From a virus, in the IMG/VR virus record IMGVR_UViG_3300043607_000025, positions 1 through 55,173 of that record: a stretch of DNA of 55,173 nucleotides; one strand, 5' to 3'. Position numbers and translations under genes: made by a program. The notes beneath the pieces were generated by a model. It worked only from the letters and a program-made list of their open reading frames with translations, searched no databases and was not told the DNA's origin. Positions 1 to 55,173 of this stretch are shown here, one piece after another. Position 1 is the stretch's first letter; every line of letters starts with the position of its first letter.

Positions 1-191
1 GGAGTTCGCCGAGGCGGTAAAGCCCGGCGACTGGCCACTGCAGCGACCCTTCGGTTACGAGGTCGCGTAGGTCGCGCGCGCCTTCGGTGCGCAGGACATC
101 GTTGGCGTCCTTGCAGCCTTCCGGCCAGTCGACAAACCAGAACCGTGCCGCACCGAGTAACCTGGCCATGTCAGCGCGGAGTGACAGGCCG
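1..191. repeat. Terminal overlap, left copy
   Basis: These 191 bases are repeated at 54983-55173 with a single difference (G at 128, A at 55110). The difference is a synonymous change in an Asp codon of the primase-helicase gene, which reads continuously through the join. The simplest explanation is a circular or circularly permuted molecule whose contig ends overlap, giving a unit length of about 54,982 bp. A true direct terminal repeat is possible but less likely, because the repeat lies inside a gene and far from the terminase. Confidence 0.93.
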
Positions 192-655
192 GCATCGTCG
201 CCATCGCCGCACCACACGAACTTCTTGATCCGGTTGAGGCCAGCCTTGAGCGCTTCATCGACGTAGGAATACCCTCTCAATTCCGATGGCGCTTCGGCGC
301 TGCGCTGCTTGGCCCCGTTTGGAACTGACAGAACGCTGCCACGGGGAATTCCGGCCTCGACGAGGGCGCAGCGGTCGAGCTCGCCCTCGACCAGGAAAAT
401 TGTTTCTGGCTGGTCCGCGAGCGCGTCGTCCTCGCCCCAGAAGCTGAGTTTGAGACCTTTGCCGGCCACGAAGGATTTGTCGGGGACGGCGCGGGCTTTC
501 CAGCCGTCGCGGTAGTGAAAAACGATGCCCTCTGACTTCCGATTGAGGTCAGGAAAGTAGATGGTACCGGAGGCGACGCCGAGCTGTTCCAAGGTCTCCC
601 GGCTGATGCGGCGCTCGGTTTTGGCCCAGTTGGCGACGTCGTCCGACAGGGTCAT
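1..655 (-). CDS. Primase-helicase, N-terminal (TOPRIM) part, runs off the window edge
   Basis: The frame opens with ATG at 655 (start MTLSDDVANWAK) and runs without a stop to base 1. It continues in the same frame at 54982 once the ends are joined, stopping at 54180, for about 485 residues. This part carries a TOPRIM domain: the conserved Glu motif in FLVEGELDR and the acidic motif in WCGDGDDAG. With the C-terminal helicase this matches the T7 gp4/Twinkle type of replicative primase-helicase, which lays RNA primers and unwinds the phage fork. An in-frame TGA lies just upstream of an alternative ATG at about 703, so the zinc ribbon found in the overlapping frame (549-866) is not part of this reading frame. 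Start choice is uncertain: no strong ribosome site precedes 655. Confidence 0.85.
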   Translation of the reverse strand, partial: MTLSDDVANWAKTERRISRETLEQLGVASGTIYFPDLNRKSEGIVFHYRDGWKARAVPDKSFVAGKGLKLSFWGEDDALADQPETIFLVEGELDRCALVEAGIPRGSVLSVPNGAKQRSAEAPSELRGYSYVDEALKAGLNRIKKFVWCGDGDDAGLSLRADMARLLGAARFWFVDWPEGCKDANDVLRTEGARDLRDLVTEGSLQWPVAGLYRLGEL

Positions 656-866
656 CCGTGACGCCGCCTGCCCAATTGCAGTGGTGGCAGTAGTACAAAA
701 GTTCATTGCCCGTCACCGTGACCGAGAGGCATTTTTGGGTTTTCTTGCGTCGGGTATGGCTGCACTGAGGGCATCGAAATTGTCGGGTGCCGGCGAAGTT
801 TTGGCGGACGCCGACGGTGGCAAGTTGGCGAAGAACGTCATCGGAATTTTGCATTTCACCAGGCAT
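549..866 (-). CDS. Primase-type zinc ribbon protein (frameshifted N-terminus of the primase?)
   Basis: A 105-residue frame starting with ATG at 866, inside the end of the preceding gene. It carries a zinc ribbon, CPQCSHTRRKKTQKC followed by YYCHHCNWAGG, that in related phage primases is the template-recognising N-terminal domain fused to TOPRIM. Here the TOPRIM domain is in the +1 frame and begins inside this gene; after the ribbon the frame reads low-complexity Arg/Gln-rich sequence to a stop at 549. Three readings are possible: a separate small zinc protein, a programmed +1 frameshift joining ribbon to TOPRIM, or an indel. T7 makes gp4 with and without its zinc domain, so two forms here would not be surprising. 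Confidence 0.7.
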   Translation of the reverse strand: MPGEMQNSDDVLRQLATVGVRQNFAGTRQFRCPQCSHTRRKKTQKCLSVTVTGNELLYYCHHCNWAGGVTDDPVGRRRQLGQNRAPHQPGDLGTARRRLRYHLLS

Positions 867-1626
867 CTCCGCGGCGCCGTAATTCCTCCTTGTCGGCTTT
901 GGCGCGGTGCTCAAGAGCCGCGGTATGCTCCCGTTGCAGCCACCTCGATACCGGGAAAAACCATTTCCCGTCCTTTGGCTGATTTTGGAAATAGTAATCA
1001 TCCGCTGCTTGCAGAGCAGCCAGCATGTCCTTGATCTCAAAATAAGATTCTCGCCAACGGTCGAATTCCGCTTGCGATAGCCGGATAATTCTGCCCTGGA
1101 AGGCATACCGGCTGATCGAAACAACATTTTCCGTCGGCGGCGCGTTTGCGCCCCTAACTTTCTTTTTTGATTCTTGGCTATTGGTATCTTGGCTATTGGC
1201 ATATGGCTTATGGGGCTTAAGTGTACCCTTAAGCCGGGGGTTATCCTCACTGGGATTTCCCCTTTGTTTTCTTAGGCTTGGATTACCTCCTTCCTTACCG
1301 TTTTTCTTGGCTTCTCGCGATCTTTTCGCGTCCCGAACTAGACGGCGGTTATAGATCGTGCCGTTGCGATCGCGAGACAGTACGCCGTTTCGTTCTAGCT
1401 CCTCGATCAACTTCGCCACTTCGGGCGCCGAGCCACCGACCATGCGGGCAGTGTCGTGGACCGTAAGCGACTGGCCTTTGATCGCGAGATAGCCGATCGG
1501 GTCGGACTGGGCCGCGATGCAGAGCATCTCGATCCAGAGCCCTCGGGCTGCGAGGCTGCAGTTACGTAAACCAGGGTCCGACAGCCAATCGGACCAGTAA
1601 AACTTGCTCCATGTGGTGCCGCTCAT
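856..1626 (-). CDS. Replication-initiator-like protein with winged-helix N-terminus
   Basis: 256 residues from ATG at 1626, chosen because it overlaps the upstream stop as ATGA; longer upstream reading is shadow of that gene. The N-terminal 100 residues (WSKFYWSDWLSD..., then LIEELERNGVLSRDRNG) look like the winged-helix domain of phage replisome organiser or replication proteins. The middle is basic and Ser/Asn-rich and probably a linker. The C-terminal region is rich in aromatic and charged residues (YFEIKDMLAALQAADDYYF). Lying directly upstream of the zinc-ribbon/primase-helicase genes supports a role in origin recognition or helicase loading. No specific family member is identified. Confidence 0.7.
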   Translation of the reverse strand: MSGTTWSKFYWSDWLSDPGLRNCSLAARGLWIEMLCIAAQSDPIGYLAIKGQSLTVHDTARMVGGSAPEVAKLIEELERNGVLSRDRNGTIYNRRLVRDAKRSREAKKNGKEGGNPSLRKQRGNPSEDNPRLKGTLKPHKPYANSQDTNSQESKKKVRGANAPPTENVVSISRYAFQGRIIRLSQAEFDRWRESYFEIKDMLAALQAADDYYFQNQPKDGKWFFPVSRWLQREHTAALEHRAKADKEELRRRGDAW

Positions 1627-1814
1627 AGCAGCCGCTCCCCCTTCGCGGCCGCCACATAGTCCTGCACGATTGCCGCCATGCAGGCGATCTCGTGGGCGGC
1701 CTTGCCGGCGGACATCTTCCCCTCGTCGACCCATCGCTCGTAGACGCGCGTGCGTATTTTCAATTCGCGTTCAGCGCATGAAAGTTTGTCGGCCGCGGTG
1801 ATGGTATCCGTCAT
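1623..1814 (-). CDS. Small conserved phage protein (63 aa)
   Basis: Helical, charged 63-residue protein with ATG at 1814 and a 4-base ATGA overlap at each end, so it is translated in a tightly coupled operon. The body (ERELKIRTRVYERWVDEGKMSA) resembles small proteins of unknown function found in replication modules of rhizobial phages. No catalytic motif is visible and no function is proposed. Confidence 0.7.
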   Translation of the reverse strand: MTDTITAADKLSCAERELKIRTRVYERWVDEGKMSAGKAAHEIACMAAIVQDYVAAAKGERLL

Positions 1815-2383
1815 GCGGCCCCCCTCGCCTGCTCGCCGAACAGGAACAGCTCGCGCGTGGTGGCGCTCTCGCGGCCGTAAGTAGCGGCCGCCCAGTCCCA
1901 GGTCGCAGCAGCATCCGCCACGTTGTCGTCACCGCAGCCTTTCGGCAGGAGCCCGAGCAGATGGCAGCGCGCGACCACAGCGGCCTTGGTAGCCGCACGA
2001 TCACCAAGCTTGGCGCGCCCCAGGAAGTGCTTGCGCACCGTGCTGTCGGCGGCCTCGGTCCACGCGACGCCATAGCGCCCGCATAGGCCTTCGACGACAC
2101 CGTGCAGGCCGGCGTGCATGCGAAAGTTATCGTCACTGCCGCCGGAGACCTTCAACAGCGCCGCGATGTGAAGCATCTTCTCTTTGACCACCAAAGCCGG
2201 CGGGATGGCCTCAAACCGACCCACCAGGAAGTCGAGCAGGTTGCTGAACGCAACGGCGCGGTGCTCGCCCGTCTTCTTGAGCCTCACGGAGCAGCATTCC
2301 GGCTTCGCCCCGGCGCGGCCGACCGCAAGACCCAGGTTCACCCCGAGATCCAACGCGAAGATGGTGCCGGTGATGCGGGTCAT
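1811..2383 (-). CDS. RuvC-like Holliday junction resolvase
   Basis: 190 residues with a RuvC/RNase H-fold layout. The N-terminal strand FALDLGVNLGLA supplies the first Asp (D12), a central VVKEKM supplies a Glu, and the C-terminal GDDNVADAAATWDWA supplies the final acidic pair. This is the pattern of phage and bacterial crossover junction endodeoxyribonucleases, which resolve four-way junctions during recombination and before packaging. It sits in the replication operon, overlapping the downstream small gene by 4 bases and leaving 5 bases to the upstream Rmf-like gene. Confidence in the fold is high; actual junction specificity is inferred. Confidence 0.8.
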   Translation of the reverse strand: MTRITGTIFALDLGVNLGLAVGRAGAKPECCSVRLKKTGEHRAVAFSNLLDFLVGRFEAIPPALVVKEKMLHIAALLKVSGGSDDNFRMHAGLHGVVEGLCGRYGVAWTEAADSTVRKHFLGRAKLGDRAATKAAVVARCHLLGLLPKGCGDDNVADAAATWDWAAATYGRESATTRELFLFGEQARGAA

Positions 2384-2388
2384 GGCAA

Positions 2389-2997
2389 TCAGTGCGCCTG
2401 CTCCTCGACCACCTTATACGTCGCCGGCGCGCCGCCGATGCCCGCTTTCTCCGCCTCCGCGCGACGCAGGCTTTCCGGCCTCAGGTCTCGGTCATCCTCG
2501 GCTTCCTTCAGCGGCTTAAACCCCCTCGCAAGAATCGCCTGCCCGGCGTCATAGCCGTCGATCCACCGTTGGTATTGTGGCACGGAAGGATCATGCGGCG
2601 GTTTGCGGGGTTCGTTTTCCATGCAAGCCCGTTTGCCATCGGCATAGGCGCGGTCAACCGACGGCGTGCGGTCCTCTGCGAAAAGCTCCGCTTGCGTGCC
2701 CATGGCCAATCCGAGCCATCGGGCAATACGCATCTGCGCCTCGATCTTTTCCTTGAGCTTCTCCTCGCCCTTCTCGTCCTTCAGCAGCGCCCAGGTGCGG
2801 ATATCGCGCACGGCGTGCTTGCCAAGCTTGGCCTTGGCCTCCTCCTCGACAATCGCAAGCGTGTCCTTCGCTGCTTGCCAGCGCTTGGCAAAGCCAAAGA
2901 AAGTCATCGCCTTGACGTCATCGTCTTGGTGATTGCCGTTCGTCGGCGGCAACGGGCCGCCGGTTTTCTCGCTCGCGGATTTTTTCGGGCGTCCCAT
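2389..2997 (-). CDS. Conserved phage protein with an Rmf-like C-terminal motif
   Basis: 202 residues from ATG at 2997, preceded by a good ribosome site (GAGGAG); the longer frame to 3123 is a shadow of the GcrA-like gene. The first part is basic (MGRPKKSASEK) and the centre helical. Residues about 135-180 contain AYADGKRAC, PKP-type prolines and QRWIDGYDAGQA, which resemble the G-x-x-A/Q-x-W-x-x-G spacing of ribosome modulation factor and CrpP-type small proteins. Such domains are frequent in alphaproteobacterial phages. Ribosome binding has not been shown for them and is only suggested here. Confidence 0.65.
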   Translation of the reverse strand: MGRPKKSASEKTGGPLPPTNGNHQDDDVKAMTFFGFAKRWQAAKDTLAIVEEEAKAKLGKHAVRDIRTWALLKDEKGEEKLKEKIEAQMRIARWLGLAMGTQAELFAEDRTPSVDRAYADGKRACMENEPRKPPHDPSVPQYQRWIDGYDAGQAILARGFKPLKEAEDDRDLRPESLRRAEAEKAGIGGAPATYKVVEEQAH

Positions 2998-3007
2998 TGC
3001 GGTCTCC

Positions 3008-3643
3008 TCACTCTGCGCGATTGGATTTGGCGGCGATGCCTGGGCAGCACAGGGCAAAATGTTCGCCGCAGTAAGACCGGTTAGGCAGCGCCTCGGCGGC
3101 GCAAAACAAGAAGCTCTGTTCACCGTATGGATAACGGCAATCGCTCTCTTTGAGCTCGAAGAACTGCTTGGGCCGTCGTTGCTGTCTACGCGGGACCGCC
3201 TCGGCCGGGAGTTCGGCGGGGCTCTCGACCGGCGGCGCCGGCGGCCTCATCGGATCTTGCTTCAGTTTCCTGTTGATGCGGCCAGCGATGGTGTAATCGC
3301 CGCCGGCCTGGCGGGGCCGCGGCCTTGTCTTCTCCGGTTTCGGCCGCGCGGCGCGCGACAATCCGAGGCGGTGCGTTCGGCCGATCACGGCGTTGCGGGT
3401 GAGCCCGCAGTCGAGTTCGATGGCGATCTGGCTGGCAGACAAGCCCTCGGCGTGCAGACGCCTTAGGGCCTCGTCCCGCTCCGGGGTCCAAACAGTGCTA
3501 ATTCTGATTTTGTCGTGTTTCACATCGACAGCTTCAATACGAACGAACCGTTTCCATGAAAACAATCCAGCAGTAAGCGCAGCGGGGCTAAGCCCGTGCG
3601 GCTGCGCAACCCAGATCTGCCCGACTTCTGGAGCAACTTTCAT
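3008..3643 (-). CDS. GcrA-like cell cycle regulator with an N-terminal extension
   Basis: 211 residues. From W52 the sequence reads VWTPERDEALRRLHAEGLSA, then TRNAVIGRTHRLGLS, the hallmark N-terminal helix-turn-helix of the GcrA family. The C-terminus holds the second GcrA element, a Cys-rich patch ending FCAAEALPNRSYCGEHF. GcrA of Caulobacter works with sigma-70 at promoters carrying GANTC sites methylated by CcrM. Unlike host GcrA, which starts at the Trp, this version has about 50 extra residues (MKVAPEVGQIW...) that read like a separate small beta domain. The start is supported by an ATGA overlap with the upstream methyltransferase gene. It may redirect host cell-cycle or phage promoters. 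Confidence 0.85.
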   Translation of the reverse strand: MKVAPEVGQIWVAQPHGLSPAALTAGLFSWKRFVRIEAVDVKHDKIRISTVWTPERDEALRRLHAEGLSASQIAIELDCGLTRNAVIGRTHRLGLSRAARPKPEKTRPRPRQAGGDYTIAGRINRKLKQDPMRPPAPPVESPAELPAEAVPRRQQRRPKQFFELKESDCRYPYGEQSFLFCAAEALPNRSYCGEHFALCCPGIAAKSNRAE

Positions 3644-4710
3644 TCCGCCGCCTCCATTGTTTCGGCTGTCTCGTTACCCCAGGCGTCCCACCCTGGTCGC
3701 GGCGGGCCACGCCGGTTTAATTCGATTTTGGGCATGGTCGGGTAATAGCCCTCTATCATTTCGAGGAAGCATTCAGGCTTGGCGGAATGCTCAGTCTTCG
3801 GCGCGATGATCAGTGACTCCCATTGCGTGCCGGGAGCCGGACAGGGCGGGTTACCGCGCGTGCCTATCAGCAGCAATTCATGCTTCGAGCGGTTCCAGCG
3901 GCCGGTGCTGATGCGATCCTTGCCCCAGCAGTAATTGGACTTGTATTTGAAACCCCAGGCTTCCAGTACACCAATCGCAATTCGCAAATGCTGATTGGTC
4001 GTCCATAGAAACAGCACGCAATCTTTTCCACTGATCGAAGGGACATCGCGCGCAGCGATCAACGCTGCATCACTAGTGGGATAATGATTAGAGGCATGAC
4101 GGTCCATACCTGTCTCTTCGCTCCACACCGTGTCTTTCCATTCCGGATCGGCGACGATCACCCCATATGTCTTGTCCGGCAATGCTCGCTGCTTTTCGCC
4201 GAGTGCCTTCTCGCGGTTTGCCCGCGCCGCTTTCTTGTCGCCCTGCGTGATCTCGCGCACTACCGCGGTGACGGTGGCGTCCTTACCCTGCTCGCGCAGC
4301 TTCTTGGCGACCGCCTTCAATTCGGCGGGCGACACGTCGGCGAGCTTGCCAAGCCGGTGGCGCGATGTCGGTTTGACGCCGGTAGCTTCGCGGCCCTTGG
4401 TGGATTTTCCCTGCGAGGAAAATCCATTCTTGCCCAACTGCCCGCCACCTTTTGCCTTTGGCACTCTCCGGAGTTCTTCGGCGATCCGCCGATTGCCGAT
4501 CAGGATCGCATCCTCGGCGGCAGCTTTGACCTCAGCGACATGCCCTAGCAATACGTTGATCGCTGTGGCCTCACGGATGATCTTACGAATATCATCGTAC
4601 GTCTTTGCAGCGATCAAATCGCGTTCCATGCGCCTCAGCGCTGCGAGAGCGGCAGGCACGCTCGGCACCTGCTTCCGGACGGCCTTGTCGAGCGACGGCA
4701 GGTTGCTCAT
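3640..4710 (-). CDS. MT-A70 family N6-adenine methyltransferase
   Basis: 356 residues from ATG at 4710 (ATGA overlap with the upstream gene). The C-terminal half is an MT-A70 methyltransferase: VIVADPEW is the catalytic DPPW-type motif (Glu in place of the second Pro), followed by ASNHYPT, VLFLWTTNQHL, KYKSNYCWGKD and RSKHELLLIGTRG, all typical of phage members. The N-terminal half is helical and charged, with a KGGGQLGKNGFSSQGK linker, and may bind DNA. The reaction would be S-adenosylmethionine-dependent methylation of adenine N6 in phage DNA, giving protection from restriction or regulation. Adjacency to a GcrA-like gene is notable because GcrA responds to adenine methylation. Confidence 0.85.
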   Translation of the reverse strand: MSNLPSLDKAVRKQVPSVPAALAALRRMERDLIAAKTYDDIRKIIREATAINVLLGHVAEVKAAAEDAILIGNRRIAEELRRVPKAKGGGQLGKNGFSSQGKSTKGREATGVKPTSRHRLGKLADVSPAELKAVAKKLREQGKDATVTAVVREITQGDKKAARANREKALGEKQRALPDKTYGVIVADPEWKDTVWSEETGMDRHASNHYPTSDAALIAARDVPSISGKDCVLFLWTTNQHLRIAIGVLEAWGFKYKSNYCWGKDRISTGRWNRSKHELLLIGTRGNPPCPAPGTQWESLIIAPKTEHSAKPECFLEMIEGYYPTMPKIELNRRGPPRPGWDAWGNETAETMEAAE

Positions 4711-5108
4711 CGCAGCACCCACGACAGCGGAATGAGCACATTGCAGAAGCGGCCGCCGTCGCCGCCGCCTTCACGGAAGCGGCCTTCCGCATAGGCCCGG
4801 CGCGCCAACTCCTTCAGTCGTTCGATGGGAAACATCAGATAGCAAAGGGTCTGACTGTCGCGGCGCAACTCATGCACCCAGTAATCGGCTTCGGTCACCG
4901 CAATGCCGGACGGCTGTCCGCCTTGACGATATTCGATGCAGATGTTGCCGGTCTGCTCCCACTGCCACGTCTCAGTCTTTAGCTCGATCTTTTCCAGCTT
5001 GGCGGCGGCAAAGATTTCCGCGAGCCGTCGTTCGGCAACCAACGCCTGGTCAAGCTGGAGATCGAATTTGCGATCGCGATTGAACGCGATCTTGTTCATC
5101 CCATTCAC
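4707..5108 (-). CDS. PD-(D/E)XK nuclease-like protein
   Basis: 133 residues, alternative ATG at 5099. The run FDLQLDQALVAERRLAEIF, then IELKTETWQWEQTGN and ICIEYRQ has the order helix, Glu-x-Lys, Thr-Gly-Asn, Ile-Glu seen in small phage nucleases of the PD-(D/E)XK fold. YWVHEL follows as a conserved aromatic block. It is in the same overlapping operon as the methyltransferase and resolvase, so a role in DNA processing or host DNA degradation fits. The catalytic assignment is by pattern only. Confidence 0.6.
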   Translation of the reverse strand: MNGMNKIAFNRDRKFDLQLDQALVAERRLAEIFAAAKLEKIELKTETWQWEQTGNICIEYRQGGQPSGIAVTEADYWVHELRRDSQTLCYLMFPIERLKELARRAYAEGRFREGGGDGGRFCNVLIPLSWVLR

Positions 5109-5123
5109 GGCCGCCCCTCCCCA

Positions 5124-5489
5124 TCAGTCTTCGCCGTTATTTCCGGAGCGACCCAGACCGCGAAGTGCACGAACTGCGTCGATAAACGCAGCAACGTCCG
5201 AGCGAAGGAGATCCTCATCCCGCAAGTGGTACGTACTAGCCAATGCTTCATAGCGGTGCGCCAGCTCGGCGGCTTCATGCCGTCCTGCCGCGGCTCGCAT
5301 CCTTCGAACGGTTTTGTGTTCGTCATCGGTGATCTCGCCATAAAAGAGGGCTTTGGCTTGCCGATACGAAACGCCGGCATTGCGCGCCGCTCGCGCTAAC
5401 CAGCTTTCGCGCGTGTCATTCCACTGCCGCGGACCCGCGGCGGCCGCTACCAGATCACGCATGACTGCACCGGAATGCTTCTCCGACAT
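5124..5489 (-). CDS. Small helix-turn-helix-like protein
   Basis: 121 residues from ATG at 5489, preceded by a ribosome site (CAGGAG, about 8 bases away). A longer frame to 5855 is not used because that upstream stretch is Ser/Cys-rich and unlike protein. Residues 30-60 (SWLARAARNAGVSYRQAKAL) resemble a helix-turn-helix, followed by a helical charged tail. It is the first gene of the leftward replication run after a gap, so it may be a regulator of that operon. No family is recognised. Confidence 0.6.
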   Translation of the reverse strand: MSEKHSGAVMRDLVAAAAGPRQWNDTRESWLARAARNAGVSYRQAKALFYGEITDDEHKTVRRMRAAAGRHEAAELAHRYEALASTYHLRDEDLLRSDVAAFIDAVRALRGLGRSGNNGED

Positions 5490-5688
5490 TTTGGAAATCT
5501 CCTGCTGCACATTGACCGCGTGCAACGCAGTCACGTCGGCGCTTCCCGGCGCCGGTGCAGAGGGAAACGAACATGCGAACGAAGGAGAAAAATGCCTTGG
5601 GTCGGTGGAACGGGCCAGCTGGCTTGCACCAACCGGCCCGCCACTCCACCATCGGAACGTGTTTGGCAGTACCGATGGAGAGATCAAA

Positions 5689-5913
5689 ATGGACGCGTAC
5701 ATTGCTTGGAATGCAGCCATCCTCAACACGCTGGGCTGCTTGGTACAGCAGCTTTCCGTACGTGGGCACATCGACGGAGCAGAACTTGTTGAATGCGTGC
5801 AGACGATCGCTGCTGCACTGAGAAAAAACCAACAGCCGCTCATAGCCGATGTCATGCATCAGATCGCGATGCATCTGCTCAAATCGGACGAGCCGTTGCC
5901 ACCCCGCGGCTAG
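5689..5913 (+). CDS. Small plus-strand protein of unknown function (74 aa)
   Basis: MDAYIAWNAAILNTLGCL... is a helical 74-residue protein with well spaced hydrophobic residues and a ribosome site (GGAG) 8 bases before ATG at 5689. It runs against the surrounding minus-strand genes and its stop overlaps the stop of the 5910-6191 gene. A competing minus-strand frame (5455-5916, GTG start) covers the same DNA but is Cys/Arg-rich and less protein-like in its second half. Another plus ORF from 5592 with a good ribosome site is also possible. I favour this one only moderately. Confidence 0.5.
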   Translation: MDAYIAWNAAILNTLGCLVQQLSVRGHIDGAELVECVQTIAAALRKNQQPLIADVMHQIAMHLLKSDEPLPPRG

Positions 5914-6191
5914 CACGATGACCTCCCAAAGCTCTCAAGGAAGGCACGCGCTTCGCCCAGCGTCATCAAGCCCGCAACCTCGATAGCCGCGGACTTGGAT
6001 GTGCCCGAAGTGAACGTGAGGGGCGTCGGCGCAGTAACGAGCGCTGCAATTGGAGCCAGTCCAAGCAGCCGCAGGAAGCCGCGCTTTGTCATCACAGGAC
6101 CGGCGACCTCACGGTAGCCGGCCCGCCGCGGGGCCATCGAGACGCGAGACCAGGGCCCGACGGAGGTGGAGGTTGTCGAGGCGGGGGTCAT
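5910..6191 (-). CDS. Small protein with a Tat-like hydrophobic segment
   Basis: 93 residues from ATG at 6191 (ATGA overlap with the Cro-like gene), or 60 from an internal ATG at 6092. The internal start would give MTKRGFLRLLGLAPIAALV, a basic-then-hydrophobic head resembling a twin-arginine-like or ordinary signal segment. It is co-transcribed with the regulator upstream. Function unknown. Confidence 0.5.
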   Translation of the reverse strand: MTPASTTSTSVGPWSRVSMAPRRAGYREVAGPVMTKRGFLRLLGLAPIAALVTAPTPLTFTSGTSKSAAIEVAGLMTLGEARAFLESFGRSSC

Positions 6192-6412
6192 TCGGCTGCG
6201 ACCGATGAAGTAGCGGGAGGTTTAATCAAGGGGTTGGCCAAATCGTTCAGCGCGACAGCACCACCTGTCGCGTCTTGAATACGCATAGCCAGCGCCATCG
6301 ACGGCAAGTCGCCATTCAAAAGTTGGGCAATACGCCCCTGCGTCACGCCAACAACCTTGGCGAACGCTTCCTGGGTTTGGTCTTTTTCAGCAAGCCAGTC
6401 GGAGAGTTGCAT
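6188..6412 (-). CDS. Cro/YdaS-like helix-turn-helix regulator
   Basis: 74 residues from ATG at 6412: MQLSDWLAEKDQTQEAFAKVV, then VTQGRIAQLLNGDLPSMALA, a compact helix-turn-helix of the Cro/YdaS type. It is first in the leftward transcript and divergent from the XRE repressor at 6505, the classical arrangement of a lysogeny switch. The predicted -10 box ends only 8 bases before the ATG, so its transcript may have little or no leader. It probably antagonises the repressor or activates early genes. Confidence 0.75.
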   Translation of the reverse strand: MQLSDWLAEKDQTQEAFAKVVGVTQGRIAQLLNGDLPSMALAMRIQDATGGAVALNDLANPLIKPPATSSVAAE

Positions 6413-6419
6413 GCCAGCT

Positions 6420-6448
6420 AAATTAGCAATGCTGATATTTATCGTCAA
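6420..6448 (-). promoter_or_regulatory. Predicted leftward promoter PL
   Basis: On the minus strand TTGACG (6448-6443) and TAATTT (6425-6420) are separated by 17 bases, a good -35/-10 pair. The spacer contains operator copy 1, so repressor binding would block polymerase. Transcription would start around 6413, next to the ATG at 6412. Confidence 0.6.
6421..6438 (-). promoter_or_regulatory. Operator copy 1
   Basis: Reads ATATCAGCATTGCTAATT on the minus strand. It matches ATATTAGCATAGCTGATT (8426-8443) and ATATTAGCATTGCTATTA (8459-8476). The core AGCAWWGCT is palindromic, as expected for a dimeric repressor site. A weaker relative (12 of 18 matches) lies at 6445-6462. Confidence 0.65.
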
Positions 6449-6462
6449 TAGCATTATTAATA
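6445..6462 (+). promoter_or_regulatory. Weak operator-like site
   Basis: TCAATAGCATTATTAATA shares the TAGCATT half-site and 12 of 18 positions with the operator at 8459-8476. Only one half is conserved. Lying between the two divergent genes, it could be the low-affinity site for autoregulation of the repressor. Confidence 0.35.
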
Positions 6463-6504
6463 AGACGGGATGGACCGCCAGAAGGACCGCTCCAAAATGT
6501 TGGA

Positions 6505-6858
6505 ATGGCAAAGAAAAACAATGAGAACAAAGTTCAAACACGGTTCAAGCAGCCGAAACGGCGCCTGTTTTTGGCGCAGTGGCGAAAATATCGCGATGAG
6601 ATGACCCAGGAGCGGCTCGCGGAGCGAGCCGGGGTAAGCCAGGGCATGATCTCGCAGCTTGAAAACGGTACGAGCGACTATACCGGCGAATTGTTGGAAA
6701 AGCTGGCATTCGGGCTCAACTGCCAACCGGCCGACCTGATTATGAGGAACCCGACCGATCCAAAGGCCCCTTGGACAATCTGGGATCGGATCAAGCCGGA
6801 ACTGCGTGCCCAGGCACTGCGGGTGCTCGAAACGTTCGCCGACGAGGAAGCCGCGTAG
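6505..6858 (+). CDS. XRE-family repressor-like regulator
   Basis: 117 residues. MTQERLAERAGVSQGMISQLENG is a textbook XRE/Cro helix-turn-helix at about residues 33-55, followed by a short helical tail that may dimerise (no LexA-like peptidase domain). It is divergent from the Cro-like gene, with an operator-containing gap between them, and is the best candidate for the prophage repressor. The ribosome site is weak and distant (AGAAGGA near 6481), so expression may be low or the start may differ by a few codons. Confidence 0.8.
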   Translation: MAKKNNENKVQTRFKQPKRRLFLAQWRKYRDEMTQERLAERAGVSQGMISQLENGTSDYTGELLEKLAFGLNCQPADLIMRNPTDPKAPWTIWDRIKPELRAQALRVLETFADEEAA

Positions 6859-6931
6859 GTCCTCAGTTTGAGGGCCGGCGGGGCGGTCGAGTCGGCCGTG
6901 TCCGGCGGACCGTTCTGGACTTGTGAGGGCG

Positions 6932-6966
6932 GGCGACCTGGAGTTCGAGGGCCGGGCTAATTGATG
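6932..6966 (+). other. Remnant of a terS-terL junction (left fragment)
   Basis: These 35 bases match the minus strand of 51048-51014 (end of terS, its stop and the terL ATG) at 33 of 35 positions. Just upstream, at about 6866-6880, a looser copy of the same GTTTGAGGGCCGG element occurs. No intact terminase gene is present here. The fragment borders the exported-protein gene at 6968-7480. Confidence 0.7.
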
Positions 6967-6967
6967 T

Positions 6968-7480
6968 TCAACGGCCTCTTGGCCGGACGTAGCGCCCATA
7001 GTCCTCGACCGTCCGAGCGACGACGTGCGGTATCTGTATCGTCTGGCCAAATATGGCTTTGTAGGAGTAAATCCCGATGTACTTGCCCCAAAATTGCACT
7101 TTGTCGTCTTCCAGAATGCGCGGCTCATCGGAACGATTCTTGCGATAGTCCACATAGACTATGTCGCTCCCAATCTTCTCGGAAACGTTCACGTCAATAC
7201 GTAGGGTCAAGTTCTGCCCGCTTTCGATCGCTTGCACGACCTTGCCATCGAACACGACAATTGCGCCTTGGTAGTTGCCTGGGTTACGCGCAAGTTCGTC
7301 ATAGGACACAGTTCTCGCTCGGGACTTAACATCCAAAATGGATTCTGCATTCGTTGTCTTGCTCGGTGGCGGCGTTGAGCTGGGCGTCGATGTTGAGTTG
7401 CGGGTCGAGGCACCAATGGTAATTGCGCCTACGACAAGGACTACGCCCCAGATGGTCACGATTGTAGAAAACGTTGGCAT
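6968..7480 (-). CDS. Exported OB-fold-like protein, probable moron
   Basis: 170 residues. An N-terminal membrane segment (IVTIWGVVLVVGAITIGA) is followed by a Ser/Thr/Pro linker and then a beta-rich domain of about 115 residues (AIVVFDGKVVQAIESGQN..., VQFWGKYIGIYSYKAIFG). The strand spacing and the FxGKV/FWGKYIG pattern are reminiscent of small exported OB-fold proteins. It is a single leftward gene behind the repressor gene, the usual place for genes expressed from a prophage. Terminase-like fragments flank it on both sides (6932-6966 and 7580-7614). Its role is unknown; membrane-associated superinfection exclusion would be one possibility. Confidence 0.6.
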   Translation of the reverse strand: MPTFSTIVTIWGVVLVVGAITIGASTRNSTSTPSSTPPPSKTTNAESILDVKSRARTVSYDELARNPGNYQGAIVVFDGKVVQAIESGQNLTLRIDVNVSEKIGSDIVYVDYRKNRSDEPRILEDDKVQFWGKYIGIYSYKAIFGQTIQIPHVVARTVEDYGRYVRPRGR

Positions 7481-7579
7481 GTTAAAGGTCGTCCTTGTTG
7501 ATTACCCAATGCCATATAACGAAACGGATCGATCCGGTCTTGGCGGATCGTGCCAGGGCTTTGCGCAAATAGGCCAAAG

Positions 7580-7614
7580 ATGCTGACGCGGGCGTGGGAT
7601 ACGAGCTGTCAGGA
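7580..7614 (+). other. Remnant of the terL 5' end (right fragment)
   Basis: Starting at ATG 7580 the sequence encodes MLTRAWDT, then xxxxDWE, against MLTRSWDT/DWE at the start of the intact terL (51016 downward). The DNA shares ATGCTGACGCGG and further blocks, then diverges. Together with 6932-6966 it looks like a decayed terS-terL copy split at the ATG by about 610 bases. Confidence 0.55.
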
Positions 7615-7713
7615 CTGGGAGGCCAGCGAGGCCGAGCCGCGCCGAGGTGCCGGGCCAAACCGGGCCCAGGGGGCAATCGCCCCTGCGCCCTTTACTGAGT
7701 GCCTCGTGAAACG

Positions 7714-8241
7714 TCACAGTGTTGATCGGGCCGATGTCATGGGTAGCTGCTGGCGTTCCAGCTCAGCACAAGCTTCACTAGCCTTTGAATTCTTGATTGA
7801 ATATACCTTCACCTTATCACCCGCAGAGACTGTCACCGTCGCTTTCTGGCGGTCATCTTGGCAGAGCTTCTCAAGAGCGGCAAGGAAGCCCTGATCGTTC
7901 CGCAGCATCACTTTCTCTGACGTGATGGCATCGCCAGCGTAGACAAACTTGCGAACCAGGGAGCCACGAAGCTTGGACATGTCGTTAGGCGTATCGCGGA
8001 ACGCCCCTGACGGAGCCTCGGCCAATGGTGCAGAGCGGAAATATTCGTCACGCACCACTGTGCCTTCCGTCAGCGGATATCTAGCGACAAAGTAAACGGT
8101 GGTGGGAGGCGCCTCAGGCGCCGGAGCGGCCTGCACCGATATCGGTGCTGGCAGATTCATACTACTATAAGCAATAAGCCCAAACGCAGTGGTTGCGAGC
8201 AGCAGCACCATGATGATCGAAATTCGCAAAGCAGATGACAC
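7714..8241 (-). CDS. CpaB-like (SAF domain) exported protein, probable moron
   Basis: 175 residues with an N-terminal membrane anchor (IIMVLLLATTAFGLIAY), a Pro/Ala linker and then a domain like the SAF module of CpaB/RcpC: VYFVARYPLTEGTVVRDEYF, LRGSLVRKFVYAGDAITSEKV, then GFLAAL. CpaB proteins act in assembly of Flp/Tad pili. The C-terminal part after GFLAAL is short and does not continue the usual CpaB beta domain, so this is a truncated or specialised form. It is leftward in the lysogeny region next to another exported protein. A phage copy could alter Tad pili, often phage receptors in alphaproteobacteria; that role is inference. Confidence 0.7.
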   Translation of the reverse strand: MSSALRISIIMVLLLATTAFGLIAYSSMNLPAPISVQAAPAPEAPPTTVYFVARYPLTEGTVVRDEYFRSAPLAEAPSGAFRDTPNDMSKLRGSLVRKFVYAGDAITSEKVMLRNDQGFLAALEKLCQDDRQKATVTVSAGDKVKVYSIKNSKASEACAELERQQLPMTSARSTL

Positions 8242-8425
8242 GTCAGTTCTCCTCTTGTTTCAAGTTGCCGCGTTGCAAGGTTCGCGGAGGGCTCGACATG
8301 AACACTGTGGAGCCGCTTCTTTGTAGCTTCCGCCCCCGTGCCGGGCTTGTTGGCCGTGGCCAAAGGTTTGATTTCCGGTGCCATGCGGATGCCCGAGGCA
8401 GAGCCGCACGCAGGTCCCGCGAGAA

Positions 8426-8443
8426 ATATTAGCATAGCTGATT
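8426..8443 (+). promoter_or_regulatory. Operator copy 2
   Basis: ATATTAGCATAGCTGATT, matching operator copies 1 and 3 around the palindromic AGCAWWGCT core. It lies just upstream of the predicted rightward -35 box. Confidence 0.65.
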
Positions 8444-8449
8444 TTTCAC

Positions 8450-8477
8450 TTGCTTTCGATATTAGCATTGCTATTAT
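8450..8477 (+). promoter_or_regulatory. Predicted rightward promoter PR
   Basis: TTGCTT (8450-8455) and TATTAT (8472-8477), 16 bases apart, lie 28 bases before the first gene of the rightward operon. Operator copy 3 covers the spacer and the -10 box and copy 2 abuts the -35, so the promoter should be repressible. Confidence 0.6.
8459..8476 (+). promoter_or_regulatory. Operator copy 3
   Basis: ATATTAGCATTGCTATTA, overlapping the predicted rightward promoter. The bases from 8242 to 8504 hold no convincing gene; these operators and the promoter are what is visible there. Confidence 0.65.
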
Positions 8478-8504
8478 CCCTCTCATCCTTTTGGGAGGGA
8501 ACAC

Positions 8505-8735
8505 ATGCCAACCCCGAAACTCCACGACCTCGAAGTCTTCGTCTGCCTCAACGAGGACGGCGATTACGTCGCCGACACCGACGCCGATCAGGCTCTGTCC
8601 CTGTGCCAAGAAAGCATGGGCGGCCAAGCGTTCAGGACCGTCAAATTGATGGTGACCATGGCGGCGCCCGAAATCGCCGCCGTCGCGGTCCGGGTGCCGG
8701 ACGAGGCCGGCCAGACCCTCGCGGTGGAGGCGTAG
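8505..8735 (+). CDS. Small acidic protein, first gene of the rightward operon
   Basis: 76 residues, with a strong ribosome site (GGGAGG) 6 bases before the ATG and a repressor-controlled promoter just upstream. The sequence (LEVFVCLNEDGDYVADTDAD) is acidic and predicted alpha/beta. It is likely among the first proteins made on induction. No family is recognised. Confidence 0.7.
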   Translation: MPTPKLHDLEVFVCLNEDGDYVADTDADQALSLCQESMGGQAFRTVKLMVTMAAPEIAAVAVRVPDEAGQTLAVEA

Positions 8736-8739
8736 GGCC

Positions 8740-9624
8740 ATGAACACCGTGCTGCAAGATCGCATCGAACGGTTGCCTGCGATCAAGCTTTACAGCGGCT
8801 CGCACGAACCTCCGACAAACGGCATCCAAGCCTGCGCGATGGAATTGGTCTCCTGGATTGCCGGCGAACCGTGGTCAGCCCATCCCGAGTGCGCGTGCCC
8901 GGTTATTGGCTCGTTCATGCGCTCATGGAACGACGGGTTGCCCGACGATGAGCGCACCACCCTCCTCCTGCCGCTGATCCCGCGACTAGTCGGTACGCGC
9001 GGCAGCAAGGCGCTGGAGGAACGGCGCTCGCTGATGGCCGGCGATTGGCTGGTGCGGGTGAATACCCCGGCGTGGTTGCGATTGGTGGGGCTCACCGTGC
9101 ATGCCGACGCGCTCGCGTCACTTCCGGAGATTATCTCACTCAAACAAGTCCCGTCGATCAAAGGGCCGATTGAAGCCGCGCGTGTAGGTGCGGCCGCAGC
9201 GGGGGCCGCAGCGTGGGACGCAGCGTGGGCCGCAGCGGGGGACGCAGCGAGGGCCGCAGCGGGGGCCGCAGCGTGGGACGCAGCGTGGGACGCAGCGTGG
9301 GCCGCAGCGAGGGGCGCAGCGAGGGCCGCAGCGAGGGCCGCAGCGTGGGACGCAGCGTGGGACGCAGCGAGGGACGCAGCGTGGGCCGCAGCGTGGGACG
9401 CAGCGGGGGCCGCAGCGGGGGCCGCAGCGTGGGACGCAGCGAGGGCCGCAGCGGGGGCCGCAGCGGGGGCCGCAGCGTGGGACGCAGCGTGGGACGCAGC
9501 GAGGGCCGCAGCGGGCAAAAAACTATTGCCCGTCAAGGCCGAGCTACAACAGTCAGCGATCAAGCTGATCGAGCGCATGATTGCAGCCACGTCGGCCAAA
9601 GCATCCGTGGAGTTGGCACCATGA
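8740..9624 (+). CDS. Protein with a 26-unit Ala-Ala-X-(Ala/Asp) repeat tail
   Basis: 294 residues. The first 150 form a globular-looking domain ([20 protein letters not shown], then [17 protein letters not shown]) found in bacterial and phage proteins that carry alanine-rich repeat tails, some annotated as putative immunity proteins. From residue 153 to about 256 it consists of 4-residue units [16 protein letters not shown] and similar, which would form a long helix with Trp/Arg/Gly every fourth position. The last 35 residues are a normal helix. The stop overlaps the tnpB start as ATGA. Function is unknown; repeat number is likely to vary. Confidence 0.75.
9196..9507 (+). repeat. Twenty-six tandem 12-bp units, GCAGCGNGGGMC
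   Basis: Each 12-base unit reads GCAGCG-N-GGG-M-C. N is T (12 units), A (7) or G (7) and never C; M is A or C, with one GGC exception at unit 10. N sets the codon to Trp, Arg or Gly; M sets Asp or Ala. Because 12 is divisible by 3, all three plus frames and one minus frame are open across the array. It is coding, not a CRISPR array: units are too short and there are no spacers. Confidence 0.95.
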
Positions 9625-10703
9625 CGATGATCCTAACCTACAAATACAGGATCAAAGATCGTTCATCGCGCAAAACGCTGCAACGGCATGCTTTTGCTTG
9701 TAATCAAGTCTGGAATTGGTGCGTCGCCCAGCAACGCGACACCGAGGCACGCTATCGGGCAGGCGCTCCTAAACGTAAATGGGCGTCGAATTTCGATCTA
9801 CAAAAGCTCTGCAAAGGCGTGGGCACCGAACTGGGCTTGCATCAGCAGAGCGTCAACGATGTCTGCCGCGATTTTGCCAAAGCGCGCGACAAGGCCAAGC
9901 ACGCACCACGCTTCCGGTCGAGCTTTGGTGCTCGGCGAGCGTTGGGCTGGATACCCTTCCAGAGACAGAGTCGTCAAACCTGCGGGAACAGCATTACCTA
10001 TCTCGGCAAGCGCTACCGCTTCTGGGAAAGCGACAGGCCGCTACCCGAGAACGCCAAGGGCGGATGCTTCGTCGAGGATACGCTTGGCCGCTGGTACGTG
10101 TGCTTTTACATTGAGGTTGATCTACCTGCAGGCGGCAATGACGCGATCGGCGTTGACCTTGGCCTGAAATCGCTGGCGACGCTCAGCGATGGCCGCAAGA
10201 TCGAGGCGCCGCAACACTATCGGCAGCACGAGCAACGCCTGGCTTTGGCGCAGCGCGCCAATAATAAGCAGCGTACCCGGCGCATCCACGCCAAGATCAA
10301 GAATTGCAGACGGGATTTTCTGCACAAGGAAACGACGAAGCTGCACCGCGAACACGCGCTCATCGCGGTCGGCAATGTCAACGCACAACAGCTCGCAAAG
10401 ACGCGGATGGCGAAGTCCGTGCTCGATGCCGGCTGGTCTGCTTTCCGCTCCATGCTGAAATACAAATCAGCGGGATATGTGGAGGTAGACGAAAAGTTCA
10501 CGACCCAAACCTGTTCGACGTGCGGATCACTTCCGCCTTCGCGGCCGAAAGGTATCGCAGGCCTTGGAATAAGAGCGTGGGACTGTTCCGACTGTGGCGC
10601 GAGCCACGACCGCGACGTGAACGCGGCTCGGAATATTCTCGCGCTCGCGCTCAGTGTCGAGCGTCCTGTTGAGGAAAGCCGGAGGGCAACATGCCACGGA
10701 TAG
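9621..10703 (+). CDS. tnpB: TnpB-family RNA-guided nuclease homologue, operon-embedded
   Basis: 360 residues of the IS200/IS605 TnpB type. RuvC-I Asp is D179 in GVDLGLKSLA; the zinc ribbon is C298-x2-C301 and C322-x2-C325; RuvC-III Asp is D332 in HDRDVNAARN. The RuvC-II position that is normally Glu (E-D/N-L) is G251 in IAVGNVN. E291, just before FTTQTCS, could replace it, as in TnpB/Fanzor groups reported to have a moved glutamate; otherwise the nuclease would be impaired. There is no tnpA and no recognisable element end. The start overlaps the upstream gene (ATGA) and the last 13 bases overlap the next gene, whose ribosome site lies inside tnpB, so it behaves as an operon member. Any guide RNA would come from the 3' end. 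Confidence 0.92.
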   Translation: MTMILTYKYRIKDRSSRKTLQRHAFACNQVWNWCVAQQRDTEARYRAGAPKRKWASNFDLQKLCKGVGTELGLHQQSVNDVCRDFAKARDKAKHAPRFRSSFGARRALGWIPFQRQSRQTCGNSITYLGKRYRFWESDRPLPENAKGGCFVEDTLGRWYVCFYIEVDLPAGGNDAIGVDLGLKSLATLSDGRKIEAPQHYRQHEQRLALAQRANNKQRTRRIHAKIKNCRRDFLHKETTKLHREHALIAVGNVNAQQLAKTRMAKSVLDAGWSAFRSMLKYKSAGYVEVDEKFTTQTCSTCGSLPPSRPKGIAGLGIRAWDCSDCGASHDRDVNAARNILALALSVERPVEESRRATCHG

Positions 10704-11020
10704 GCACGCGCACGCATCAGGCGCACGCCGAACTGATCGCCAAGCTCGCGGCGGCCAAGCCCACCCGCATCATCACCGAGCGCGGCGCCGACGAAACCGA
10801 CATCGCGCTGCGCGAAATGCACATCCGCGCCGTGACGGGCAACTATCTCAAATACCTCCAGGCGGTCATCGAGGACATGAACGAGCACCTCGTCGCCGGC
10901 GAGAAGGTCGACTGCGGGCAGTTCATCTCGGCCTTTGTCGATGTCGCCAGCGACTATCTCTACGCACCCATGCGCGCAGCGGCCAACGCGACCGAAGCCG
11001 AGCGGGAGTGGGTGGCATGA
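10691..11020 (+). CDS. Small helical protein of unknown function (109 aa)
   Basis: 109 residues, charged and helical (ELIAKLAAAKPTRIITERGAD...). Its ribosome site (GGAGG) and first codons lie inside the end of tnpB, and it overlaps the exonuclease gene as ATGA. Being tied to the exonuclease suggests a role in the recombination module. No family recognised. Confidence 0.7.
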   Translation: MPRIGTRTHQAHAELIAKLAAAKPTRIITERGADETDIALREMHIRAVTGNYLKYLQAVIEDMNEHLVAGEKVDCGQFISAFVDVASDYLYAPMRAAANATEAEREWVA

Positions 11021-11949
11021 CCGTCGAGCGCATTCAAATTCAGAGCCGCGATCAGTGGCTGGCCGCGCGCAAGCAGGATGTGACCGCTTCAACTGCGGCT
11101 GGATTGCTTGGCCTGCATCCATACGTCACCCCGTACGCGCTCCATCAATTCAAGAGCGGTGCGATTGCTGACGATACCGACGAGACACAGCCGATGCGCC
11201 GTGGAAGGCTTTTGGAGCCTGTCGCGGTTCAGATGATCCGCGAGGATTATCCCGACATCAAACTCGATGACTACCCAGTCGGGTATTACTATCGCGACCC
11301 CGAGCACCGCATCGGCGCAACACCAGACCTGCTGGCAACGGACGCCAAAGGCCGGCTCGGTGTCGTGCAAATCAAAAATTGCGAGCCCTCAATCTTCCGC
11401 CGCGACTGGCGCGGAGAGAACGGCGGCGTCGATCCGCCACTGTGGATCGTGGTGCAAGCCCTCATCGAGGCCTACCTGACCGGCGCCGAATGGGCGGCCG
11501 TCGCGCCGATGCGCGTCAGCTTCGGTGTTGAGATCGAACTCATCCCGATCCCGCTGCACGCCGGCATCATCGACCGCATCAAGTACGAAGTCGCCGAGTT
11601 TTGGGAGCGCGTGGAGCGCGGAACGCCGCCTGACCCAGACTATGGAAAGGATGGCGCGCTGATCGCCAAGCTTTTCCCGAAAGACGACGGCAGCGAAATC
11701 GATTTGAGCGCGGACAACATGGCCCCGCAGCTCGTTGCCGACCTCGAGCGCGCGCGCGCCGACAAGAAAGACGCCGAGACGCGCGAGAAAATCGCAAAGA
11801 CGGGCATCAACGAGAAGATGGGCCCTGCCCGCTTCGCGCGCCTCGCCGACGGCCGTCGCATCTCAAACTCCACCATCGACCGTAAGGCCTACGAGGTCGC
11901 GGCCACGTCTTTCCGAATGATCAAAATATTAAACGGGAGAGCCGCATGA
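11017..11949 (+). CDS. YqaJ-like phage recombination exonuclease
   Basis: 310 residues from ATG at 11017 (ATGA overlap). The N-terminus SRDQWLAARKQDVTASTAAG fits the YqaJ/lambda-exonuclease group, whose members bind DNA ends through this helix. The PD-(D/E)XK core is RIGATPDLLATD followed by VVQIKN, with Gln where Glu is usual before x-Lys; WIVVQALIEAYLTG is the following conserved helix. Such enzymes resect 5' ends to give 3' tails for the annealing protein, here RecT two genes down. The Q-x-K variant is worth noting but occurs in related phage proteins. Confidence 0.82.
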   Translation: MTVERIQIQSRDQWLAARKQDVTASTAAGLLGLHPYVTPYALHQFKSGAIADDTDETQPMRRGRLLEPVAVQMIREDYPDIKLDDYPVGYYYRDPEHRIGATPDLLATDAKGRLGVVQIKNCEPSIFRRDWRGENGGVDPPLWIVVQALIEAYLTGAEWAAVAPMRVSFGVEIELIPIPLHAGIIDRIKYEVAEFWERVERGTPPDPDYGKDGALIAKLFPKDDGSEIDLSADNMAPQLVADLERARADKKDAETREKIAKTGINEKMGPARFARLADGRRISNSTIDRKAYEVAATSFRMIKILNGRAA

Positions 11950-12854
11950 ACGCGCCAATCAAGACGCCGGCGATTGGCGACAACCGGCCCGCGCTAATCA
12001 CCGCCGACCAGCTGGCGAAGGACTTCGCGCACATTGAGGCGTTCGTGGCCGGCCTTGAGGCTGCAGCGAAGGACGTTGCCCCCGTCGTTGAAGATGACGA
12101 CGACCTCGCCATCATCAATGCGCTGGTGCCCAAGCTGCGCGCCGGCGCCAAGCGTTGCGACGAGGTTCGCGACCAGGAGAAGCGGCCCTACCTCGACGCC
12201 GGCACCACGGTGCAAACCTTTTTCAAGGCGCTTGAAACCCGCCTGCTCACGCTCAAGACCGATCTCGAGAGCCGCGGCGGCCGATACCTCAAGAAGAAGG
12301 CCGACGCCGAGCGCATCGCGCGCGAGGAAGAATCCCGCAAAGCCCGCGAGGAAGAAGCTCGCCAGCGCGCTGCAGCCGAAGCCGCGGAGGCCGCAGCACG
12401 GCGCGCGCGCGAAGCCGCTGAGAAGGCGGAGGCTGACCGCGCCAAGGCCGCAGCGATGGCCGATGCGAGGGCGCTGGAGAAAGCAGCACAGGCGAAGGCC
12501 GCAGCTGATGCTGAGGTCGCCGCAGCGACGGCGCGCGCGCAGGCCGAGCAGAAAGCCGCGAGCGAAGCGACGGCCCAGACCGCGGCGACAGAAAAGGCCG
12601 CGACGGCGAAGGCCGCGGATCTGGCACGTACGCACACCGCCGGCGGGACGAGCACTTTGATCGAGGCATTCGAGCCGAAGGTCGACGATTTCACCAAGGT
12701 CGATTTGCTCGCGATCCGGGCCTTCATTCGAGAAGACGAGATCATGTTGGCGCTACGCGCCTACGCGCGCGCGAACAAGGACGAGCTCAAAGCCGGCCGC
12801 GCCAAGATCAACGGCGTGACGTTCGTGCTCACCACGAAAGGAAGTTTTCGATGA
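11946..12854 (+). CDS. Coiled-coil protein of the recombination module
   Basis: 302 residues, between the exonuclease and RecT with 4-base overlaps on both sides. Residues about 110-225 are an uninterrupted Ala/Glu/Arg/Lys-rich helix (EEARQRAAAEAAEAAARRAR...), a long coiled coil or single helix. The N- and C-terminal ends are globular (FTKVDLLAIRAF near the end). The position suggests a bridge or accessory factor for the exonuclease-annealase pair. Function otherwise unknown. Confidence 0.7.
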   Translation: MNAPIKTPAIGDNRPALITADQLAKDFAHIEAFVAGLEAAAKDVAPVVEDDDDLAIINALVPKLRAGAKRCDEVRDQEKRPYLDAGTTVQTFFKALETRLLTLKTDLESRGGRYLKKKADAERIAREEESRKAREEEARQRAAAEAAEAAARRAREAAEKAEADRAKAAAMADARALEKAAQAKAAADAEVAAATARAQAEQKAASEATAQTAATEKAATAKAADLARTHTAGGTSTLIEAFEPKVDDFTKVDLLAIRAFIREDEIMLALRAYARANKDELKAGRAKINGVTFVLTTKGSFR

Positions 12855-13909
12855 CCACCACCGAAGTCGCAGTCCAGCAGGCTAGCAACGTCGCAGCGTT
12901 GCCGACGCGCCATCTCGTGCCATCAACCGATCTGTTCTCCGACCCAGCGGCCTTCGAACACGCGCAGCGAGTTGCCAAGGTCTTTGCCTCGTCAAAACTC
13001 GTCCCGCAACACATGCAGGGCAACACGGCCGACTGTCTTATTGCGCTCCAGATCGCACGCAGGCTCAATGAAGAGCCTCTGACAGTCATGCAGCAAATCT
13101 ACATCGTGAACGGCCGCCCCGGTTGGTACACGAGCTACATGATCTCGCGCGTCAACCGCGCTGGGATATTAAAAGGCCCAATCACATGGGAAGAGGCGGG
13201 TGAGGGCGACGCGCTCACTGTGACTGCAAAGGCAGTGCTCGCAGCCACTGGAGAAGAAATCCGCGCGTCTGCGGACATGCGGATGGCAGCCGCCGAGGGA
13301 TGGACCAAAAACGCCAAATACAAAAGCATGCCAGCCCATATGCTGCGCTGGCGCTCGGCCGCGATGCTGATCCGCCTTTACGCCCCCGAGGTCATGCTCG
13401 GCATGCCGGCCGTCGAAGAACTCGAGACGATGCCCAAGATGCGGGACGTGACGCCTGCGAAAAACCTAGCCGATAAGCTCGACGCTCTCGCCAAAATCCC
13501 CGACAAGCCTGCCCCGGCGGAAGCGGCCGAGACGCACGACCCCGACACGGGCGAAATCACCGACGAGCAAGGTTCGCAGCAGGAAGCGCCGAACGCACCT
13601 GCGGCGGGCCAGCCGGCTTCCGATCCTGATCCCTCCCAAAGGAAATCAGAACAACCGGGAGCCGGCGCGGCCGCTCGTGCCGAGAAAGACGACGGCCCGA
13701 AAACCGCGGCGGCTTATCTGCAAAACACCCACGCATGGATCGAAAACCTGCTCGACGCCGACGCTGGCGAGAAGCGATGGAAAGCCGAGAAGGCGCAGCG
13801 GAATAAGCTGAACGTCGATCCCGACGACCGTGACCGGCTTGATGCCGAATTGAAGGCGAAGATCGCGGCGCTGCGCGGCGGGACAGCCAGCCAAAAGCAA
13901 GTCGTGTGA
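12851..13909 (+). CDS. recT: RecT-family single-strand annealing protein
   Basis: 352 residues. The core (HMQGNTADCLIALQIARRLN, then EEPLTVMQQIYIVNGRPGWY and MPAHMLRWRSAAMLIRLYAPE) is characteristic of phage RecT-type annealing proteins; the C-terminal third is an acidic Pro/Ala/Gln linker and short helical tail. RecT coats single strands and anneals complementary DNA, working with the exonuclease encoded two genes upstream. The conserved MLRWR segment is intact. An 8-bp hairpin follows the gene. Confidence 0.85.
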   Translation: MTTTEVAVQQASNVAALPTRHLVPSTDLFSDPAAFEHAQRVAKVFASSKLVPQHMQGNTADCLIALQIARRLNEEPLTVMQQIYIVNGRPGWYTSYMISRVNRAGILKGPITWEEAGEGDALTVTAKAVLAATGEEIRASADMRMAAAEGWTKNAKYKSMPAHMLRWRSAAMLIRLYAPEVMLGMPAVEELETMPKMRDVTPAKNLADKLDALAKIPDKPAPAEAAETHDPDTGEITDEQGSQQEAPNAPAAGQPASDPDPSQRKSEQPGAGAAARAEKDDGPKTAAAYLQNTHAWIENLLDADAGEKRWKAEKAQRNKLNVDPDDRDRLDAELKAKIAALRGGTASQKQVV

Positions 13910-13917
13910 TGCACTGA

Positions 13918-13939
13918 CTGCGGCGTGAGCTCGCCGCAG
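13918..13939 (+). promoter_or_regulatory. Hairpin after recT
   Basis: CTGCGGCG and CGCCGCAG pair perfectly over 8 bp around a 6-base loop. No U tract follows, so an mRNA stabiliser or processing site is more likely than a terminator. Confidence 0.5.
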
Positions 13940-13998
13940 TAGGGGCAACATGCTCGAAACCGCGGACATTGTGATCCGCAAACAAACGGAGACTTCAG

Positions 13999-14409
13999 AT
14001 GAATACCACTGGCACCAATACCAATGGCCGCTCGCTGGCGACGCCACCGCCGCTCCCGGCCACCAAAAAGGACTTGCTCGCCCAGCGCGTCGGTCAGATG
14101 CGACGGACGCTGAACGACATGGTCGAGGAATCGCATATCGCTCTTTACGGTGACGATCGGTATGTCGCCTTCCTCAACGCCGTTTACGACGAGCAGGCGG
14201 TAGAAGGTTCGCTGTCGGCCGACAACATCATGGCCGCGACCATGATCCGCGACCACGCCAAGAAGAATGGTGGCGGTCAGTTGGTCAATGAGAAGCTGGC
14301 AACGATCAGCAAGGCACTCGGCGTTGTTATGCGGCGTTACGAGATCAGCCGCAAGGAACGCCGCGACATGATCCATGGCGAAACAGTGCCGGGCAACAAC
14401 GGTGATTGA
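13999..14409 (+). CDS. Hypothetical helical protein (136 aa)
   Basis: 136 residues with a ribosome site (GGAG) 9 bases before ATG at 13999. A disordered Thr/Pro N-terminus leads to a helical domain (RRTLNDMVEESHIALYGDD). It ends 84 bases before the HTH gene. No motif recognised. Confidence 0.65.
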   Translation: MNTTGTNTNGRSLATPPPLPATKKDLLAQRVGQMRRTLNDMVEESHIALYGDDRYVAFLNAVYDEQAVEGSLSADNIMAATMIRDHAKKNGGGQLVNEKLATISKALGVVMRRYEISRKERRDMIHGETVPGNNGD

Positions 14410-14416
14410 TTGAGGC

Positions 14417-14437
14417 GCCGGGGTTAATAGCTCCGGC
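14417..14437 (+). terminator. Weak terminator-like hairpin
   Basis: GCCGG (14417-14421) pairs with CCGGC (14433-14437), followed by ACTCTTTCCTTT. The stem is short and the T tract interrupted, so at most partial termination is expected between the two neighbouring genes. Confidence 0.3.
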
Positions 14438-14492
14438 ACTCTTTCCTTTAGCGCGGGCATGGTGTCCCGCAGTTATTAAGCAGGAGATAGTT

Positions 14493-15410
14493 ATGAAATG
14501 CGTATGTCCGATGGGTGGCGATCGAACCTGCCCCGACAACTGTGTCATCGCCACATGGCATGGCATGCCGGAAGATCAAAGGACAAAAGAGCGTCGTCGC
14601 CCTTTAGTCGAGATACTTGCTAAGCAGGGTTACACCCAGGAAGCGATTGCAATGCAGCTTGGCGTGAGCCACCAGACGGTTGGTCGCGATCTTGAGACAT
14701 TGTCCATCGTGGACAATGTCAAAGGGCAAGGCAAAGACACGCTTGGGCGAAAGAAGAGTACCGGCCGCCCAAAGGGCAGACAACGCAAGACCACGGCCGA
14801 TCAGGACGCACAGATTGCCGGTGCGATTTTGGACAGCGGCAAAACCTATGAGCAAGCGCAACAAGAATTTGATGTCAGCAACACAGTAGTGCGGCGCGCA
14901 GTGGCGCAAGAGCAAGGGCGCCGAGAAGCGCAGGCCGACCCACCGATTGATCCGGCCACGCTGTCGCTATCGGCGCAAGAAAAACTGGCGGCGGCTATGC
15001 GCCAGTATCAACGCAAGCTCGATGCCAAGTATGAAAAGGATTTGCGCGACGGTATCCAGAAAGCCGTGGAAGATGCCGTTCTGCCGCACTACGAAGAGAA
15101 GATTGCGCTAAGCGAGCAGATAACCAAAGCCCGTCAAGGGCTCATGAAAAAATCCGACTACAACAAGATCAGATTCTGTTTGCATCCCGACCAGTACATG
15201 AACCGCACACCGGAACAACGCAACGCTGCGAGCCAGTTGTGGGAAGAGTTGGAGGTCGTGCTGGTCAGTGAGGCTGAGAAGCCCACCGACACATTCAAGA
15301 TGCCAAAGACCTATGCCGAATTGTTGGCGCGCAAGCAGGCAGCGCAGGAAAAGCGAAAGACGAGGCGCGGACCGGGCCACCAGTCGCTGGCCGCGACGGA
15401 ATGCGGATAA
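14493..15410 (+). CDS. Helix-turn-helix DNA-binding protein with Cys-rich N-terminus
   Basis: 305 residues from ATG at 14493, which has the ribosome site AGGAG; the frame opens earlier but without support. The N-terminus is Cys-rich (MKCVCPMGGDRTCPDNCVIA) and could bind a metal. Residues about 35-65 form a helix-turn-helix (LAKQGYTQEAIAMQLGVSHQ), followed by a basic linker and a second HTH-like segment (KTYEQAQQEFDVSNTVVRRA). The C-terminal half is helical. Likely a regulator or replication-associated DNA binder of this phage. Confidence 0.65.
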   Translation: MKCVCPMGGDRTCPDNCVIATWHGMPEDQRTKERRRPLVEILAKQGYTQEAIAMQLGVSHQTVGRDLETLSIVDNVKGQGKDTLGRKKSTGRPKGRQRKTTADQDAQIAGAILDSGKTYEQAQQEFDVSNTVVRRAVAQEQGRREAQADPPIDPATLSLSAQEKLAAAMRQYQRKLDAKYEKDLRDGIQKAVEDAVLPHYEEKIALSEQITKARQGLMKKSDYNKIRFCLHPDQYMNRTPEQRNAASQLWEELEVVLVSEAEKPTDTFKMPKTYAELLARKQAAQEKRKTRRGPGHQSLAATECG

Positions 15411-15796
15411 TGCAACCCCGGCTTTTCAACATGCGCCTTCACGCGACAGTCATTGCGCTCGCCATGGTCCCGCTCGGGCTGTTTGCGCTCGCGAGCTACG
15501 GCAAGCCGCAGAAGCCAGTAGTGCCGATCGAGCAGCCGACCGTGCTGCGCGCGGTCAAGACCGACAGCTTTCGCGCGCCTGTAGTCACCGCCGAATTCAA
15601 AGCCACACCATTCACGCCGGTCCTAGTCGAGCGTCCGGTCGTGACGGAGGAGGCTCGGTCCATCCCCGCCTCCGGGCCTCCTCCACCACAGTCAGTCAAG
15701 AAGAAGACCCGGTTGGCGTACCGATCGGACGACATCTGTACGCGACACGGGATGTATCGCGTGAATTACGGCCGCCGATGGCGGTGCCGGAAATGA
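15401..15796 (+). CDS. Exported small protein ending in an ICxxxG...RRWRC motif
   Basis: 131 residues: an N-terminal hydrophobic segment (HATVIALAMVPLGLFALASY), a Pro/Val-rich middle and a basic C-terminus DICTRHGMYRVNYGRRWRC. The same type of tail occurs in a 30-residue ORF at 18253-18345. Such tails are seen in small rhizobial proteins of unknown role. The start overlaps the previous gene by 10 bases. Confidence 0.6.
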   Translation: MRIMQPRLFNMRLHATVIALAMVPLGLFALASYGKPQKPVVPIEQPTVLRAVKTDSFRAPVVTAEFKATPFTPVLVERPVVTEEARSIPASGPPPPQSVKKKTRLAYRSDDICTRHGMYRVNYGRRWRCRK

Positions 15797-15822
15797 TCTC
15801 AACCCAGAAGGACTATCACCCC

Positions 15823-16650
15823 ATGAGGAAACTACTTGCAGCAACCACCTTGGTACTCGCCATGGCGGCACCGGCCCACGCCCACCTGATCCTGTTCGAC
15901 AACCCGAACCAACCGAACTCCGGGGACGCTGTGTCCCAGTCGTTCGTCGACTTCGGGGCACAGGGCTTCGGCAACAGCCCGGCGGCACTGACCCTGCAAT
16001 CCAATGGCTCCCAGATCGGCAGCGTCACGCCGAGTATCACGGGAACCGCTGTCGTTCACGATCAGGCCATCGCCGGGAGCAACAAAGCCGCAACCCCAAC
16101 GCTGACCGACTTGGGTTGGCTCGGCGGCAGCGTCGTTGCCATCGGCTACAACAGCAATCAAAGCAACCAGACCGGCATTACGCTCCAGCAACTGGCGCTG
16201 ACGGTCTACAGTGGAACGACGGCGCTCGCCTCGTTCAGCCTCGCCACAAACCTGATCCCGCTGCAGTTTACGGCAGCCGACCTGCAACTGCAGGAAGGCC
16301 ACGGCAACGCGATCTTCGGGTTCGTGCTGGACACGCAAGAGCGCGCTCAGTTCAACGCACTCGTCGCCCTGACCGGCAGCGGTGATTTCCGGGTTGGCCT
16401 GGCCGCCAACATGGGATGCTTCGGGGCTGCGGGCAACGACCCGAATTGCCAAGTCTCGAACGACGGCGCCGACACGTTCTATCTCATCGCCCGCGGCAAC
16501 CCGATCATCAACCCGACCTGCCCGGATTGCGTCATCAACCCGGTCGACGTCGTTCCCGGCCCGGTGGCCGGTGCCGGTCTGCCGGGGCTGTTCGCCGCCT
16601 GCGTCGGGCTGTGGGGCTGGCGGCGCCGCCGTCACGCGCCTGTGGCGTAG
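15823..16650 (+). CDS. Secreted protein with PEP-CTERM-like sorting tail (275 aa)
   Basis: 275 residues from ATG at 15823, with a ribosome site (AGAAGGA). MRKLLAATTLVLAMAAPAHA is a clear signal peptide. The body is Asn/Gly/Thr-rich beta sequence (NPNQPNSGDAVSQSFVDFG) with a pair of cysteines near the end. The C-terminus has VPGPVAGAGLPGL, a hydrophobic segment and RRRR, the tripartite layout of PEP-CTERM-type signals recognised by exosortases. The next gene has the same tail. It is not like a virion protein; a surface or envelope role during infection or lysogeny is inferred. Confidence 0.8.
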   Translation: MRKLLAATTLVLAMAAPAHAHLILFDNPNQPNSGDAVSQSFVDFGAQGFGNSPAALTLQSNGSQIGSVTPSITGTAVVHDQAIAGSNKAATPTLTDLGWLGGSVVAIGYNSNQSNQTGITLQQLALTVYSGTTALASFSLATNLIPLQFTAADLQLQEGHGNAIFGFVLDTQERAQFNALVALTGSGDFRVGLAANMGCFGAAGNDPNCQVSNDGADTFYLIARGNPIINPTCPDCVINPVDVVPGPVAGAGLPGLFAACVGLWGWRRRRHAPVA

Positions 16651-16689
16651 TCACCTTGTCTCAGTCTCACCTCATTGGAGTTTACCTTC

Positions 16690-17385
16690 ATGAAGAAGCT
16701 GCTGCTGTTCACGACCGCTGCACTGATCGCCACGCCGGTGGCGGCCACCGCAGACATGGCGTTGCGCCTGCAAGACGGCGCGCTCGTCCAGGATTTCTTT
16801 TCTGCGCCTGGAGCGAGTTCGTTCACCGGGCCGACCGACTTCGCGTTTGGAGATTTCACGATCTCCAACATCACGGGATCGACGACGCCGTCGACCACTG
16901 CCCCGGTGCTGTTGTCGACGAACACCTTGGACCTTCAGTCCACGGACATCGGATCGCACGTCCTCGACATCTTCGTCACCGGCAACAATTTGTTGTTCCC
17001 GACGGGCATCAACAACACCTTCTCGGGCTTCACCAGCGTTTCGTTGTCGGACGGCTGGACCTCGTCGTTGTCTACTTTGCTCGACACCGGCAATGGCAAC
17101 TTCACCGGGTCGTTGGTTGACAGCATCGTGTTCAACGGCAACGGCATCTCGACGTTCTCCAACAACCAGACCGCCCTGGCGGACTTCGGTACTGGGCCGT
17201 ACTCGATCACGGCGCACTACCAGATCACGACCAACGGCACCGGACAGGCCAACAGCGGCATCCAGTTCGCCGCCGCGGCAGTCCCCGGCCCGGTCGTTGG
17301 CGCCGGCCTGCCCGGCCTGATCGCCGCGGGTCTGTTCATGGTCGGCCTCGCCAAACGTCGCCGCAACCGATCAGCTCAGGCCTGA
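16690..17385 (+). CDS. Second secreted protein with PEP-CTERM-like sorting tail (231 aa)
   Basis: 231 residues from ATG at 16690 with TTGGAG upstream. It has a signal peptide (MKKLLLFTTAALIATPVAA), a Ser/Thr/Asn-rich beta body (FTISNITGSTTPSTTA) and the tail VPGPVVGAGLPGL, hydrophobic stretch, KRRRN. Body sequences of this and the previous protein differ, so they share the tail rather than being simple duplicates. Both sit in a rightward early/middle operon, not in the virion gene block. Confidence 0.8.
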   Translation: MKKLLLFTTAALIATPVAATADMALRLQDGALVQDFFSAPGASSFTGPTDFAFGDFTISNITGSTTPSTTAPVLLSTNTLDLQSTDIGSHVLDIFVTGNNLLFPTGINNTFSGFTSVSLSDGWTSSLSTLLDTGNGNFTGSLVDSIVFNGNGISTFSNNQTALADFGTGPYSITAHYQITTNGTGQANSGIQFAAAAVPGPVVGAGLPGLIAAGLFMVGLAKRRRNRSAQA

Positions 17386-17483
17386 CGGGCCCTCTGCCCA
17401 CTGCCCTCCCGTCAGCATGAGGGCGCGTGCGGGTCTATGTGCCGCGTCCCGCACGCGCATCATGCTCTGCTGGAGCTGCCCGC

Positions 17484-17621
17484 ATGATCGAATATGAGTT
17501 CATGACGATGGGGCAAATCCCGTTTGGCTATATCGCCGGCTTTGGGATCGTCGTGTTGGCGCTAGTGGTACTGGCCGCCTACGGGTGGCTCGTCGCGGTA
17601 GCGCGGATAATGGGATCGTGA
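17484..17621 (+). CDS. Single-pass membrane peptide (45 aa)
   Basis: 45 residues from ATG at 17484 (GGAG upstream), dominated by one membrane segment (GYIAGFGIVVLALVVLAAYG). The stop overlaps a GTG start of the next ORF. A holin-like or inner-membrane effector peptide is possible; nothing more specific can be seen. Confidence 0.55.
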   Translation: MIEYEFMTMGQIPFGYIAGFGIVVLALVVLAAYGWLVAVARIMGS

Positions 17622-17770
17622 CCACCCGTCCCGAGATCCGCGAAAAATCACCGCGCTACTGGAAGACCGGCCGCAAGCTCAGCGCCAAGCGGATCGCCGA
17701 GAACGAGCGCGCCGCAGAACTCAGCCGGTGGATCAAGGAAGAACTCGCCAGGGCCAAAACCGAGATCTAA
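17618..17770 (+). CDS. Small basic protein with GTG start (50 aa)
   Basis: 50 residues. GTG at 17618 overlaps the previous stop as GTGA, the same coupling logic as the ATGA pairs here. The protein (MTTRPEIREKSPRYWKTGRK) is basic and helical. Unknown function. Confidence 0.5.
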   Translation: MTTRPEIREKSPRYWKTGRKLSAKRIAENERAAELSRWIKEELARAKTEI

Positions 17771-17784
17771 GCCGAGGAGAAAAA

Positions 17785-18012
17785 ATGACCGTCACTTATG
17801 AAACGCGGTGCGACAAAGTCGATTGGGACAATCTCAAAACGGAAGTTATCACAAAGCTCGAATACCTTCGCATGGCCTGGGCGGCTTCGGAGCAGGGCGC
17901 GCCGACTGAATTGCATAGGAAAATTGTTAACGATCTTTATGTCCCGGCTATTCGCCTGTTAGCGGAGTTTTGCGCGTGTCTCGAAGTGGATGAAGCACCG
18001 GACGACCAATGA
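17785..18012 (+). CDS. Small hypothetical protein (75 aa)
   Basis: 75 residues from ATG at 17785 with an excellent ribosome site (GAGGAGAAAAA). Helical, mildly acidic, with a Cys pair near the end (FCACLEVDEAP). No family recognised. Confidence 0.65.
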   Translation: MTVTYETRCDKVDWDNLKTEVITKLEYLRMAWAASEQGAPTELHRKIVNDLYVPAIRLLAEFCACLEVDEAPDDQ

Positions 18013-18022
18013 GCCAATCCAA

Positions 18023-18256
18023 ATGAACATCAAGATCGCGCTGCCCCGCATGCCGGCAAGCTTGGCCAAGGCGCTCGATCGCTACAGCGACTGGGCCGAG
18101 CAGCCGGTCCTGCGCCGGGACCTGGTGTCGATCGGCATCATCGCCAGCGTCTGCTTTGTCTATTCGTTCTGGGTCGGCGCTGAAGCCGCCATGGTCCTCG
18201 GCATACCGAGCGGCGTGTTGGCCTGGATCGCCATCGAAAATTGGTACGCAGCATGA
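18023..18256 (+). CDS. Small membrane protein (77 aa)
   Basis: 77 residues from ATG at 18023. An amphipathic N-terminus is followed by two short hydrophobic stretches (LVSIGIIASVCFVYSFWVGA and AMVLGIPSGVLAWIAI). Its stop overlaps the next small ORF as ATGA. Confidence 0.6.
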   Translation: MNIKIALPRMPASLAKALDRYSDWAEQPVLRRDLVSIGIIASVCFVYSFWVGAEAAMVLGIPSGVLAWIAIENWYAA

Positions 18257-18345
18257 CCGGAGGCGAGCGATATATCTGCCGCGGCAAGGGGCGAGCCTAT
18301 TACAACAACGGCCGCTCATGGCGGTGCAACCGAACTCGGCAGTAA
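18253..18345 (+). CDS. 30-residue protein with ICxGxG...GRSWRC motif
   Basis: Starts with ATG overlapping the previous stop (ATGA). The peptide MTGGERYICRGKGRAYYNNG, then RSWRC, repeats the tail motif of the 15401-15796 protein. The two Cys and the aromatic/basic pattern suggest a tiny folded unit. Confidence 0.5.
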   Translation: MTGGERYICRGKGRAYYNNGRSWRCNRTRQ

Positions 18346-18404
18346 CGTTTGAGGTTGCTTGAACTCGCGAACTCCGAGCCCGTCAGTAAACTGTGAAGAT
18401 CGAC

Positions 18405-18569
18405 ATGACCAAAGAGCAGGTAGAACTCGAACTCCGGCTGCACATGACAAACCTCTGCCTCGCGGTTCTGAGCAAGCGCGATGGCATGTTGCGCGAGTGC
18501 AAGGAGCTTTTGGTCGACAAGGTTTGCGAGTTGATCGCCTCCGCGCGCAAATCCGACGTTAACGGTTAG
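18405..18569 (+). CDS. Small helical protein (54 aa)
   Basis: MTKEQVELELRLHMTNLCLA begins a 54-residue, fully helical, charged protein with two Cys. No clear ribosome site is seen beyond GTGAAGA. It lies in the row of very small genes before the integrase. Confidence 0.5.
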   Translation: MTKEQVELELRLHMTNLCLAVLSKRDGMLRECKELLVDKVCELIASARKSDVNG

Positions 18570-18581
18570 TGGGTGACTGCG

Positions 18582-18650
18582 ATGAGACTTGGTGAACTGT
18601 TCGCCGTCGCGCGACACATCAAGGCGATGGCGGGGGAACTCAAGTTATGA
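18582..18650 (+). CDS. 22-residue leader-like ORF
   Basis: MRLGELFAVARHIKAMAGEL is a short amphipathic helix whose stop overlaps the start of the next gene as ATGA. It could act mainly to couple translation of the integrase cluster. Confidence 0.35.
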   Translation: MRLGELFAVARHIKAMAGELKL

Positions 18651-18841
18651 CTGCCCGCCTCCCCTTCACGCAGCAGTCCGTGCGCCGCGCGATCGCCGCC
18701 GCGCGCAAGGAGGGGCTGCGGGTGACGGAGATCCGTCCGGATGGGACTTTGGTTGTGCAGGACGGGGACGCACCGGTTGCCCCGCTCGAGACGCAGGAAC
18801 ACAATGACAGAGCCTCCCGCTGGGCGGAGGTCAAGGCATGA
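18647..18841 (+). CDS. Small protein coupled to integrase (64 aa)
   Basis: 64 residues with ATGA overlaps on both sides. TQQSVRRAIAAARKEGLRVT followed by EIRPDGTLVVQDG is a pattern seen in small genes directly upstream of integrases in alphaproteobacterial prophages. It might be an excision or DNA-binding accessory factor, but no helix-turn-helix is obvious. Confidence 0.65.
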   Translation: MTARLPFTQQSVRRAIAAARKEGLRVTEIRPDGTLVVQDGDAPVAPLETQEHNDRASRWAEVKA

Positions 18842-19980
18842 GATCCGTGCGGCTGGATCTTCCCTACTTGATGGCCGATACCGACCGGCACGGGAACCGG
18901 CGCCTTTTCGTGCGCCGGCACGGCCGCAAGATCCGCATCCGGGAGCAGCAGGGGACCGCGGCCTTTGCCAGCGCCTACACGGCGGCCCTGGAGGCGCTCG
19001 AGAGTCGGGCTCTGGACCAGCGCCAGCGCGCGCCGAAAGGAGCGCCGGCGGGCACGCTGGGCTGGCTAGCGGCGGCCTATTTCGGGTCTTCGGAGTTCAA
19101 GGCCCTGGATCTTGTCTCGCAGCGGACCCGTCGCGGGATCCTCGAGGGCTGCCTGCTCGAGCCGCGGGAACCTGGATCCGCCGACCTGATGGCACTCTGC
19201 CCGCTCGAGGTCTTGGCTGCGCCCCATATCCTGATGCTTCGGGACCGCCGAGCGGACAAGCCCGGATCCGCAAACAATCGGCTGAAATACCTGTCGGCCA
19301 TGTTCGGGTGGGCGGTCAATCGCGGGATCCTGCGGGCCAATCCGGCTCGGGACGTTAAGCCGGTCAGATACGCAAGCTCCGGGTTTCACAGTTGGACGCC
19401 AGCGGAGGTCGTCCAATTCGAGCGAAGGCACCCGGTCGGGTCCAAGGCGCGGCTGGCGCTGGCACTCCTGCTGTTCACCGGGCCGCGCCGGGGGGACGTT
19501 GTGACCTTCGGCCGCCAGCACGTCAAAGACGGCTGGATCCGCTTCGTACCCCGGAAAACCCGCTACAAACGGTCAACGCTCCTCGAGATCCCGATCGTGC
19601 CTGAACTGGCCAGGATCCTCGCGGCAAGCCCCACGGGCGAATTGACATTCCTCGAGACGGAATATGGCCGGGCATTCTCGGCCGCTGGCTTCGGCGGCTG
19701 GTTCCGGAAACGGTGCGATGAGGCGGGGCTCAAGCATTGCAGCGCCCACGGGCTCCGGAAGGCAGGGGCAGCCATCGCGGCGGAGCGCGGTGCGACCGAC
19801 CGCCAGCTCATGGCGCTATACGGCTGGACAACGGCGAGCCAGGCGACGGTCTACACTGCGGCGGCCGACAGAAAGAAACTGGCCGGCGAAGCCGCAAGGC
19901 TATTGGGTGGCGATCGAACAGAGAACGAACCTGCCCCACTCGCGATTGCCCCACCTTCTAAGACTTTGAAAAATGGATAG
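18838..19980 (+). CDS. int: Tyrosine recombinase / phage integrase
   Basis: 380 residues. The catalytic set is visible: R217 in TGPRRGD, K240 in PRKTRYK, H304 and R307 in SAHGLRKAG, W330 in YGW (replacing the usual His) and nucleophile Y339 in TVYTAA. The first 180 residues hold the arm-binding and core-binding domains (NNRLKYLSAMFGWAVNRG). It would integrate and, with an accessory factor, excise the phage genome. TGCCCCAC repeats in the last codons and just downstream look like arm sites, so attP probably lies at 19930-20110. Confidence 0.92.
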   Translation: MRSVRLDLPYLMADTDRHGNRRLFVRRHGRKIRIREQQGTAAFASAYTAALEALESRALDQRQRAPKGAPAGTLGWLAAAYFGSSEFKALDLVSQRTRRGILEGCLLEPREPGSADLMALCPLEVLAAPHILMLRDRRADKPGSANNRLKYLSAMFGWAVNRGILRANPARDVKPVRYASSGFHSWTPAEVVQFERRHPVGSKARLALALLLFTGPRRGDVVTFGRQHVKDGWIRFVPRKTRYKRSTLLEIPIVPELARILAASPTGELTFLETEYGRAFSAAGFGGWFRKRCDEAGLKHCSAHGLRKAGAAIAAERGATDRQLMALYGWTTASQATVYTAAADRKKLAGEAARLLGGDRTENEPAPLAIAPPSKTLKNG

Positions 19981-20100
19981 AATTTCCTGGACTGGCAGGA
20001 GTGGAGGGGCTGTTAGCCCCTTGCTACAAAACAGTAATTCGAAAAGTGGGGCAATTTCCACCCCATGTTGGCGTATGGGAAACCCGATTAACTGCCCCAC
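19932..20100. other. Probable attP region with four TGCCCCAC arm-type repeats
   Basis: TGCCCCAC occurs at 19932-19939 and 19947-19954 (plus), 20046-20053 (minus) and 20093-20100 (plus). Between them lies GGGGCT-GTT-AGCCCC (20006-20020), a 6-bp hairpin, then TTGCTACAAAACAGTAATTC. Clustered octamers flanking a short AT-richer stretch right after an integrase gene fit arm and core sites. The core itself cannot be named without the host attB. No convincing gene is seen between 19981 and 20222. Confidence 0.55.
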
Positions 20101-20222
20101 CCTCCCTCGATCCGAACTCGCGGCGCTGGGGATAAGGCAGCTCACAAAGCGTGAGGCCAAAGCCACGCCGATCGAGTTCCCCGACTTGCTAATTTCGATC
20201 GCTCGAACGGCGGGAGCACCCC

Positions 20223-20405
20223 ATGCCGAAATTTCCAAATCTCTATTTGGAGAATTTGGAAAATGCACTTCCCGCTAACGGCGCTCATGGTGAGCACGAC
20301 AGTTTTTTGTCGTGCGAGGACACCATGCGCAACCGTCGAGCAACCCTTGAACAGCCCCTCCCGCCGGTTCGGCTCAAACCCGGCGACCCCCGGCTGAGGG
20401 ACTAG
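20223..20405 (+). CDS. Small hypothetical protein (60 aa)
   Basis: Starts at ATG 20223 with CGGGAG upstream; an internal ATG at 20324 would give 26 residues (MRNRRATLEQPLPPVRLKPG). The first part spans two inverted repeats, which weakens the case for the long form. Confidence 0.4.
   Translation: MPKFPNLYLENLENALPANGAHGEHDSFLSCEDTMRNRRATLEQPLPPVRLKPGDPRLRD
20231..20264. repeat. Inverted repeat ATTTCCAAAT / ATTTGGAAAAT
   Basis: ATTTCCAAAT (20231-20240) is nearly complementary to ATTTGGAAAAT (20254-20264), and an inner TCCAAAT pairs with ATTTGGA. It is AT-rich against the high-GC background and lies beside attP, so it could bind a recombination or regulatory protein. Confidence 0.5.
20294..20315 (+). 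terminator. Hairpin GCACGACA-loop-TGTCGTGC
   Basis: A perfect 8-bp stem with a T-rich loop (GTTTTT). No T tract follows on the plus strand, so termination is uncertain. Confidence 0.4.
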
Positions 20406-20407
20406 CG

Positions 20408-20539
20408 ATGCTCCAAAATGTCGAGCCGCTCATCTGGAACGCGATTGGTGGTGTCTTAGGCGCTGCCACGTACTGCCTGCTGATCAGGTGGGGACGCTTC
20501 GCTCAGCAATGGCGATCCTGGTTCCTGCAGGAGAAATGA
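20408..20539 (+). CDS. Membrane peptide (43 aa)
   Basis: MLQNVEPLIWNAIGGVLGAA begins a 43-residue peptide with one membrane segment and a basic aromatic end (RSWFLQEK). It starts 3 bases after the previous stop and ends next to the following start. Confidence 0.5.
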   Translation: MLQNVEPLIWNAIGGVLGAATYCLLIRWGRFAQQWRSWFLQEK

Positions 20540-20540
20540 G

Positions 20541-20738
20541 ATGCTTGTGGCAATGCCAAAGTTCGAACAGACCTTTTGCAGTTCGTGCGGCGAGGCCTTC
20601 GGTCCAGGCTACAGTGGCTACTCTCATTGCGACCAGCACAAAGAGGTCCGTATGACCCCAACGGTCGAAAGGGTGATGAAGCAGTTCGAGAGCGCCCTCG
20701 CACGGAAGCGCGCCTACGGGCCGCCATCAACGCATTAG
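20541..20738 (+). CDS. Small putative zinc-binding protein (65 aa)
   Basis: 65 residues with a ribosome site GGAG. CSSCGEAFGPGYSGYSHCDQH offers C-x2-C and C-x2-H ligands for a zinc ribbon; the rest is helical and basic. Confidence 0.55.
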   Translation: MLVAMPKFEQTFCSSCGEAFGPGYSGYSHCDQHKEVRMTPTVERVMKQFESALARKRAYGPPSTH

Positions 20739-20783
20739 GAGAAGGTGGAATGCATTGCCACCATCGTGCACGAGGAATGAAAC

Positions 20784-21044
20784 ATGGGCCTCACAGTCAA
20801 ATGGATCGACGGCGGGCGCGAGCCCGGGGCCAAGCCAAACCCGGCTTATCCGAACGGCGTCGCCGTCGACGCCACGGCCGGCGAGGAGCCGTACTGCTAT
20901 GCGGTCCTCCCCTACCCGGCCAAGCGCTGCGGGCATTTCGTGATCACGTGCGACGCCTGCCGGCAGCATGTCGTCGTCCCCACTGCCGGCCGGCCCGACG
21001 ATCCGCGCTCGCTCAAGCTCGCCTGCATCAAACCGGAGCATTGA
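20784..21044 (+). CDS. Small cysteine-containing protein (86 aa)
   Basis: 86 residues with GAGGA before the ATG. A glycine/proline-rich N-terminus leads to RCGHFVITCDACRQHVVVPT, a metal-site-like CGH...CDAC...H cluster, then PDDPRSLKLACIKP. Similar short proteins occur in rhizobial prophages; function unknown. Confidence 0.6.
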   Translation: MGLTVKWIDGGREPGAKPNPAYPNGVAVDATAGEEPYCYAVLPYPAKRCGHFVITCDACRQHVVVPTAGRPDDPRSLKLACIKPEH

Positions 21045-21048
21045 AACC

Positions 21049-21669
21049 ATGGCCGACAAGAAAGCGCTGGAGCTTCTGCTGCAGAAGCTCACCGACGAGG
21101 GCAAACTGGTCGAGGCCGGATGGGTCGGGCTGCGGCTGGCGGTTGGCCTGGAGAATGCGCCGGCCGACCAGTTGCGCGAGATGCGCTTGGCCTTCCTCGG
21201 CGGCGCGCAGCATTTGTTTTCGAGCATCATGACCGCGCTCGACCCGGGCGACGAGGCGACCGACGCCGACCTCAATCGAATGAGCTTGATCTCGGCCGAG
21301 CTTGAGGCGGCGGCGAAGGAGCTTGTGGCCAGCTATGACAAACCGCCTCGTGCAACAAAACCCGAAAAACCCGACAATTTGTCAACAGCGCACGGGCTCG
21401 GCGACGCGCCCATCGAGGCGGACTACCGCGAGATGATGAACTCGATGGCGGTCTATCTCGACCGCTTTTTCAACGGGCCGGCGGCGAACACCAGGGACGC
21501 GGGGCGCACGACCGGCTTCGTGCTGATGGTGTTCCCGTTCAGCGCCGACGCCGATGGCGCGCACCGCTGCAATTACATCAGCAATGCCAGCCGCGAGGAT
21601 GTCGTGGTGCTCCTTAAAGAACAACTGGCAAGATTTGAAGGTCAACCTGAAATCGAGGGGAGGGCTTAA
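21049..21669 (+). CDS. Hypothetical protein (206 aa)
   Basis: 206 residues from ATG at 21049, 4 bases after the previous stop. The N-terminal half is helical (LELLLQKLTDEGKLVEAGWV); the C-terminal half has an alpha/beta look (TGFVLMVFPFSADADGAHRC, then YISNASREDVVVLLKEQLAR), a block common in phage and prophage proteins of unknown function. It overlaps the broken HNH gene by one base. Confidence 0.65.
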   Translation: MADKKALELLLQKLTDEGKLVEAGWVGLRLAVGLENAPADQLREMRLAFLGGAQHLFSSIMTALDPGDEATDADLNRMSLISAELEAAAKELVASYDKPPRATKPEKPDNLSTAHGLGDAPIEADYREMMNSMAVYLDRFFNGPAANTRDAGRTTGFVLMVFPFSADADGAHRCNYISNASREDVVVLLKEQLARFEGQPEIEGRA

Positions 21670-21993
21670 TGGGAGGCAGGAAAGCAATCGATCTAACCAA
21701 TCAACGCTTTGGACGGTTGGTTGTTTTGCGCCGTGCTGACTGCGCCAACGGACATGCGCGATGGCGCTGTCAATGCGATTGCGGAGGGCAAAAAGTTGTC
21801 GAAATCTTACCGGGCTTTTCTCGAAGACATGGGCCGCAGACCAACACCGAAACATTCGATCGACCGTATCAACAACGACGGAGACTATGAACCGGGCAAC
21901 TGCCGATGGGCGACCGCGACAGTGCAGCAAAATAATCGGCGCATTACGCTTGCGCGGTTCGAGGGAAGCCCGGATGTCACCGGGCACGCGTAA
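21669..21993 (+). pseudogene. Broken HNH homing-endonuclease-like gene (frameshift/deletion)
   Basis: The first frame (21669-about 21800) encodes the N-terminal domain of phage HNH/AP2 endonucleases ([12 protein letters not shown], then WRCQCDCGG). The C-terminal HNH part is in the next frame: [20 protein letters not shown], then [20 protein letters not shown]. The middle, normally holding the first half of HNH and the YGGRGI block, is missing. A single deletion of non-triplet length near 21790-21805 explains both the loss and the frame change. The 3' end overlaps the convergent 21977-22258 gene by 17 bases. Confidence 0.8.
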
Positions 21994-22258
21994 GCGCAGC
22001 CGGATTGAGCAACGGCAACTCCAACCAGGCGGGCTTCGCCGGCTGACGGCAGTCGCGGATGTCGCGGACCAGATTGCTGATGAGGTCGGCCTGCGTTTTG
22101 TTGCGCTCGGAAGCGTTGGCGGCGACTTCGCCGAGCACATAGGCGGCGAACCCGAGAAACCCAACATTGACCATTAGCAGCGCGATCGCCAATGGCGTCG
22201 ACTTCATCGCATCCAGGGTGCTGGCGGCAACCTTTCCAACTTCCTCTGGAATACTCAT
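21977..22258 (-). CDS. Holin candidate, single membrane segment (93 aa)
   Basis: 93 residues. An N-terminal helix is followed by one strong membrane segment ([20 protein letters not shown]) and a charged helical tail ([20 protein letters not shown]). It lies 3 bases after the endolysin stop in the same direction, the position of many holins. The single segment would make it a class III-like holin or an accessory membrane protein. Confidence 0.6.
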
Positions 22259-22261
22259 CGG

Positions 22262-22831
22262 CTACGTCCCCGCGTCATCTTCCGGCGCATCCACGGCCTG
22301 CGGCATTTCCTCGCCCATGGGCTTCACCACTTTGTCAGGCTTGCCGTCATAGTTTTCATCGGGGATATTCTGGAACAGCAACGCCTCGCTCGCGCGGCGG
22401 CGCGTCAGTCCCGCCAGCACCTTGCCGCCGCCCTTGTTCCACTTGGCAAATTCCTTCGCCGCCCCGGCAAAGTCATTGGCGTTGACCTTCTTGAGCAGGG
22501 TGGACTTGCCCAGGTTGCCCTCGCCGCAGTTGTAGGCGAACGACACCAGCGCATCATACTGCCACGGCTCCAGCGGCACCTTGACCAACCTGCGCACGGC
22601 CGCCTCAAATCCCGCCATGTCGGAGAGGAACTCAGCATCGCATTCGACCTGGGACCACACGTCGCCGGAGTTGAACTTGCGGCCGTGGTGGTTGGTGTGG
22701 CCGTGACCGATGGTCAAAACGCCAGCTGGGCATTTGTACGCCTTAAACTTGCCCTCGTGCGGTTTGAGACAACCTTCAAAGTGCTTTATGAGGTTGGCAC
22801 ACGCGGCGGTGAGCTTGCGATCATCGTTCAT
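22262..22831 (-). CDS. Endolysin, GH24 (T4-type) muramidase
   Basis: 189 residues of the phage lysozyme family. The catalytic set fits Glu-Asp/Cys-Thr: E19 in HFEGC, C34 and T40 in YKCPAGVLTIGHGHT (C-x5-T). Downstream PWQYDALVSFAYNCGEGNLG and RRRASEALLF are standard for the fold. No signal-anchor is visible, so release depends on a holin. The last 30 residues are an acidic tail beyond the usual domain. It sits with the holin candidates at the end of the late operon. Confidence 0.9.
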   Translation of the reverse strand: MNDDRKLTAACANLIKHFEGCLKPHEGKFKAYKCPAGVLTIGHGHTNHHGRKFNSGDVWSQVECDAEFLSDMAGFEAAVRRLVKVPLEPWQYDALVSFAYNCGEGNLGKSTLLKKVNANDFAGAAKEFAKWNKGGGKVLAGLTRRRASEALLFQNIPDENYDGKPDKVVKPMGEEMPQAVDAPEDDAGT

Positions 22832-22843
22832 TTCTTTGCCTCT

Positions 22844-22948
22844 TCAGCGCATGAACATCAGCAGCAGCAGCACGGCCAGGATCGGAAGCGTGCTGGCGGA
22901 AACGATCTGCGCCACCAGCAAACGGTCAATCGGGCGGCGATAGGTCAT
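22844..22948 (-). CDS. Membrane peptide in the lysis cluster (34 aa)
   Basis: MTYRRPIDRLLVAQIVSAST starts a 34-residue peptide that is basic and then almost wholly hydrophobic (LPILAVLLLLMFMR). GAGG precedes the ATG by about 6 bases. A small holin or pinholin-like peptide is possible. Confidence 0.5.
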   Translation of the reverse strand: MTYRRPIDRLLVAQIVSASTLPILAVLLLLMFMR

Positions 22949-22956
22949 GACGACCC

Positions 22957-23541
22957 TCACAAGCTTGTGGAGAACGCGACATTGAGCGTGTCCCCGTTCA
23001 CCACAGCCTTGTCGCCGGTCGAGAACGTCCCGGCCGACCACAGCACGCCGCCGGTGTCGTCCTTGGTGGCGACCGCGCCGGTGCCGAAGACCAGGAACGC
23101 GCCCTTCACGGTGCCGGTGCTGGTGATGGCGAACGACAGCGCCGCCGACAGCGCCTTGCCGCCCGCCGAGGCCGCCGACCACACCGCGGTCTTGCGGTTG
23201 CCGGTATAGGTTGGCGCGTTGGCGCTGCCAGCCTCAAGCCATCCGACGTGCGATGCCATCGTGTCGCCGGCCGCGACAGCCGTGTACGACACAGACGAGA
23301 TCAGGCTCATGAACGGCCCGACCACGGTGTAAGCCGCGCCGGCAAAGGCGGTGTCCAGCATCAGGTTCTTGCCGACCGTGCAGACCACGTTCTCGATCGT
23401 GTCGCGCCACTTGAGTTGGCCGTCCGCGCCGATGCATTCCATCTCGTAGCGACCGTGCGCCTCGGCATATTCGCTGAGGCCAGAGCCGCGAATTACGGAC
23501 GCGTCGTTGTATTCGCGCGCCTGCGCGCGTTCATCGGTCAT
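22957..23541 (-). CDS. Tail-fibre-associated or decoration protein (194 aa)
   Basis: 194 residues from ATG at 23541 with a strong ribosome site (AAGGAG). The N-terminus is charged (MTDERAQAREYNDASVIRGS); from residue 60 it is Ala/Gly/Thr-rich beta sequence (TAFAGAAYTVVGPFMSLISS), typical of phage structural proteins at fibre tips. It follows the large fibre gene. No enzymatic motif. Confidence 0.6.
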   Translation of the reverse strand: MTDERAQAREYNDASVIRGSGLSEYAEAHGRYEMECIGADGQLKWRDTIENVVCTVGKNLMLDTAFAGAAYTVVGPFMSLISSVSYTAVAAGDTMASHVGWLEAGSANAPTYTGNRKTAVWSAASAGGKALSAALSFAITSTGTVKGAFLVFGTGAVATKDDTGGVLWSAGTFSTGDKAVVNGDTLNVAFSTSL

Positions 23542-23564
23542 GAGTTTCTCCTTTTGGAAGGTCG

Positions 23565-25304
23565 TTATGTGAGCGTCGGCAGCGGATCGATGTAGCAAGT
23601 GCCGGATGTCTTACCGATGCGCACGTTGATGTAGATGAAACCCTTCATCTGCGGCTGCGGCGAGGTCAGCGTGGTGACGAGCTTGAACGGCGACCAGCCG
23701 GCGCCCGAGCCGCCGCCGTTCCAAGTGCTGCCGTCCGAGGACACAGCAGCGGCAGCCGCCAGAGGATGCGATTTGCACGTGGTCTTGAAGCTGGCGATCG
23801 GCGAGCCCGAGCTGCCGAGGTACTGCACGTCCATCCAGATCTCGTCGTTGTTCGGCAACGATGCGGAATTCACCGTGCCGTGGACCGTGACGATGACATC
23901 GGCGCCCGTTGTCTCGGACCAGATGGCCAGCGGCAGCATGCGATAGGGCGTCAAGAACGCCGCCTGCGCATTGGTGACGATCTTGTCCGAGGTCGGCGTG
24001 GTGCCGTCGGTGGCGCCGCCGACGCGCGTGATCGAGGTCTCGGTAACTTGCGAGCCTGCGTACTCGTCCCGGGTGGCCTTGTAGTTGGTGGCCCCGCTGT
24101 CGCAGCGCACGGTGATGACGGGGGTCGCCGGATAACCACCCACGTTCGTAGTCCCGTAGCGGGTCATGCTGGCGTGAAATTTACAGTCCTCAAACACGAC
24201 AGGAGCGGCAGACACCGGCTGGTTCGCGAACAACTGGCCGGAAAACGCCGAGAAGTCGATACCCCGACAAGTCATGCTAAGCGTCGGGCCGGAAGTATAC
24301 GTCGTGAACAAAGAGGCCGGGAACGTCGCACCTTGGATAGCGGACGGTGTGTTGCGCCATTCCCAGCTCGCGCTTTGAAGCCGAATAGTTTGGCCGGTAG
24401 CTGCAAACTGCACCGTGCAATTATCCCACAAAACATGAGAGGGAGCGGCGCCGAGGGTCCCAATGGCTATCAATGCAGATGCATTGGTATTGACCAACGT
24501 GAATGCACAGTTCTTAAAAGAGAAAAAGGTCCCTTGCGAAGACACACCCCCGATTGTCAACTGGGTGCCGGATGAAGACCCATCGCCAGCCCTGAAATTT
24601 ATCCCTTGGTAAAAACAACTCACGACCCCCGGAGTGTTGAGATTGATGGCAGTCCCGCCGGTTGTCGCAATCGACGCTCCGGTATTGTAATTCGCCTCGA
24701 CCGGCGGCAGGGCCGCCGTACGATCCACGCAGATTGCGTAAGTGGGAGCGGCAGCCGTGGCAGGCCCCGACAAGTTCAAGGCCGTCGCCTGCGTCTCGGC
24801 GTGGTTGTCGGCGATCCAGAACTTGTGCCCGGCCGCGCCCCAGTTGGGGGCATAAGCGTTGGCAAGCCGTGCGTGCGGGGCGCCCCAGGCCGGGAAGTTG
24901 CCGACCGGACCGAGTGAGGTCCACACCGCCGTGGTGTCGGTCGTGGTGACACCAGCCGTATCACTGAACGACGGCTCGGAGGCACTCATCGCCCCCGCCG
25001 TCGTGCATATCTGGTAGCTGGCGCCGCTGCTGCGCTTGATGATCTGCCCGAGCACGGCGGGCGTGGCGGCTTTCACCTGTGCCCAGGTTGCCGTGCTGGC
25101 CAGATCGCCGTTGACGGCAGGCTGGCCGGTGCATTCCTGAAACGTAACTGTATTAGATACAGTTTTTGCGCCTCGAGTTAGCGTCCAAGCTGGTTCGCTT
25201 CCTGCACTTGTACCACCCACAATAACCACGAACACCCGCTCAGAATTGACCGCAGGTGCCGCCAACTGACGAATAATCTGACCGGCCGCATAGGCCGTGG
25301 ACAC
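23565..25304 (-). CDS. Tail fibre-like protein, start uncertain
   Basis: 579 residues from GTG at 25304. N-terminal repeat-like modules (AYAAGQIIRQLAAPAVNSER, GSEPAWTLT) are followed by a long beta-helix-like body rich in Asn/Ser/Thr/Gly and a C-terminal beta domain. This fits a tail fibre or spike. The frame stays open for 53 more codons upstream and these read like protein (GVTPIALVDTTWYVSSVKYT), yet no ATG, GTG or TTG occurs in them. The open stretch ends at a TAA that is also the stop of the upstream gene, in the same frame. Confidence 0.7.
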   Translation of the reverse strand: MSTAYAAGQIIRQLAAPAVNSERVFVVIVGGTSAGSEPAWTLTRGAKTVSNTVTFQECTGQPAVNGDLASTATWAQVKAATPAVLGQIIKRSSGASYQICTTAGAMSASEPSFSDTAGVTTTDTTAVWTSLGPVGNFPAWGAPHARLANAYAPNWGAAGHKFWIADNHAETQATALNLSGPATAAAPTYAICVDRTAALPPVEANYNTGASIATTGGTAINLNTPGVVSCFYQGINFRAGDGSSSGTQLTIGGVSSQGTFFSFKNCAFTLVNTNASALIAIGTLGAAPSHVLWDNCTVQFAATGQTIRLQSASWEWRNTPSAIQGATFPASLFTTYTSGPTLSMTCRGIDFSAFSGQLFANQPVSAAPVVFEDCKFHASMTRYGTTNVGGYPATPVITVRCDSGATNYKATRDEYAGSQVTETSITRVGGATDGTTPTSDKIVTNAQAAFLTPYRMLPLAIWSETTGADVIVTVHGTVNSASLPNNDEIWMDVQYLGSSGSPIASFKTTCKSHPLAAAAAVSSDGSTWNGGGSGAGWSPFKLVTTLTSPQPQMKGFIYINVRIGKTSGTCYIDPLPTLT

Positions 25305-25463
25305 AGCAAACTGCGTAGCCGCTGTATACTTAACCGAAGAAACATACCAAGTGGTGTCGACGAGGGCGATTGGAGTTACTCCTGCTGGAGTGCCATAATG
25401 CGCGACGGGACCAGTGGCTTGAGGCCGAGTTGCTGCGTAGAGGCTAGTGCGATGGCCAAGGGC

Positions 25464-25988
25464 TTATGCTCCCAACGCTGTACCCGAACTCAACCGCGAG
25501 CTCTTGACTGGCGGCACGCCGGAATTGACCTGTACTGGCGACAGCCCCGCGATCGTTGCATTGCGCATGACAGCACTCGCCAGCGTCGCGCTTGGACCGT
25601 CCGATGCCGACGCCGCTTCCACCACCGCCGCCGTCAAGATGCTTGGCGCGGTCACCGAAGCGGCGGCCAACTCGGCAGCGGCTGCCGCCTCGGCGAGCGC
25701 GACAGCGTAGCCAACTCCAGCGTTGACTGCGTCGGCTGCGATCACCGCCTCGACGACGGCTGCCGCGTAGGCAAGCCCGGCATTGACGGTGGCCGCCGCA
25801 CTCGCCGCCTCGCGCATGATCTCGCCGAGGTAGGCATCGATATGATCACCGACCGAGGCCGGGTCATCGACCAGCGTGGCAAAGACCACGTTGCCGGTGC
25901 CCGGTGCGTCCAGCGCCGATGCAGCCTCGGCGAGCCCCGCCGCGATCGCCGCCCGCCGCCGCAGTTGGCTGACGCTACAGACGAGCAT
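25464..25988 (-). CDS. Ala/Glu-repeat virion protein
   Basis: 174 residues made mostly of degenerate units of the form ALAEAAxAxD-xxNAG (for example AVVEAVIAADAVNAGVGYAV). A similar EAADxxAxAG pattern makes up the 42670-43485 protein. The end (NATIAGLSPVQVNSGVPPVK) is different and may be a fibre joint. Its TAA stop is followed in the same frame by the fibre gene. Its ATG overlaps the previous stop by one base. Confidence 0.6.
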   Translation of the reverse strand: MLVCSVSQLRRRAAIAAGLAEAASALDAPGTGNVVFATLVDDPASVGDHIDAYLGEIMREAASAAATVNAGLAYAAAVVEAVIAADAVNAGVGYAVALAEAAAAAELAAASVTAPSILTAAVVEAASASDGPSATLASAVMRNATIAGLSPVQVNSGVPPVKSSRLSSGTALGA

Positions 25989-27274
25989 TAGGACGGCTGC
26001 TGCAAGCTTGGGTCCGGCGTGTACGCCCGGATCTCGCCGGTCGGTTGGAATTGACCTGCCGGCTTCTCTTGCGGCGGCTCCGCGTCATAGTCGACGCCCG
26101 TGGTGCCGGTATTCTCACCGTTGATCCATCTGTCGCTGCCGTGCAGCAGGATATCCGGGCGCTTGCCTAGCAGCTTCTCTGCCGGCGCCGGCAGCCCTTC
26201 CGGGTGTTCATCCGTCGGCGGCTGTCCTACCGGGTCGACGGGGATCAAGGTGAACTGTCCATCCTTGTCCTTGATCGGAATGCCGTTGTCGTTGCGCTCG
26301 TAGTCGATGAAGGCACGGCGGTTGGACTCGACGCCAGTATCGAGCATCACGCCGGTGAACAACTGAAACTCGGCCAGCTCGACCCAACTAATGTCATTGA
26401 CATAAGCAGACGTCCCAGGGATGCCGAACGCCTGGCCGCTGGTGGGAATCGGGCCGGGGGCATAGCTCCCACTGGGTGGCGATGGGACCGGCTCGCCCAT
26501 GAAATTGTCGCTGAACGTCCCGGAAAGGCTGTATATATTCTCGGTCAAGATGGTATTTGGCCCAAGACCGTCAGGTGCATCCCGATTGGGGCCCATGTTC
26601 TCCGGCCCCCGATAGTCCTTGTCGTCAATGGCGTACCACATCTGGCAGGAACTGCTGGCGAACGGATCTCCTATCGAAAGGCTCCCGCTCAGGTCGAACG
26701 ACAACAGCAAATGGTGCCACTCATCTGGCGTTATCGACAGGTTCGTTTCCGGGTCTGACAGTATGGCAGTTCGAACATGGAAATACTCAGGGGGTCCGTA
26801 TAATATCGTGGGCGAAGCGTCCTTGAGAGTAAGACTATAGCTGCGGGGAATCCCGGTAAAATTATAAAAGGCAGATGTTGCAACCCAACCCACCGCCGCA
26901 TAAGCCCCATAAGTATCCATCTGCAAGTTGAATTCCAGGTCGAACGTCCCGTCGCTGTAGCACTCGAGCCCGATGTAAGACGGCCCGACGTCATATGGAT
27001 CGCCCACAGTCTCCCAACCGTAAAAGGCTTCAAAATGATGAAACTCGCTAACCGGATTAACCAGGATATCGCCGTACAAATAACTGAAGTTCTGCTGCTG
27101 TTGCGACGTGCCGAACACGACCAGCGGGAGTCGGATCACAGGAGCAGTAGCGGGACCTCCTGGTCCTGTGTGCCCTAATGCCGCCAACACCGACTCCTTC
27201 GGCACCCTAAACCAAAACGAGATCACCGCCTTGCTGAAATTCGGAATGCCTTTCGGTATTTGCAGATAACTCAT
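25988..27274 (-). CDS. Tail protein with lectin-like (LamG/concanavalin) N-terminal domain
   Basis: 428 residues. AVISFWFRVPKES near the start and PDEWHHLLLSFDLSGSL followed by MWYAIDDKDY in the middle are typical of concanavalin/LamG jelly-roll domains found in phage tail proteins. The C-terminal 120 residues are Pro-rich and probably extended. In the tail/fibre block it could bind host surface glycans, although the sequence does not show which. Confidence 0.65.
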   Translation of the reverse strand: MSYLQIPKGIPNFSKAVISFWFRVPKESVLAALGHTGPGGPATAPVIRLPLVVFGTSQQQQNFSYLYGDILVNPVSEFHHFEAFYGWETVGDPYDVGPSYIGLECYSDGTFDLEFNLQMDTYGAYAAVGWVATSAFYNFTGIPRSYSLTLKDASPTILYGPPEYFHVRTAILSDPETNLSITPDEWHHLLLSFDLSGSLSIGDPFASSSCQMWYAIDDKDYRGPENMGPNRDAPDGLGPNTILTENIYSLSGTFSDNFMGEPVPSPPSGSYAPGPIPTSGQAFGIPGTSAYVNDISWVELAEFQLFTGVMLDTGVESNRRAFIDYERNDNGIPIKDKDGQFTLIPVDPVGQPPTDEHPEGLPAPAEKLLGKRPDILLHGSDRWINGENTGTTGVDYDAEPPQEKPAGQFQPTGEIRAYTPDPSLQQPS

Positions 27275-27441
27275 CCGAGCTTCTTGAGTTGAGGACGCCG
27301 GGCAGAAGGTGGCTCAGGTGGAGGCCCTGGAGGGGCACCGGCTTTGTCGCCGAACTCAACCGCAAGCCCGCCGCCCACCTCATCCCAATGCACATTGTAG
27401 ATGCGCGTTAGCAAATCCTGAGAGTAAGCTCCAACCGGCAT
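27271..27441 (-). CDS. Small proline-rich protein (56 aa)
   Basis: MPVGAYSQDLLTRIYNVHWD, then a Gly-rich strand and a Pro/Ala/Arg tail, 56 residues. It overlaps its neighbours as ATGA downstream and TGATG upstream, which makes it a credible gene of the tail operon despite its size. Confidence 0.6.
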   Translation of the reverse strand: MPVGAYSQDLLTRIYNVHWDEVGGGLAVEFGDKAGAPPGPPPEPPSARRPQLKKLG

Positions 27442-28235
27442 CAGATATCCGTGCGCAGGAACGGCAACGTCACCGACAGTCCCGATGGCGCAGCATTATC
27501 GGATTGCGTGACCCGGAGCGCATAGCGATCGCCCTCGGCAAAATCCACCAACGCCGGAATATTGAACGCGCCCGGTTGCCCGCCGTCGGTATCGATGGAG
27601 CTGCCGGCGACAAACGTGATGGTGCCGATCTCGACCCTGTTCTTCTCGATCGACAAAATGATGTTGGTGCCCGTGGCAATACCTACATCGAGATAGGCGT
27701 AGCAATGCGCATCCCCGCTCACCAACTGCATCGTGCGGGTGGCGATGCCCTGGAACAGCAGTTCATTCGGCACGCGCTGGATGCTGCCGGGCATAAAAAT
27801 GATGGCGTCGAAGTTGATGTCGTAGAGAGGCATCCAGAATTGATAGAGCGGATTGCCGCTACCGTCGGCGGCATTCGGGTCGAAGACCGCTGGCAGCGCC
27901 GGGGTGTTATGATCGACCAGCACCTGGAACATGCCCAGGCCGCGGACCGAGATCAATTGTCCCCTGGTATACGGCGTGCTGTTGAGCCATTGCCCGATAT
28001 AGGTAAGCGTTGCGATCGGCAGCGGGATGACCTGGGTCGTGCCATCCGTGAACAGGATCGTCATGCTGTTGGGCGAGGAGCTGATGCTGTCGATCTGCTT
28101 GCCTTCGTCCAGAGCCGCGTTGAGCTCCACGATCCGCTGATCGACATCGTAGAAATTGCCGTCGACCTGCGCGGCGCTGATCGGAGCCCCGGTTCCGGCA
28201 CCCCAGGTGCCGGATGTAACGTAGACGACCGTCAT
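27441..28235 (-). CDS. Tail/baseplate protein (264 aa)
   Basis: 264 residues. The N-terminal part GAPISAAQVDGNFYDVDQRI is a common opening in phage tail fibre proteins. YIGQWLNSTPYTRGQLISVR resembles the W-x-x-x-x-Y-x-x-G carbohydrate-binding-type module, and the C-terminal half is a beta sandwich (AYLDVGIATGTNIILSIEKN). Probably part of the baseplate or fibre. Confidence 0.6.
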   Translation of the reverse strand: MTVVYVTSGTWGAGTGAPISAAQVDGNFYDVDQRIVELNAALDEGKQIDSISSSPNSMTILFTDGTTQVIPLPIATLTYIGQWLNSTPYTRGQLISVRGLGMFQVLVDHNTPALPAVFDPNAADGSGNPLYQFWMPLYDINFDAIIFMPGSIQRVPNELLFQGIATRTMQLVSGDAHCYAYLDVGIATGTNIILSIEKNRVEIGTITFVAGSSIDTDGGQPGAFNIPALVDFAEGDRYALRVTQSDNAAPSGLSVTLPFLRTDI

Positions 28236-28239
28236 ACGG

Positions 28240-28659
28240 CTACCCTATGGTGTCCATAAAATCTTCGTCGACAAATGGTATGGTTTTGTTCTTTTCCAGG
28301 GTCTTGACATTGTCTGGGTTCGGCGGATTGCTAAAGATCATTTTGACTGGCCCCCTCTCGGTATCAAACCTGACCTTCTTCAACCTCTCGACATCGACAT
28401 AGTTTTTCTTGTTGATGTTGCCCTTCTCATCCTTCTGATAAACCCGCTCGTTGTCGACCTGCCGCTTGGTTTCATGCTCTGGCGAATTGCTCGAATAGCT
28501 GGCGCTAAAGCTGTACTGGAGGTCGATGAGCCCGCCGCCCGAGCCGCCGATAGTGCAGATGCCTTTCGTGGCATCGTCCGCAGGCGGCAAGACGCGCGCC
28601 GGGCCGGGCCGGATGTTGGGCAACACTGCTGGTCGGACGACTACCTCAAAACCAGCCAT
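28240..28659 (-). CDS. Small tail-associated protein (139 aa)
   Basis: 139 residues from ATG at 28659 (TGATG overlap). Pro-rich start, a Ser/Tyr patch (LQYSFSASYSSNSPEH) and then a very Lys/Asn/Asp-rich tail that differs in composition from neighbours. Unknown function. Confidence 0.55.
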   Translation of the reverse strand: MAGFEVVVRPAVLPNIRPGPARVLPPADDATKGICTIGGSGGGLIDLQYSFSASYSSNSPEHETKRQVDNERVYQKDEKGNINKKNYVDVERLKKVRFDTERGPVKMIFSNPPNPDNVKTLEKNKTIPFVDEDFMDTIG

Positions 28660-30701
28660 CACACCGCCTCCAGGTCGTAGCCGCTTGAAATTTTGAGCTC
28701 AGTGACCTGCACGGCATAATCGCTGGAAAACTCGCGGGTCATGCTCTTGAGCTTGAAGGTCGCCTTGGTTTCCACCGCCTTGAGTGCGTTGCCGACCGAA
28801 GTGGATCGCGCCTGCACCGCTTTCTGCAATTGCGCGGCGTCCTCGTCGGTGATGTACGGCGTGATGATCGGCGGGACATTCCAGTGGGCGTGGGTGAAGA
28901 TATAGTCACCTTGCACGGATGCGGGATTCTCGACCACCAATGGCTGGTCGATGACATCCTCGACCCGCAGCGCGGACGTGAAGTCGAGCCCGTCATCATT
29001 TGGATTGGCATTCGGCGGCTGGTAGCCGACCGAGGTATCGAACAGGACGATGCGGCCGGTGAACTGCTGATAATCGGCCCCGGTGTAATTGGTGCTGCAA
29101 TAGGTCGGCGTCCCGCCCGCTGCCACTGCCGATCCGCCGCGGCCGATGGCGCAGCCGATGCGAAGCTCGCAGGCGATGCGGCCATCCGAACCATCCAGCG
29201 CGAGCGAATAACCAATGACCTTGCCGAGCGCCTCACCGACACGCGGCTCGACCAGAAACGCATTCTTGCGCAGCGTGATCTCGGGCATGCGCGCGAGCTT
29301 AGGGGCAAAGGCGATCTCCACCACCCTCGCTCTTTTCAGCAAGTGCGCGCGCGCCAATACGATCAGATGCTCGAGACTGCGATTGCCGCGCTCGGTCGCA
29401 ATGTAGGAGCGCCGGCGCACATCGCCGATCGGCACATAGGCATCGGTGCCTTCTCCCAGCAGTTCGCTCAGGTTGACCGATTTGACGTCATCGATCCGCA
29501 ATGCCTCACCATCTTCAGGGTCGGTCAGAACATGTTGCACATCGGCAATCAGCGAAAACGACACGCGATCCGTGCATGGCCGATTGGCTGAATAGCCCGC
29601 CACCAAGCTTACCGTCGTGTAATGCAACGGCAGCGCGGCGCCAACCGCCGTATAGCTGCGGCTCAACGCCGTGCTTGAACCAGATTCCCCCGGTATGCCG
29701 AACGCTGCCTGTACCTTGCCGATCGTCACAGAGCTCCGGTCGGAAGTCACGATCCTCGGGTAGGAAATATACGAGGGCGCGGTAATGAAACTCTCCGTCT
29801 CCGTTATCGTGGTGTGTGTGGTCGATGGACCAAACCACGACGTGTCGGGGAAGATGACCGTGATGTCGGAACCCGTGGTCTTGCTCTTGACCGATAAATC
29901 ATACGGCGTCGAGGCGGATGCTTCGGCGACCACCCAGCCGTCGCCAATCGTGGTCCCGGCCTTCGGCCAACTATCGTTCGTCAAGGTATACGATGTGATG
30001 TAGTTGCGGCCGCCATCTGGCCAATTCCGGCACAGATAGCTGCCCAGTTCGACGAGCCCCTGCGCTTGTTGCGTCCAGGCATATTCGGCGATGACATCGA
30101 CCCGAGCCAACGGGCCGCTGGTGAGTGTGAGACCCAATCCGTCGTAGAGCACCGTGCCGTCTTCGCTGGCACCGTCGAACTCGATCAGGCCGTCCTCGCC
30201 GGTGATTTCGTCCGAGACCGTGAGCTCGTGGGTCTCGCGATCATAGTGCCAGATCGCGCTATAGCCTTCGAGCACGACCTCCGGGTCCGTGCGGCGATCC
30301 TTGTCGATCACCACCTCGTCGTAATACGGCAGCACGCGCAGCGTCTCGGCCAAGGCCTCCTTCTGCGCCACGAGGTCGATCGGCCGCGCGACAAATTCCA
30401 ACGTGACGAGTTCCTCGAAGATCGAGGTCGGAACGCCGACGAGCCGCCCGCGGAACCGGACGAGATCCGGCCCGCAGTCAAGCGCAAACCAGCACCAGAT
30501 TTTGCGGCCGGGACCGAGCAGGCCGATGGCATTGCCGGCGACGTTGCGCGGCCGGCGGACCACGACGGTGAGGCTCGCCGGATCGCCCTCGTCTTGCTTA
30601 AGTGTGAAGCTGAAGATGTTCTCGTCCCAGCGTAGATGCTCGGGCGCGAACGTACCCTCATCTGGATCGATCCAGGCAAAGTACGGCATGCCGGCAGGCA
30701 T
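28659..30701 (-). CDS. Baseplate hub / tail-associated protein (680 aa)
   Basis: 680 residues. The N-terminal 130 residues (EDENIFSFTL-type strands, LTVVVRRPRN, then GRKIWCWFALDCGPDLVRFR) look like the beta domains of distal tail and hub proteins. The middle is beta-rich and the C-terminal part contains RSLEHLIVLARAHLLKRARV, a frequent hub-protein helix. Position right after the tape measure and small tail protein supports a hub or tail-tip role. Confidence 0.65.
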   Translation of the reverse strand: MPAGMPYFAWIDPDEGTFAPEHLRWDENIFSFTLKQDEGDPASLTVVVRRPRNVAGNAIGLLGPGRKIWCWFALDCGPDLVRFRGRLVGVPTSIFEELVTLEFVARPIDLVAQKEALAETLRVLPYYDEVVIDKDRRTDPEVVLEGYSAIWHYDRETHELTVSDEITGEDGLIEFDGASEDGTVLYDGLGLTLTSGPLARVDVIAEYAWTQQAQGLVELGSYLCRNWPDGGRNYITSYTLTNDSWPKAGTTIGDGWVVAEASASTPYDLSVKSKTTGSDITVIFPDTSWFGPSTTHTTITETESFITAPSYISYPRIVTSDRSSVTIGKVQAAFGIPGESGSSTALSRSYTAVGAALPLHYTTVSLVAGYSANRPCTDRVSFSLIADVQHVLTDPEDGEALRIDDVKSVNLSELLGEGTDAYVPIGDVRRRSYIATERGNRSLEHLIVLARAHLLKRARVVEIAFAPKLARMPEITLRKNAFLVEPRVGEALGKVIGYSLALDGSDGRIACELRIGCAIGRGGSAVAAGGTPTYCSTNYTGADYQQFTGRIVLFDTSVGYQPPNANPNDDGLDFTSALRVEDVIDQPLVVENPASVQGDYIFTHAHWNVPPIITPYITDEDAAQLQKAVQARSTSVGNALKAVETKATFKLKSMTREFSSDYAVQVTELKISSGYDLEAV

Positions 30702-31108
30702 CAGGCGATCACCCTCTGCTCGGCCTCAAGCGTCCAGGCCACCTCGGCCGCCCACTCGTCACGCGACGTGTTCCAGGACGTCACCTTGGCCAAAATAGTC
30801 AGCACCTCGCCTGCGCCATCGGTGCCGCCGCTGCCGAGGCCGGGGATGCATGTGATGGTGACATCCATTCCCGGCCACACATCGGTGAGCTCGGGCGCCT
30901 CGTGATCGGTGCAGGTGATGCTGACCTTGTGCTGCCGGAACTGCGCGACAGAGATGTCGGCGAGCTCGCCCCGGCAATCGCGCGCCAGGCTTTTGGCCTG
31001 GTCGATCGGCGCCAGCGTCATGGTGATGCCGCGCACAGCGTAAGATGAAAAATCGATGTCGTCGATTGTCAGCAGCGTGTAGGGCGGACGGGTGGGATCG
31101 AGTGGCAT
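30701..31108 (-). CDS. Small distal tail protein (135 aa)
   Basis: 135 residues, overlapping both neighbours by one base. YTLLTIDDIDFSSYAVRGIT and later VSITCTDHEAPELTDVWPGM are the strand pattern of small baseplate proteins. Between the tape measure and the hub, it probably helps to close the tail tip. Confidence 0.6.
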   Translation of the reverse strand: MPLDPTRPPYTLLTIDDIDFSSYAVRGITMTLAPIDQAKSLARDCRGELADISVAQFRQHKVSITCTDHEAPELTDVWPGMDVTITCIPGLGSGGTDGAGEVLTILAKVTSWNTSRDEWAAEVAWTLEAEQRVIA

Positions 31109-34100
31109 CAGGAGTACCGGCTCGGCTTCCGGCCGCCCGATCTGATTTGGCTCATCGCCGAGGCCCGCCGCAGCGCCTCGACCGCCCGCTCGTCCGTGTA
31201 TGCGACCACCGTCCCGCCACCCGGCAATCCCAGCTCGAGCCGGCCAAGGTTGCGCGGAATGCCACCTCCGCCGCCACCGGCGAAGGCCGGAAGCGCCATC
31301 GGCCCCATCGCCAGCCCGCCGAGCGCGAAGCCGCCCATGCCGCCGAGCCGCAGCGCCTCGAGCAGTTGCAGGACGCCGGGCCGCTGCACCGCGTGCGCCG
31401 GGACGATGTACTCACCACGACTAAGCCAGGCCAAGTTGGAATCGCTCGTCCCCGTCCCGCGGCCGCCGAGCAGACCGCCGCCAGCTTTGCCGCTAGCGCT
31501 CGTCAGCTTGCCGGCATCATTCGCTATGCTCTGCAAGACATCGATCGCCTTACCCAGCGTCTCGTCTATACCCTTGGCCATTTTATAGACATCCCAGCCA
31601 ATTTTATTCAGATCATCAAATACTTTGAATGCCACGCCTTTAAGTGCTTCATTTATGCTCCCCTGGGCATCCATGCCGGCTTGCGCCGCGCTCTTGATGA
31701 TGTCGAACACCCGGTGCAATTTCTCAGGCAGGCCGGACAAAAAACCGGACATTTGGGAGGAGCTGACCTCGCCGCCGCTGGCATAAGCCGGTATCAGGCC
31801 GCCAGCCGCATGCCCTGCGAGACGCCCGGAACGGCGCAACGCCTCGAGAAATGCCAACACGCCGGGCTGCTGCACCACACGCGCCGGGACGATGTATTCA
31901 CCGCGCGAGACCCAAGCCAAATTGCTGTCCGACGTGCCGCTGCCCCGCCCGCCGAGCAGGCCGCCACCGGCCATACCTTGCGTGGCGGGTGCGGCATCGG
32001 ACGACGACCCGCCCCCTTTGCCGCCGAACAGCTTCGCCACCATTGCATTCCAGGCATCCACGACCCACTGCCATGCATTGGCGATCGGCGTCGTGACCCA
32101 TGCGGTGAGCGCTGCCGTGGCCTGATCAATGGCGGTTTTGACACCCGTCACGGCGCCGTTGAACGTGTCCACGACCCACTGCCATGCATTGGCGATCGGC
32201 GTCGTGACCCAGGTTTGAATGAAGCTCGCCAAGGACTCGGATGCCTCTGCGATCAATCCCACAACCGCATTGAATGTGTCGACAATCCACTGCCAGGCAT
32301 TCGCCACCGGCGTCGTGACCCATGCGGTGATGAGGGCCGGGGCAGCACTTATTGTTTGTCCGAGCAATGCGATGGCGGCGTTGAAAGTATCAACAATCCA
32401 CTGCCAGGCATTACCAACCGGCGTCGTAACCCATCGCTCGATGAAACCGGGTTGGGCTTGTCCCTCGACCTCCCCGAAAACCGCGTTCCATTTATCGACG
32501 ATCCACTGCCAGGCCTTCGCCACCGGCGTCGTAACCACTCTATTGATGGTTCCAGCCAGCCGTTCTACCGCCGGCTGCAGCATCTTCATCCACGCGATCC
32601 AGGCATTCGCCACTGGCGTCGGGACAAATGCCGCAACCAGGCTCGCGGCCTTGCCGGCGAGTTCCGAGAACTGTCGGCCGAGTTCCTGCCAGAACGCCAT
32701 GGTCGACACCGTCTTGCCGATCTTGGTGCCGACCTCGAGAATGGAGGCACCGAGATTGACCCAAGCGGCCTTCAGTCGTTGCTGTCTGACGATCTCGGCG
32801 GCTTGCTCGTTCGCCAGATCGATCTGCTTTTGCTTGAACTCTTCGAACTTATCCGCCGGCGGGAACAGCGCATCCCACGCCTTGCTGAGCCGCAACGAGG
32901 CATCCTCGAGCGCCTGGGTGCTCTCCTTGACCTTGTCGAAATTGGCGGCCGTCTCGGGGCCGATGGCCACGCCGCCTTCGCGTATTTTCTGGAATAGGTT
33001 TGGTATTCGTCCGAGCGTGTCGGCGACGTTGCTGGCTTCGCTGCCGTACTGGCGGATGCTGTTGACGGCGGCCTCGTCAATACCGAACTGCTTGCCGATG
33101 GCGAGCGCATCCTTGATGTCGGTCGCGGTGGCAATGATCTGAACGAGGGCCTGCACAACGCTTGCACTGCTGCCTTCCGCCTGCTCCGCCACACCCCGCA
33201 ATGCGATCTGAACGGCCGTTATTTTTCTTTCCGCCGTCACCGCTTCGTCAAACTTGATGTCCTTCTGCCCTGCGATAATCTTGTCGACCTGCTCAACAAC
33301 CGTAAACAACGAGGTGGCTATCGCCTGGGCCCGCGCCTTCTGCGCGTCGGCCGCTGCGGTCGCGGCATCGGACGTCGCCCGCTGGGCGTCCTGCACCGAT
33401 TTCTCGGCCGCCACCCGGCCAGTCGTTAATTCAAGAAGCTGCTTGTCGATGTCGGCCAGCTGCCGGGCTGCGCCATAGGGGGCGCGCGCGCCGCCCTGCT
33501 GCTCCAGCTTGATCTGCGACTCCAGCAGCGCCTTCTGGGTCTCCAGCACCCGCTTGTTGGCGGCGTCGACCTTGTTGGATGCGTCTTCGATCTCATTGGC
33601 CGAGGCTGTCAAAGCCCTACCAATGTCGAGCAGGGACATCTGCCTTGCTATATTATCGACGACCTTGCCGAACGTCTCTGCGCCAATGCCAAGATGCTCA
33701 AACGCCTGCTGTCCGATTTGTAGTTCGTGAATGGTCTCGCCAGTAGCCTCGGACAGGTTGATCAGGTTCTCGTAGAGCCGCGCGCCCGCCAAGCCGCTCT
33801 CTGAAAACGCGCTGCCCATCGACTTCGCGGCCTTGGCGACGTCTTCGGCGGCCTTCGCTGCCGACGACGAGACTTTGGCGATGCCTTCAGAGGCTCTTAC
33901 GATGCTGTCGGTAGAACTATCAAAGACCCCGGCGAGCTTGGCAGTCTCGGCGTTGAGCTTGGCAATCTCGGCCTGGGCCTTGTTGTACTCGAGGGAGGCC
34001 TTGACGATCGCGTCGCTCTGTTCCGCAATGCGTGGACTAAGAGCGCCGCTGACGGTCTTGCCCAATACAAGGGCGAGAAATCCAAGAGCAGCAAGCGCAA

Positions 34101-34734
34101 GCCCTATCAGCGCAACTGCCTTGCCGGCACTTGCCGTCGCTTCTTCAAGTGCCGCGGCGGTTTGGCCGACTGCCGCGCCGGTCTTGACGGCCTCCAGGGC
34201 GAACAGTGACCAGAACCGAACCGCGTCCTGCGCCGCCGCGCCAGACTGAGCGACTTGTCCCGAGGCCTGCTCGGCAGCCCCGCCTGCCTTGACCATGCCT
34301 TCGGCGGACTTTTCCCCCGCTCCACCGAGCGCAGTGAGATGGTCGGCCACTGGCGGGGCACTCTGGGCAATCTGGCCCAAACTCTCGCCTGTCCCCTTGG
34401 CCGCCTCTCCGACCACGGTGACGCCTTCGGCCGCCTTCGTCCCGTCCTTGCCGACCTTGGCCAGCCCCTCGCTGGTCGCATCGGCGGCCTGGCCGACCTT
34501 TTCGAGAGCGGGAGCCGCCTTCGATCCGGCCTCTTCAATCTGTGCCGCGAAGCTCTGCATGGCCTCGGTGGCCGCGGCAATCGCTTGCGCGAACTTGGCA
34601 AAAGTGTCGCCGCCGATCTGCTGAGCTGCGTCGTGGATCTGGTTGAGCGATTTCTCGCCAGCCTTGCCCATATCCTCGAGTTGCTTCTGGACCTCCTCGC
34701 TGCCCTCAAGGCTGATGCGCTGCTTTATGGCCAT
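31108..34734 (-). CDS. Tape measure protein with internal repeats
   Basis: 1208 residues. The first 300 are Ala/Gly/Glu-rich helices; a hydrophobic block (VALIGLALAALGFLALVLG) lies near residue 210-235; then long helices to about 690. Residues about 690-920 hold six repeats around W-V-T-T-P-V-A-N-A-W-Q-W. Two copies of GGGLLGGRGSGTSDSNLAWV followed by SRGEYIVPA form the C-terminal third. It sets tail length and is threaded through the tube during DNA ejection. The length would suggest a tail of roughly 180 nm if the usual 1.5 A per residue applies. Confidence 0.9.
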   Translation of the reverse strand: MAIKQRISLEGSEEVQKQLEDMGKAGEKSLNQIHDAAQQIGGDTFAKFAQAIAAATEAMQSFAAQIEEAGSKAAPALEKVGQAADATSEGLAKVGKDGTKAAEGVTVVGEAAKGTGESLGQIAQSAPPVADHLTALGGAGEKSAEGMVKAGGAAEQASGQVAQSGAAAQDAVRFWSLFALEAVKTGAAVGQTAAALEEATASAGKAVALIGLALAALGFLALVLGKTVSGALSPRIAEQSDAIVKASLEYNKAQAEIAKLNAETAKLAGVFDSSTDSIVRASEGIAKVSSSAAKAAEDVAKAAKSMGSAFSESGLAGARLYENLINLSEATGETIHELQIGQQAFEHLGIGAETFGKVVDNIARQMSLLDIGRALTASANEIEDASNKVDAANKRVLETQKALLESQIKLEQQGGARAPYGAARQLADIDKQLLELTTGRVAAEKSVQDAQRATSDAATAAADAQKARAQAIATSLFTVVEQVDKIIAGQKDIKFDEAVTAERKITAVQIALRGVAEQAEGSSASVVQALVQIIATATDIKDALAIGKQFGIDEAAVNSIRQYGSEASNVADTLGRIPNLFQKIREGGVAIGPETAANFDKVKESTQALEDASLRLSKAWDALFPPADKFEEFKQKQIDLANEQAAEIVRQQRLKAAWVNLGASILEVGTKIGKTVSTMAFWQELGRQFSELAGKAASLVAAFVPTPVANAWIAWMKMLQPAVERLAGTINRVVTTPVAKAWQWIVDKWNAVFGEVEGQAQPGFIERWVTTPVGNAWQWIVDTFNAAIALLGQTISAAPALITAWVTTPVANAWQWIVDTFNAVVGLIAEASESLASFIQTWVTTPIANAWQWVVDTFNGAVTGVKTAIDQATAALTAWVTTPIANAWQWVVDAWNAMVAKLFGGKGGGSSSDAAPATQGMAGGGLLGGRGSGTSDSNLAWVSRGEYIVPARVVQQPGVLAFLEALRRSGRLAGHAAGGLIPAYASGGEVSSSQMSGFLSGLPEKLHRVFDIIKSAAQAGMDAQGSINEALKGVAFKVFDDLNKIGWDVYKMAKGIDETLGKAIDVLQSIANDAGKLTSASGKAGGGLLGGRGTGTSDSNLAWLSRGEYIVPAHAVQRPGVLQLLEALRLGGMGGFALGGLAMGPMALPAFAGGGGGGIPRNLGRLELGLPGGGTVVAYTDERAVEALRRASAMSQIRSGGRKPSRYS
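32050..32640 (-). repeat. About 111-bp direct repeats inside the tape measure gene
   Basis: On the plus strand a block like CACTGCCATGCATTGGCGAT, then CGGCGTCGTGACCCA, recurs near 32060, 32170, 32282, 32394, 32500 and, more degenerate, 32595. Spacing is 107-112 bases (about 37 residues). The first two copies are almost identical, suggesting recent duplication. Confidence 0.85.
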
Positions 34735-34737
34735 CGA

Positions 34738-35274
34738 TCAGTCCTTGATCCGCTGCTCATAGAATTCCGTCATGCGCCCTGCGGCCCGTTCGAAGATGGC
34801 GTAGAGATCCAGACGCTTGCGGATGTTGACCTGGCTAACGCCGACGAACAGCGGCCCGAGTTTCCGATTGCCGGCGTCGAACAACAGCGGCGGCTTGCCC
34901 GCGACGTTCACCGACACCAGTTTGCCGCCATATTGACGTGGCGAACGGATACCGGCCGGCAGGTTCCGCTCGAGCGGCAGCCACAGCAATGGACGGCCTG
35001 CGATCGTGGCGCCGCGCTCGAACACCCCGGCAAACGGGATGGTGTTAAAGATCAACGCCGCCGGATCGCCGCCCTTGTTCGGGTAGAACCTGGAGCGCAG
35101 CGCCGCCTGCCAGCGCGCCGGGAAGCCTGCCGATGCGATGTTGGCCCGGCCCTCCTTGACCGCCAGCTTAGCAACATCCTGCACGGCGCCGGCCTTGGCC
35201 TCGTCGATATTCTTCGCGATCTCCTTCATCAATCGATCAAAGACCGCTTCCTGCGCCGAAAAAACGAGCTTCAT
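34738..35274 (-). CDS. Tail/neck protein (178 aa)
   Basis: 178 residues, three bases upstream of the tape measure start. The helical start (FDRLMKEIAKNIDEAKAGAV) and the later strand AGRPLLWLPLERNLPAGIRS are similar to small proteins of unknown function beside tail genes of alphaproteobacterial phages (DUF6441-like by eye). A structural role is inferred from its position. Confidence 0.6.
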   Translation of the reverse strand: MKLVFSAQEAVFDRLMKEIAKNIDEAKAGAVQDVAKLAVKEGRANIASAGFPARWQAALRSRFYPNKGGDPAALIFNTIPFAGVFERGATIAGRPLLWLPLERNLPAGIRSPRQYGGKLVSVNVAGKPPLLFDAGNRKLGPLFVGVSQVNIRKRLDLYAIFERAAGRMTEFYEQRIKD

Positions 35275-35429
35275 GCGCGAATGGCACCACTAAACAAAGG
35301 CGTGGCACGATCCGACAAGACCGCGGGCAATGGCCGGCTATAAGGTTTGCCCCTCATTGGATGAATGGCCGGGACCATGTTTTTGAAATTTCCATGCTGG
35401 ATATGGGGCATCGCGGCCGGGGCGGTGAC

Positions 35430-35657
35430 ATGAGCAACCCGGCTGCACCCTACTTCACCTACTACATCATCCTGCTCGCGTTTGGCCTCATCGCACAACA
35501 TCGCGGACGCAACGGCCTCTACTGGTCGGCTTTGGCGCTATTCATCACGCCAATATTTGCCGGATTGCTGCTGTGGCTGATGACCCGGAAGCTGGAAGCG
35601 ACCGCGCTCCCGCAGGCTGAGCGCTATCGTGCCGCCTCTACCCGCCCAATTCCTTGA
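35430..35657 (+). CDS. Plus-strand membrane protein inside the late operon (75 aa)
   Basis: 75 residues from ATG at 35430 (an in-frame ATG at 35361 would add 23). Two membrane segments: YFTYYIILLAFGLIA and LYWSALALFITPIFAGLLLW, separated by a basic loop (QHRGRNG). It runs against the tail genes and ends 20 bases inside the tail chaperone frame. The minus strand has no credible gene between 35275 and 35637. This is the arrangement of a moron inserted between tail genes; a host-membrane function such as exclusion is inferred. Confidence 0.6.
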   Translation: MSNPAAPYFTYYIILLAFGLIAQHRGRNGLYWSALALFITPIFAGLLLWLMTRKLEATALPQAERYRAASTRPIP

Positions 35658-35940
35658 GCGTCTTCTCGATCGCCTTGCCGTCGCCTTGGGCACCCAAGGC
35701 CGCGGTCCAGAGATCGTTCGCCCGCTCCATGCGGTCGAGCTTCCCGCTGAATTCGAGATAGGCCGAGAGCTGGCGCGGCGTCAGCGTCATTGCAAAGTCG
35801 GGGGGGAAGCCGCGTCTGATGAGGGCTGTGATGCTGATGGCGATTTCATGGAGCGCAGTTTTTTCGGTTTTCTTGCTCCTTCGCCCGCGCCCATGATGCG
35901 CATCAGCCTCTCGAGGAAGGAGCGAGTCCCGTTTGGGCAA
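35638..35940 (-). CDS. Tail assembly chaperone, -1 frame extension
   Basis: This frame overlaps 35787-36257 and is offset by -1. From about ALHEIAISITALIRRGFPPD onward the sequence is protein-like, ending AIEKTLKELGG; its first 25 residues are a shadow of the chaperone frame. Most long-tailed phages make a longer chaperone by ribosomal -1 slippage just before the tape measure gene, and the order here fits (although the 34738-35274 gene lies between). The run of six A's in CCGAAAAAACTG at about 35855-35866 is the likely slip site, though not a perfect X-XXY-YYZ heptamer. Confidence 0.65.
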   Translation of the reverse strand: MPKRDSLLPREADAHHGRGRRSKKTEKTALHEIAISITALIRRGFPPDFAMTLTPRQLSAYLEFSGKLDRMERANDLWTAALGAQGDGKAIEKTLKELGG

Positions 35941-36257
35941 GTAAGTCTCCAGATCGGTTCTAAAAGCGCCGCTTGATTTTCCATCACCATGGCGCCGGCA
36001 ACCTGCTCGTATTTCTCATCACCTGGATGGCCGCACCCGGCGGCAATAACCGGCGCAACCGCCGCGCCAAGCTGCTCGATCAATCGCAGCACAACGCTGG
36101 GGTTGAACCCGCCCCTGAACAAGTCTCCGACATTCGGGAATCGGGAGATGATGGACGCGGCATCGTTGAAACTCAGCCCGCGCACGCTGATCCGGTGCCC
36201 GTCGATCCAGACAGCCTCGCAGGCCGTCGACGGTGCAATATCCAACAGGTCAGCCAT
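35787..36257 (-). CDS. Tail assembly chaperone (short form, 156 aa)
   Basis: 156 residues. WIDGHRISVRGLSFNDAASI and VVLRLIEQLGAAVAPVIAAG are features of the short chaperone made from the gene after the tail tube gene. The end (GARKPKKLRSMKS...) becomes Ser/Pro-rich after the predicted slip site, consistent with a switch into the -1 frame for the long form. It lies 9 bases after the tail tube gene. Confidence 0.7.
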   Translation of the reverse strand: MADLLDIAPSTACEAVWIDGHRISVRGLSFNDAASIISRFPNVGDLFRGGFNPSVVLRLIEQLGAAVAPVIAAGCGHPGDEKYEQVAGAMVMENQAALLEPIWRLTCPNGTRSFLERLMRIMGAGEGARKPKKLRSMKSPSASQPSSDAASPPTLQ

Positions 36258-36266
36258 GGTTTGTCC

Positions 36267-36794
36267 TTATGCCGTTGCCGCTTCGTCGCGGACGGTGAAT
36301 ATCCCGAAGTCGCCGTCGTCGCCCTTCTGCACCTCGGCCTCGATCTCCAACGTCGAGAAGTCATCGGCATCGGTGATGAAGCTAAAGTCGCCGGACGGGT
36401 TGACCGAGGCGCGGCCGATGTAATCGACCTGCTGGCCGATCTCGTTGGTGCCCACGACCTTGAACACGCCGGCAACCTCGGTTTTCTTGAACGCCGATAT
36501 GGTGACGTTGCCGTCGGTGTCGGTGCCCTTCTCGCCGAGCGTGAAGATGGCGAGGTTTTCTCCATTGATTTCGTCCAACGTGATCTTGATGGTCGCGCCG
36601 GTCTGGGTGATGGCGGTGAAGTCCTTCACCTTGACACCCTCGCGCGACGAGAAGTGCTCCTTCTTCTCGATCGTCGGCGTCCAGACGAACGAGGGCGCGT
36701 TGCCGAGGTCGACGAAGTCGGCAGCGCCGTCCTCCTTGAACGAAACGATGCCTTTGCCGATGTGATAGTTCTGGATCGATGGGCTTGCGGGCAT
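36267..36794 (-). CDS. Major tail tube protein
   Basis: 175 residues, strongly beta: IQNYHIGKGIVSFKEDGAAD, then FVWTPTIEKKEHFSSREGVK and ATIKITLDEINGENLAIFTL. The pattern of a small N-terminal strand, EHFSSREG and TLDEIN is typical of siphovirus tail tube proteins of this size. The order tail terminator, tube, chaperone supports it. It forms the stacked hexameric tube. Confidence 0.85.
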   Translation of the reverse strand: MPASPSIQNYHIGKGIVSFKEDGAADFVDLGNAPSFVWTPTIEKKEHFSSREGVKVKDFTAITQTGATIKITLDEINGENLAIFTLGEKGTDTDGNVTISAFKKTEVAGVFKVVGTNEIGQQVDYIGRASVNPSGDFSFITDADDFSTLEIEAEVQKGDDGDFGIFTVRDEAATA

Positions 36795-36797
36795 GGC

Positions 36798-37256
36798 TTA
36801 TAGGTCCTTTATTTTGAGTGAGTATTTGAACATGAACTGCGCACGCAGAGCGCCCTGCAGCGAGCGCCCCCAGCCTAGGTCGGTCTGGCAGCCAAGGTAG
36901 CGGATCGCGCCGTTGCCGAACCTTCCGGTCCTCACGATCGTCTCGTTCAGCGCTGTATCGGTCAGCACCCGCCGGATCAGCTCGCGCCGCAGGGTGGTGA
37001 GCTCGGACCCGACCTCGTCGGCTTGCTGCGCGATGACGATCTCGGGCTGCATGCGCACGACGGTCGGCCGGTTGGCGGGCCGCATCGACAGGTCGGACGC
37101 GTCGTCGGTTTCCTCGTCGCCATCGAACACGATCGCGGCCGGCAGCTTGTCTTCCGGGATGTCGGGATCGTTGCGCAGCGCCGAGCGGATATTCGGAATG
37201 CCGGCGACCACCTCGAGCAGGCGCGCCAGGATGTCCTCGCGGACGTCGATGCTCAT
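36798..37256 (-). CDS. Tail terminator-like protein (152 aa)
   Basis: 152 residues from ATG at 37256 (ATGA overlap with the collagen-like gene). [20 protein letters not shown] and [20 protein letters not shown] followed by [14 protein letters not shown] are the helix/strand order of tail terminator and head-tail completion proteins. Position just before the tube gene agrees. Confidence 0.7.
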
Positions 37257-38458
37257 CGCGCCCTTCTGGCTGAAATGTAACCAGTCACGTTCACCGACCC
37301 GCCGCCGAAGGTCGCCTGCGCCACCAGGTAGACATTCTTCTGGGTGGCCGAGTTCGATGTGCACTGCCCGGTCGGGTACACCTGCCGCTTGCCCGACGTG
37401 ATCGAGCTGGACCAAATCTCGGCCAGGGTGCCGAACCCGATCGTAATGTCATTGTTCGACGGCAGCGTAGCCGGCGTGCCGCTGATCCCGGCCGACAATG
37501 AGTTCGGTCCGGTGGACGTCGGCGTGAAGATGACGCAGCCCCAGATGCCCCAGTCGCCCGGCGGCAGGATCAACGTGGTGACGTTGGCCGACACGGCTGT
37601 GACGAGATTAAAACCGACAGTGTTGCTGGCAGTGAGGTACTCGCCCTTGTCGCCAGCAGCTGCCGGCGACCCGTCGATGACGCCCTTGGTAGGCGCTGGG
37701 ACGAAGATCAGGTTGTCGGTGCCGAGCCTGGCTGAGTTTCCAGCATTGGCGCTGACGGCCGACGGGCCTGCCGGTCCAGTCGCACCGGCCGATCCTGGCG
37801 CGCCGGGAACGCCCTGCAAACCCGCATCGCCTTTGTCGCCTTTTGGTCCTTGCGAACCAGTCTGGCCGGCGGCGCCGACGTCGCCCTTGGGACCTTGTGG
37901 GCCGGCGGCTCCTGCATTCCCCTGCGGACCAGGCGTGCCTTGTGGGCCTTGTGGTCCCTGTGCGCCCGGCTCACCTTGCAGCCCTTGCGGCCCGATCGGC
38001 CCCGGCTCGCCCTGCGGGCCTTGTGGGCCGGGCGTTCCTTCCAGCCCTGGCGCCGTGAGCGTGCCGCTGACAGCGAGGTCGCCGTTGAGTGTGATGTCGC
38101 CGTTTATCGTGCCGCCTCTATGCACGTTGAGGTCGGCAGCACCGGCGACGATAGACGCGCGAGCCGCACCTTTGAGCGGAAGCTTGGCCTGACTGATCAC
38201 GCCGCCGATCGAGGAATAACGCACGTACTCGCGTGTAAACTCGCAACTCTGCGCGCTGCAATTCCGCGCTGTCGCCTCGACGAGTTCGAAGTCGCTGCCT
38301 TCCTCGAGCAACAGGGTAACCGGATCGCCATCGCGCACGCCGGCATCATAAGGGCGCATATAACGTGGGTTTGGATCGGTCACCTTAACCGGGCCGATGC
38401 CCAAGGTCGCCGTCGGGCACTCGACGCGATCGAACGGCGTTCCAAGAACCACGGCCAT
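37253..38458 (-). CDS. Collagen-like virion protein (401 aa)
   Basis: 401 residues from ATG at 38458 (TGATG overlap). Residues about 135-230 are Gly-X-Y repeats ([20 protein letters not shown]...), able to form a trimeric collagen helix. The N-terminal domain probably anchors it to the particle; the C-terminal 160 residues form a beta head ([20 protein letters not shown]), like trimeric fibre knobs. Two further collagen-like genes are nearby (42042, 44228). Confidence 0.8.
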
Positions 38459-38877
38459 CAAATCGCTCCTCCTGAAATCGATCGGCTAGAAACAGAAGAC
38501 GATGCGAAGCCGCCGCCGTTGCCGCCGCCGTTGCCGTCTGCCTGCTCCTTCAGCAGCAACCGCACCTCGCCCTCATCCTCGCCATTCGGGCTGCCACGCA
38601 ACTCATAGGACCGCACCGTCCAGGCTCGGCCGTTGAAGACTATCATTGCGCCGAGCCAGACATCGCGTGTGATACCTTTGGCGGTGAGTTCGGGTATCCG
38701 GGCGAACGCGCCTGGTCCGACGCTGCGCACCTCGGCGGCCTGGGTTCCCGCCGAGACTGGCAACACCTTCGGCCGGGTGTCGTCGATGACAGTGATCTCA
38801 CTGCTGCCGATAACTGCCGGCACGCCGAGTTCGGCATAGACCGGGTCGTAAAGCAGTGCGCTATAGTCGATGGTCAC
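38458..38877 (-). CDS. Head-tail connector-like protein with GTG start (139 aa)
   Basis: 139 residues from GTG at 38877, which overlaps the upstream stop as GTGA; an ATG at 38904 would add nine residues read from the neighbour. [20 protein letters not shown], the middle [20 protein letters not shown] and the strand order fit small head-tail joining proteins. A Gly/Asn/Ser-rich tail follows. Confidence 0.6.
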
Positions 38878-39467
38878 AGCGTCAGCTGCTCGAATGCGAG
38901 CCACGTGCCCTCGACGTGTACGATGTCGCGGCCGTCGCGGTGCAAGGACTCCACCACATCCTTGACGTCGACCGTGCCGAGGTCATGCACGTCATGCCAA
39001 ACGATGATCCCACCCGGCCTGACGATCGCCCTCGCGATCGCGCTATCGTGCTCGACGGCCGCGCGGCCGTGGTCCCCGTCGATGAAGACCACGTCGGCGG
39101 GTGGCAAGTCCTGCGGCGTGAGATCGAGTGATCCACGCGGGCGCACCACCATGTGAAACCGCGCGTCGTCCTTGACCAGCTCGCCCGGATTGGCGGGCAC
39201 CTCGTGACGCTGCACTGCCTTCGCCGGTACATAGCCTGGCATCACGTCGATCCCGGTATAGCGTTCGATACCCGGCACATTGGCGAGGATCGCCTTGGCC
39301 GTGCGGCCGGCATTGACGCCAATCTCGATGACGTGGCGGGGCGACACGCTGCGCACCAGCGCGATCAGCACCTCGAGCTCGCCGGGGTTCATGTAGCGCC
39401 GCGGCAAGCCGGCCCAATCGATGGGCCGCACGTCAAATCGCGATTGCGGAACGGTCGGCAGCGACAT
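38874..39467 (-). CDS. Class I SAM-dependent methyltransferase (197 aa)
   Basis: 197 residues from ATG at 39467; an ATG at 39392 overlapping the upstream stop as ATGA would give 172. Motif I is VIEIGVNAGRTAKAIL, motif II-like ERYTGIDVMPGY, and ADVVFIDGDHGRAAVEHD is the post-motif region of the small-molecule/sugar methyltransferase group. WHDVHDLGTVDVKDVVESL ends the fold. It lies downstream of glycosyltransferase-like genes, so it may methylate a sugar or a virion/tail glycan. The target is unknown. Confidence 0.8.
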   Translation of the reverse strand: MSLPTVPQSRFDVRPIDWAGLPRRYMNPGELEVLIALVRSVSPRHVIEIGVNAGRTAKAILANVPGIERYTGIDVMPGYVPAKAVQRHEVPANPGELVKDDARFHMVVRPRGSLDLTPQDLPPADVVFIDGDHGRAAVEHDSAIARAIVRPGGIIVWHDVHDLGTVDVKDVVESLHRDGRDIVHVEGTWLAFEQLTL

Positions 39468-40393
39468 GCATGTGTGTCCACGAAATGAGCGATGCGTGCG
39501 TGAGCTTGGACGAGATCGATGTCCTTGTTGCACTGGTGCTGGGGCAGGAAGCAGTTGCACGGCCGCACTGGGTCGATGCCGAGCGTGGGCGCGAAGCGCG
39601 CGCCATACGCATAGAAGCGCGACGACTCGCGCCCGCCGTAGACACCGATCACCGGCGTGCCGACAGCTTGCGACAGGATCAACGCGAAGCCGGGCGAGCA
39701 GAAGGTGAGCGCAGCGGATGCGATCAAACCAATCATGGCCTCGGCGTCCAGCTCGCCCGCGTGCAGGACAACGTCGGCATCCAGATGGTCGCCACAAATC
39801 CATTCGACGCCGTCGACCAGGTCGGCGATCGACACCACGAAGAACCGGGAGCGGATGGCGTTGTAGATCGCCGCGTAAGCCTTCGGGTCTGGATTGCGGG
39901 TGGCGCAGCCGCCCCACTCGGTGCGGTCGACCAGCGGGCGCAGCACCATGATAGGACGGCCGGGCCGTGGGCGAACGATGTGCAGTGCCTTCGCGCGCCA
40001 TGCCTGCGGCACCGGCAACGAGAAGTCCGCGCCGTCGAGCTCCTGACGCAGCGTATAGCGCAGCATGCCGCCCAGGATGGAGCCCGAGGCGCGAATGCAC
40101 GTCGTGTCGTACCAGATCTTTTTTTTCTTTGGCGGGATGATTGTCCGCCGCAGGCGCGCATAGCTTTCGCTCTCGCGCAGAACGTTCTTGCGTTGGGTGC
40201 GCAGCGTCGTTCGGGCCGGCGGCAATACCGCAAACCGCTCGCCGACGAGGTCGTGATAAAGGCACGGCCACGGGGTGTGGAGCCACACGTCCGAATCCGA
40301 CGTCGCGAGCACGCGGCGCACGAGCGCGCGCTGGTGCACGTTGTCGCCGAGCCCGTGCATGCCATCGAACACGATCGGCGCGGTCATCTTCAT
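39389..40393 (-). CDS. Glycosyltransferase-like protein (GT-B, heptosyltransferase-like)
   Basis: 334 residues from ATG at 40393 (ATGA overlap). FDGMHGLGDNVHQRALVRRV resembles the start of GT9-type glycosyltransferases; the C-terminal half has the nucleotide-sugar site pattern MIGLIASAALTFCSPGFALI, then AVGTPVIGVYGG. The final 25 residues, in the overlap with the methyltransferase, are Cys/Arg-rich and may not be conserved. Together with the flanking genes it suggests sugar modification of a virion component or of host glycans. Confidence 0.75.
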   Translation of the reverse strand: MKMTAPIVFDGMHGLGDNVHQRALVRRVLATSDSDVWLHTPWPCLYHDLVGERFAVLPPARTTLRTQRKNVLRESESYARLRRTIIPPKKKKIWYDTTCIRASGSILGGMLRYTLRQELDGADFSLPVPQAWRAKALHIVRPRPGRPIMVLRPLVDRTEWGGCATRNPDPKAYAAIYNAIRSRFFVVSIADLVDGVEWICGDHLDADVVLHAGELDAEAMIGLIASAALTFCSPGFALILSQAVGTPVIGVYGGRESSRFYAYGARFAPTLGIDPVRPCNCFLPQHQCNKDIDLVQAHARIAHFVDTHACRCRPFRNRDLTCGPSIGPACRGAT

Positions 40394-41034
40394 GCCGCCA
40401 CCCGCCGCTCGAGCACGTCGGTGAGCTCGACGACCGGCCACAGGTCGGCGTAGGCGCTGGGACCGGCGATGAGCAGCGTGATCCCCATGGCCCGCAACGG
40501 CTCGACCATTGTGGCGATATCGCCGCGATGGCGATCGTAGCGTTCCGGCTTCGGGCCCCAACGGTGCGGCTTGTGGTGCCACACCGTGCCATCCGGAGCC
40601 GCCTTGCCGTCGGCGCCGAGCCAGACGATGGTGCCGCCCTGGCCAACCAGGTGCGCCGCCAGGTTGGTCGCGGCGGTCAGCGACGTCCACTTCTGCGTCA
40701 GGGTGTCGGGCGCGCGCGCCAGTCCAGGCGGCTTGCCTTTGCGGCACAGCAGGACTTTCGGTTGATCGCTTAACATAGTCGATGTGGTGACGACGCGGCC
40801 GGCAAAGCCGGCGACCGCTGCCTTGTTCTCTGGTTCGTTCCACCAGCGCCAATCGCCGAAATATAGATAGTTGGCCCACGGCACCGCATGGACGCTCGAG
40901 TTGATGACGATCACGCGCCGCCCGCGCAACTGCTCGAGGTCGTGCGCGAGCACGGACGGACCGCCGGCAATGACGAAGCAGCATTCCCCCGGCCACTCGC
41001 GCGGTACCGACCAGAACGGCATCGACTTACCCAT
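40390..41034 (-). CDS. DUF115/MptE-like protein (214 aa)
   Basis: 214 residues. CFVIAGGPSVLAHDLEQLRG, INSSVHAVPWANYLYFGDWR and TIVWLGADGK form the Rossmann-like pattern of the DUF115/MptE-like group, often found with glycosylation genes in phages and in flagellin modification loci. It precedes the glycosyltransferase and methyltransferase in an overlapping trio. The reaction is unknown. Confidence 0.7.
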   Translation of the reverse strand: MGKSMPFWSVPREWPGECCFVIAGGPSVLAHDLEQLRGRRVIVINSSVHAVPWANYLYFGDWRWWNEPENKAAVAGFAGRVVTTSTMLSDQPKVLLCRKGKPPGLARAPDTLTQKWTSLTAATNLAAHLVGQGGTIVWLGADGKAAPDGTVWHHKPHRWGPKPERYDRHRGDIATMVEPLRAMGITLLIAGPSAYADLWPVVELTDVLERRVAA

Positions 41035-41248
41035 GGATAATGCGCCACGTCGGCAATCCCAGCAGCATGGCCACGATCATGTACAGAACGATCAGCAGCA
41101 CCACGAGCAAGTAGAGCCGCTGCACATTCCAGTCGATGCTGTAGCTGAACCACTTCGCGACCATGACGATGATCGCGCCGATCAGCACGAAGATGGCGGC
41201 CACGATTGCGGCATTGATCAGCCCGAGCAATAGTCCCGTCAATGACAT
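41027..41248 (-). CDS. Two-pass membrane protein (73 aa), holin-like
   Basis: 73 residues with two membrane segments: LINAAIVAAIFVLIGAIIVM and LYLLVVLLIVLYMIVAMLLG, separated by a short polar turn. It overlaps the next gene by 8 bases. The topology is holin-like, but it is 19 kb from the endolysin and beside glycan-modification genes, so a membrane partner of those enzymes is equally possible. Confidence 0.6.
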   Translation of the reverse strand: MSLTGLLLGLINAAIVAAIFVLIGAIIVMVAKWFSYSIDWNVQRLYLLVVLLIVLYMIVAMLLGLPTWRIIHG

Positions 41249-41266
41249 GGCAACCGCTCCAAGTCC

Positions 41267-41401
41267 TCAAGCTGACGCACTGGTGTAATCCCCCCAGGAC
41301 CGCGCGCCGCGCAGTTTGGTTACTTCCTCGCGCAACTCGCGCACTTGCTCTTTCAGCTTGCGGACTTCTTCTCTCAGATCCGCCAATGCATCTTCGCTCA
41401 T
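41267..41401 (-). CDS. Leucine-zipper-like coiled-coil peptide (44 aa)
   Basis: MSEDALADLREEVRKLKEQV then RELREEVTKLRG has heptads with Leu/Val at a and d positions, an almost ideal short coiled coil, followed by RSWGDYTSASA. Its ATG is 19 bases after the connector stop. It may trimerise or dimerise a partner protein. Confidence 0.6.
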   Translation of the reverse strand: MSEDALADLREEVRKLKEQVRELREEVTKLRGARSWGDYTSASA

Positions 41402-41420
41402 ATCGGATGCCCGTTGATGG

Positions 41421-42041
41421 TCATGCGACACCCAGCCGCCGGAACGGCCGGATGAGATCGATCACCGGTGCCGACAGAAACCCGGAATTCGCCGTTGCCG
41501 TCGCCGAGGTGAAGTAACTGATCCGCGTATCGCCGTGGCTGATATCGCGGATGCTCGGGTCGCGCCCACCGGATGACCTGACTTCGAACACCGCCTCGAT
41601 GACTGCCTTGGCGAGCCTGGCCGGCGCCCCTTCCGGCAGATCGTAGCCGCCCGAATAGGCGACCGTGATCTTGTTCTCCCAGACGCCGTCCGGCATCCAG
41701 ATGCGTCCGGTCGGCGGGTCGAATTCGTAGTCGGCCGCGGTGGCGCCCAGTGTCGAGATCTCGATCACCTCGACCACCGGATAGAGCGACAGCGTCAACG
41801 CCTGCCGCGTCGGCAAGACTTCGTTGCGATCGAACGTAAACGTTTCCAGGCATTCCGCGCGCCCAAACCGCCGGTCGCAATATTCCGCAATGAGCCGTGA
41901 TTGAAACGTAATGGCGGCCTGCAGCGCCGCATCGTCCGCGCTGCCTTCGATCCCGAGCGCGAGCTTGAGGTCGTCGAGGCTGACCAGGTCCGGCCCGGCG
42001 CTGTCGGTCGACTCGTCGATGATCTCGAGGATCGAGTGCAT
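41421..42041 (-). CDS. Head-tail connector protein (gp6-like, 206 aa)
   Basis: 206 residues. VSLDDLKLALGIEGSADDAA then LQAAITFQSRLIAEYCDRRF is the classic opening of HK97 gp6-type connectors, followed by a beta insert (LSLYPVVEVIEISTLGATAA) and a helix AKAVIEAVFEVRS. It forms the ring under the portal. Its stop abuts the 41267-41401 peptide and it begins directly after the 42042 gene stop. Confidence 0.85.
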   Translation of the reverse strand: MHSILEIIDESTDSAGPDLVSLDDLKLALGIEGSADDAALQAAITFQSRLIAEYCDRRFGRAECLETFTFDRNEVLPTRQALTLSLYPVVEVIEISTLGATAADYEFDPPTGRIWMPDGVWENKITVAYSGGYDLPEGAPARLAKAVIEAVFEVRSSGGRDPSIRDISHGDTRISYFTSATATANSGFLSAPVIDLIRPFRRLGVA

Positions 42042-42659
42042 CTACTTGAACCTGACCGGCTCGAGCGGCCCGCCCTTGTCGTCCGGCCGAAAGTCACGGC
42101 CGTCGGCGCCGCGCTTGACGGCGAGGCGCCAGTCGTCCGACTTGCCGGGTTTCGCACTGGTCTCGACCTGGGCAATGAACAGCGACCCGCCGTGGCTGAC
42201 GGCGTCCCCTTGCACATAGGCCCGCTCGGTCCAGACCCCGGCGTCGAGCACAAGCGCCGTCTTGATCTCGTGAACGGTGCCGGCGAGCGATACCTGCAGC
42301 GTGCGCCCGCCATCGACCGAGGTTACCTTGGCGGCCTTCAGCACCTGCGCGATCCGCTCGTCGATGTGTTCCTGCAGCAACGTCAAGTCGCTCGCATTGC
42401 GGCCCGGCTCGCCTTTCTGGCCGCGTGCGCCATCCTTGCCGTCGAGGCCGGCGGCTCCTGCCACGCCAGGCTTCCCCGGTTCGCCGCGCTCGCCCTTGTC
42501 GCCCGCGTCGCCTTTTGGCCCACGCTTGCCTTCCGGTCCAGGGGCGCGCGCCAGTGCGCGAACCTCGTCCAGCGCCCGCCGTGCCAGCGCCAGGCCAGTG
42601 CCCAGTCCCTCGAACAGCGTATATGACGGAGCGGGAATGGCCGCCGGCTTCTCGCTCAT
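42042..42659 (-). CDS. Collagen-like protein with carbohydrate-binding-type end (205 aa)
   Basis: 205 residues from ATG at 42659. A helical start, then Gly-X-Y repeats ([20 protein letters not shown]...) at about residues 40-85, then a helix, a beta strand set and the module [20 protein letters not shown] followed by [11 protein letters not shown], a pattern of small carbohydrate-binding-like modules on phage fibres. Probably decorates the head or neck. Confidence 0.7.
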
Positions 42660-42669
42660 GCCGTGCCCC

Positions 42670-43485
42670 TCATGCTGCCAGCAGCCACACGACCACGGCG
42701 TCGTCATCGTCCTGCCGGCCAGCCGCAACTGCTTCCAGGCCGCCAATCACACCGAACCCATTGCCGCGCACGCCGATGGAACCCGCACCGTCGATCTCGA
42801 GGCCGAGAACGGCCGCCGCCGCCCCCTTCGCGCCACGGACGCCGCTGGCTGCCGCCTTGACCGTGAGAGGTGCTTGGCCCTGGCCGCGGGCGCCGGCCGC
42901 ACCAGCGGCCTCGCCAGCAAGACTGGACAGCACTCCAGCGCCGACACTGGTCGCAACAACGACGCCGTGCGCCTCGCCTTCAAGCGCCGGGAGTATTCCG
43001 TAACCGACGCCCTCGACCGGAACCGGCCGCGGCTTCGGCAACCAGCCGCCGCCATAGGCCGGCGGCTGGGCGACCTCGCCAGTGACCTCGCCCGCAAAGA
43101 CAGCCGCATCGGCGGCCTCGGTGGCGGCCAGCACACCGAACGCTGCCCCGGCATCGACGATCGCGCCCGCTGCAGCGAACGTATCGGCGGCCTCGACCGC
43201 GGCCAATGTGCCGGCGATGCCAGCGCCGACCAGCGTGCCGCTGCCGGCGAATGTGTCTACAGCCTCGGTTGCCGCCAGTGTGCCGGCAGCGGCGACGCCC
43301 CCAGCAAACGCTACGGCATCGCTTGCTTCGGTGGCGGTGAAAACCGCGCGCCAGGAAACCGACCCAGCCAATGCCGCAGCATCGGCAACCTCGGCCGCTG
43401 CCAACGTGGCAACGCCCGTGTCCTTTTTGCCGCTGCCGCCGCCCTGAGCTTTTACGCCCTGCTGTGTTCGGACGTGATCGGGCAT
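42670..43485 (-). CDS. Virion protein of [14 protein letters not shown] repeats (271 aa)
   Basis: 271 residues. At least five degenerate copies of [16 protein letters not shown] in the first 130 residues, then a GGGW/Pro linker and a further set ending in Ala/Gly/Val-rich sequence. Composition and location beside connector genes indicate a structural, possibly decoration, protein. The same EA-AxD theme occurs in 25464-25988. An 11-base gap separates it from the 42042-42659 start. Confidence 0.65.
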
Positions 43486-43486
43486 T

Positions 43487-43867
43487 TCAAGCCGAGTGCG
43501 TGATCGTGGCTGCGGTGATCGACAGGTTCTGGCCCGCCGTGATCGAGACCGAGTTCAATTGAATGTCGCCGCTGCCGGCGCCCACAGTCAGCCCGGAGAT
43601 GACGACGGTGCCGGTGCTATCCTTGATGCGGGCGATCGCAGCGGTGCCGGTATTGTCGGCCGAGGTGTCACTGCGTGGCAGGCCCGCCATCGTGATCACA
43701 CCACCGCTCTCGGTAAACGACGGATCGGCGAGCGTGATGGTGGCCAGCACCGACGCATATGCCGCGGTACAGATCTCCAGCGTGCCGGGACCGGAGCCGG
43801 CATCGACAGCGGTGATGACCGCCGCCATCCGAACGCTTTTCAATGAAGTGGCGTAATTAACGGTCAT
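43487..43867 (-). CDS. Structural protein, beta-rich (126 aa)
   Basis: 126 residues; [20 protein letters not shown] and PGTLEICTAAYASVLATITL with Asp/Gly/Thr-rich strands throughout. This type of small protein is common between portal and connector genes in alphaproteobacterial siphoviruses. Overlaps the next gene by 11 bases. Confidence 0.6.
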   Translation of the reverse strand: MTVNYATSLKSVRMAAVITAVDAGSGPGTLEICTAAYASVLATITLADPSFTESGGVITMAGLPRSDTSADNTGTAAIARIKDSTGTVVISGLTVGAGSGDIQLNSVSITAGQNLSITAATITHSA

Positions 43868-44231
43868 CGTTCGGCATCACCAATCGAAACGACTGCAGTC
43901 GCACCGGGCTGTTGCGGAAGATTCTGGTCGTGTTCAGCTTGATCACCGCGTCAGAATTCTCGTCGCCGACATCGCAGGAAAAGACCGGGCTGCCATCGGC
44001 TGCCGTGATGCGCGCGCCTGTTGCATTGCCTTGCGCCACTGCGGCGTCCTCCTCGGCAATCCTGTTGAACACCAGCTCACCGCCGACCGCTTCCTGGGCG
44101 GCCGGATTGGACAATGGCAGCACTGCCAATGTGCCGGTGTCCGACAGCAGCTCGATGCTGCCGCCGTTCATCATCTCGGCGAGCACGTCGAGCATGGCAT
44201 TACTCGCCGCCTCGGACAGGTTGACGATCAT
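43857..44231 (-). CDS. Structural protein (124 aa)
   Basis: 124 residues; a helical start ([20 protein letters not shown]) followed by beta strands ([39 protein letters not shown]). Co-translated with the collagen-like gene by an ATGA overlap. Function presumably structural; no family named. Confidence 0.6.
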
Positions 44232-44737
44232 GGCTCGTAGACCGGCACAAAGGCGCCGCTATCGTCGCGATCGATGCGCGTGACCCTGGGGGCCGGCGTT
44301 TCACGTGACACAATCGGCGGCAGCTCGTGCAGCAGGCGGGCCGCGCTCGCAACCTCGACGGCGAGTTCGGGCGGCAGCACGGCCGCCGCCACATTGGCCA
44401 GCGCTTCACCGACGCACTGTTGCACGATCGGCGTCAGCGGCTCGACCACGCCATCGGCTCCTTTCTCGCCGGGCGCCCCTGGGCTTCCTGGCGGCCCTGG
44501 TGGCCCTTCCGGCCCGAGATCGCCCTGCGGCCCTGGCAGTCCCTGCAGGCCTTGCGGGCCGCTTTGGCCTTGCGGCCCCGGCTCACCGGCGTCGCCCTTC
44601 TCGATCGGCCGCGCCTCGATCTCGGCCAGGCGCGCGGCGAGCGGCGCCAGCGCATCGGCCATGACGGTCGCAGTCTGCTGTTCGTGATCGGCGAGCAACT
44701 CGCCCAGCACTTTGGCCCAGTTTATTTGGTCAGTCAT
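44228..44737 (-). CDS. Collagen-like protein (169 aa)
   Basis: 169 residues. A helical N-terminus ([20 protein letters not shown]), Gly-X-Y repeats from about 46 to 95 ([20 protein letters not shown]...), then a helical/Pro-rich end. The helix-collagen-helix layout suggests a trimeric stalk. It follows a 5-bp repeat array in the intergenic gap upstream. Confidence 0.7.
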
Positions 44738-44785
44738 TGCAGACTTGACTCACCTCTTTCCGAATCGGACATTGACGACGCTGTG

Positions 44786-44866
44786 CGGGACTTGACGCGA
44801 CGCGACGTGACAAGACGCGAATAGACGTGGCGAGGCAGGGCAAGACACGGTAGGGCAAGGCAAAGG
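44786..44866 (+). repeat. Degenerate 5-bp array, NNGAC orientation
   Basis: The gap between portal stop and collagen-like start (44738-44910) carries pentamers such as CTTGA CGCGA CGCGA CGTGA CAAGA CGCGA ATAGA, then more degenerate CGAGG/CAGGG/CAAGG units. It is the opposite orientation of the larger array at 53044-53301. Nothing coding is seen here. Confidence 0.75.
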
Positions 44867-44910
44867 ATGGCGGCCGAGATGTGTCCCAATCATTTCGGTC
44901 GCCACTTTTA

Positions 44911-46311
44911 TTAAGCCGCACGACGCAGTTTCTCATCGCGATAGCGGCGAGTCGCCAGCAATGCGATACTGGTTGCCTTCTCAGCATCAGCCGGTGACGG
45001 CGTTGGCGGCGCCTGGTCATTTGCAGGCGGTGCGGCCGGCGGCGACTTCGATGCAAACGGATCGTCCTGCGTGTCGCGCTTGGCCAGTGCCGCTAGCGAG
45101 TAATTCTGCTGCTGAAGGTAGGGCGACTCGCCGCCCTTGACCGGCTTGAGGTCGAGCTTGCCGCGGCCCTCGTTCGGCGCCATCACACCGGCGCCGACCG
45201 CATCGCGGACGGTGGTGACCAGCGTGATCGAATCCATCCGCAACAGCGTCTCGATGTCGAATTCGGTGCCGAGATCCGTGCCCGCAAGACCGAGGCCATA
45301 ATCGAGCAGTTCCTCGATCTCCTCGATGTGGCTTTGCAGCGCCTGCGAATAGTACTCGACGTTGAGCGCCTGGACGTTGTTGTAGCTCGGCAGCGCACCG
45401 ACGCCGACCTTGTACGGCGGCACGTGATAGACCGAGCACACAACCTCGGCCGACCATTTCAGGTTTTCGATCAACTGGCCCTCGACGTGGGTCATTGAGA
45501 CCTTTTCGTATTTCAAGCCTCCGCCCAGCACGGCGACTCGACCATAGTTGGCGCCCCCGAAGCGGGTTTCCCATTGCTCCTTGAACCGCGTCTGCTGGAC
45601 GTCGCTGATCTCGCCCGGCGCGGTAATGATGCCGCCAGGTGTCGACGAGTTCTCGAACAACAGCGCCGAAGCCCGCTGCGCGTTGAGGCCCAGCATCGAG
45701 GATAAGCCGCTGGCGAATACCGGCGGCGTGCCGACCAGCGGGTGGAACAGGCAATTCATCCGGTCGTGGATGATATCGCGCGCCGGGACGACGATCTCGC
45801 CGATGCCCGCGAGGTTATCGCTGCTCAGGCGGTAGAATACGGCGCTGTCGTCGCCATCGTCTGACACCAGCGGCTGCACCCTGGTCGGATCGAGGACGTG
45901 CAGGCCGACGACGACCTGACGATTGTCGCGCACCTTGAGCACGTAGGTGTTGCCGCGGCTGAGTTTTGAGAGCAACCAGCATTCCCAGAACTGATTGCGG
46001 GTCTGGTAGGAATTTGGTCGTCTAAGGACGGGACTAAACGCCGAGTTAGTGGTCTCGGTCCAAATATCGTCCTTATCCTGCTCGACCAATTTTACTCGCA
46101 GCTTGGCGATGTCGCGCGCGATCAACGTCTTGCATGCAAAGTCGGCATGGAAGCTCGACGCCGTGTCGGTGGTGATCGAGACGTTGCGCTGCCAGGCCCC
46201 GGCGAACGGTTCGCGGATGATCGGGAACCATCCGCCGCGGCCTTCCGATACCGAGCTCAACGCCTTCTGCTTCTCACCGGTGAACGGGATCGGCAGGCCA
46301 AAGATGCGCAC
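44911..46311 (-). CDS. Portal protein (HK97 family)
   Basis: 466 residues. FACKTLIARDIAKLRVKLVE, then NQFWECWLLSKLSRGNTYVL, VVGLHVLDPTRVQP, IIHDRMN and the clamp/crown region FKEQWETRFGGANYGRVAVL are signatures of HK97-type portals. VCSVYHVPPYKVGVG and EYYSQALQSHIEEIEELLDY follow as usual. A disordered Pro-rich tail ends the protein. It forms the dodecameric DNA gate of the head. Confidence 0.93.
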   Translation of the reverse strand: MRIFGLPIPFTGEKQKALSSVSEGRGGWFPIIREPFAGAWQRNVSITTDTASSFHADFACKTLIARDIAKLRVKLVEQDKDDIWTETTNSAFSPVLRRPNSYQTRNQFWECWLLSKLSRGNTYVLKVRDNRQVVVGLHVLDPTRVQPLVSDDGDDSAVFYRLSSDNLAGIGEIVVPARDIIHDRMNCLFHPLVGTPPVFASGLSSMLGLNAQRASALLFENSSTPGGIITAPGEISDVQQTRFKEQWETRFGGANYGRVAVLGGGLKYEKVSMTHVEGQLIENLKWSAEVVCSVYHVPPYKVGVGALPSYNNVQALNVEYYSQALQSHIEEIEELLDYGLGLAGTDLGTEFDIETLLRMDSITLVTTVRDAVGAGVMAPNEGRGKLDLKPVKGGESPYLQQQNYSLAALAKRDTQDDPFASKSPPAAPPANDQAPPTPSPADAEKATSIALLATRRYRDEKLRRAA

Positions 46312-46646
46312 TAGCGTGGTTCCCGTGAAACCTTCGAGATCTCGTGCTGCAGCCGGACAGCACCCCAGCGCTTGTCGATCTCGATGCCGAGCCGGTGCGC
46401 TTGCGCGCGCAGATCGTCGAGCGGATCGGTGGTCGCCTTGGTCTCGGCGGCCTGCGCCTTTTCCTCGATCTTGACCGGTGCCTTGGCCGTGGCCGCCTTG
46501 GCGCTCGGCCGGTCTTCGGCGAACTGCGCCTTGCGGGCGCCAACCAGGATGCGGGCGTGCATGTCGGTCGCGTCGAACTCGTCGCCGGCCTTGAGCCGCC
46601 GCGTGGCGTAGCTGTACGACTTCGTCGCGATCAGTTTGCGCGTCAT
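46311..46646 (-). CDS. Small head-module protein (111 aa)
   Basis: 111 residues between capsid and portal, sharing one base with the portal gene. LKAGDEFDATDMHARILVGA resembles a short strand-helix unit; a Lys/Ala-rich linker leads to DDLRAQAHRLGIEIDKRWGA, like a SAP/Rho-N-type helical pair. Such small proteins are frequent beside HK97 capsid genes; role unknown. Confidence 0.6.
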   Translation of the reverse strand: MTRKLIATKSYSYATRRLKAGDEFDATDMHARILVGARKAQFAEDRPSAKAATAKAPVKIEEKAQAAETKATTDPLDDLRAQAHRLGIEIDKRWGAVRLQHEISKVSREPR

Positions 46647-46686
46647 TTACTCAGTCCCCATGGCCATCTTTGATTGCTCCAGACAT

Positions 46687-46718
46687 CGAGGGCGGGCGGG
46701 AGGACAAGCCCGCCCTCG
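46687..46718 (-). terminator. Strong hairpin after the capsid gene
   Basis: CGAGGGCGGGC (46687-46697) pairs perfectly with GCCCGCCCTCG (46708-46718) around a 10-base loop, just after the capsid stop at 46727. No T tract follows on the minus strand. It may lower readthrough or protect the capsid mRNA 3' end, so that capsid is made in excess of portal. Confidence 0.6.
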
Positions 46719-46726
46719 CCGGGACG

Positions 46727-48691
46727 TTACGCGGTGTGAACCGGGCCGCCCCAATCGGTGCTGGTCAGATACGCAACAGACTGCGTCCGTCCGCGCATCC
46801 AGTTGATGATGCGCTCCGCTCTGATCGCTACGGTGTTGGTCTGAAACATAGAGACCAGCGACGTTGCACCGGTTGGCGTACCGGAGTTATGCGCCGGCGC
46901 ATCCGACATTTCGAGCGAGGCTTCGCGGCTTGCGTCGATCGCAATGTCACCCTCATCCGCCACGAAGATGTCCGAGGCGTTGACAAGCACGACGATATTC
47001 ATCGCCTTGGTGATGTAATCGCTGGCGATCACCGGCATGCCGATGAGTGTGCCGCCCGCCATACTCATGCCGGGGAATTCCGACTGTCCGAGTGGATTGG
47101 TCATCATCGCCAATGCTATTGCATTGTTCGACGACATGATCCAAACGCCGCTCGAGACCGGATTATTGGCCGCCGCGAACTTGGCATACAGCGACCGGAT
47201 GTCGAGCCGGATGTCGTCGGCGTCATCACCCGACGATACAACCGTTGCGGCCCCGTTGGTGATCGAGGCTGGCGATACTCCCGTCACCGCGGTCTTCGCA
47301 GGATCGATGAAGTCGATATCCAATCGCTCCCGCAACGCCGCCGCCAGGCTGTCGCGCACGATCATGTCCGACTTTGGGTTGCTGTAGCGAATCGACTCGT
47401 CCGTCAGCGCGCAGATGTTCGCCACTTTCGTCGGAGCGAGCGTCGTACGCGCAAAGTTCAGCGAGGTTAGCGGCTTGGCCTTGCCCTCGCCAACCCAGTA
47501 ACCCGCACCGCCGCCGGTCTGCGTGATCAATGGCGTATTGAACATCACTGAACGCAGGGCGGGCACGCCGCCGATGCCGAAGCGGCCGAGGATGGTCATC
47601 GGCCGAAGATATTCCAGGAAAGCGGCGACCGCATTGGTATCCGTGCCAACGAGATTAGCGGCCCAGTTACCGGAGACCGTCGTGCCGGCCGGGACGTTGG
47701 CTTTGGTGAATTCACCGACGACGGCGCTATCGGGGCCGTACATTTCCGCAGCAATATCGGCGGCGGGGCGAAACACCTTCTGCGACAGAGCCAGGCATTT
47801 GACCTTCTGGGCAAACAACTGTCCAGGCTCCAGCTTCGGCTGCGGCTTGACGATGATCGAGGAGCCGCGCGCGTCGGAGCCTTCCTGCGCGGTGTTGGCT
47901 TTGGTCACCGGCCGAGCCGCGAACGCCTTGGCTTTCTCGACCTGGCGCAAGCGGACCAGATCCTTGTCGATGGCCGCGACCTCGCCTTCGAGCCGGTCGA
48001 ACTCCTCCGACTCCGCCGCGTCCGAGGTGCGGTCCTCGTCGAGCGTCTTCTGCATCACGGCTTCCATGCGGGTGGCACTCGCCATCCGCTTCGCTTCCAG
48101 CGCGGTTATTTGTTCTGCAATGGTCTTCATGGCGCCCTCCTGGGCTGATGTTCGTCCCGAGGCGCCGGGTGGGTTGAGATGCACGACAGCGCGTTGCATG
48201 CGGCCAGGCGCGGCCCGCTGCGCGACGTCGATCGACTTGACGGTGGCAATGGTGGTTTGCGCATTAGCCGGGATGGTCACGGCCGAGAGCTCAAGCCAAA
48301 GCCATTTGATGAAACGGATACCATTGCCGTCTTCGAGATAGGAATGCTCGAGCGACTTGAAGCCGATCGAGAGGCCCTGCACCAGCCCGGCTTTGATCGA
48401 CTGCCAGGCCTCGTCGAGCCTATCCTTGAGCTGTCCCGGCTCGGCGATGCTGACCATCTTGGCGACGATCTCGATTCCGTCCTTGGTGACCGTGGCCTTG
48501 GTGACGTGACCGATCGGCTGCCGCGAGTCGTGATGAAACAACAGTGGCAAGGGCAGCTTGAACTGCGCGCCGTCCGGCTCGACCACATCACCGAGCCGAT
48601 CCGGCGTCGGCGTCGTCGCCATGCCAGTAATGACGCGCGCATCCTCATCGACCTGCTTGATGGCAAGCAGGCTGTACGCTCGGTTGAGCAT
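46727..48691 (-). CDS. Fused prohead protease and major capsid protein
   Basis: 654 residues. The first 150 are an HK97-type prohead protease (GDVVEPDGAQFKLPLPLLFH, HHDSRQPIGHV with the catalytic His, GLSIGF with the catalytic Ser). Residues about 188-265 are a scaffold-like coiled coil (EQITALEAKRMASATRMEAV...). The rest is an HK97 capsid fold: VSGNWAANLVGTDTNAVAAF, GGGAGYWVGEGKAKPLTSLN, TDESIRYSNPKSD. In most phages protease and capsid are separate genes. Self-cleavage during maturation would release the capsid subunit. Confidence 0.92.
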   Translation of the reverse strand: MLNRAYSLLAIKQVDEDARVITGMATTPTPDRLGDVVEPDGAQFKLPLPLLFHHDSRQPIGHVTKATVTKDGIEIVAKMVSIAEPGQLKDRLDEAWQSIKAGLVQGLSIGFKSLEHSYLEDGNGIRFIKWLWLELSAVTIPANAQTTIATVKSIDVAQRAAPGRMQRAVVHLNPPGASGRTSAQEGAMKTIAEQITALEAKRMASATRMEAVMQKTLDEDRTSDAAESEEFDRLEGEVAAIDKDLVRLRQVEKAKAFAARPVTKANTAQEGSDARGSSIIVKPQPKLEPGQLFAQKVKCLALSQKVFRPAADIAAEMYGPDSAVVGEFTKANVPAGTTVSGNWAANLVGTDTNAVAAFLEYLRPMTILGRFGIGGVPALRSVMFNTPLITQTGGGAGYWVGEGKAKPLTSLNFARTTLAPTKVANICALTDESIRYSNPKSDMIVRDSLAAALRERLDIDFIDPAKTAVTGVSPASITNGAATVVSSGDDADDIRLDIRSLYAKFAAANNPVSSGVWIMSSNNAIALAMMTNPLGQSEFPGMSMAGGTLIGMPVIASDYITKAMNIVVLVNASDIFVADEGDIAIDASREASLEMSDAPAHNSGTPTGATSLVSMFQTNTVAIRAERIINWMRGRTQSVAYLTSTDWGGPVHTA

Positions 48692-48705
48692 GACGGTTGA
48701 CCTTT

Positions 48706-48798
48706 TCAGTACCGGAACATCACGACGGCGAACACGATTGCCACGGCGGCGATGAGCGCGGCGAGGCCCGTCGCTATCACCACGTCGTGGTCTATCAT
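48706..48798 (-). CDS. Membrane peptide (30 aa)
   Basis: MIDHDVVIATGLAALIAAVA begins a 30-residue peptide that is a single membrane helix with a RY end. ATG at 48798, stop at 48706, just upstream of the protease-capsid gene. Weak ribosome site. Real but unexplained. Confidence 0.45.
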   Translation of the reverse strand: MIDHDVVIATGLAALIAAVAIVFAVVMFRY

Positions 48799-48859
48799 TG
48801 CTTTACTTGCCTGTTCTACGTTGTCCAAATAATAGAGCACAAATACTACTGCGAACACA

Positions 48860-48887
48860 TTGATTACTTGATAAATCAAAGTACATT
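48860..48887 (+). promoter_or_regulatory. AT-rich plus-strand promoter candidate
   Basis: TTGATT (48860-48865) and TACATT (48882-48887), 16 bases apart, in an AT-rich patch with the palindrome TTGATAAATCAA. It would drive the small gene at 48916 independently of the late operon. Confidence 0.45.
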
Positions 48888-48915
48888 ACAAGTATTGGAA
48901 CGAAGGAAGACAGAC

Positions 48916-49083
48916 ATGACCAAGCAAGACCCCATCAAGCAGACCGGCGCCTACCTCGACGCACACTGCGCAGCATTCAACGGCTGGAGCCTTCCGGTAG
49001 CCAAGAACGAGTTCGAGCAGCAGGCCATCGACCGGGGCCACTGGGACGGCTCCAAGGCCAGGGAACGGGCACTGGGGGCGTAA
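48916..49083 (+). CDS. Plus-strand small protein in the late region (55 aa)
   Basis: MTKQDPIKQTGAYLDAHCAA begins a 55-residue protein with GGAAGA upstream of ATG at 48916, an AT-rich promoter candidate before it and an 8-bp GC hairpin (CTGGGGGC-GTAA-GCCCCCAG, 49072-49091) at its stop. A self-contained transcription unit opposed to the surrounding late genes is the mark of a moron. The middle (FNGWSLPVAKNEFEQQAIDR) is amphipathic. No family recognised. Confidence 0.55.
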   Translation: MTKQDPIKQTGAYLDAHCAAFNGWSLPVAKNEFEQQAIDRGHWDGSKARERALGA

Positions 49084-49091
49084 GCCCCCAG
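49072..49091 (+). terminator. GC-rich hairpin at the end of the 48916 gene
   Basis: CTGGGGGC and GCCCCCAG form a perfect 8-bp stem with the loop GTAA containing the stop codon. It has no T tract but is well placed to end the plus-strand transcript. Confidence 0.5.
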
Positions 49092-49111
49092 ACCTCCCGC
49101 AGGAAGCGGCT

Positions 49112-49303
49112 TTAGCGCCGCTCTTGGACTTCGCTGCGCTTGACGACCTTTTCGGTGCCGTCCTCGAGCGTGACAACAACCTGGTCCTGACCGTCAGCAA
49201 ACCCCTGATCACCCTTTTGCGCGTCACGCATGTTGCGGATGTTCTTGCCCTGATATTGACCGTGCTGGCCGCCTTGTCCTTGTCCACCTTCCTGCTGTGC
49301 CAT
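49112..49303 (-). CDS. Small Gln/Gly-rich protein (63 aa)
   Basis: 63 residues from ATG at 49303, with AAGGAG 7 bases before it. MAQQEGGQGQGGQHGQYQGK is a low-complexity head; the rest (VVVTLEDGTEKVVKRSEVQE) is a short beta hairpin with charged end. It lies between terL and capsid genes. Unknown role. Confidence 0.6.
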   Translation of the reverse strand: MAQQEGGQGQGGQHGQYQGKNIRNMRDAQKGDQGFADGQDQVVVTLEDGTEKVVKRSEVQERR

Positions 49304-49339
49304 GGCAATTTGCTCCTTTGGTTGCCTGGTTGAACTCAC

Positions 49340-51016
49340 TCACGCAAAGAACAACTTATACTCGGGCGTATTCTGCGGCTTCGGATCGCGCACCATCACG
49401 GTGACCGCATCCATCAGCGCCATCCACGGGTCGATCTTGGCGTCGCCCGCGCTCTGCTTGGTCGCCCGGATCGCCGTCGCCGTCGGCTCGATCTTCACAT
49501 TGCCCACGCACCAGTCCATCAGCGCGTTTGGCGCGTGCTTGAGCGTGCCGTTCTCGACCTTGCGCTCGGCCGTCTTGATCGCATTCATAAGCTGATAGCC
49601 TTGCGGCGCGCCGACGACTTGCTCGCCCTCCTGCGTGATCTTGATCGCGCGCAACGCCTCGATGAACTCGCCCAGGCCCGCCGGGTCTACTGCCACGCAC
49701 GCCAGCAGCTTCTTGTCGCGGATATCGGCGATCAACTCGACAATCTCCTCGATGTCCTGCGCCGCATGCTCGACGATGGTGAGCTCGCCCGCCGCTTGCG
49801 CCTGCTCGAGCCGCGATGCGATCAACTTGCGCCGATCGAGCACGCTGCGATGACACCACGCATGCGTCCAGACGAGCCAATCAAGCGTCTCACGACAGCG
49901 CCCGACCACGGCCAGGCCAAAGAGATCGTCGAGCCCGCCGCCGTCGATGCCGACCACAATGACCTCGGACCTAATCAGGATCTCATCGAGCGTCAGCGCC
50001 GCGTCCTCGGCCGCTTCCCAATACTCGGCGCCAGGCCAGCCGTTCTCGCGCAAGCTCAGCCCGATCTGCACGTTGAAGTGCTGGCTCGCGATCAGCGCCA
50101 CCGCACCCGGCCCGTCCGCCTCGGCCCGCATCACCTCGCGCGCCAGAAAGTCCTCGTTGGTCGAGCGCCCAAGATTGGGATTGACCAGCGGCCAATAGCG
50201 CCGCTCTTTCCACCCATTGTCGCGCGCGAGCCGATCCGGCAGCTCGTACAGCACCGGCAGCAGCGGCATGGGCGCATGTCCGTCGCGCACCGCGCGCGCC
50301 ATCGCCAGCTCGGACGCAAACACGCCACTCGGCGACTGCTTGCTCTGCGTCGTCGTCTGAAACAGAAACCCGTCCGGCCTTTTGGTCAGCGCGCCGCGCA
50401 ACTCGATGAAGATGTCGGCCGCGTTCGCCTTCTTGGCAAACACATGCGTCTCGTCGATCATCGTCCCCACGGCCTTGCTGCCAGTGATAACGTCAGTGTC
50501 GGCCGCCTTGATCTGCAGCGTCGCGCCCGAAACCCTGTGCGTGATCTTCTTGAGGTTGTCCTGAACCTGGAACAGCTTCGTGAGCTCGGGATCGAGCTTG
50601 ATCGTGCCCTTCGCTTGCCGGTAGGCGATCGTCGCCACCTCGATCGTCGGCGCGATGAACAGATACTCGGCCTCGGGGCGCCTATTGCAGATCAGGGCGG
50701 TAACCATCACCGCACCCCCGTTCGAACTCTTGCTGTTCCCCTTCGGAATGAGCTGGAACACCTCGCTGATGTGCCGCGTATTGGTTGCGGGATCGTAGGA
50801 ACCAAACAATGCCGCGACGATCGGGAAAAACCACGGCCCGCAAACCTCGCCCATCGTTGGCGTACCGATCACGTCCGGCAGCCGCAGCCGCTTGAACACC
50901 CGTAGGGCCTTCGCCGCCTCGGCCGGAAACAGCGGCAGCTCGGGTACCAGCGAGCGGCCGGCAAGTAACCTTTCTTCCCAGTCGACCACCGCCGTGTCCC
51001 ACGACCGCGTCAGCAT
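49340..51016 (-). CDS. terL: Terminase large subunit
   Basis: 558 residues. The ATPase has a Walker A-type loop around 90-98 (IPKGNSKSS) and Walker B at 186-189 (MIDE in MIDETHVFAKKANA), with the coupling motif TTTQSKQS. The nuclease domain begins at VVGIDGGGLDDLFGLAVVGR and contains VAVDPAGLGEF. This is the packaging motor and headful/cos nuclease. It shares its first bases with the terS stop (TGATG). A decayed copy of its 5' end exists at 7580. Confidence 0.93.
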   Translation of the reverse strand: MLTRSWDTAVVDWEERLLAGRSLVPELPLFPAEAAKALRVFKRLRLPDVIGTPTMGEVCGPWFFPIVAALFGSYDPATNTRHISEVFQLIPKGNSKSSNGGAVMVTALICNRRPEAEYLFIAPTIEVATIAYRQAKGTIKLDPELTKLFQVQDNLKKITHRVSGATLQIKAADTDVITGSKAVGTMIDETHVFAKKANAADIFIELRGALTKRPDGFLFQTTTQSKQSPSGVFASELAMARAVRDGHAPMPLLPVLYELPDRLARDNGWKERRYWPLVNPNLGRSTNEDFLAREVMRAEADGPGAVALIASQHFNVQIGLSLRENGWPGAEYWEAAEDAALTLDEILIRSEVIVVGIDGGGLDDLFGLAVVGRCRETLDWLVWTHAWCHRSVLDRRKLIASRLEQAQAAGELTIVEHAAQDIEEIVELIADIRDKKLLACVAVDPAGLGEFIEALRAIKITQEGEQVVGAPQGYQLMNAIKTAERKVENGTLKHAPNALMDWCVGNVKIEPTATAIRATKQSAGDAKIDPWMALMDAVTVMVRDPKPQNTPEYKLFFA

Positions 51017-51270
51017 CAGTTAGCCCGGCCCTCAAACTCCAGGTCGCCAGACCACGCCGTGCCGGCGCCCGCGGTCTCCGCAGCCTCGGCCTGCAGATCC
51101 TTCTTGCCCCTGGTGCTGTCCGCCACCCGCGGATGGCAATACGGGGCCGCTGCCATCGCCATCCGGTCCCGCCGGACCTCGTCGGCGGTTGGGTCGTTCA
51201 GCACCAACAGCATGTATTCCAGCGGCTGCATCTTGGCCGCCTTGGCGTCCGCCACAATGTCCTTCGGCAC
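51016..51270 (-). CDS. terS: Terminase small subunit (start uncertain)
   Basis: 84 residues from GTG at 51270: DIVADAKAAKMQPLEYMLLV and RRDRMAMAAAPYCHPR, as in small terminases of alphaproteobacterial HK97-like phages. The end WSGDLEFEGRAN precedes terL. In frame upstream the sequence continues as protein (PSGGYRAQGGRPRLKAKAPN, the GGYRxGxGRP head common in this family) to an ATT codon at 51336. That ATT sits 6 bases after AGGAG, so the real protein is probably 106 residues with an ATT start. Recognises the packaging site and recruits TerL. Confidence 0.8.
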   Translation of the reverse strand: MPKDIVADAKAAKMQPLEYMLLVLNDPTADEVRRDRMAMAAAPYCHPRVADSTRGKKDLQAEAAETAGAGTAWSGDLEFEGRAN

Positions 51271-51376
51271 CGGGTTCGGCGCCTTGGCCTTGAGCCGGGG
51301 CCGTCCGCCTTGTGCACGGTATCCACCACTTGGAATTTTCTGCTCCTGCGGTTGTTGGAAGAAAATTCTACAGATT

Positions 51377-51389
51377 TAGCAAATTGCTA
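51377..51389. promoter_or_regulatory. TAGCAAATTGCTA palindrome upstream of terS
   Basis: A perfect 13-bp palindrome about 40 bases before the terS start. Its half-site TAGCAA is like the operators of the lysogeny region (TTAGCAATGCT), though the spacing is 4 bases wider. It could be a late-gene control site or chance. Confidence 0.35.
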
Positions 51390-51462
51390 GAAAAATTGTG
51401 GGAATGCGGGGGCAGGCGGTTATACCTCGGGATGGTTTTTGAATTCGCATCCACCCCCCCCT

Positions 51463-51936
51463 TCATCGTTTCAACCGTTGGACACGTACACGGAAGGTCT
51501 TGCGCTCGTGATGCGATGCACAAAGGACCATTCCATTATTAATATCAAATGGTTGACCACCATCCTTCAACTCTACTATGTGGTCAGCGTACACACGATG
51601 CTCGGGCCACGCCTTGGTGCACCTACGCCCATGTTCGTCCCGTGCCTCACACCTACGGCCTGCTCGGCTCGTGATCTCGGCACGCCAAGCTATGTACTGC
51701 GGGCTATTGTAGATCGGCTCGATCTGCTTGGGTGGTAGCTTGGTGGTTCTGGTGTCCACGGCCCGGATCACCGGGGTGATGCTGCGAACAACCTTGGTCA
51801 TGGCTGGATAGGCCCGCATGGCTGGATAGGCCCGCATTCGGCCAGGAAAGGCCGCTGGTGCGTTATTGTGGGGGGTAGGGGTGGAGTAGGCGCTCCAGCC
51901 CATTGAACCAGCCAGAGGCTGTTTTTTCTGTACCAT
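51463..51936 (-). CDS. HNH endonuclease
   Basis: 157 residues from ATG at 51936, or 112 from ATG at 51801. The HNH core is C-terminal: WRAEITSRAGRRCEARDEHG, then VYADHIVELKDGGQPFDINN and MVLCASHHERKT, giving Cys ligands plus the DHI...N...H catalytic order. HNH proteins next to terminases stimulate specific packaging cleavage in HK97-type phages. A perfect 18-bp tandem duplication (51800-51835, residues AYPAMR twice) lies in the N-terminal part and favours the longer start being tolerated. Confidence 0.8.
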   Translation of the reverse strand: MVQKKQPLAGSMGWSAYSTPTPHNNAPAAFPGRMRAYPAMRAYPAMTKVVRSITPVIRAVDTRTTKLPPKQIEPIYNSPQYIAWRAEITSRAGRRCEARDEHGRRCTKAWPEHRVYADHIVELKDGGQPFDINNGMVLCASHHERKTFRVRVQRLKR

Positions 51937-51977
51937 AGTTTCACGATAAATCAATATTTGGTAATAATCTGTCGCCA

Positions 51978-52466
51978 CTACACCACCGGTACGCTTTGGC
52001 GGGTGAGTTCCATGGCAATGACGTGGGCTCCTGCTATGGCCCGACGGTAGAACGTGGACCGGGACCACCGGCGCAGCTTTAGCAGCCTGGACAGAGATCG
52101 CTGGTAGGCAGCAGCCGCAGCCAAATGGCTGAGGCACAGCCGTTCCTCGGGATATGGGGCCAAAATGGCGAGCCAGTCGTGCGCCTGTTCCATCCTGCTG
52201 ATATCGATGGAGGAACATCCAAGCCGCGCATTTTCCCAAGCATGAAATCTTTCCTTTCGATCGTCGTCCGCACGGCCAACGATGTCGGAAAATTCGGTCG
52301 CCATCGGTGGCCACGCGCTGGCAATCAACAAACGGCGGCGCGCGTGCGGCAACCGGCGCTCGACAGTGTAGGCCTCGACGAGCCGCTGCTGTACCCAGTC
52401 GGCGGACCATGCCGCTGGCGTGACGGCGCGGGATGCGTCGATCGCGATGGTGCTCAGGCGGGGCAT
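51978..52466 (-). CDS. DUF6362-like protein (162 aa)
   Basis: 162 residues from ATG at 52466. WSADWVQQRLVEAYTVERRL then WPPMATEFSDIVGR and ISRMEQAHDWLAILAPYPEE, with a final helix-turn-helix-like LRRWSRSTFYRRAIAGAHVI. This order matches DUF6362-type proteins, common in rhizobial prophages and suggestive of a DNA-binding regulator of late genes. Function not established. Confidence 0.7.
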   Translation of the reverse strand: MPRLSTIAIDASRAVTPAAWSADWVQQRLVEAYTVERRLPHARRRLLIASAWPPMATEFSDIVGRADDDRKERFHAWENARLGCSSIDISRMEQAHDWLAILAPYPEERLCLSHLAAAAAYQRSLSRLLKLRRWSRSTFYRRAIAGAHVIAMELTRQSVPVV

Positions 52467-52473
52467 CGTTGCA

Positions 52474-52986
52474 TCACGCGGCGGCGGGCGGGACTGCTGC
52501 ATTGCGCGGTGGTGGTTCCTTCTGCGCCATTGTTTGCAGCCGGCCAAGCAGCACCATGGTCGCGTCGAGCGCGGCTTGGAGTTCGTCTTCGAGATCCAAC
52601 GCCTTCGCTACATTTTGCGCGCGCTCGAAGATGGATCGCACGCGCTCCACCTCGGCCGCCAATACATCGGCGGATGCGCTTTCCTCGGATCGGATTCGAG
52701 CGATAGCACGATAGCCTTGGAGCGGAGCCACATCGGGGTCGCGGACATATCCCACGACCGAGAACTTTTGTTTTTCGACCGTCATCACCACACGCACACT
52801 TGAGATCAAATGGCGGGCTTGGTCGAGCCGGTAGTTGGCGGCGGCCTTGGTGTTGTCCCACTCGAAATCCTTGTGCAGCGGGTGCTTTGGATTGCGGGCG
52901 GCTTCGACGACGTGGGTCGGCGTCAGGCAGCCGTGCTTGTTCTCCAGCGCGCGGAGGGCGGCGATTTTGACTTTCATGCTGCTCAT
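52474..52986 (-). CDS. Conserved phage protein (170 aa)
   Basis: 170 residues. PTHVVEAARNPKHPLHKDFE then WDNTKAAANYRLDQARHLIS is a recurring segment in phage proteins of unknown role near terminase genes. The C-terminal half is a long helix (LAAEVERVRSIFERAQNVAK) and may oligomerise. The 317-base gap upstream (52987-53303) contains only the pentamer array. Confidence 0.65.
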   Translation of the reverse strand: MSSMKVKIAALRALENKHGCLTPTHVVEAARNPKHPLHKDFEWDNTKAAANYRLDQARHLISSVRVVMTVEKQKFSVVGYVRDPDVAPLQGYRAIARIRSEESASADVLAAEVERVRSIFERAQNVAKALDLEDELQAALDATMVLLGRLQTMAQKEPPPRNAAVPPAAA

Positions 52987-53043
52987 TGATTGCTCCGTTG
53001 CGAGGGCCGAGACCGGGGTCTCCGATCTCGGCTTTGTTGTTTG

Positions 53044-53301
53044 GTCACGTCAGGTCTCGTCAGGTCACGTCTGGTCGCGTCACGTCACGTCTCGTCGGGT
53101 CGCGTCACGTCGTGTCATGTCACGTTGGTCTTGGCTCGTCGTGTCAAGGCCCGTCAAGTCGCGTCACGTCACGTCTTGTCGTGTCACGTCTCGTTGGTCT
53201 TGGCTCGTCGTGTCAAGGCTTGTCGCGTCGCGTCACGTCTCGTCAGGTCAGGTCTAGTCCGGTCAGGTCTAGTCCGGTCTAGTCCTGTCCCGTCACGTCC
53301 C
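53044..53301 (+). repeat. 258-bp array of 46 GTCNN pentamers
   Basis: Pentamers GTCAC, GTCAG, GTCTC, GTCGC, GTCGT and similar run in register: 16 units, a 14-base spacer GTTGGTCTTGGCTC, 11 units, the same spacer again, then 19 units. Only two units (GGCCC, GGCTT) break the GTC start. The spacer plus the following GTCGTGTCAAGGC is an exact duplication. It occupies nearly all of the gap between 52986 and 53304, and no gene is credible in it. A smaller inverted array lies at 44786-44866. Confidence 0.95.
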
Positions 53302-53303
53302 GA

Positions 53304-54146
53304 TTACTTCGCACCAACACCGTTGCCGATGTGCTCCTCGCCCGGCAGCGGTGGTATTGCTGGCTTCTTTCGCTTCGTGGATGTTGCCGGCCGCGCCACG
53401 CGGGTCACCTGCTCGGCCAGGAACCGGGTCAAGAGGTTTTCGGTCTCGCGGTCGTAAAACTGCGGATCGGCGAGCGCATTGTCCTGCGCCTTGGTGGCTC
53501 CGAGCTTGACGATCTCGTGCCATTCCCGGTCGTCCTCCGAGCACACCCGCCAGCAGCCGAATGCCATCTTGCCTTTTTGTGGCCGGCCGTCGCCGACGCC
53601 GATGATGATGCCCGCAGCACCCAGTAGGTTGCCGACCGATTGAGATTTGATCAGAGCTGTTGGAAACATCACGGTGATCCTGGTGGCCCATCGCGGAAGG
53701 ATGGGAAGCGTCCGCACATCCGGCGTGCGCTTCATGTCACTGGAGCGAACGATGGTGCTGTAGATCTGCGGCACACCCCAGACCGGGATCTTGAGGCCAG
53801 GCACGCGCGTGAGCCGGCCGATCTGCGACTTGGTCGCGCCGACGATGTCGATGGCAACGTCGGCGATCGCCGCATGGAAGCTGCCGGCCGGCATGTACAG
53901 CCGCGTCGGCGCATTGTCGTCGTCGCGGAATTGATAGGCGGCGTCGCGGAACTCGTCGAACGGCTCGTGTTTCTTCGACGATGCACGCTCGGCCGCGTTC
54001 TTCCGGCCGGGTGGGTCCAACAGCGCTCCGGCCGCCTTAGCGCTCACGGCATGTGGCACAAGCGGCGATGTGCCGACGAGACAGAAATCCATGCTCGTCA
54101 TTTCGATTTCGGTGATTGTGATGTTGGTTTCCTGATTTTTAGCCAT
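53304..54146 (-). CDS. Conserved phage protein upstream of the pentamer array (280 aa)
   Basis: 280 residues with RBS-like GAAGTT before ATG at 54146. The fold looks alpha/beta: FCLVGTSPLVPHAVSAKAAG, then APTRLYMPAGSFHAAIADVA, WATRITVMFP and GNLLGAAGIIIGVGDGRPQK followed by MAFGCW. The SPLV...H and GxGVGDxRP blocks recur in phage proteins near replication genes, but I cannot name the family. It sits 33 bases downstream of the primase-helicase gene, so a replication or recombination role is inferred. Confidence 0.65.
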   Translation of the reverse strand: MAKNQETNITITEIEMTSMDFCLVGTSPLVPHAVSAKAAGALLDPPGRKNAAERASSKKHEPFDEFRDAAYQFRDDDNAPTRLYMPAGSFHAAIADVAIDIVGATKSQIGRLTRVPGLKIPVWGVPQIYSTIVRSSDMKRTPDVRTLPILPRWATRITVMFPTALIKSQSVGNLLGAAGIIIGVGDGRPQKGKMAFGCWRVCSEDDREWHEIVKLGATKAQDNALADPQFYDRETENLLTRFLAEQVTRVARPATSTKRKKPAIPPLPGEEHIGNGVGAK

Positions 54147-54179
54147 TCGCGAACTTCCTTTGTTGGGTTGGTGGGGTGC

Positions 54180-55173
54180 TCATGAGTAAGCCCCGGTGTC
54201 GTAATCCGTTGACCGATATTTCCCCGTCGCGAGGTTGTATTGGAGGCCGAGTTTGCAGGGGTAACCGAGTTCATCGAACCGGGCCTTGCGGTGGTAGAGC
54301 ACAGCCTCGGTCTTGCGGTTCACACCGTCGAAAATCTCAGGCCGGTGCACGACGAAGCCCTGGTCGACCATATTTTCCCAATGTTTGGCGCCGGCGATGT
54401 CTTCGAGGCCTGGGGGCCCGCCGCGCCGATTGCCATCCATTTTTGCTGGGTGAGCTACGATCTGGACGTGGCAATTCATGTCATTCGCGAACACGTACAT
54501 CGCGCGCAGGCAGCGCGCGATGTACTCATCCTCGCGTTCGTTTCGCTCCCGCGAACCCTCGAGCCTATTCCAAGGATCGAGCGTGATCACCTTGGCACCA
54601 TGGCGCACGATGGCGATTTCGGCGAGGTCCAGGAACCATTCGAGAGTTTGTCGGTGCTCTGGGTGGACGGCGAAAAGGTAGTGCTCGTTGATCCAGCCGT
54701 CGGCCTTGCGCTTGTCATCGTCGTCAAGATCGCGCTCGTGCCTGCCCATGATGAGCGTACGAAGTTGTTTGCGCATGTGCGGCTTCGGCCGTGTCTCGAA
54801 GGTCGCGGCGAACAACACCAGGCGATAGGCTTGGATGATCTGAAACCAGATTTGCGTCCAGAGCATTGTTTTACCCATGCCAGCGTGCCCGGTGACGACG
54901 GAAAGCGTACGCGGCGCGAGCCTGATTTTGCTTTCCCACTCCGAAAATCCTGGGTCCCACAGTGTCAGCGCTGGGGGCTCGGGGAGTTCGCCGAGGCGGT
55001 AAAGCCCGGCGACTGGCCACTGCAGCGACCCTTCGGTTACGAGGTCGCGTAGGTCGCGCGCGCCTTCGGTGCGCAGGACATCGTTGGCGTCCTTGCAGCC
55101 TTCCGGCCAATCGACAAACCAGAACCGTGCCGCACCGAGTAACCTGGCCATGTCAGCGCGGAGTGACAGGCCG
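54180..55173 (-). CDS. Primase-helicase, C-terminal DnaB-like helicase part
   Basis: C-terminal part of the gene that starts at 655 and crosses the circular junction; bases 54983-55173 duplicate 1-191. The helicase core shows a Walker A loop (GHAGMGKT), a Walker B strand ending in ITLDPWNRLE and a later H-containing strand (CHVQIVAHP), as in the RecA-fold ring helicases of the DnaB/T7 gp4/Twinkle class. It ends at 54180, and the next gene down the minus strand (53304-54146) starts 33 bases later. The product should hydrolyse nucleotides to unwind DNA while its TOPRIM half primes the lagging strand. Family assignment is confident; the reported start at 55151 is only an internal Met, since the true N-terminus lies at the other end of the window. 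Confidence 0.88.
   Translation of the reverse strand, partial: GLSLRADMARLLGAARFWFVDWPEGCKDANDVLRTEGARDLRDLVTEGSLQWPVAGLYRLGELPEPPALTLWDPGFSEWESKIRLAPRTLSVVTGHAGMGKTMLWTQIWFQIIQAYRLVLFAATFETRPKPHMRKQLRTLIMGRHERDLDDDDKRKADGWINEHYLFAVHPEHRQTLEWFLDLAEIAIVRHGAKVITLDPWNRLEGSRERNEREDEYIARCLRAMYVFANDMNCHVQIVAHPAKMDGNRRGGPPGLEDIAGAKHWENMVDQGFVVHRPEIFDGVNRKTEAVLYHRKARFDELGYPCKLGLQYNLATGKYRSTDYDTGAYS
54983..55173. repeat. Terminal overlap, right copy
   Basis: Second copy of the 191-base overlap found at 1-191, with one synonymous mismatch at 55110. It should be removed when the genome is circularised. The mismatch suggests population variation or an assembly error rather than a pure assembler k-mer artefact. 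Confidence 0.93.

Follow-up and report, generated by a model that had tools for sequence, protein, structure and literature searches.

The 55,173-nt stretch of DNA analyzed here (hereafter the window) very probably represents a temperate phage carrying a VIPR system, and its intergenic pentamer arrays would then be the genes of the guide RNAs (vrRNAs) of this system, whose expression and targeting we infer. VIPR was described in 2026 as a CRISPR-like, RNA-guided weapon of phages against rival mobile DNA. According to the published outline, the system comprises a RAMP protein, a vap gene, and vrRNAs with 9–16 GGY/NN pentamers followed by a 3′ tail. The triplet, given as GGY or a 'related consensus', serves as scaffold and the NN dinucleotide as guide; the NN pair with double-stranded DNA, leaving out one base between successive pairs, and competing mobile elements are repressed by the complex. 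Six types of accessory gene (vap1–6) are named in this outline, and VIPR was proposed as a CRISPR precursor with a noncontiguous guide code (PMC13142463). The first-pass annotation of the window knew of no described phage element of such form, a statement overtaken by the description of vrRNAs in 2026 (PMC13142463). VIPR is a known kind of system since then, and the window differs from it by a GAC core, an accessory gene other than that of SUSP1, and a vrRNA on the opposite strand.

Direct counting in the window confirmed the array of 46 GTC pentamers reported earlier for an intergenic gap, with 46 GTC triplets on the plus strand at 53044–53299. Forty of them recur exactly every 5 bp, in chains of 16, 8, and 16 units, and the remaining six lie inside the two spacers of the array; by chance, the longest GTC chain has 2–3 units (dinucleotide-model shuffles of the window). 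The two spacers are identical, as had been stated, but each is ~27 bp long and not 14 bases; they lie at a distance of 69 bp from each other, and the 5-bp phase changes at each of them. The shorter GAC array, rightly described before as the inverse of the main one, has 15 units on the plus strand, of which units 1–6 are perfect GACNN and units 7–15 carry GAA, GAC, GGC, GGC, GGC, GAC, GGT, GGC, and GGC. At the variable NN positions of the window arrays, 14 of the 16 dinucleotides are used. The unit numbers (16, 8, 16, and 15 for A to D; Table 1) agree with the 9–16 of the published system, B with its 8 units being just under this range.

Table 1. Features of the putative VIPR locus and of the distant array D in the window.
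Feature	Position	Strand	Description
vipr (phrog_4652)	53304..54146	-	280 aa; RAMP/Cas7-like protein with C-terminal extension
Candidate vrRNA A	53220..53299	- (from gene strand)	16 GAC-NN units; NN order GT GG AG TA CG TA CT CG TA CT CT GA GT GC GC AA
Constant spacer, copy 1	53193..53219	-	27 nt; candidate tail of vrRNA A; identical to 53124-53150
Candidate vrRNA B	53151..53190	-	8 GAC-NN units; NN order GT AC AA GT GT GC TT GG
Constant spacer, copy 2	53124..53150	-	27 nt; candidate tail of vrRNA B
Candidate vrRNA C	53042..53121	-	16 GAC-NN units; NN order AT AC GT GC CC GA GT GT GC CA GT CT GA CT GT CA
Hairpin between array and vap	53006..53032	-	strong; candidate 3′ tail after C
Candidate vap (phrog_15946)	52474..52986	-	170 aa; conserved neighbor, far side of the array from vipr
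Candidate vrRNA D	44789..44863	+	15 units, mixed GAC/GGC/GGT core; NN order TT GC GC GT AA GC TA GT GA AG AA AC AG AA AA
Hairpin, then T-rich stretch, after D	44868..44912	+	candidate tail/terminator

Candidates for the invariable 3′ tails are the two identical spacers, for which only weak structure was predicted, and the strong hairpins after C and D. For the 60-nt stretch with the hairpin after C, a folding energy of -23.6 kcal/mol was predicted, and for the 61-nt stretch at the D hairpin -26.8 kcal/mol. The hairpin after C is without a T-run on the minus strand, and a T-rich stretch is located beyond it on the plus strand; the D hairpin was not called in the terminator scan, which had a loop limit of 8. 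Promoter and terminator scans revealed no sigma-70-like promoter for the arrays, and comparison of the window with Rfam gave no match.

Assembly noise had been named in the first-pass annotation as a way in which the arrays might lose their meaning. Since three other IMG/VR records (L272–L274) contain a main array identical to that of the window, the arrays are real phage sequence. Simple tandem repeats of low NN diversity, not accompanied by Vipr, account for many of the bacterial (GTCNN)7 matches, and the window arrays could likewise be a neutral low-complexity tandem repeat, or else an assembly artefact. Against this, their NN are varied, the core is perfect over 40 units, identical copies exist in separate records, and the arrays of relatives are tied to Vipr, which leaves this explanation next to no probability.

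The gene adjoining the main array was characterized by its family. A profile (A1) built from an alignment of 29 family members matched one solved protein in the PDB, 36pp, 'SUSP1 Vipr protein' (E=8e-18). The AlphaFold (AF2) model of the window protein has a pLDDT of 87, and its top PDB matches in Foldseek are RAMP proteins of the Csm3/Cas7 kind. Because the profile matches 36pp and the predicted fold matches Cas7/Csm3, homology and modeling identify the product as the Vipr protein, a minimal RAMP. All 29 members matched phrog_4652, which is annotated with unknown function in PHROGs, and a glycine-rich motif is conserved at the C-terminus of the family (GxGxxRP...GxF). In the Vipr tree, the window and L016 fall inside a clade with 100/99 support that holds GTC and GGY members. 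TRAP-like RNA binding, the first idea for the arrays, was abandoned when Vipr was identified.

Further Vipr homologues annotated as hypothetical and located beside GGY-NN arrays were found in the Mycobacterium phages LittleE (gp34) and Brocalys (gp45), the Gordonia phages Trine (gp41), UmaThurman (gp39), and ODay (gp19), and the Pseudomonas phages LESphi2 and Medea1. With one Vipr query, 128 phage records were matched, most of them from phages of Escherichia and Salmonella.

To relate arrays and genes across genomes, IMG/VR was scanned for seven GTCNN units, which gave at least 120 stretches; the same scan of bacterial genomes gave a similar number. Protein clustering of the array-rich viral loci yielded one dominant family, present in 39 loci and mostly directly adjoining the arrays (median distance ~18 bp), and the window's Vipr belongs to it. 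Among the matches listed, 35 viral stretches combine 20 or more GTC/GAC units with varied NN, and 33 of these encode Vipr; the gene is present in 3 of 60 viral stretches with short arrays of 7–13 units and in none of the 119 bacterial stretches, which are mostly low-diversity tandem repeats. By contig names, some array stretches lacking the gene are other parts of contigs that bear vipr (L028 with L034, L055 with L023). A period-5 scan also recovered GGY arrays in SUSP1, which has the published system, as well as in further phage isolates that encode Vipr homologues. Because Vipr adjoins the main array and the association between both holds across viral genomes, we read the arrays as vrRNA genes. 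The search of related genomes for (GTCNN)n arrays that the first-pass annotation had recommended delivered long varied arrays tied to vipr, and its view of functional, unusual intergenic pentamer arrays that could act as RNA was right.

The same association bears on a reading at the DNA level, in which the arrays are sites where a protein of packaging, replication, or partition makes half-turn contacts and the adjacent RAMP-like protein binds DNA directly. The 5-bp spacing corresponds to about half a helical turn, and the main array is located near an HNH gene and TerL. However, the arrays associate with vipr and not with terminase or replication genes, DNA sites have no need for two freely variable bases beside three fixed ones, and the related SUSP1 system uses such repeats as guide RNA (PMC13142463). 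We consider this reading very unlikely. The roles in packaging, recombination, or partition suggested before are not borne out, as the arrays track vipr instead of packaging genes, and for this reason packaging/partition DNA was dropped as a candidate. It had also been suggested that the two arrays pair with each other, which would make them an RNA–RNA regulatory pair on one late transcript. The fixed positions of the GAC and GTC strands are indeed complementary, but the NN list of D shares at most two consecutive dinucleotides with those of A, B, and C, and relatives contain several arrays which are all on one strand, so that such a pair is improbable in the extreme.

The arrays of relatives have varying neighbors, namely antirepressor, tail, DNA polymerase, or repressor genes. 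In L034 (IMGVR_UViG_3300037070_005035), many GAC-NN arrays follow one another through a run of genes and are found in almost all of its intergenic gaps; the first of them adjoins a gene with a product that, by eye, looks like CsrA. A bacterial stretch of Pseudonocardia sp. ICBG1293 (L158) without a Vipr homologue contains 236 GTCNN units in perfect succession (5177-6354), which probably belong to a coding sequence or form a simple tandem repeat.

The candidate vap gene belongs to phrog_15946, which also adjoins vipr and arrays in L029, L048, L070, L105, L114, L120, and L121 as well as in the mycobacteriophage Brocalys and the Gordonia phage ODay, and is a conserved partner in the Vipr clade of the window. 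Profile comparison detected no relation between its product and that of the gene neighboring vipr in SUSP1. The large GAC clade has a different partner gene, which matches the SUSP1 neighbor (E=1.5e-15). Fold prediction for the candidate Vap was of low confidence and gave no structural matches.

In the 38 Vipr loci that have arrays, GGY, GAC, or GTC is the fixed triplet. On the gene strand of the IMG/VR loci, GAC was found in 20 and GTC in 9, frequencies biased by the selection of this sample by the GTC pattern. In the window, A to C have GAC throughout, and the mixture of GAC with GGC and GGT in D links the window arrays to the GGY code. Clear terminators follow the arrays on the gene strand in loci of both kinds (GTC: L011, L052; GAC: L019), with L115 as one weaker counter-example. 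Since terminators are located on the gene strand for GTC and GAC loci alike, these few cases suggest that GTC is a separate core and not a reversed GAC. Mapped onto the Vipr tree, the core label requires 10 changes (minimum possible 3; mean of shuffled labels 17.9), and by this phylogenetic measure the core switches repeatedly. We see an even chance that the fixed triplet of VIPR is itself evolvable, with switches between GGY, GAC, and GTC and scaffolds that may not cross-react, and that vrRNAs can be located off-locus on the opposite strand, as D would be. The VIPR element is common in uncultivated phages, with a varying scaffold triplet (GGY, GAC, GTC) and a constant 5-nt architecture. Because of this variation, it can be tested directly how Vipr recognizes the triplet and whether systems cross-react, and long (GNY-NN) arrays with varied NN beside phrog_4652 provide a rule for finding further loci.

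For the window, the following mechanism is proposed. A small RAMP protein would be made from vipr, and the arrays would be transcribed to guide RNAs, A, B, and C from the minus strand and D from the plus strand, each vrRNA consisting of ~8–16 GAC-NN units followed by a 3′ tail of constant sequence. Along this RNA, Vipr subunits would line up, each gripping one GAC triplet and leaving two variable bases exposed. Thereby, the NN pairs could jointly recognize a target in double-stranded DNA in which one base, usually the codon wobble position, is passed over between pairs (xNNxNN...), and the complex may then silence genes that belong to rival phages, prophages, or satellites. Transcription, assembly of the ribonucleoprotein, the 1-nt skip, DNA binding, and repression are carried over here from the system in PMC13142463.

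With regard to the target code, codon positions 1–2 were the best fit of the NN in 39 of 67 GAC guides (34% in order-swapped controls), in 22 of 35 GTC guides (26% swapped), and in 19 of 23 GGY guides (43% swapped). This preference is expected if the target has a period of 3, i.e., a one-base skip, and is suggestive of it. A composition-free test of strand coherence gave no signal for GAC guides (p=0.52) and only a marginal one for GGY guides (p=0.03). When targets were searched with the 1-nt-skip pattern, guide C gave no match with 12 exact NN and 8 matches with 9 NN, none extending beyond the searched part (20–22 of 32); guide A gave one match without extension, and guide D four, the best of which (24 of 30) was judged to be due to chance. 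Guide C had no match with up to 3 mismatches in 397 genomes of the order of Methylobacterium, and two guides of L013 gave no real target match. For 155 guides compared with 2.1 Mb, no excess over shuffled guides was obtained at any skip length; an unfiltered version of this search was confounded by simple repeats. These negative searches are weak evidence, because the likely targets are unsampled soil elements.

The closest known counterparts are the type II VIPR systems of SUSP1 and a P. fulva prophage (PMC13142463; 36pp). In common with the window, these are phage-encoded and have a homologous RAMP protein with an accessory gene next to it, and several vrRNA-like arrays in which each 5-nt unit has three fixed bases and two that are hypervariable, with constant segments after the repeats. 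They differ by their GGY core where the window has GAC. The window Vipr also has a C-terminal extension, its accessory gene is unrelated to that of SUSP1 by profile comparison, and a fourth vrRNA-like array (D) is located on the opposite strand at a distance of 8 kb. The VIPR-like loci of Brocalys, UmaThurman, and ODay, whose Vipr proteins belong to the window's clade (100/99) and are annotated as hypothetical, have GGC/GGT cores unlike the GAC of the window; Brocalys and ODay share its accessory family. Class 1 CRISPR RAMP proteins (Cas7/Csm3) have the fold of the window Vipr, and oligomerization along a guide RNA is expected for both, but the guide information in the window would be spread over pentamers instead of residing in a contiguous spacer. 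CRISPR repeats or other cas genes were not seen at the window locus, where the neighbors are helicase, HNH, and TerL genes. A further likeness is that to TRAP, an array of protein that binds RNA triplets with 2-nt spacers in (G/U)AG-NN arrays. It extends to the triplets and the 2-nt spacing; TRAP reads the triplets and not the NN, and its protein is unrelated to Vipr.

The window is bounded by a 191-bp direct terminal repeat (1-191 and 54983-55173), deduced from the BLAST coordinates of L272–L274, which cross the terminal-repeat junction. The record is thus probably a complete genome of ~54,982 bp. An integrase gene is located at 18838-19980. At 3640-4722 (minus strand), an MT-A70-type methyltransferase (Pfam MT-A70) is encoded, possibly a phage DNA adenine methylase. 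The plus-strand gene at 9192-10703 encodes a TnpB-like/OrfB_IS605 protein of 496 aa (Pfam Cas12f1-like_TNB), a second protein of RNA-guided type in this phage. Its 5′ part (9192-9513) consists of ~27 copies of a 12-bp tandem repeat (GGCCGCAGCGTG), giving the protein an odd repetitive N-terminus.
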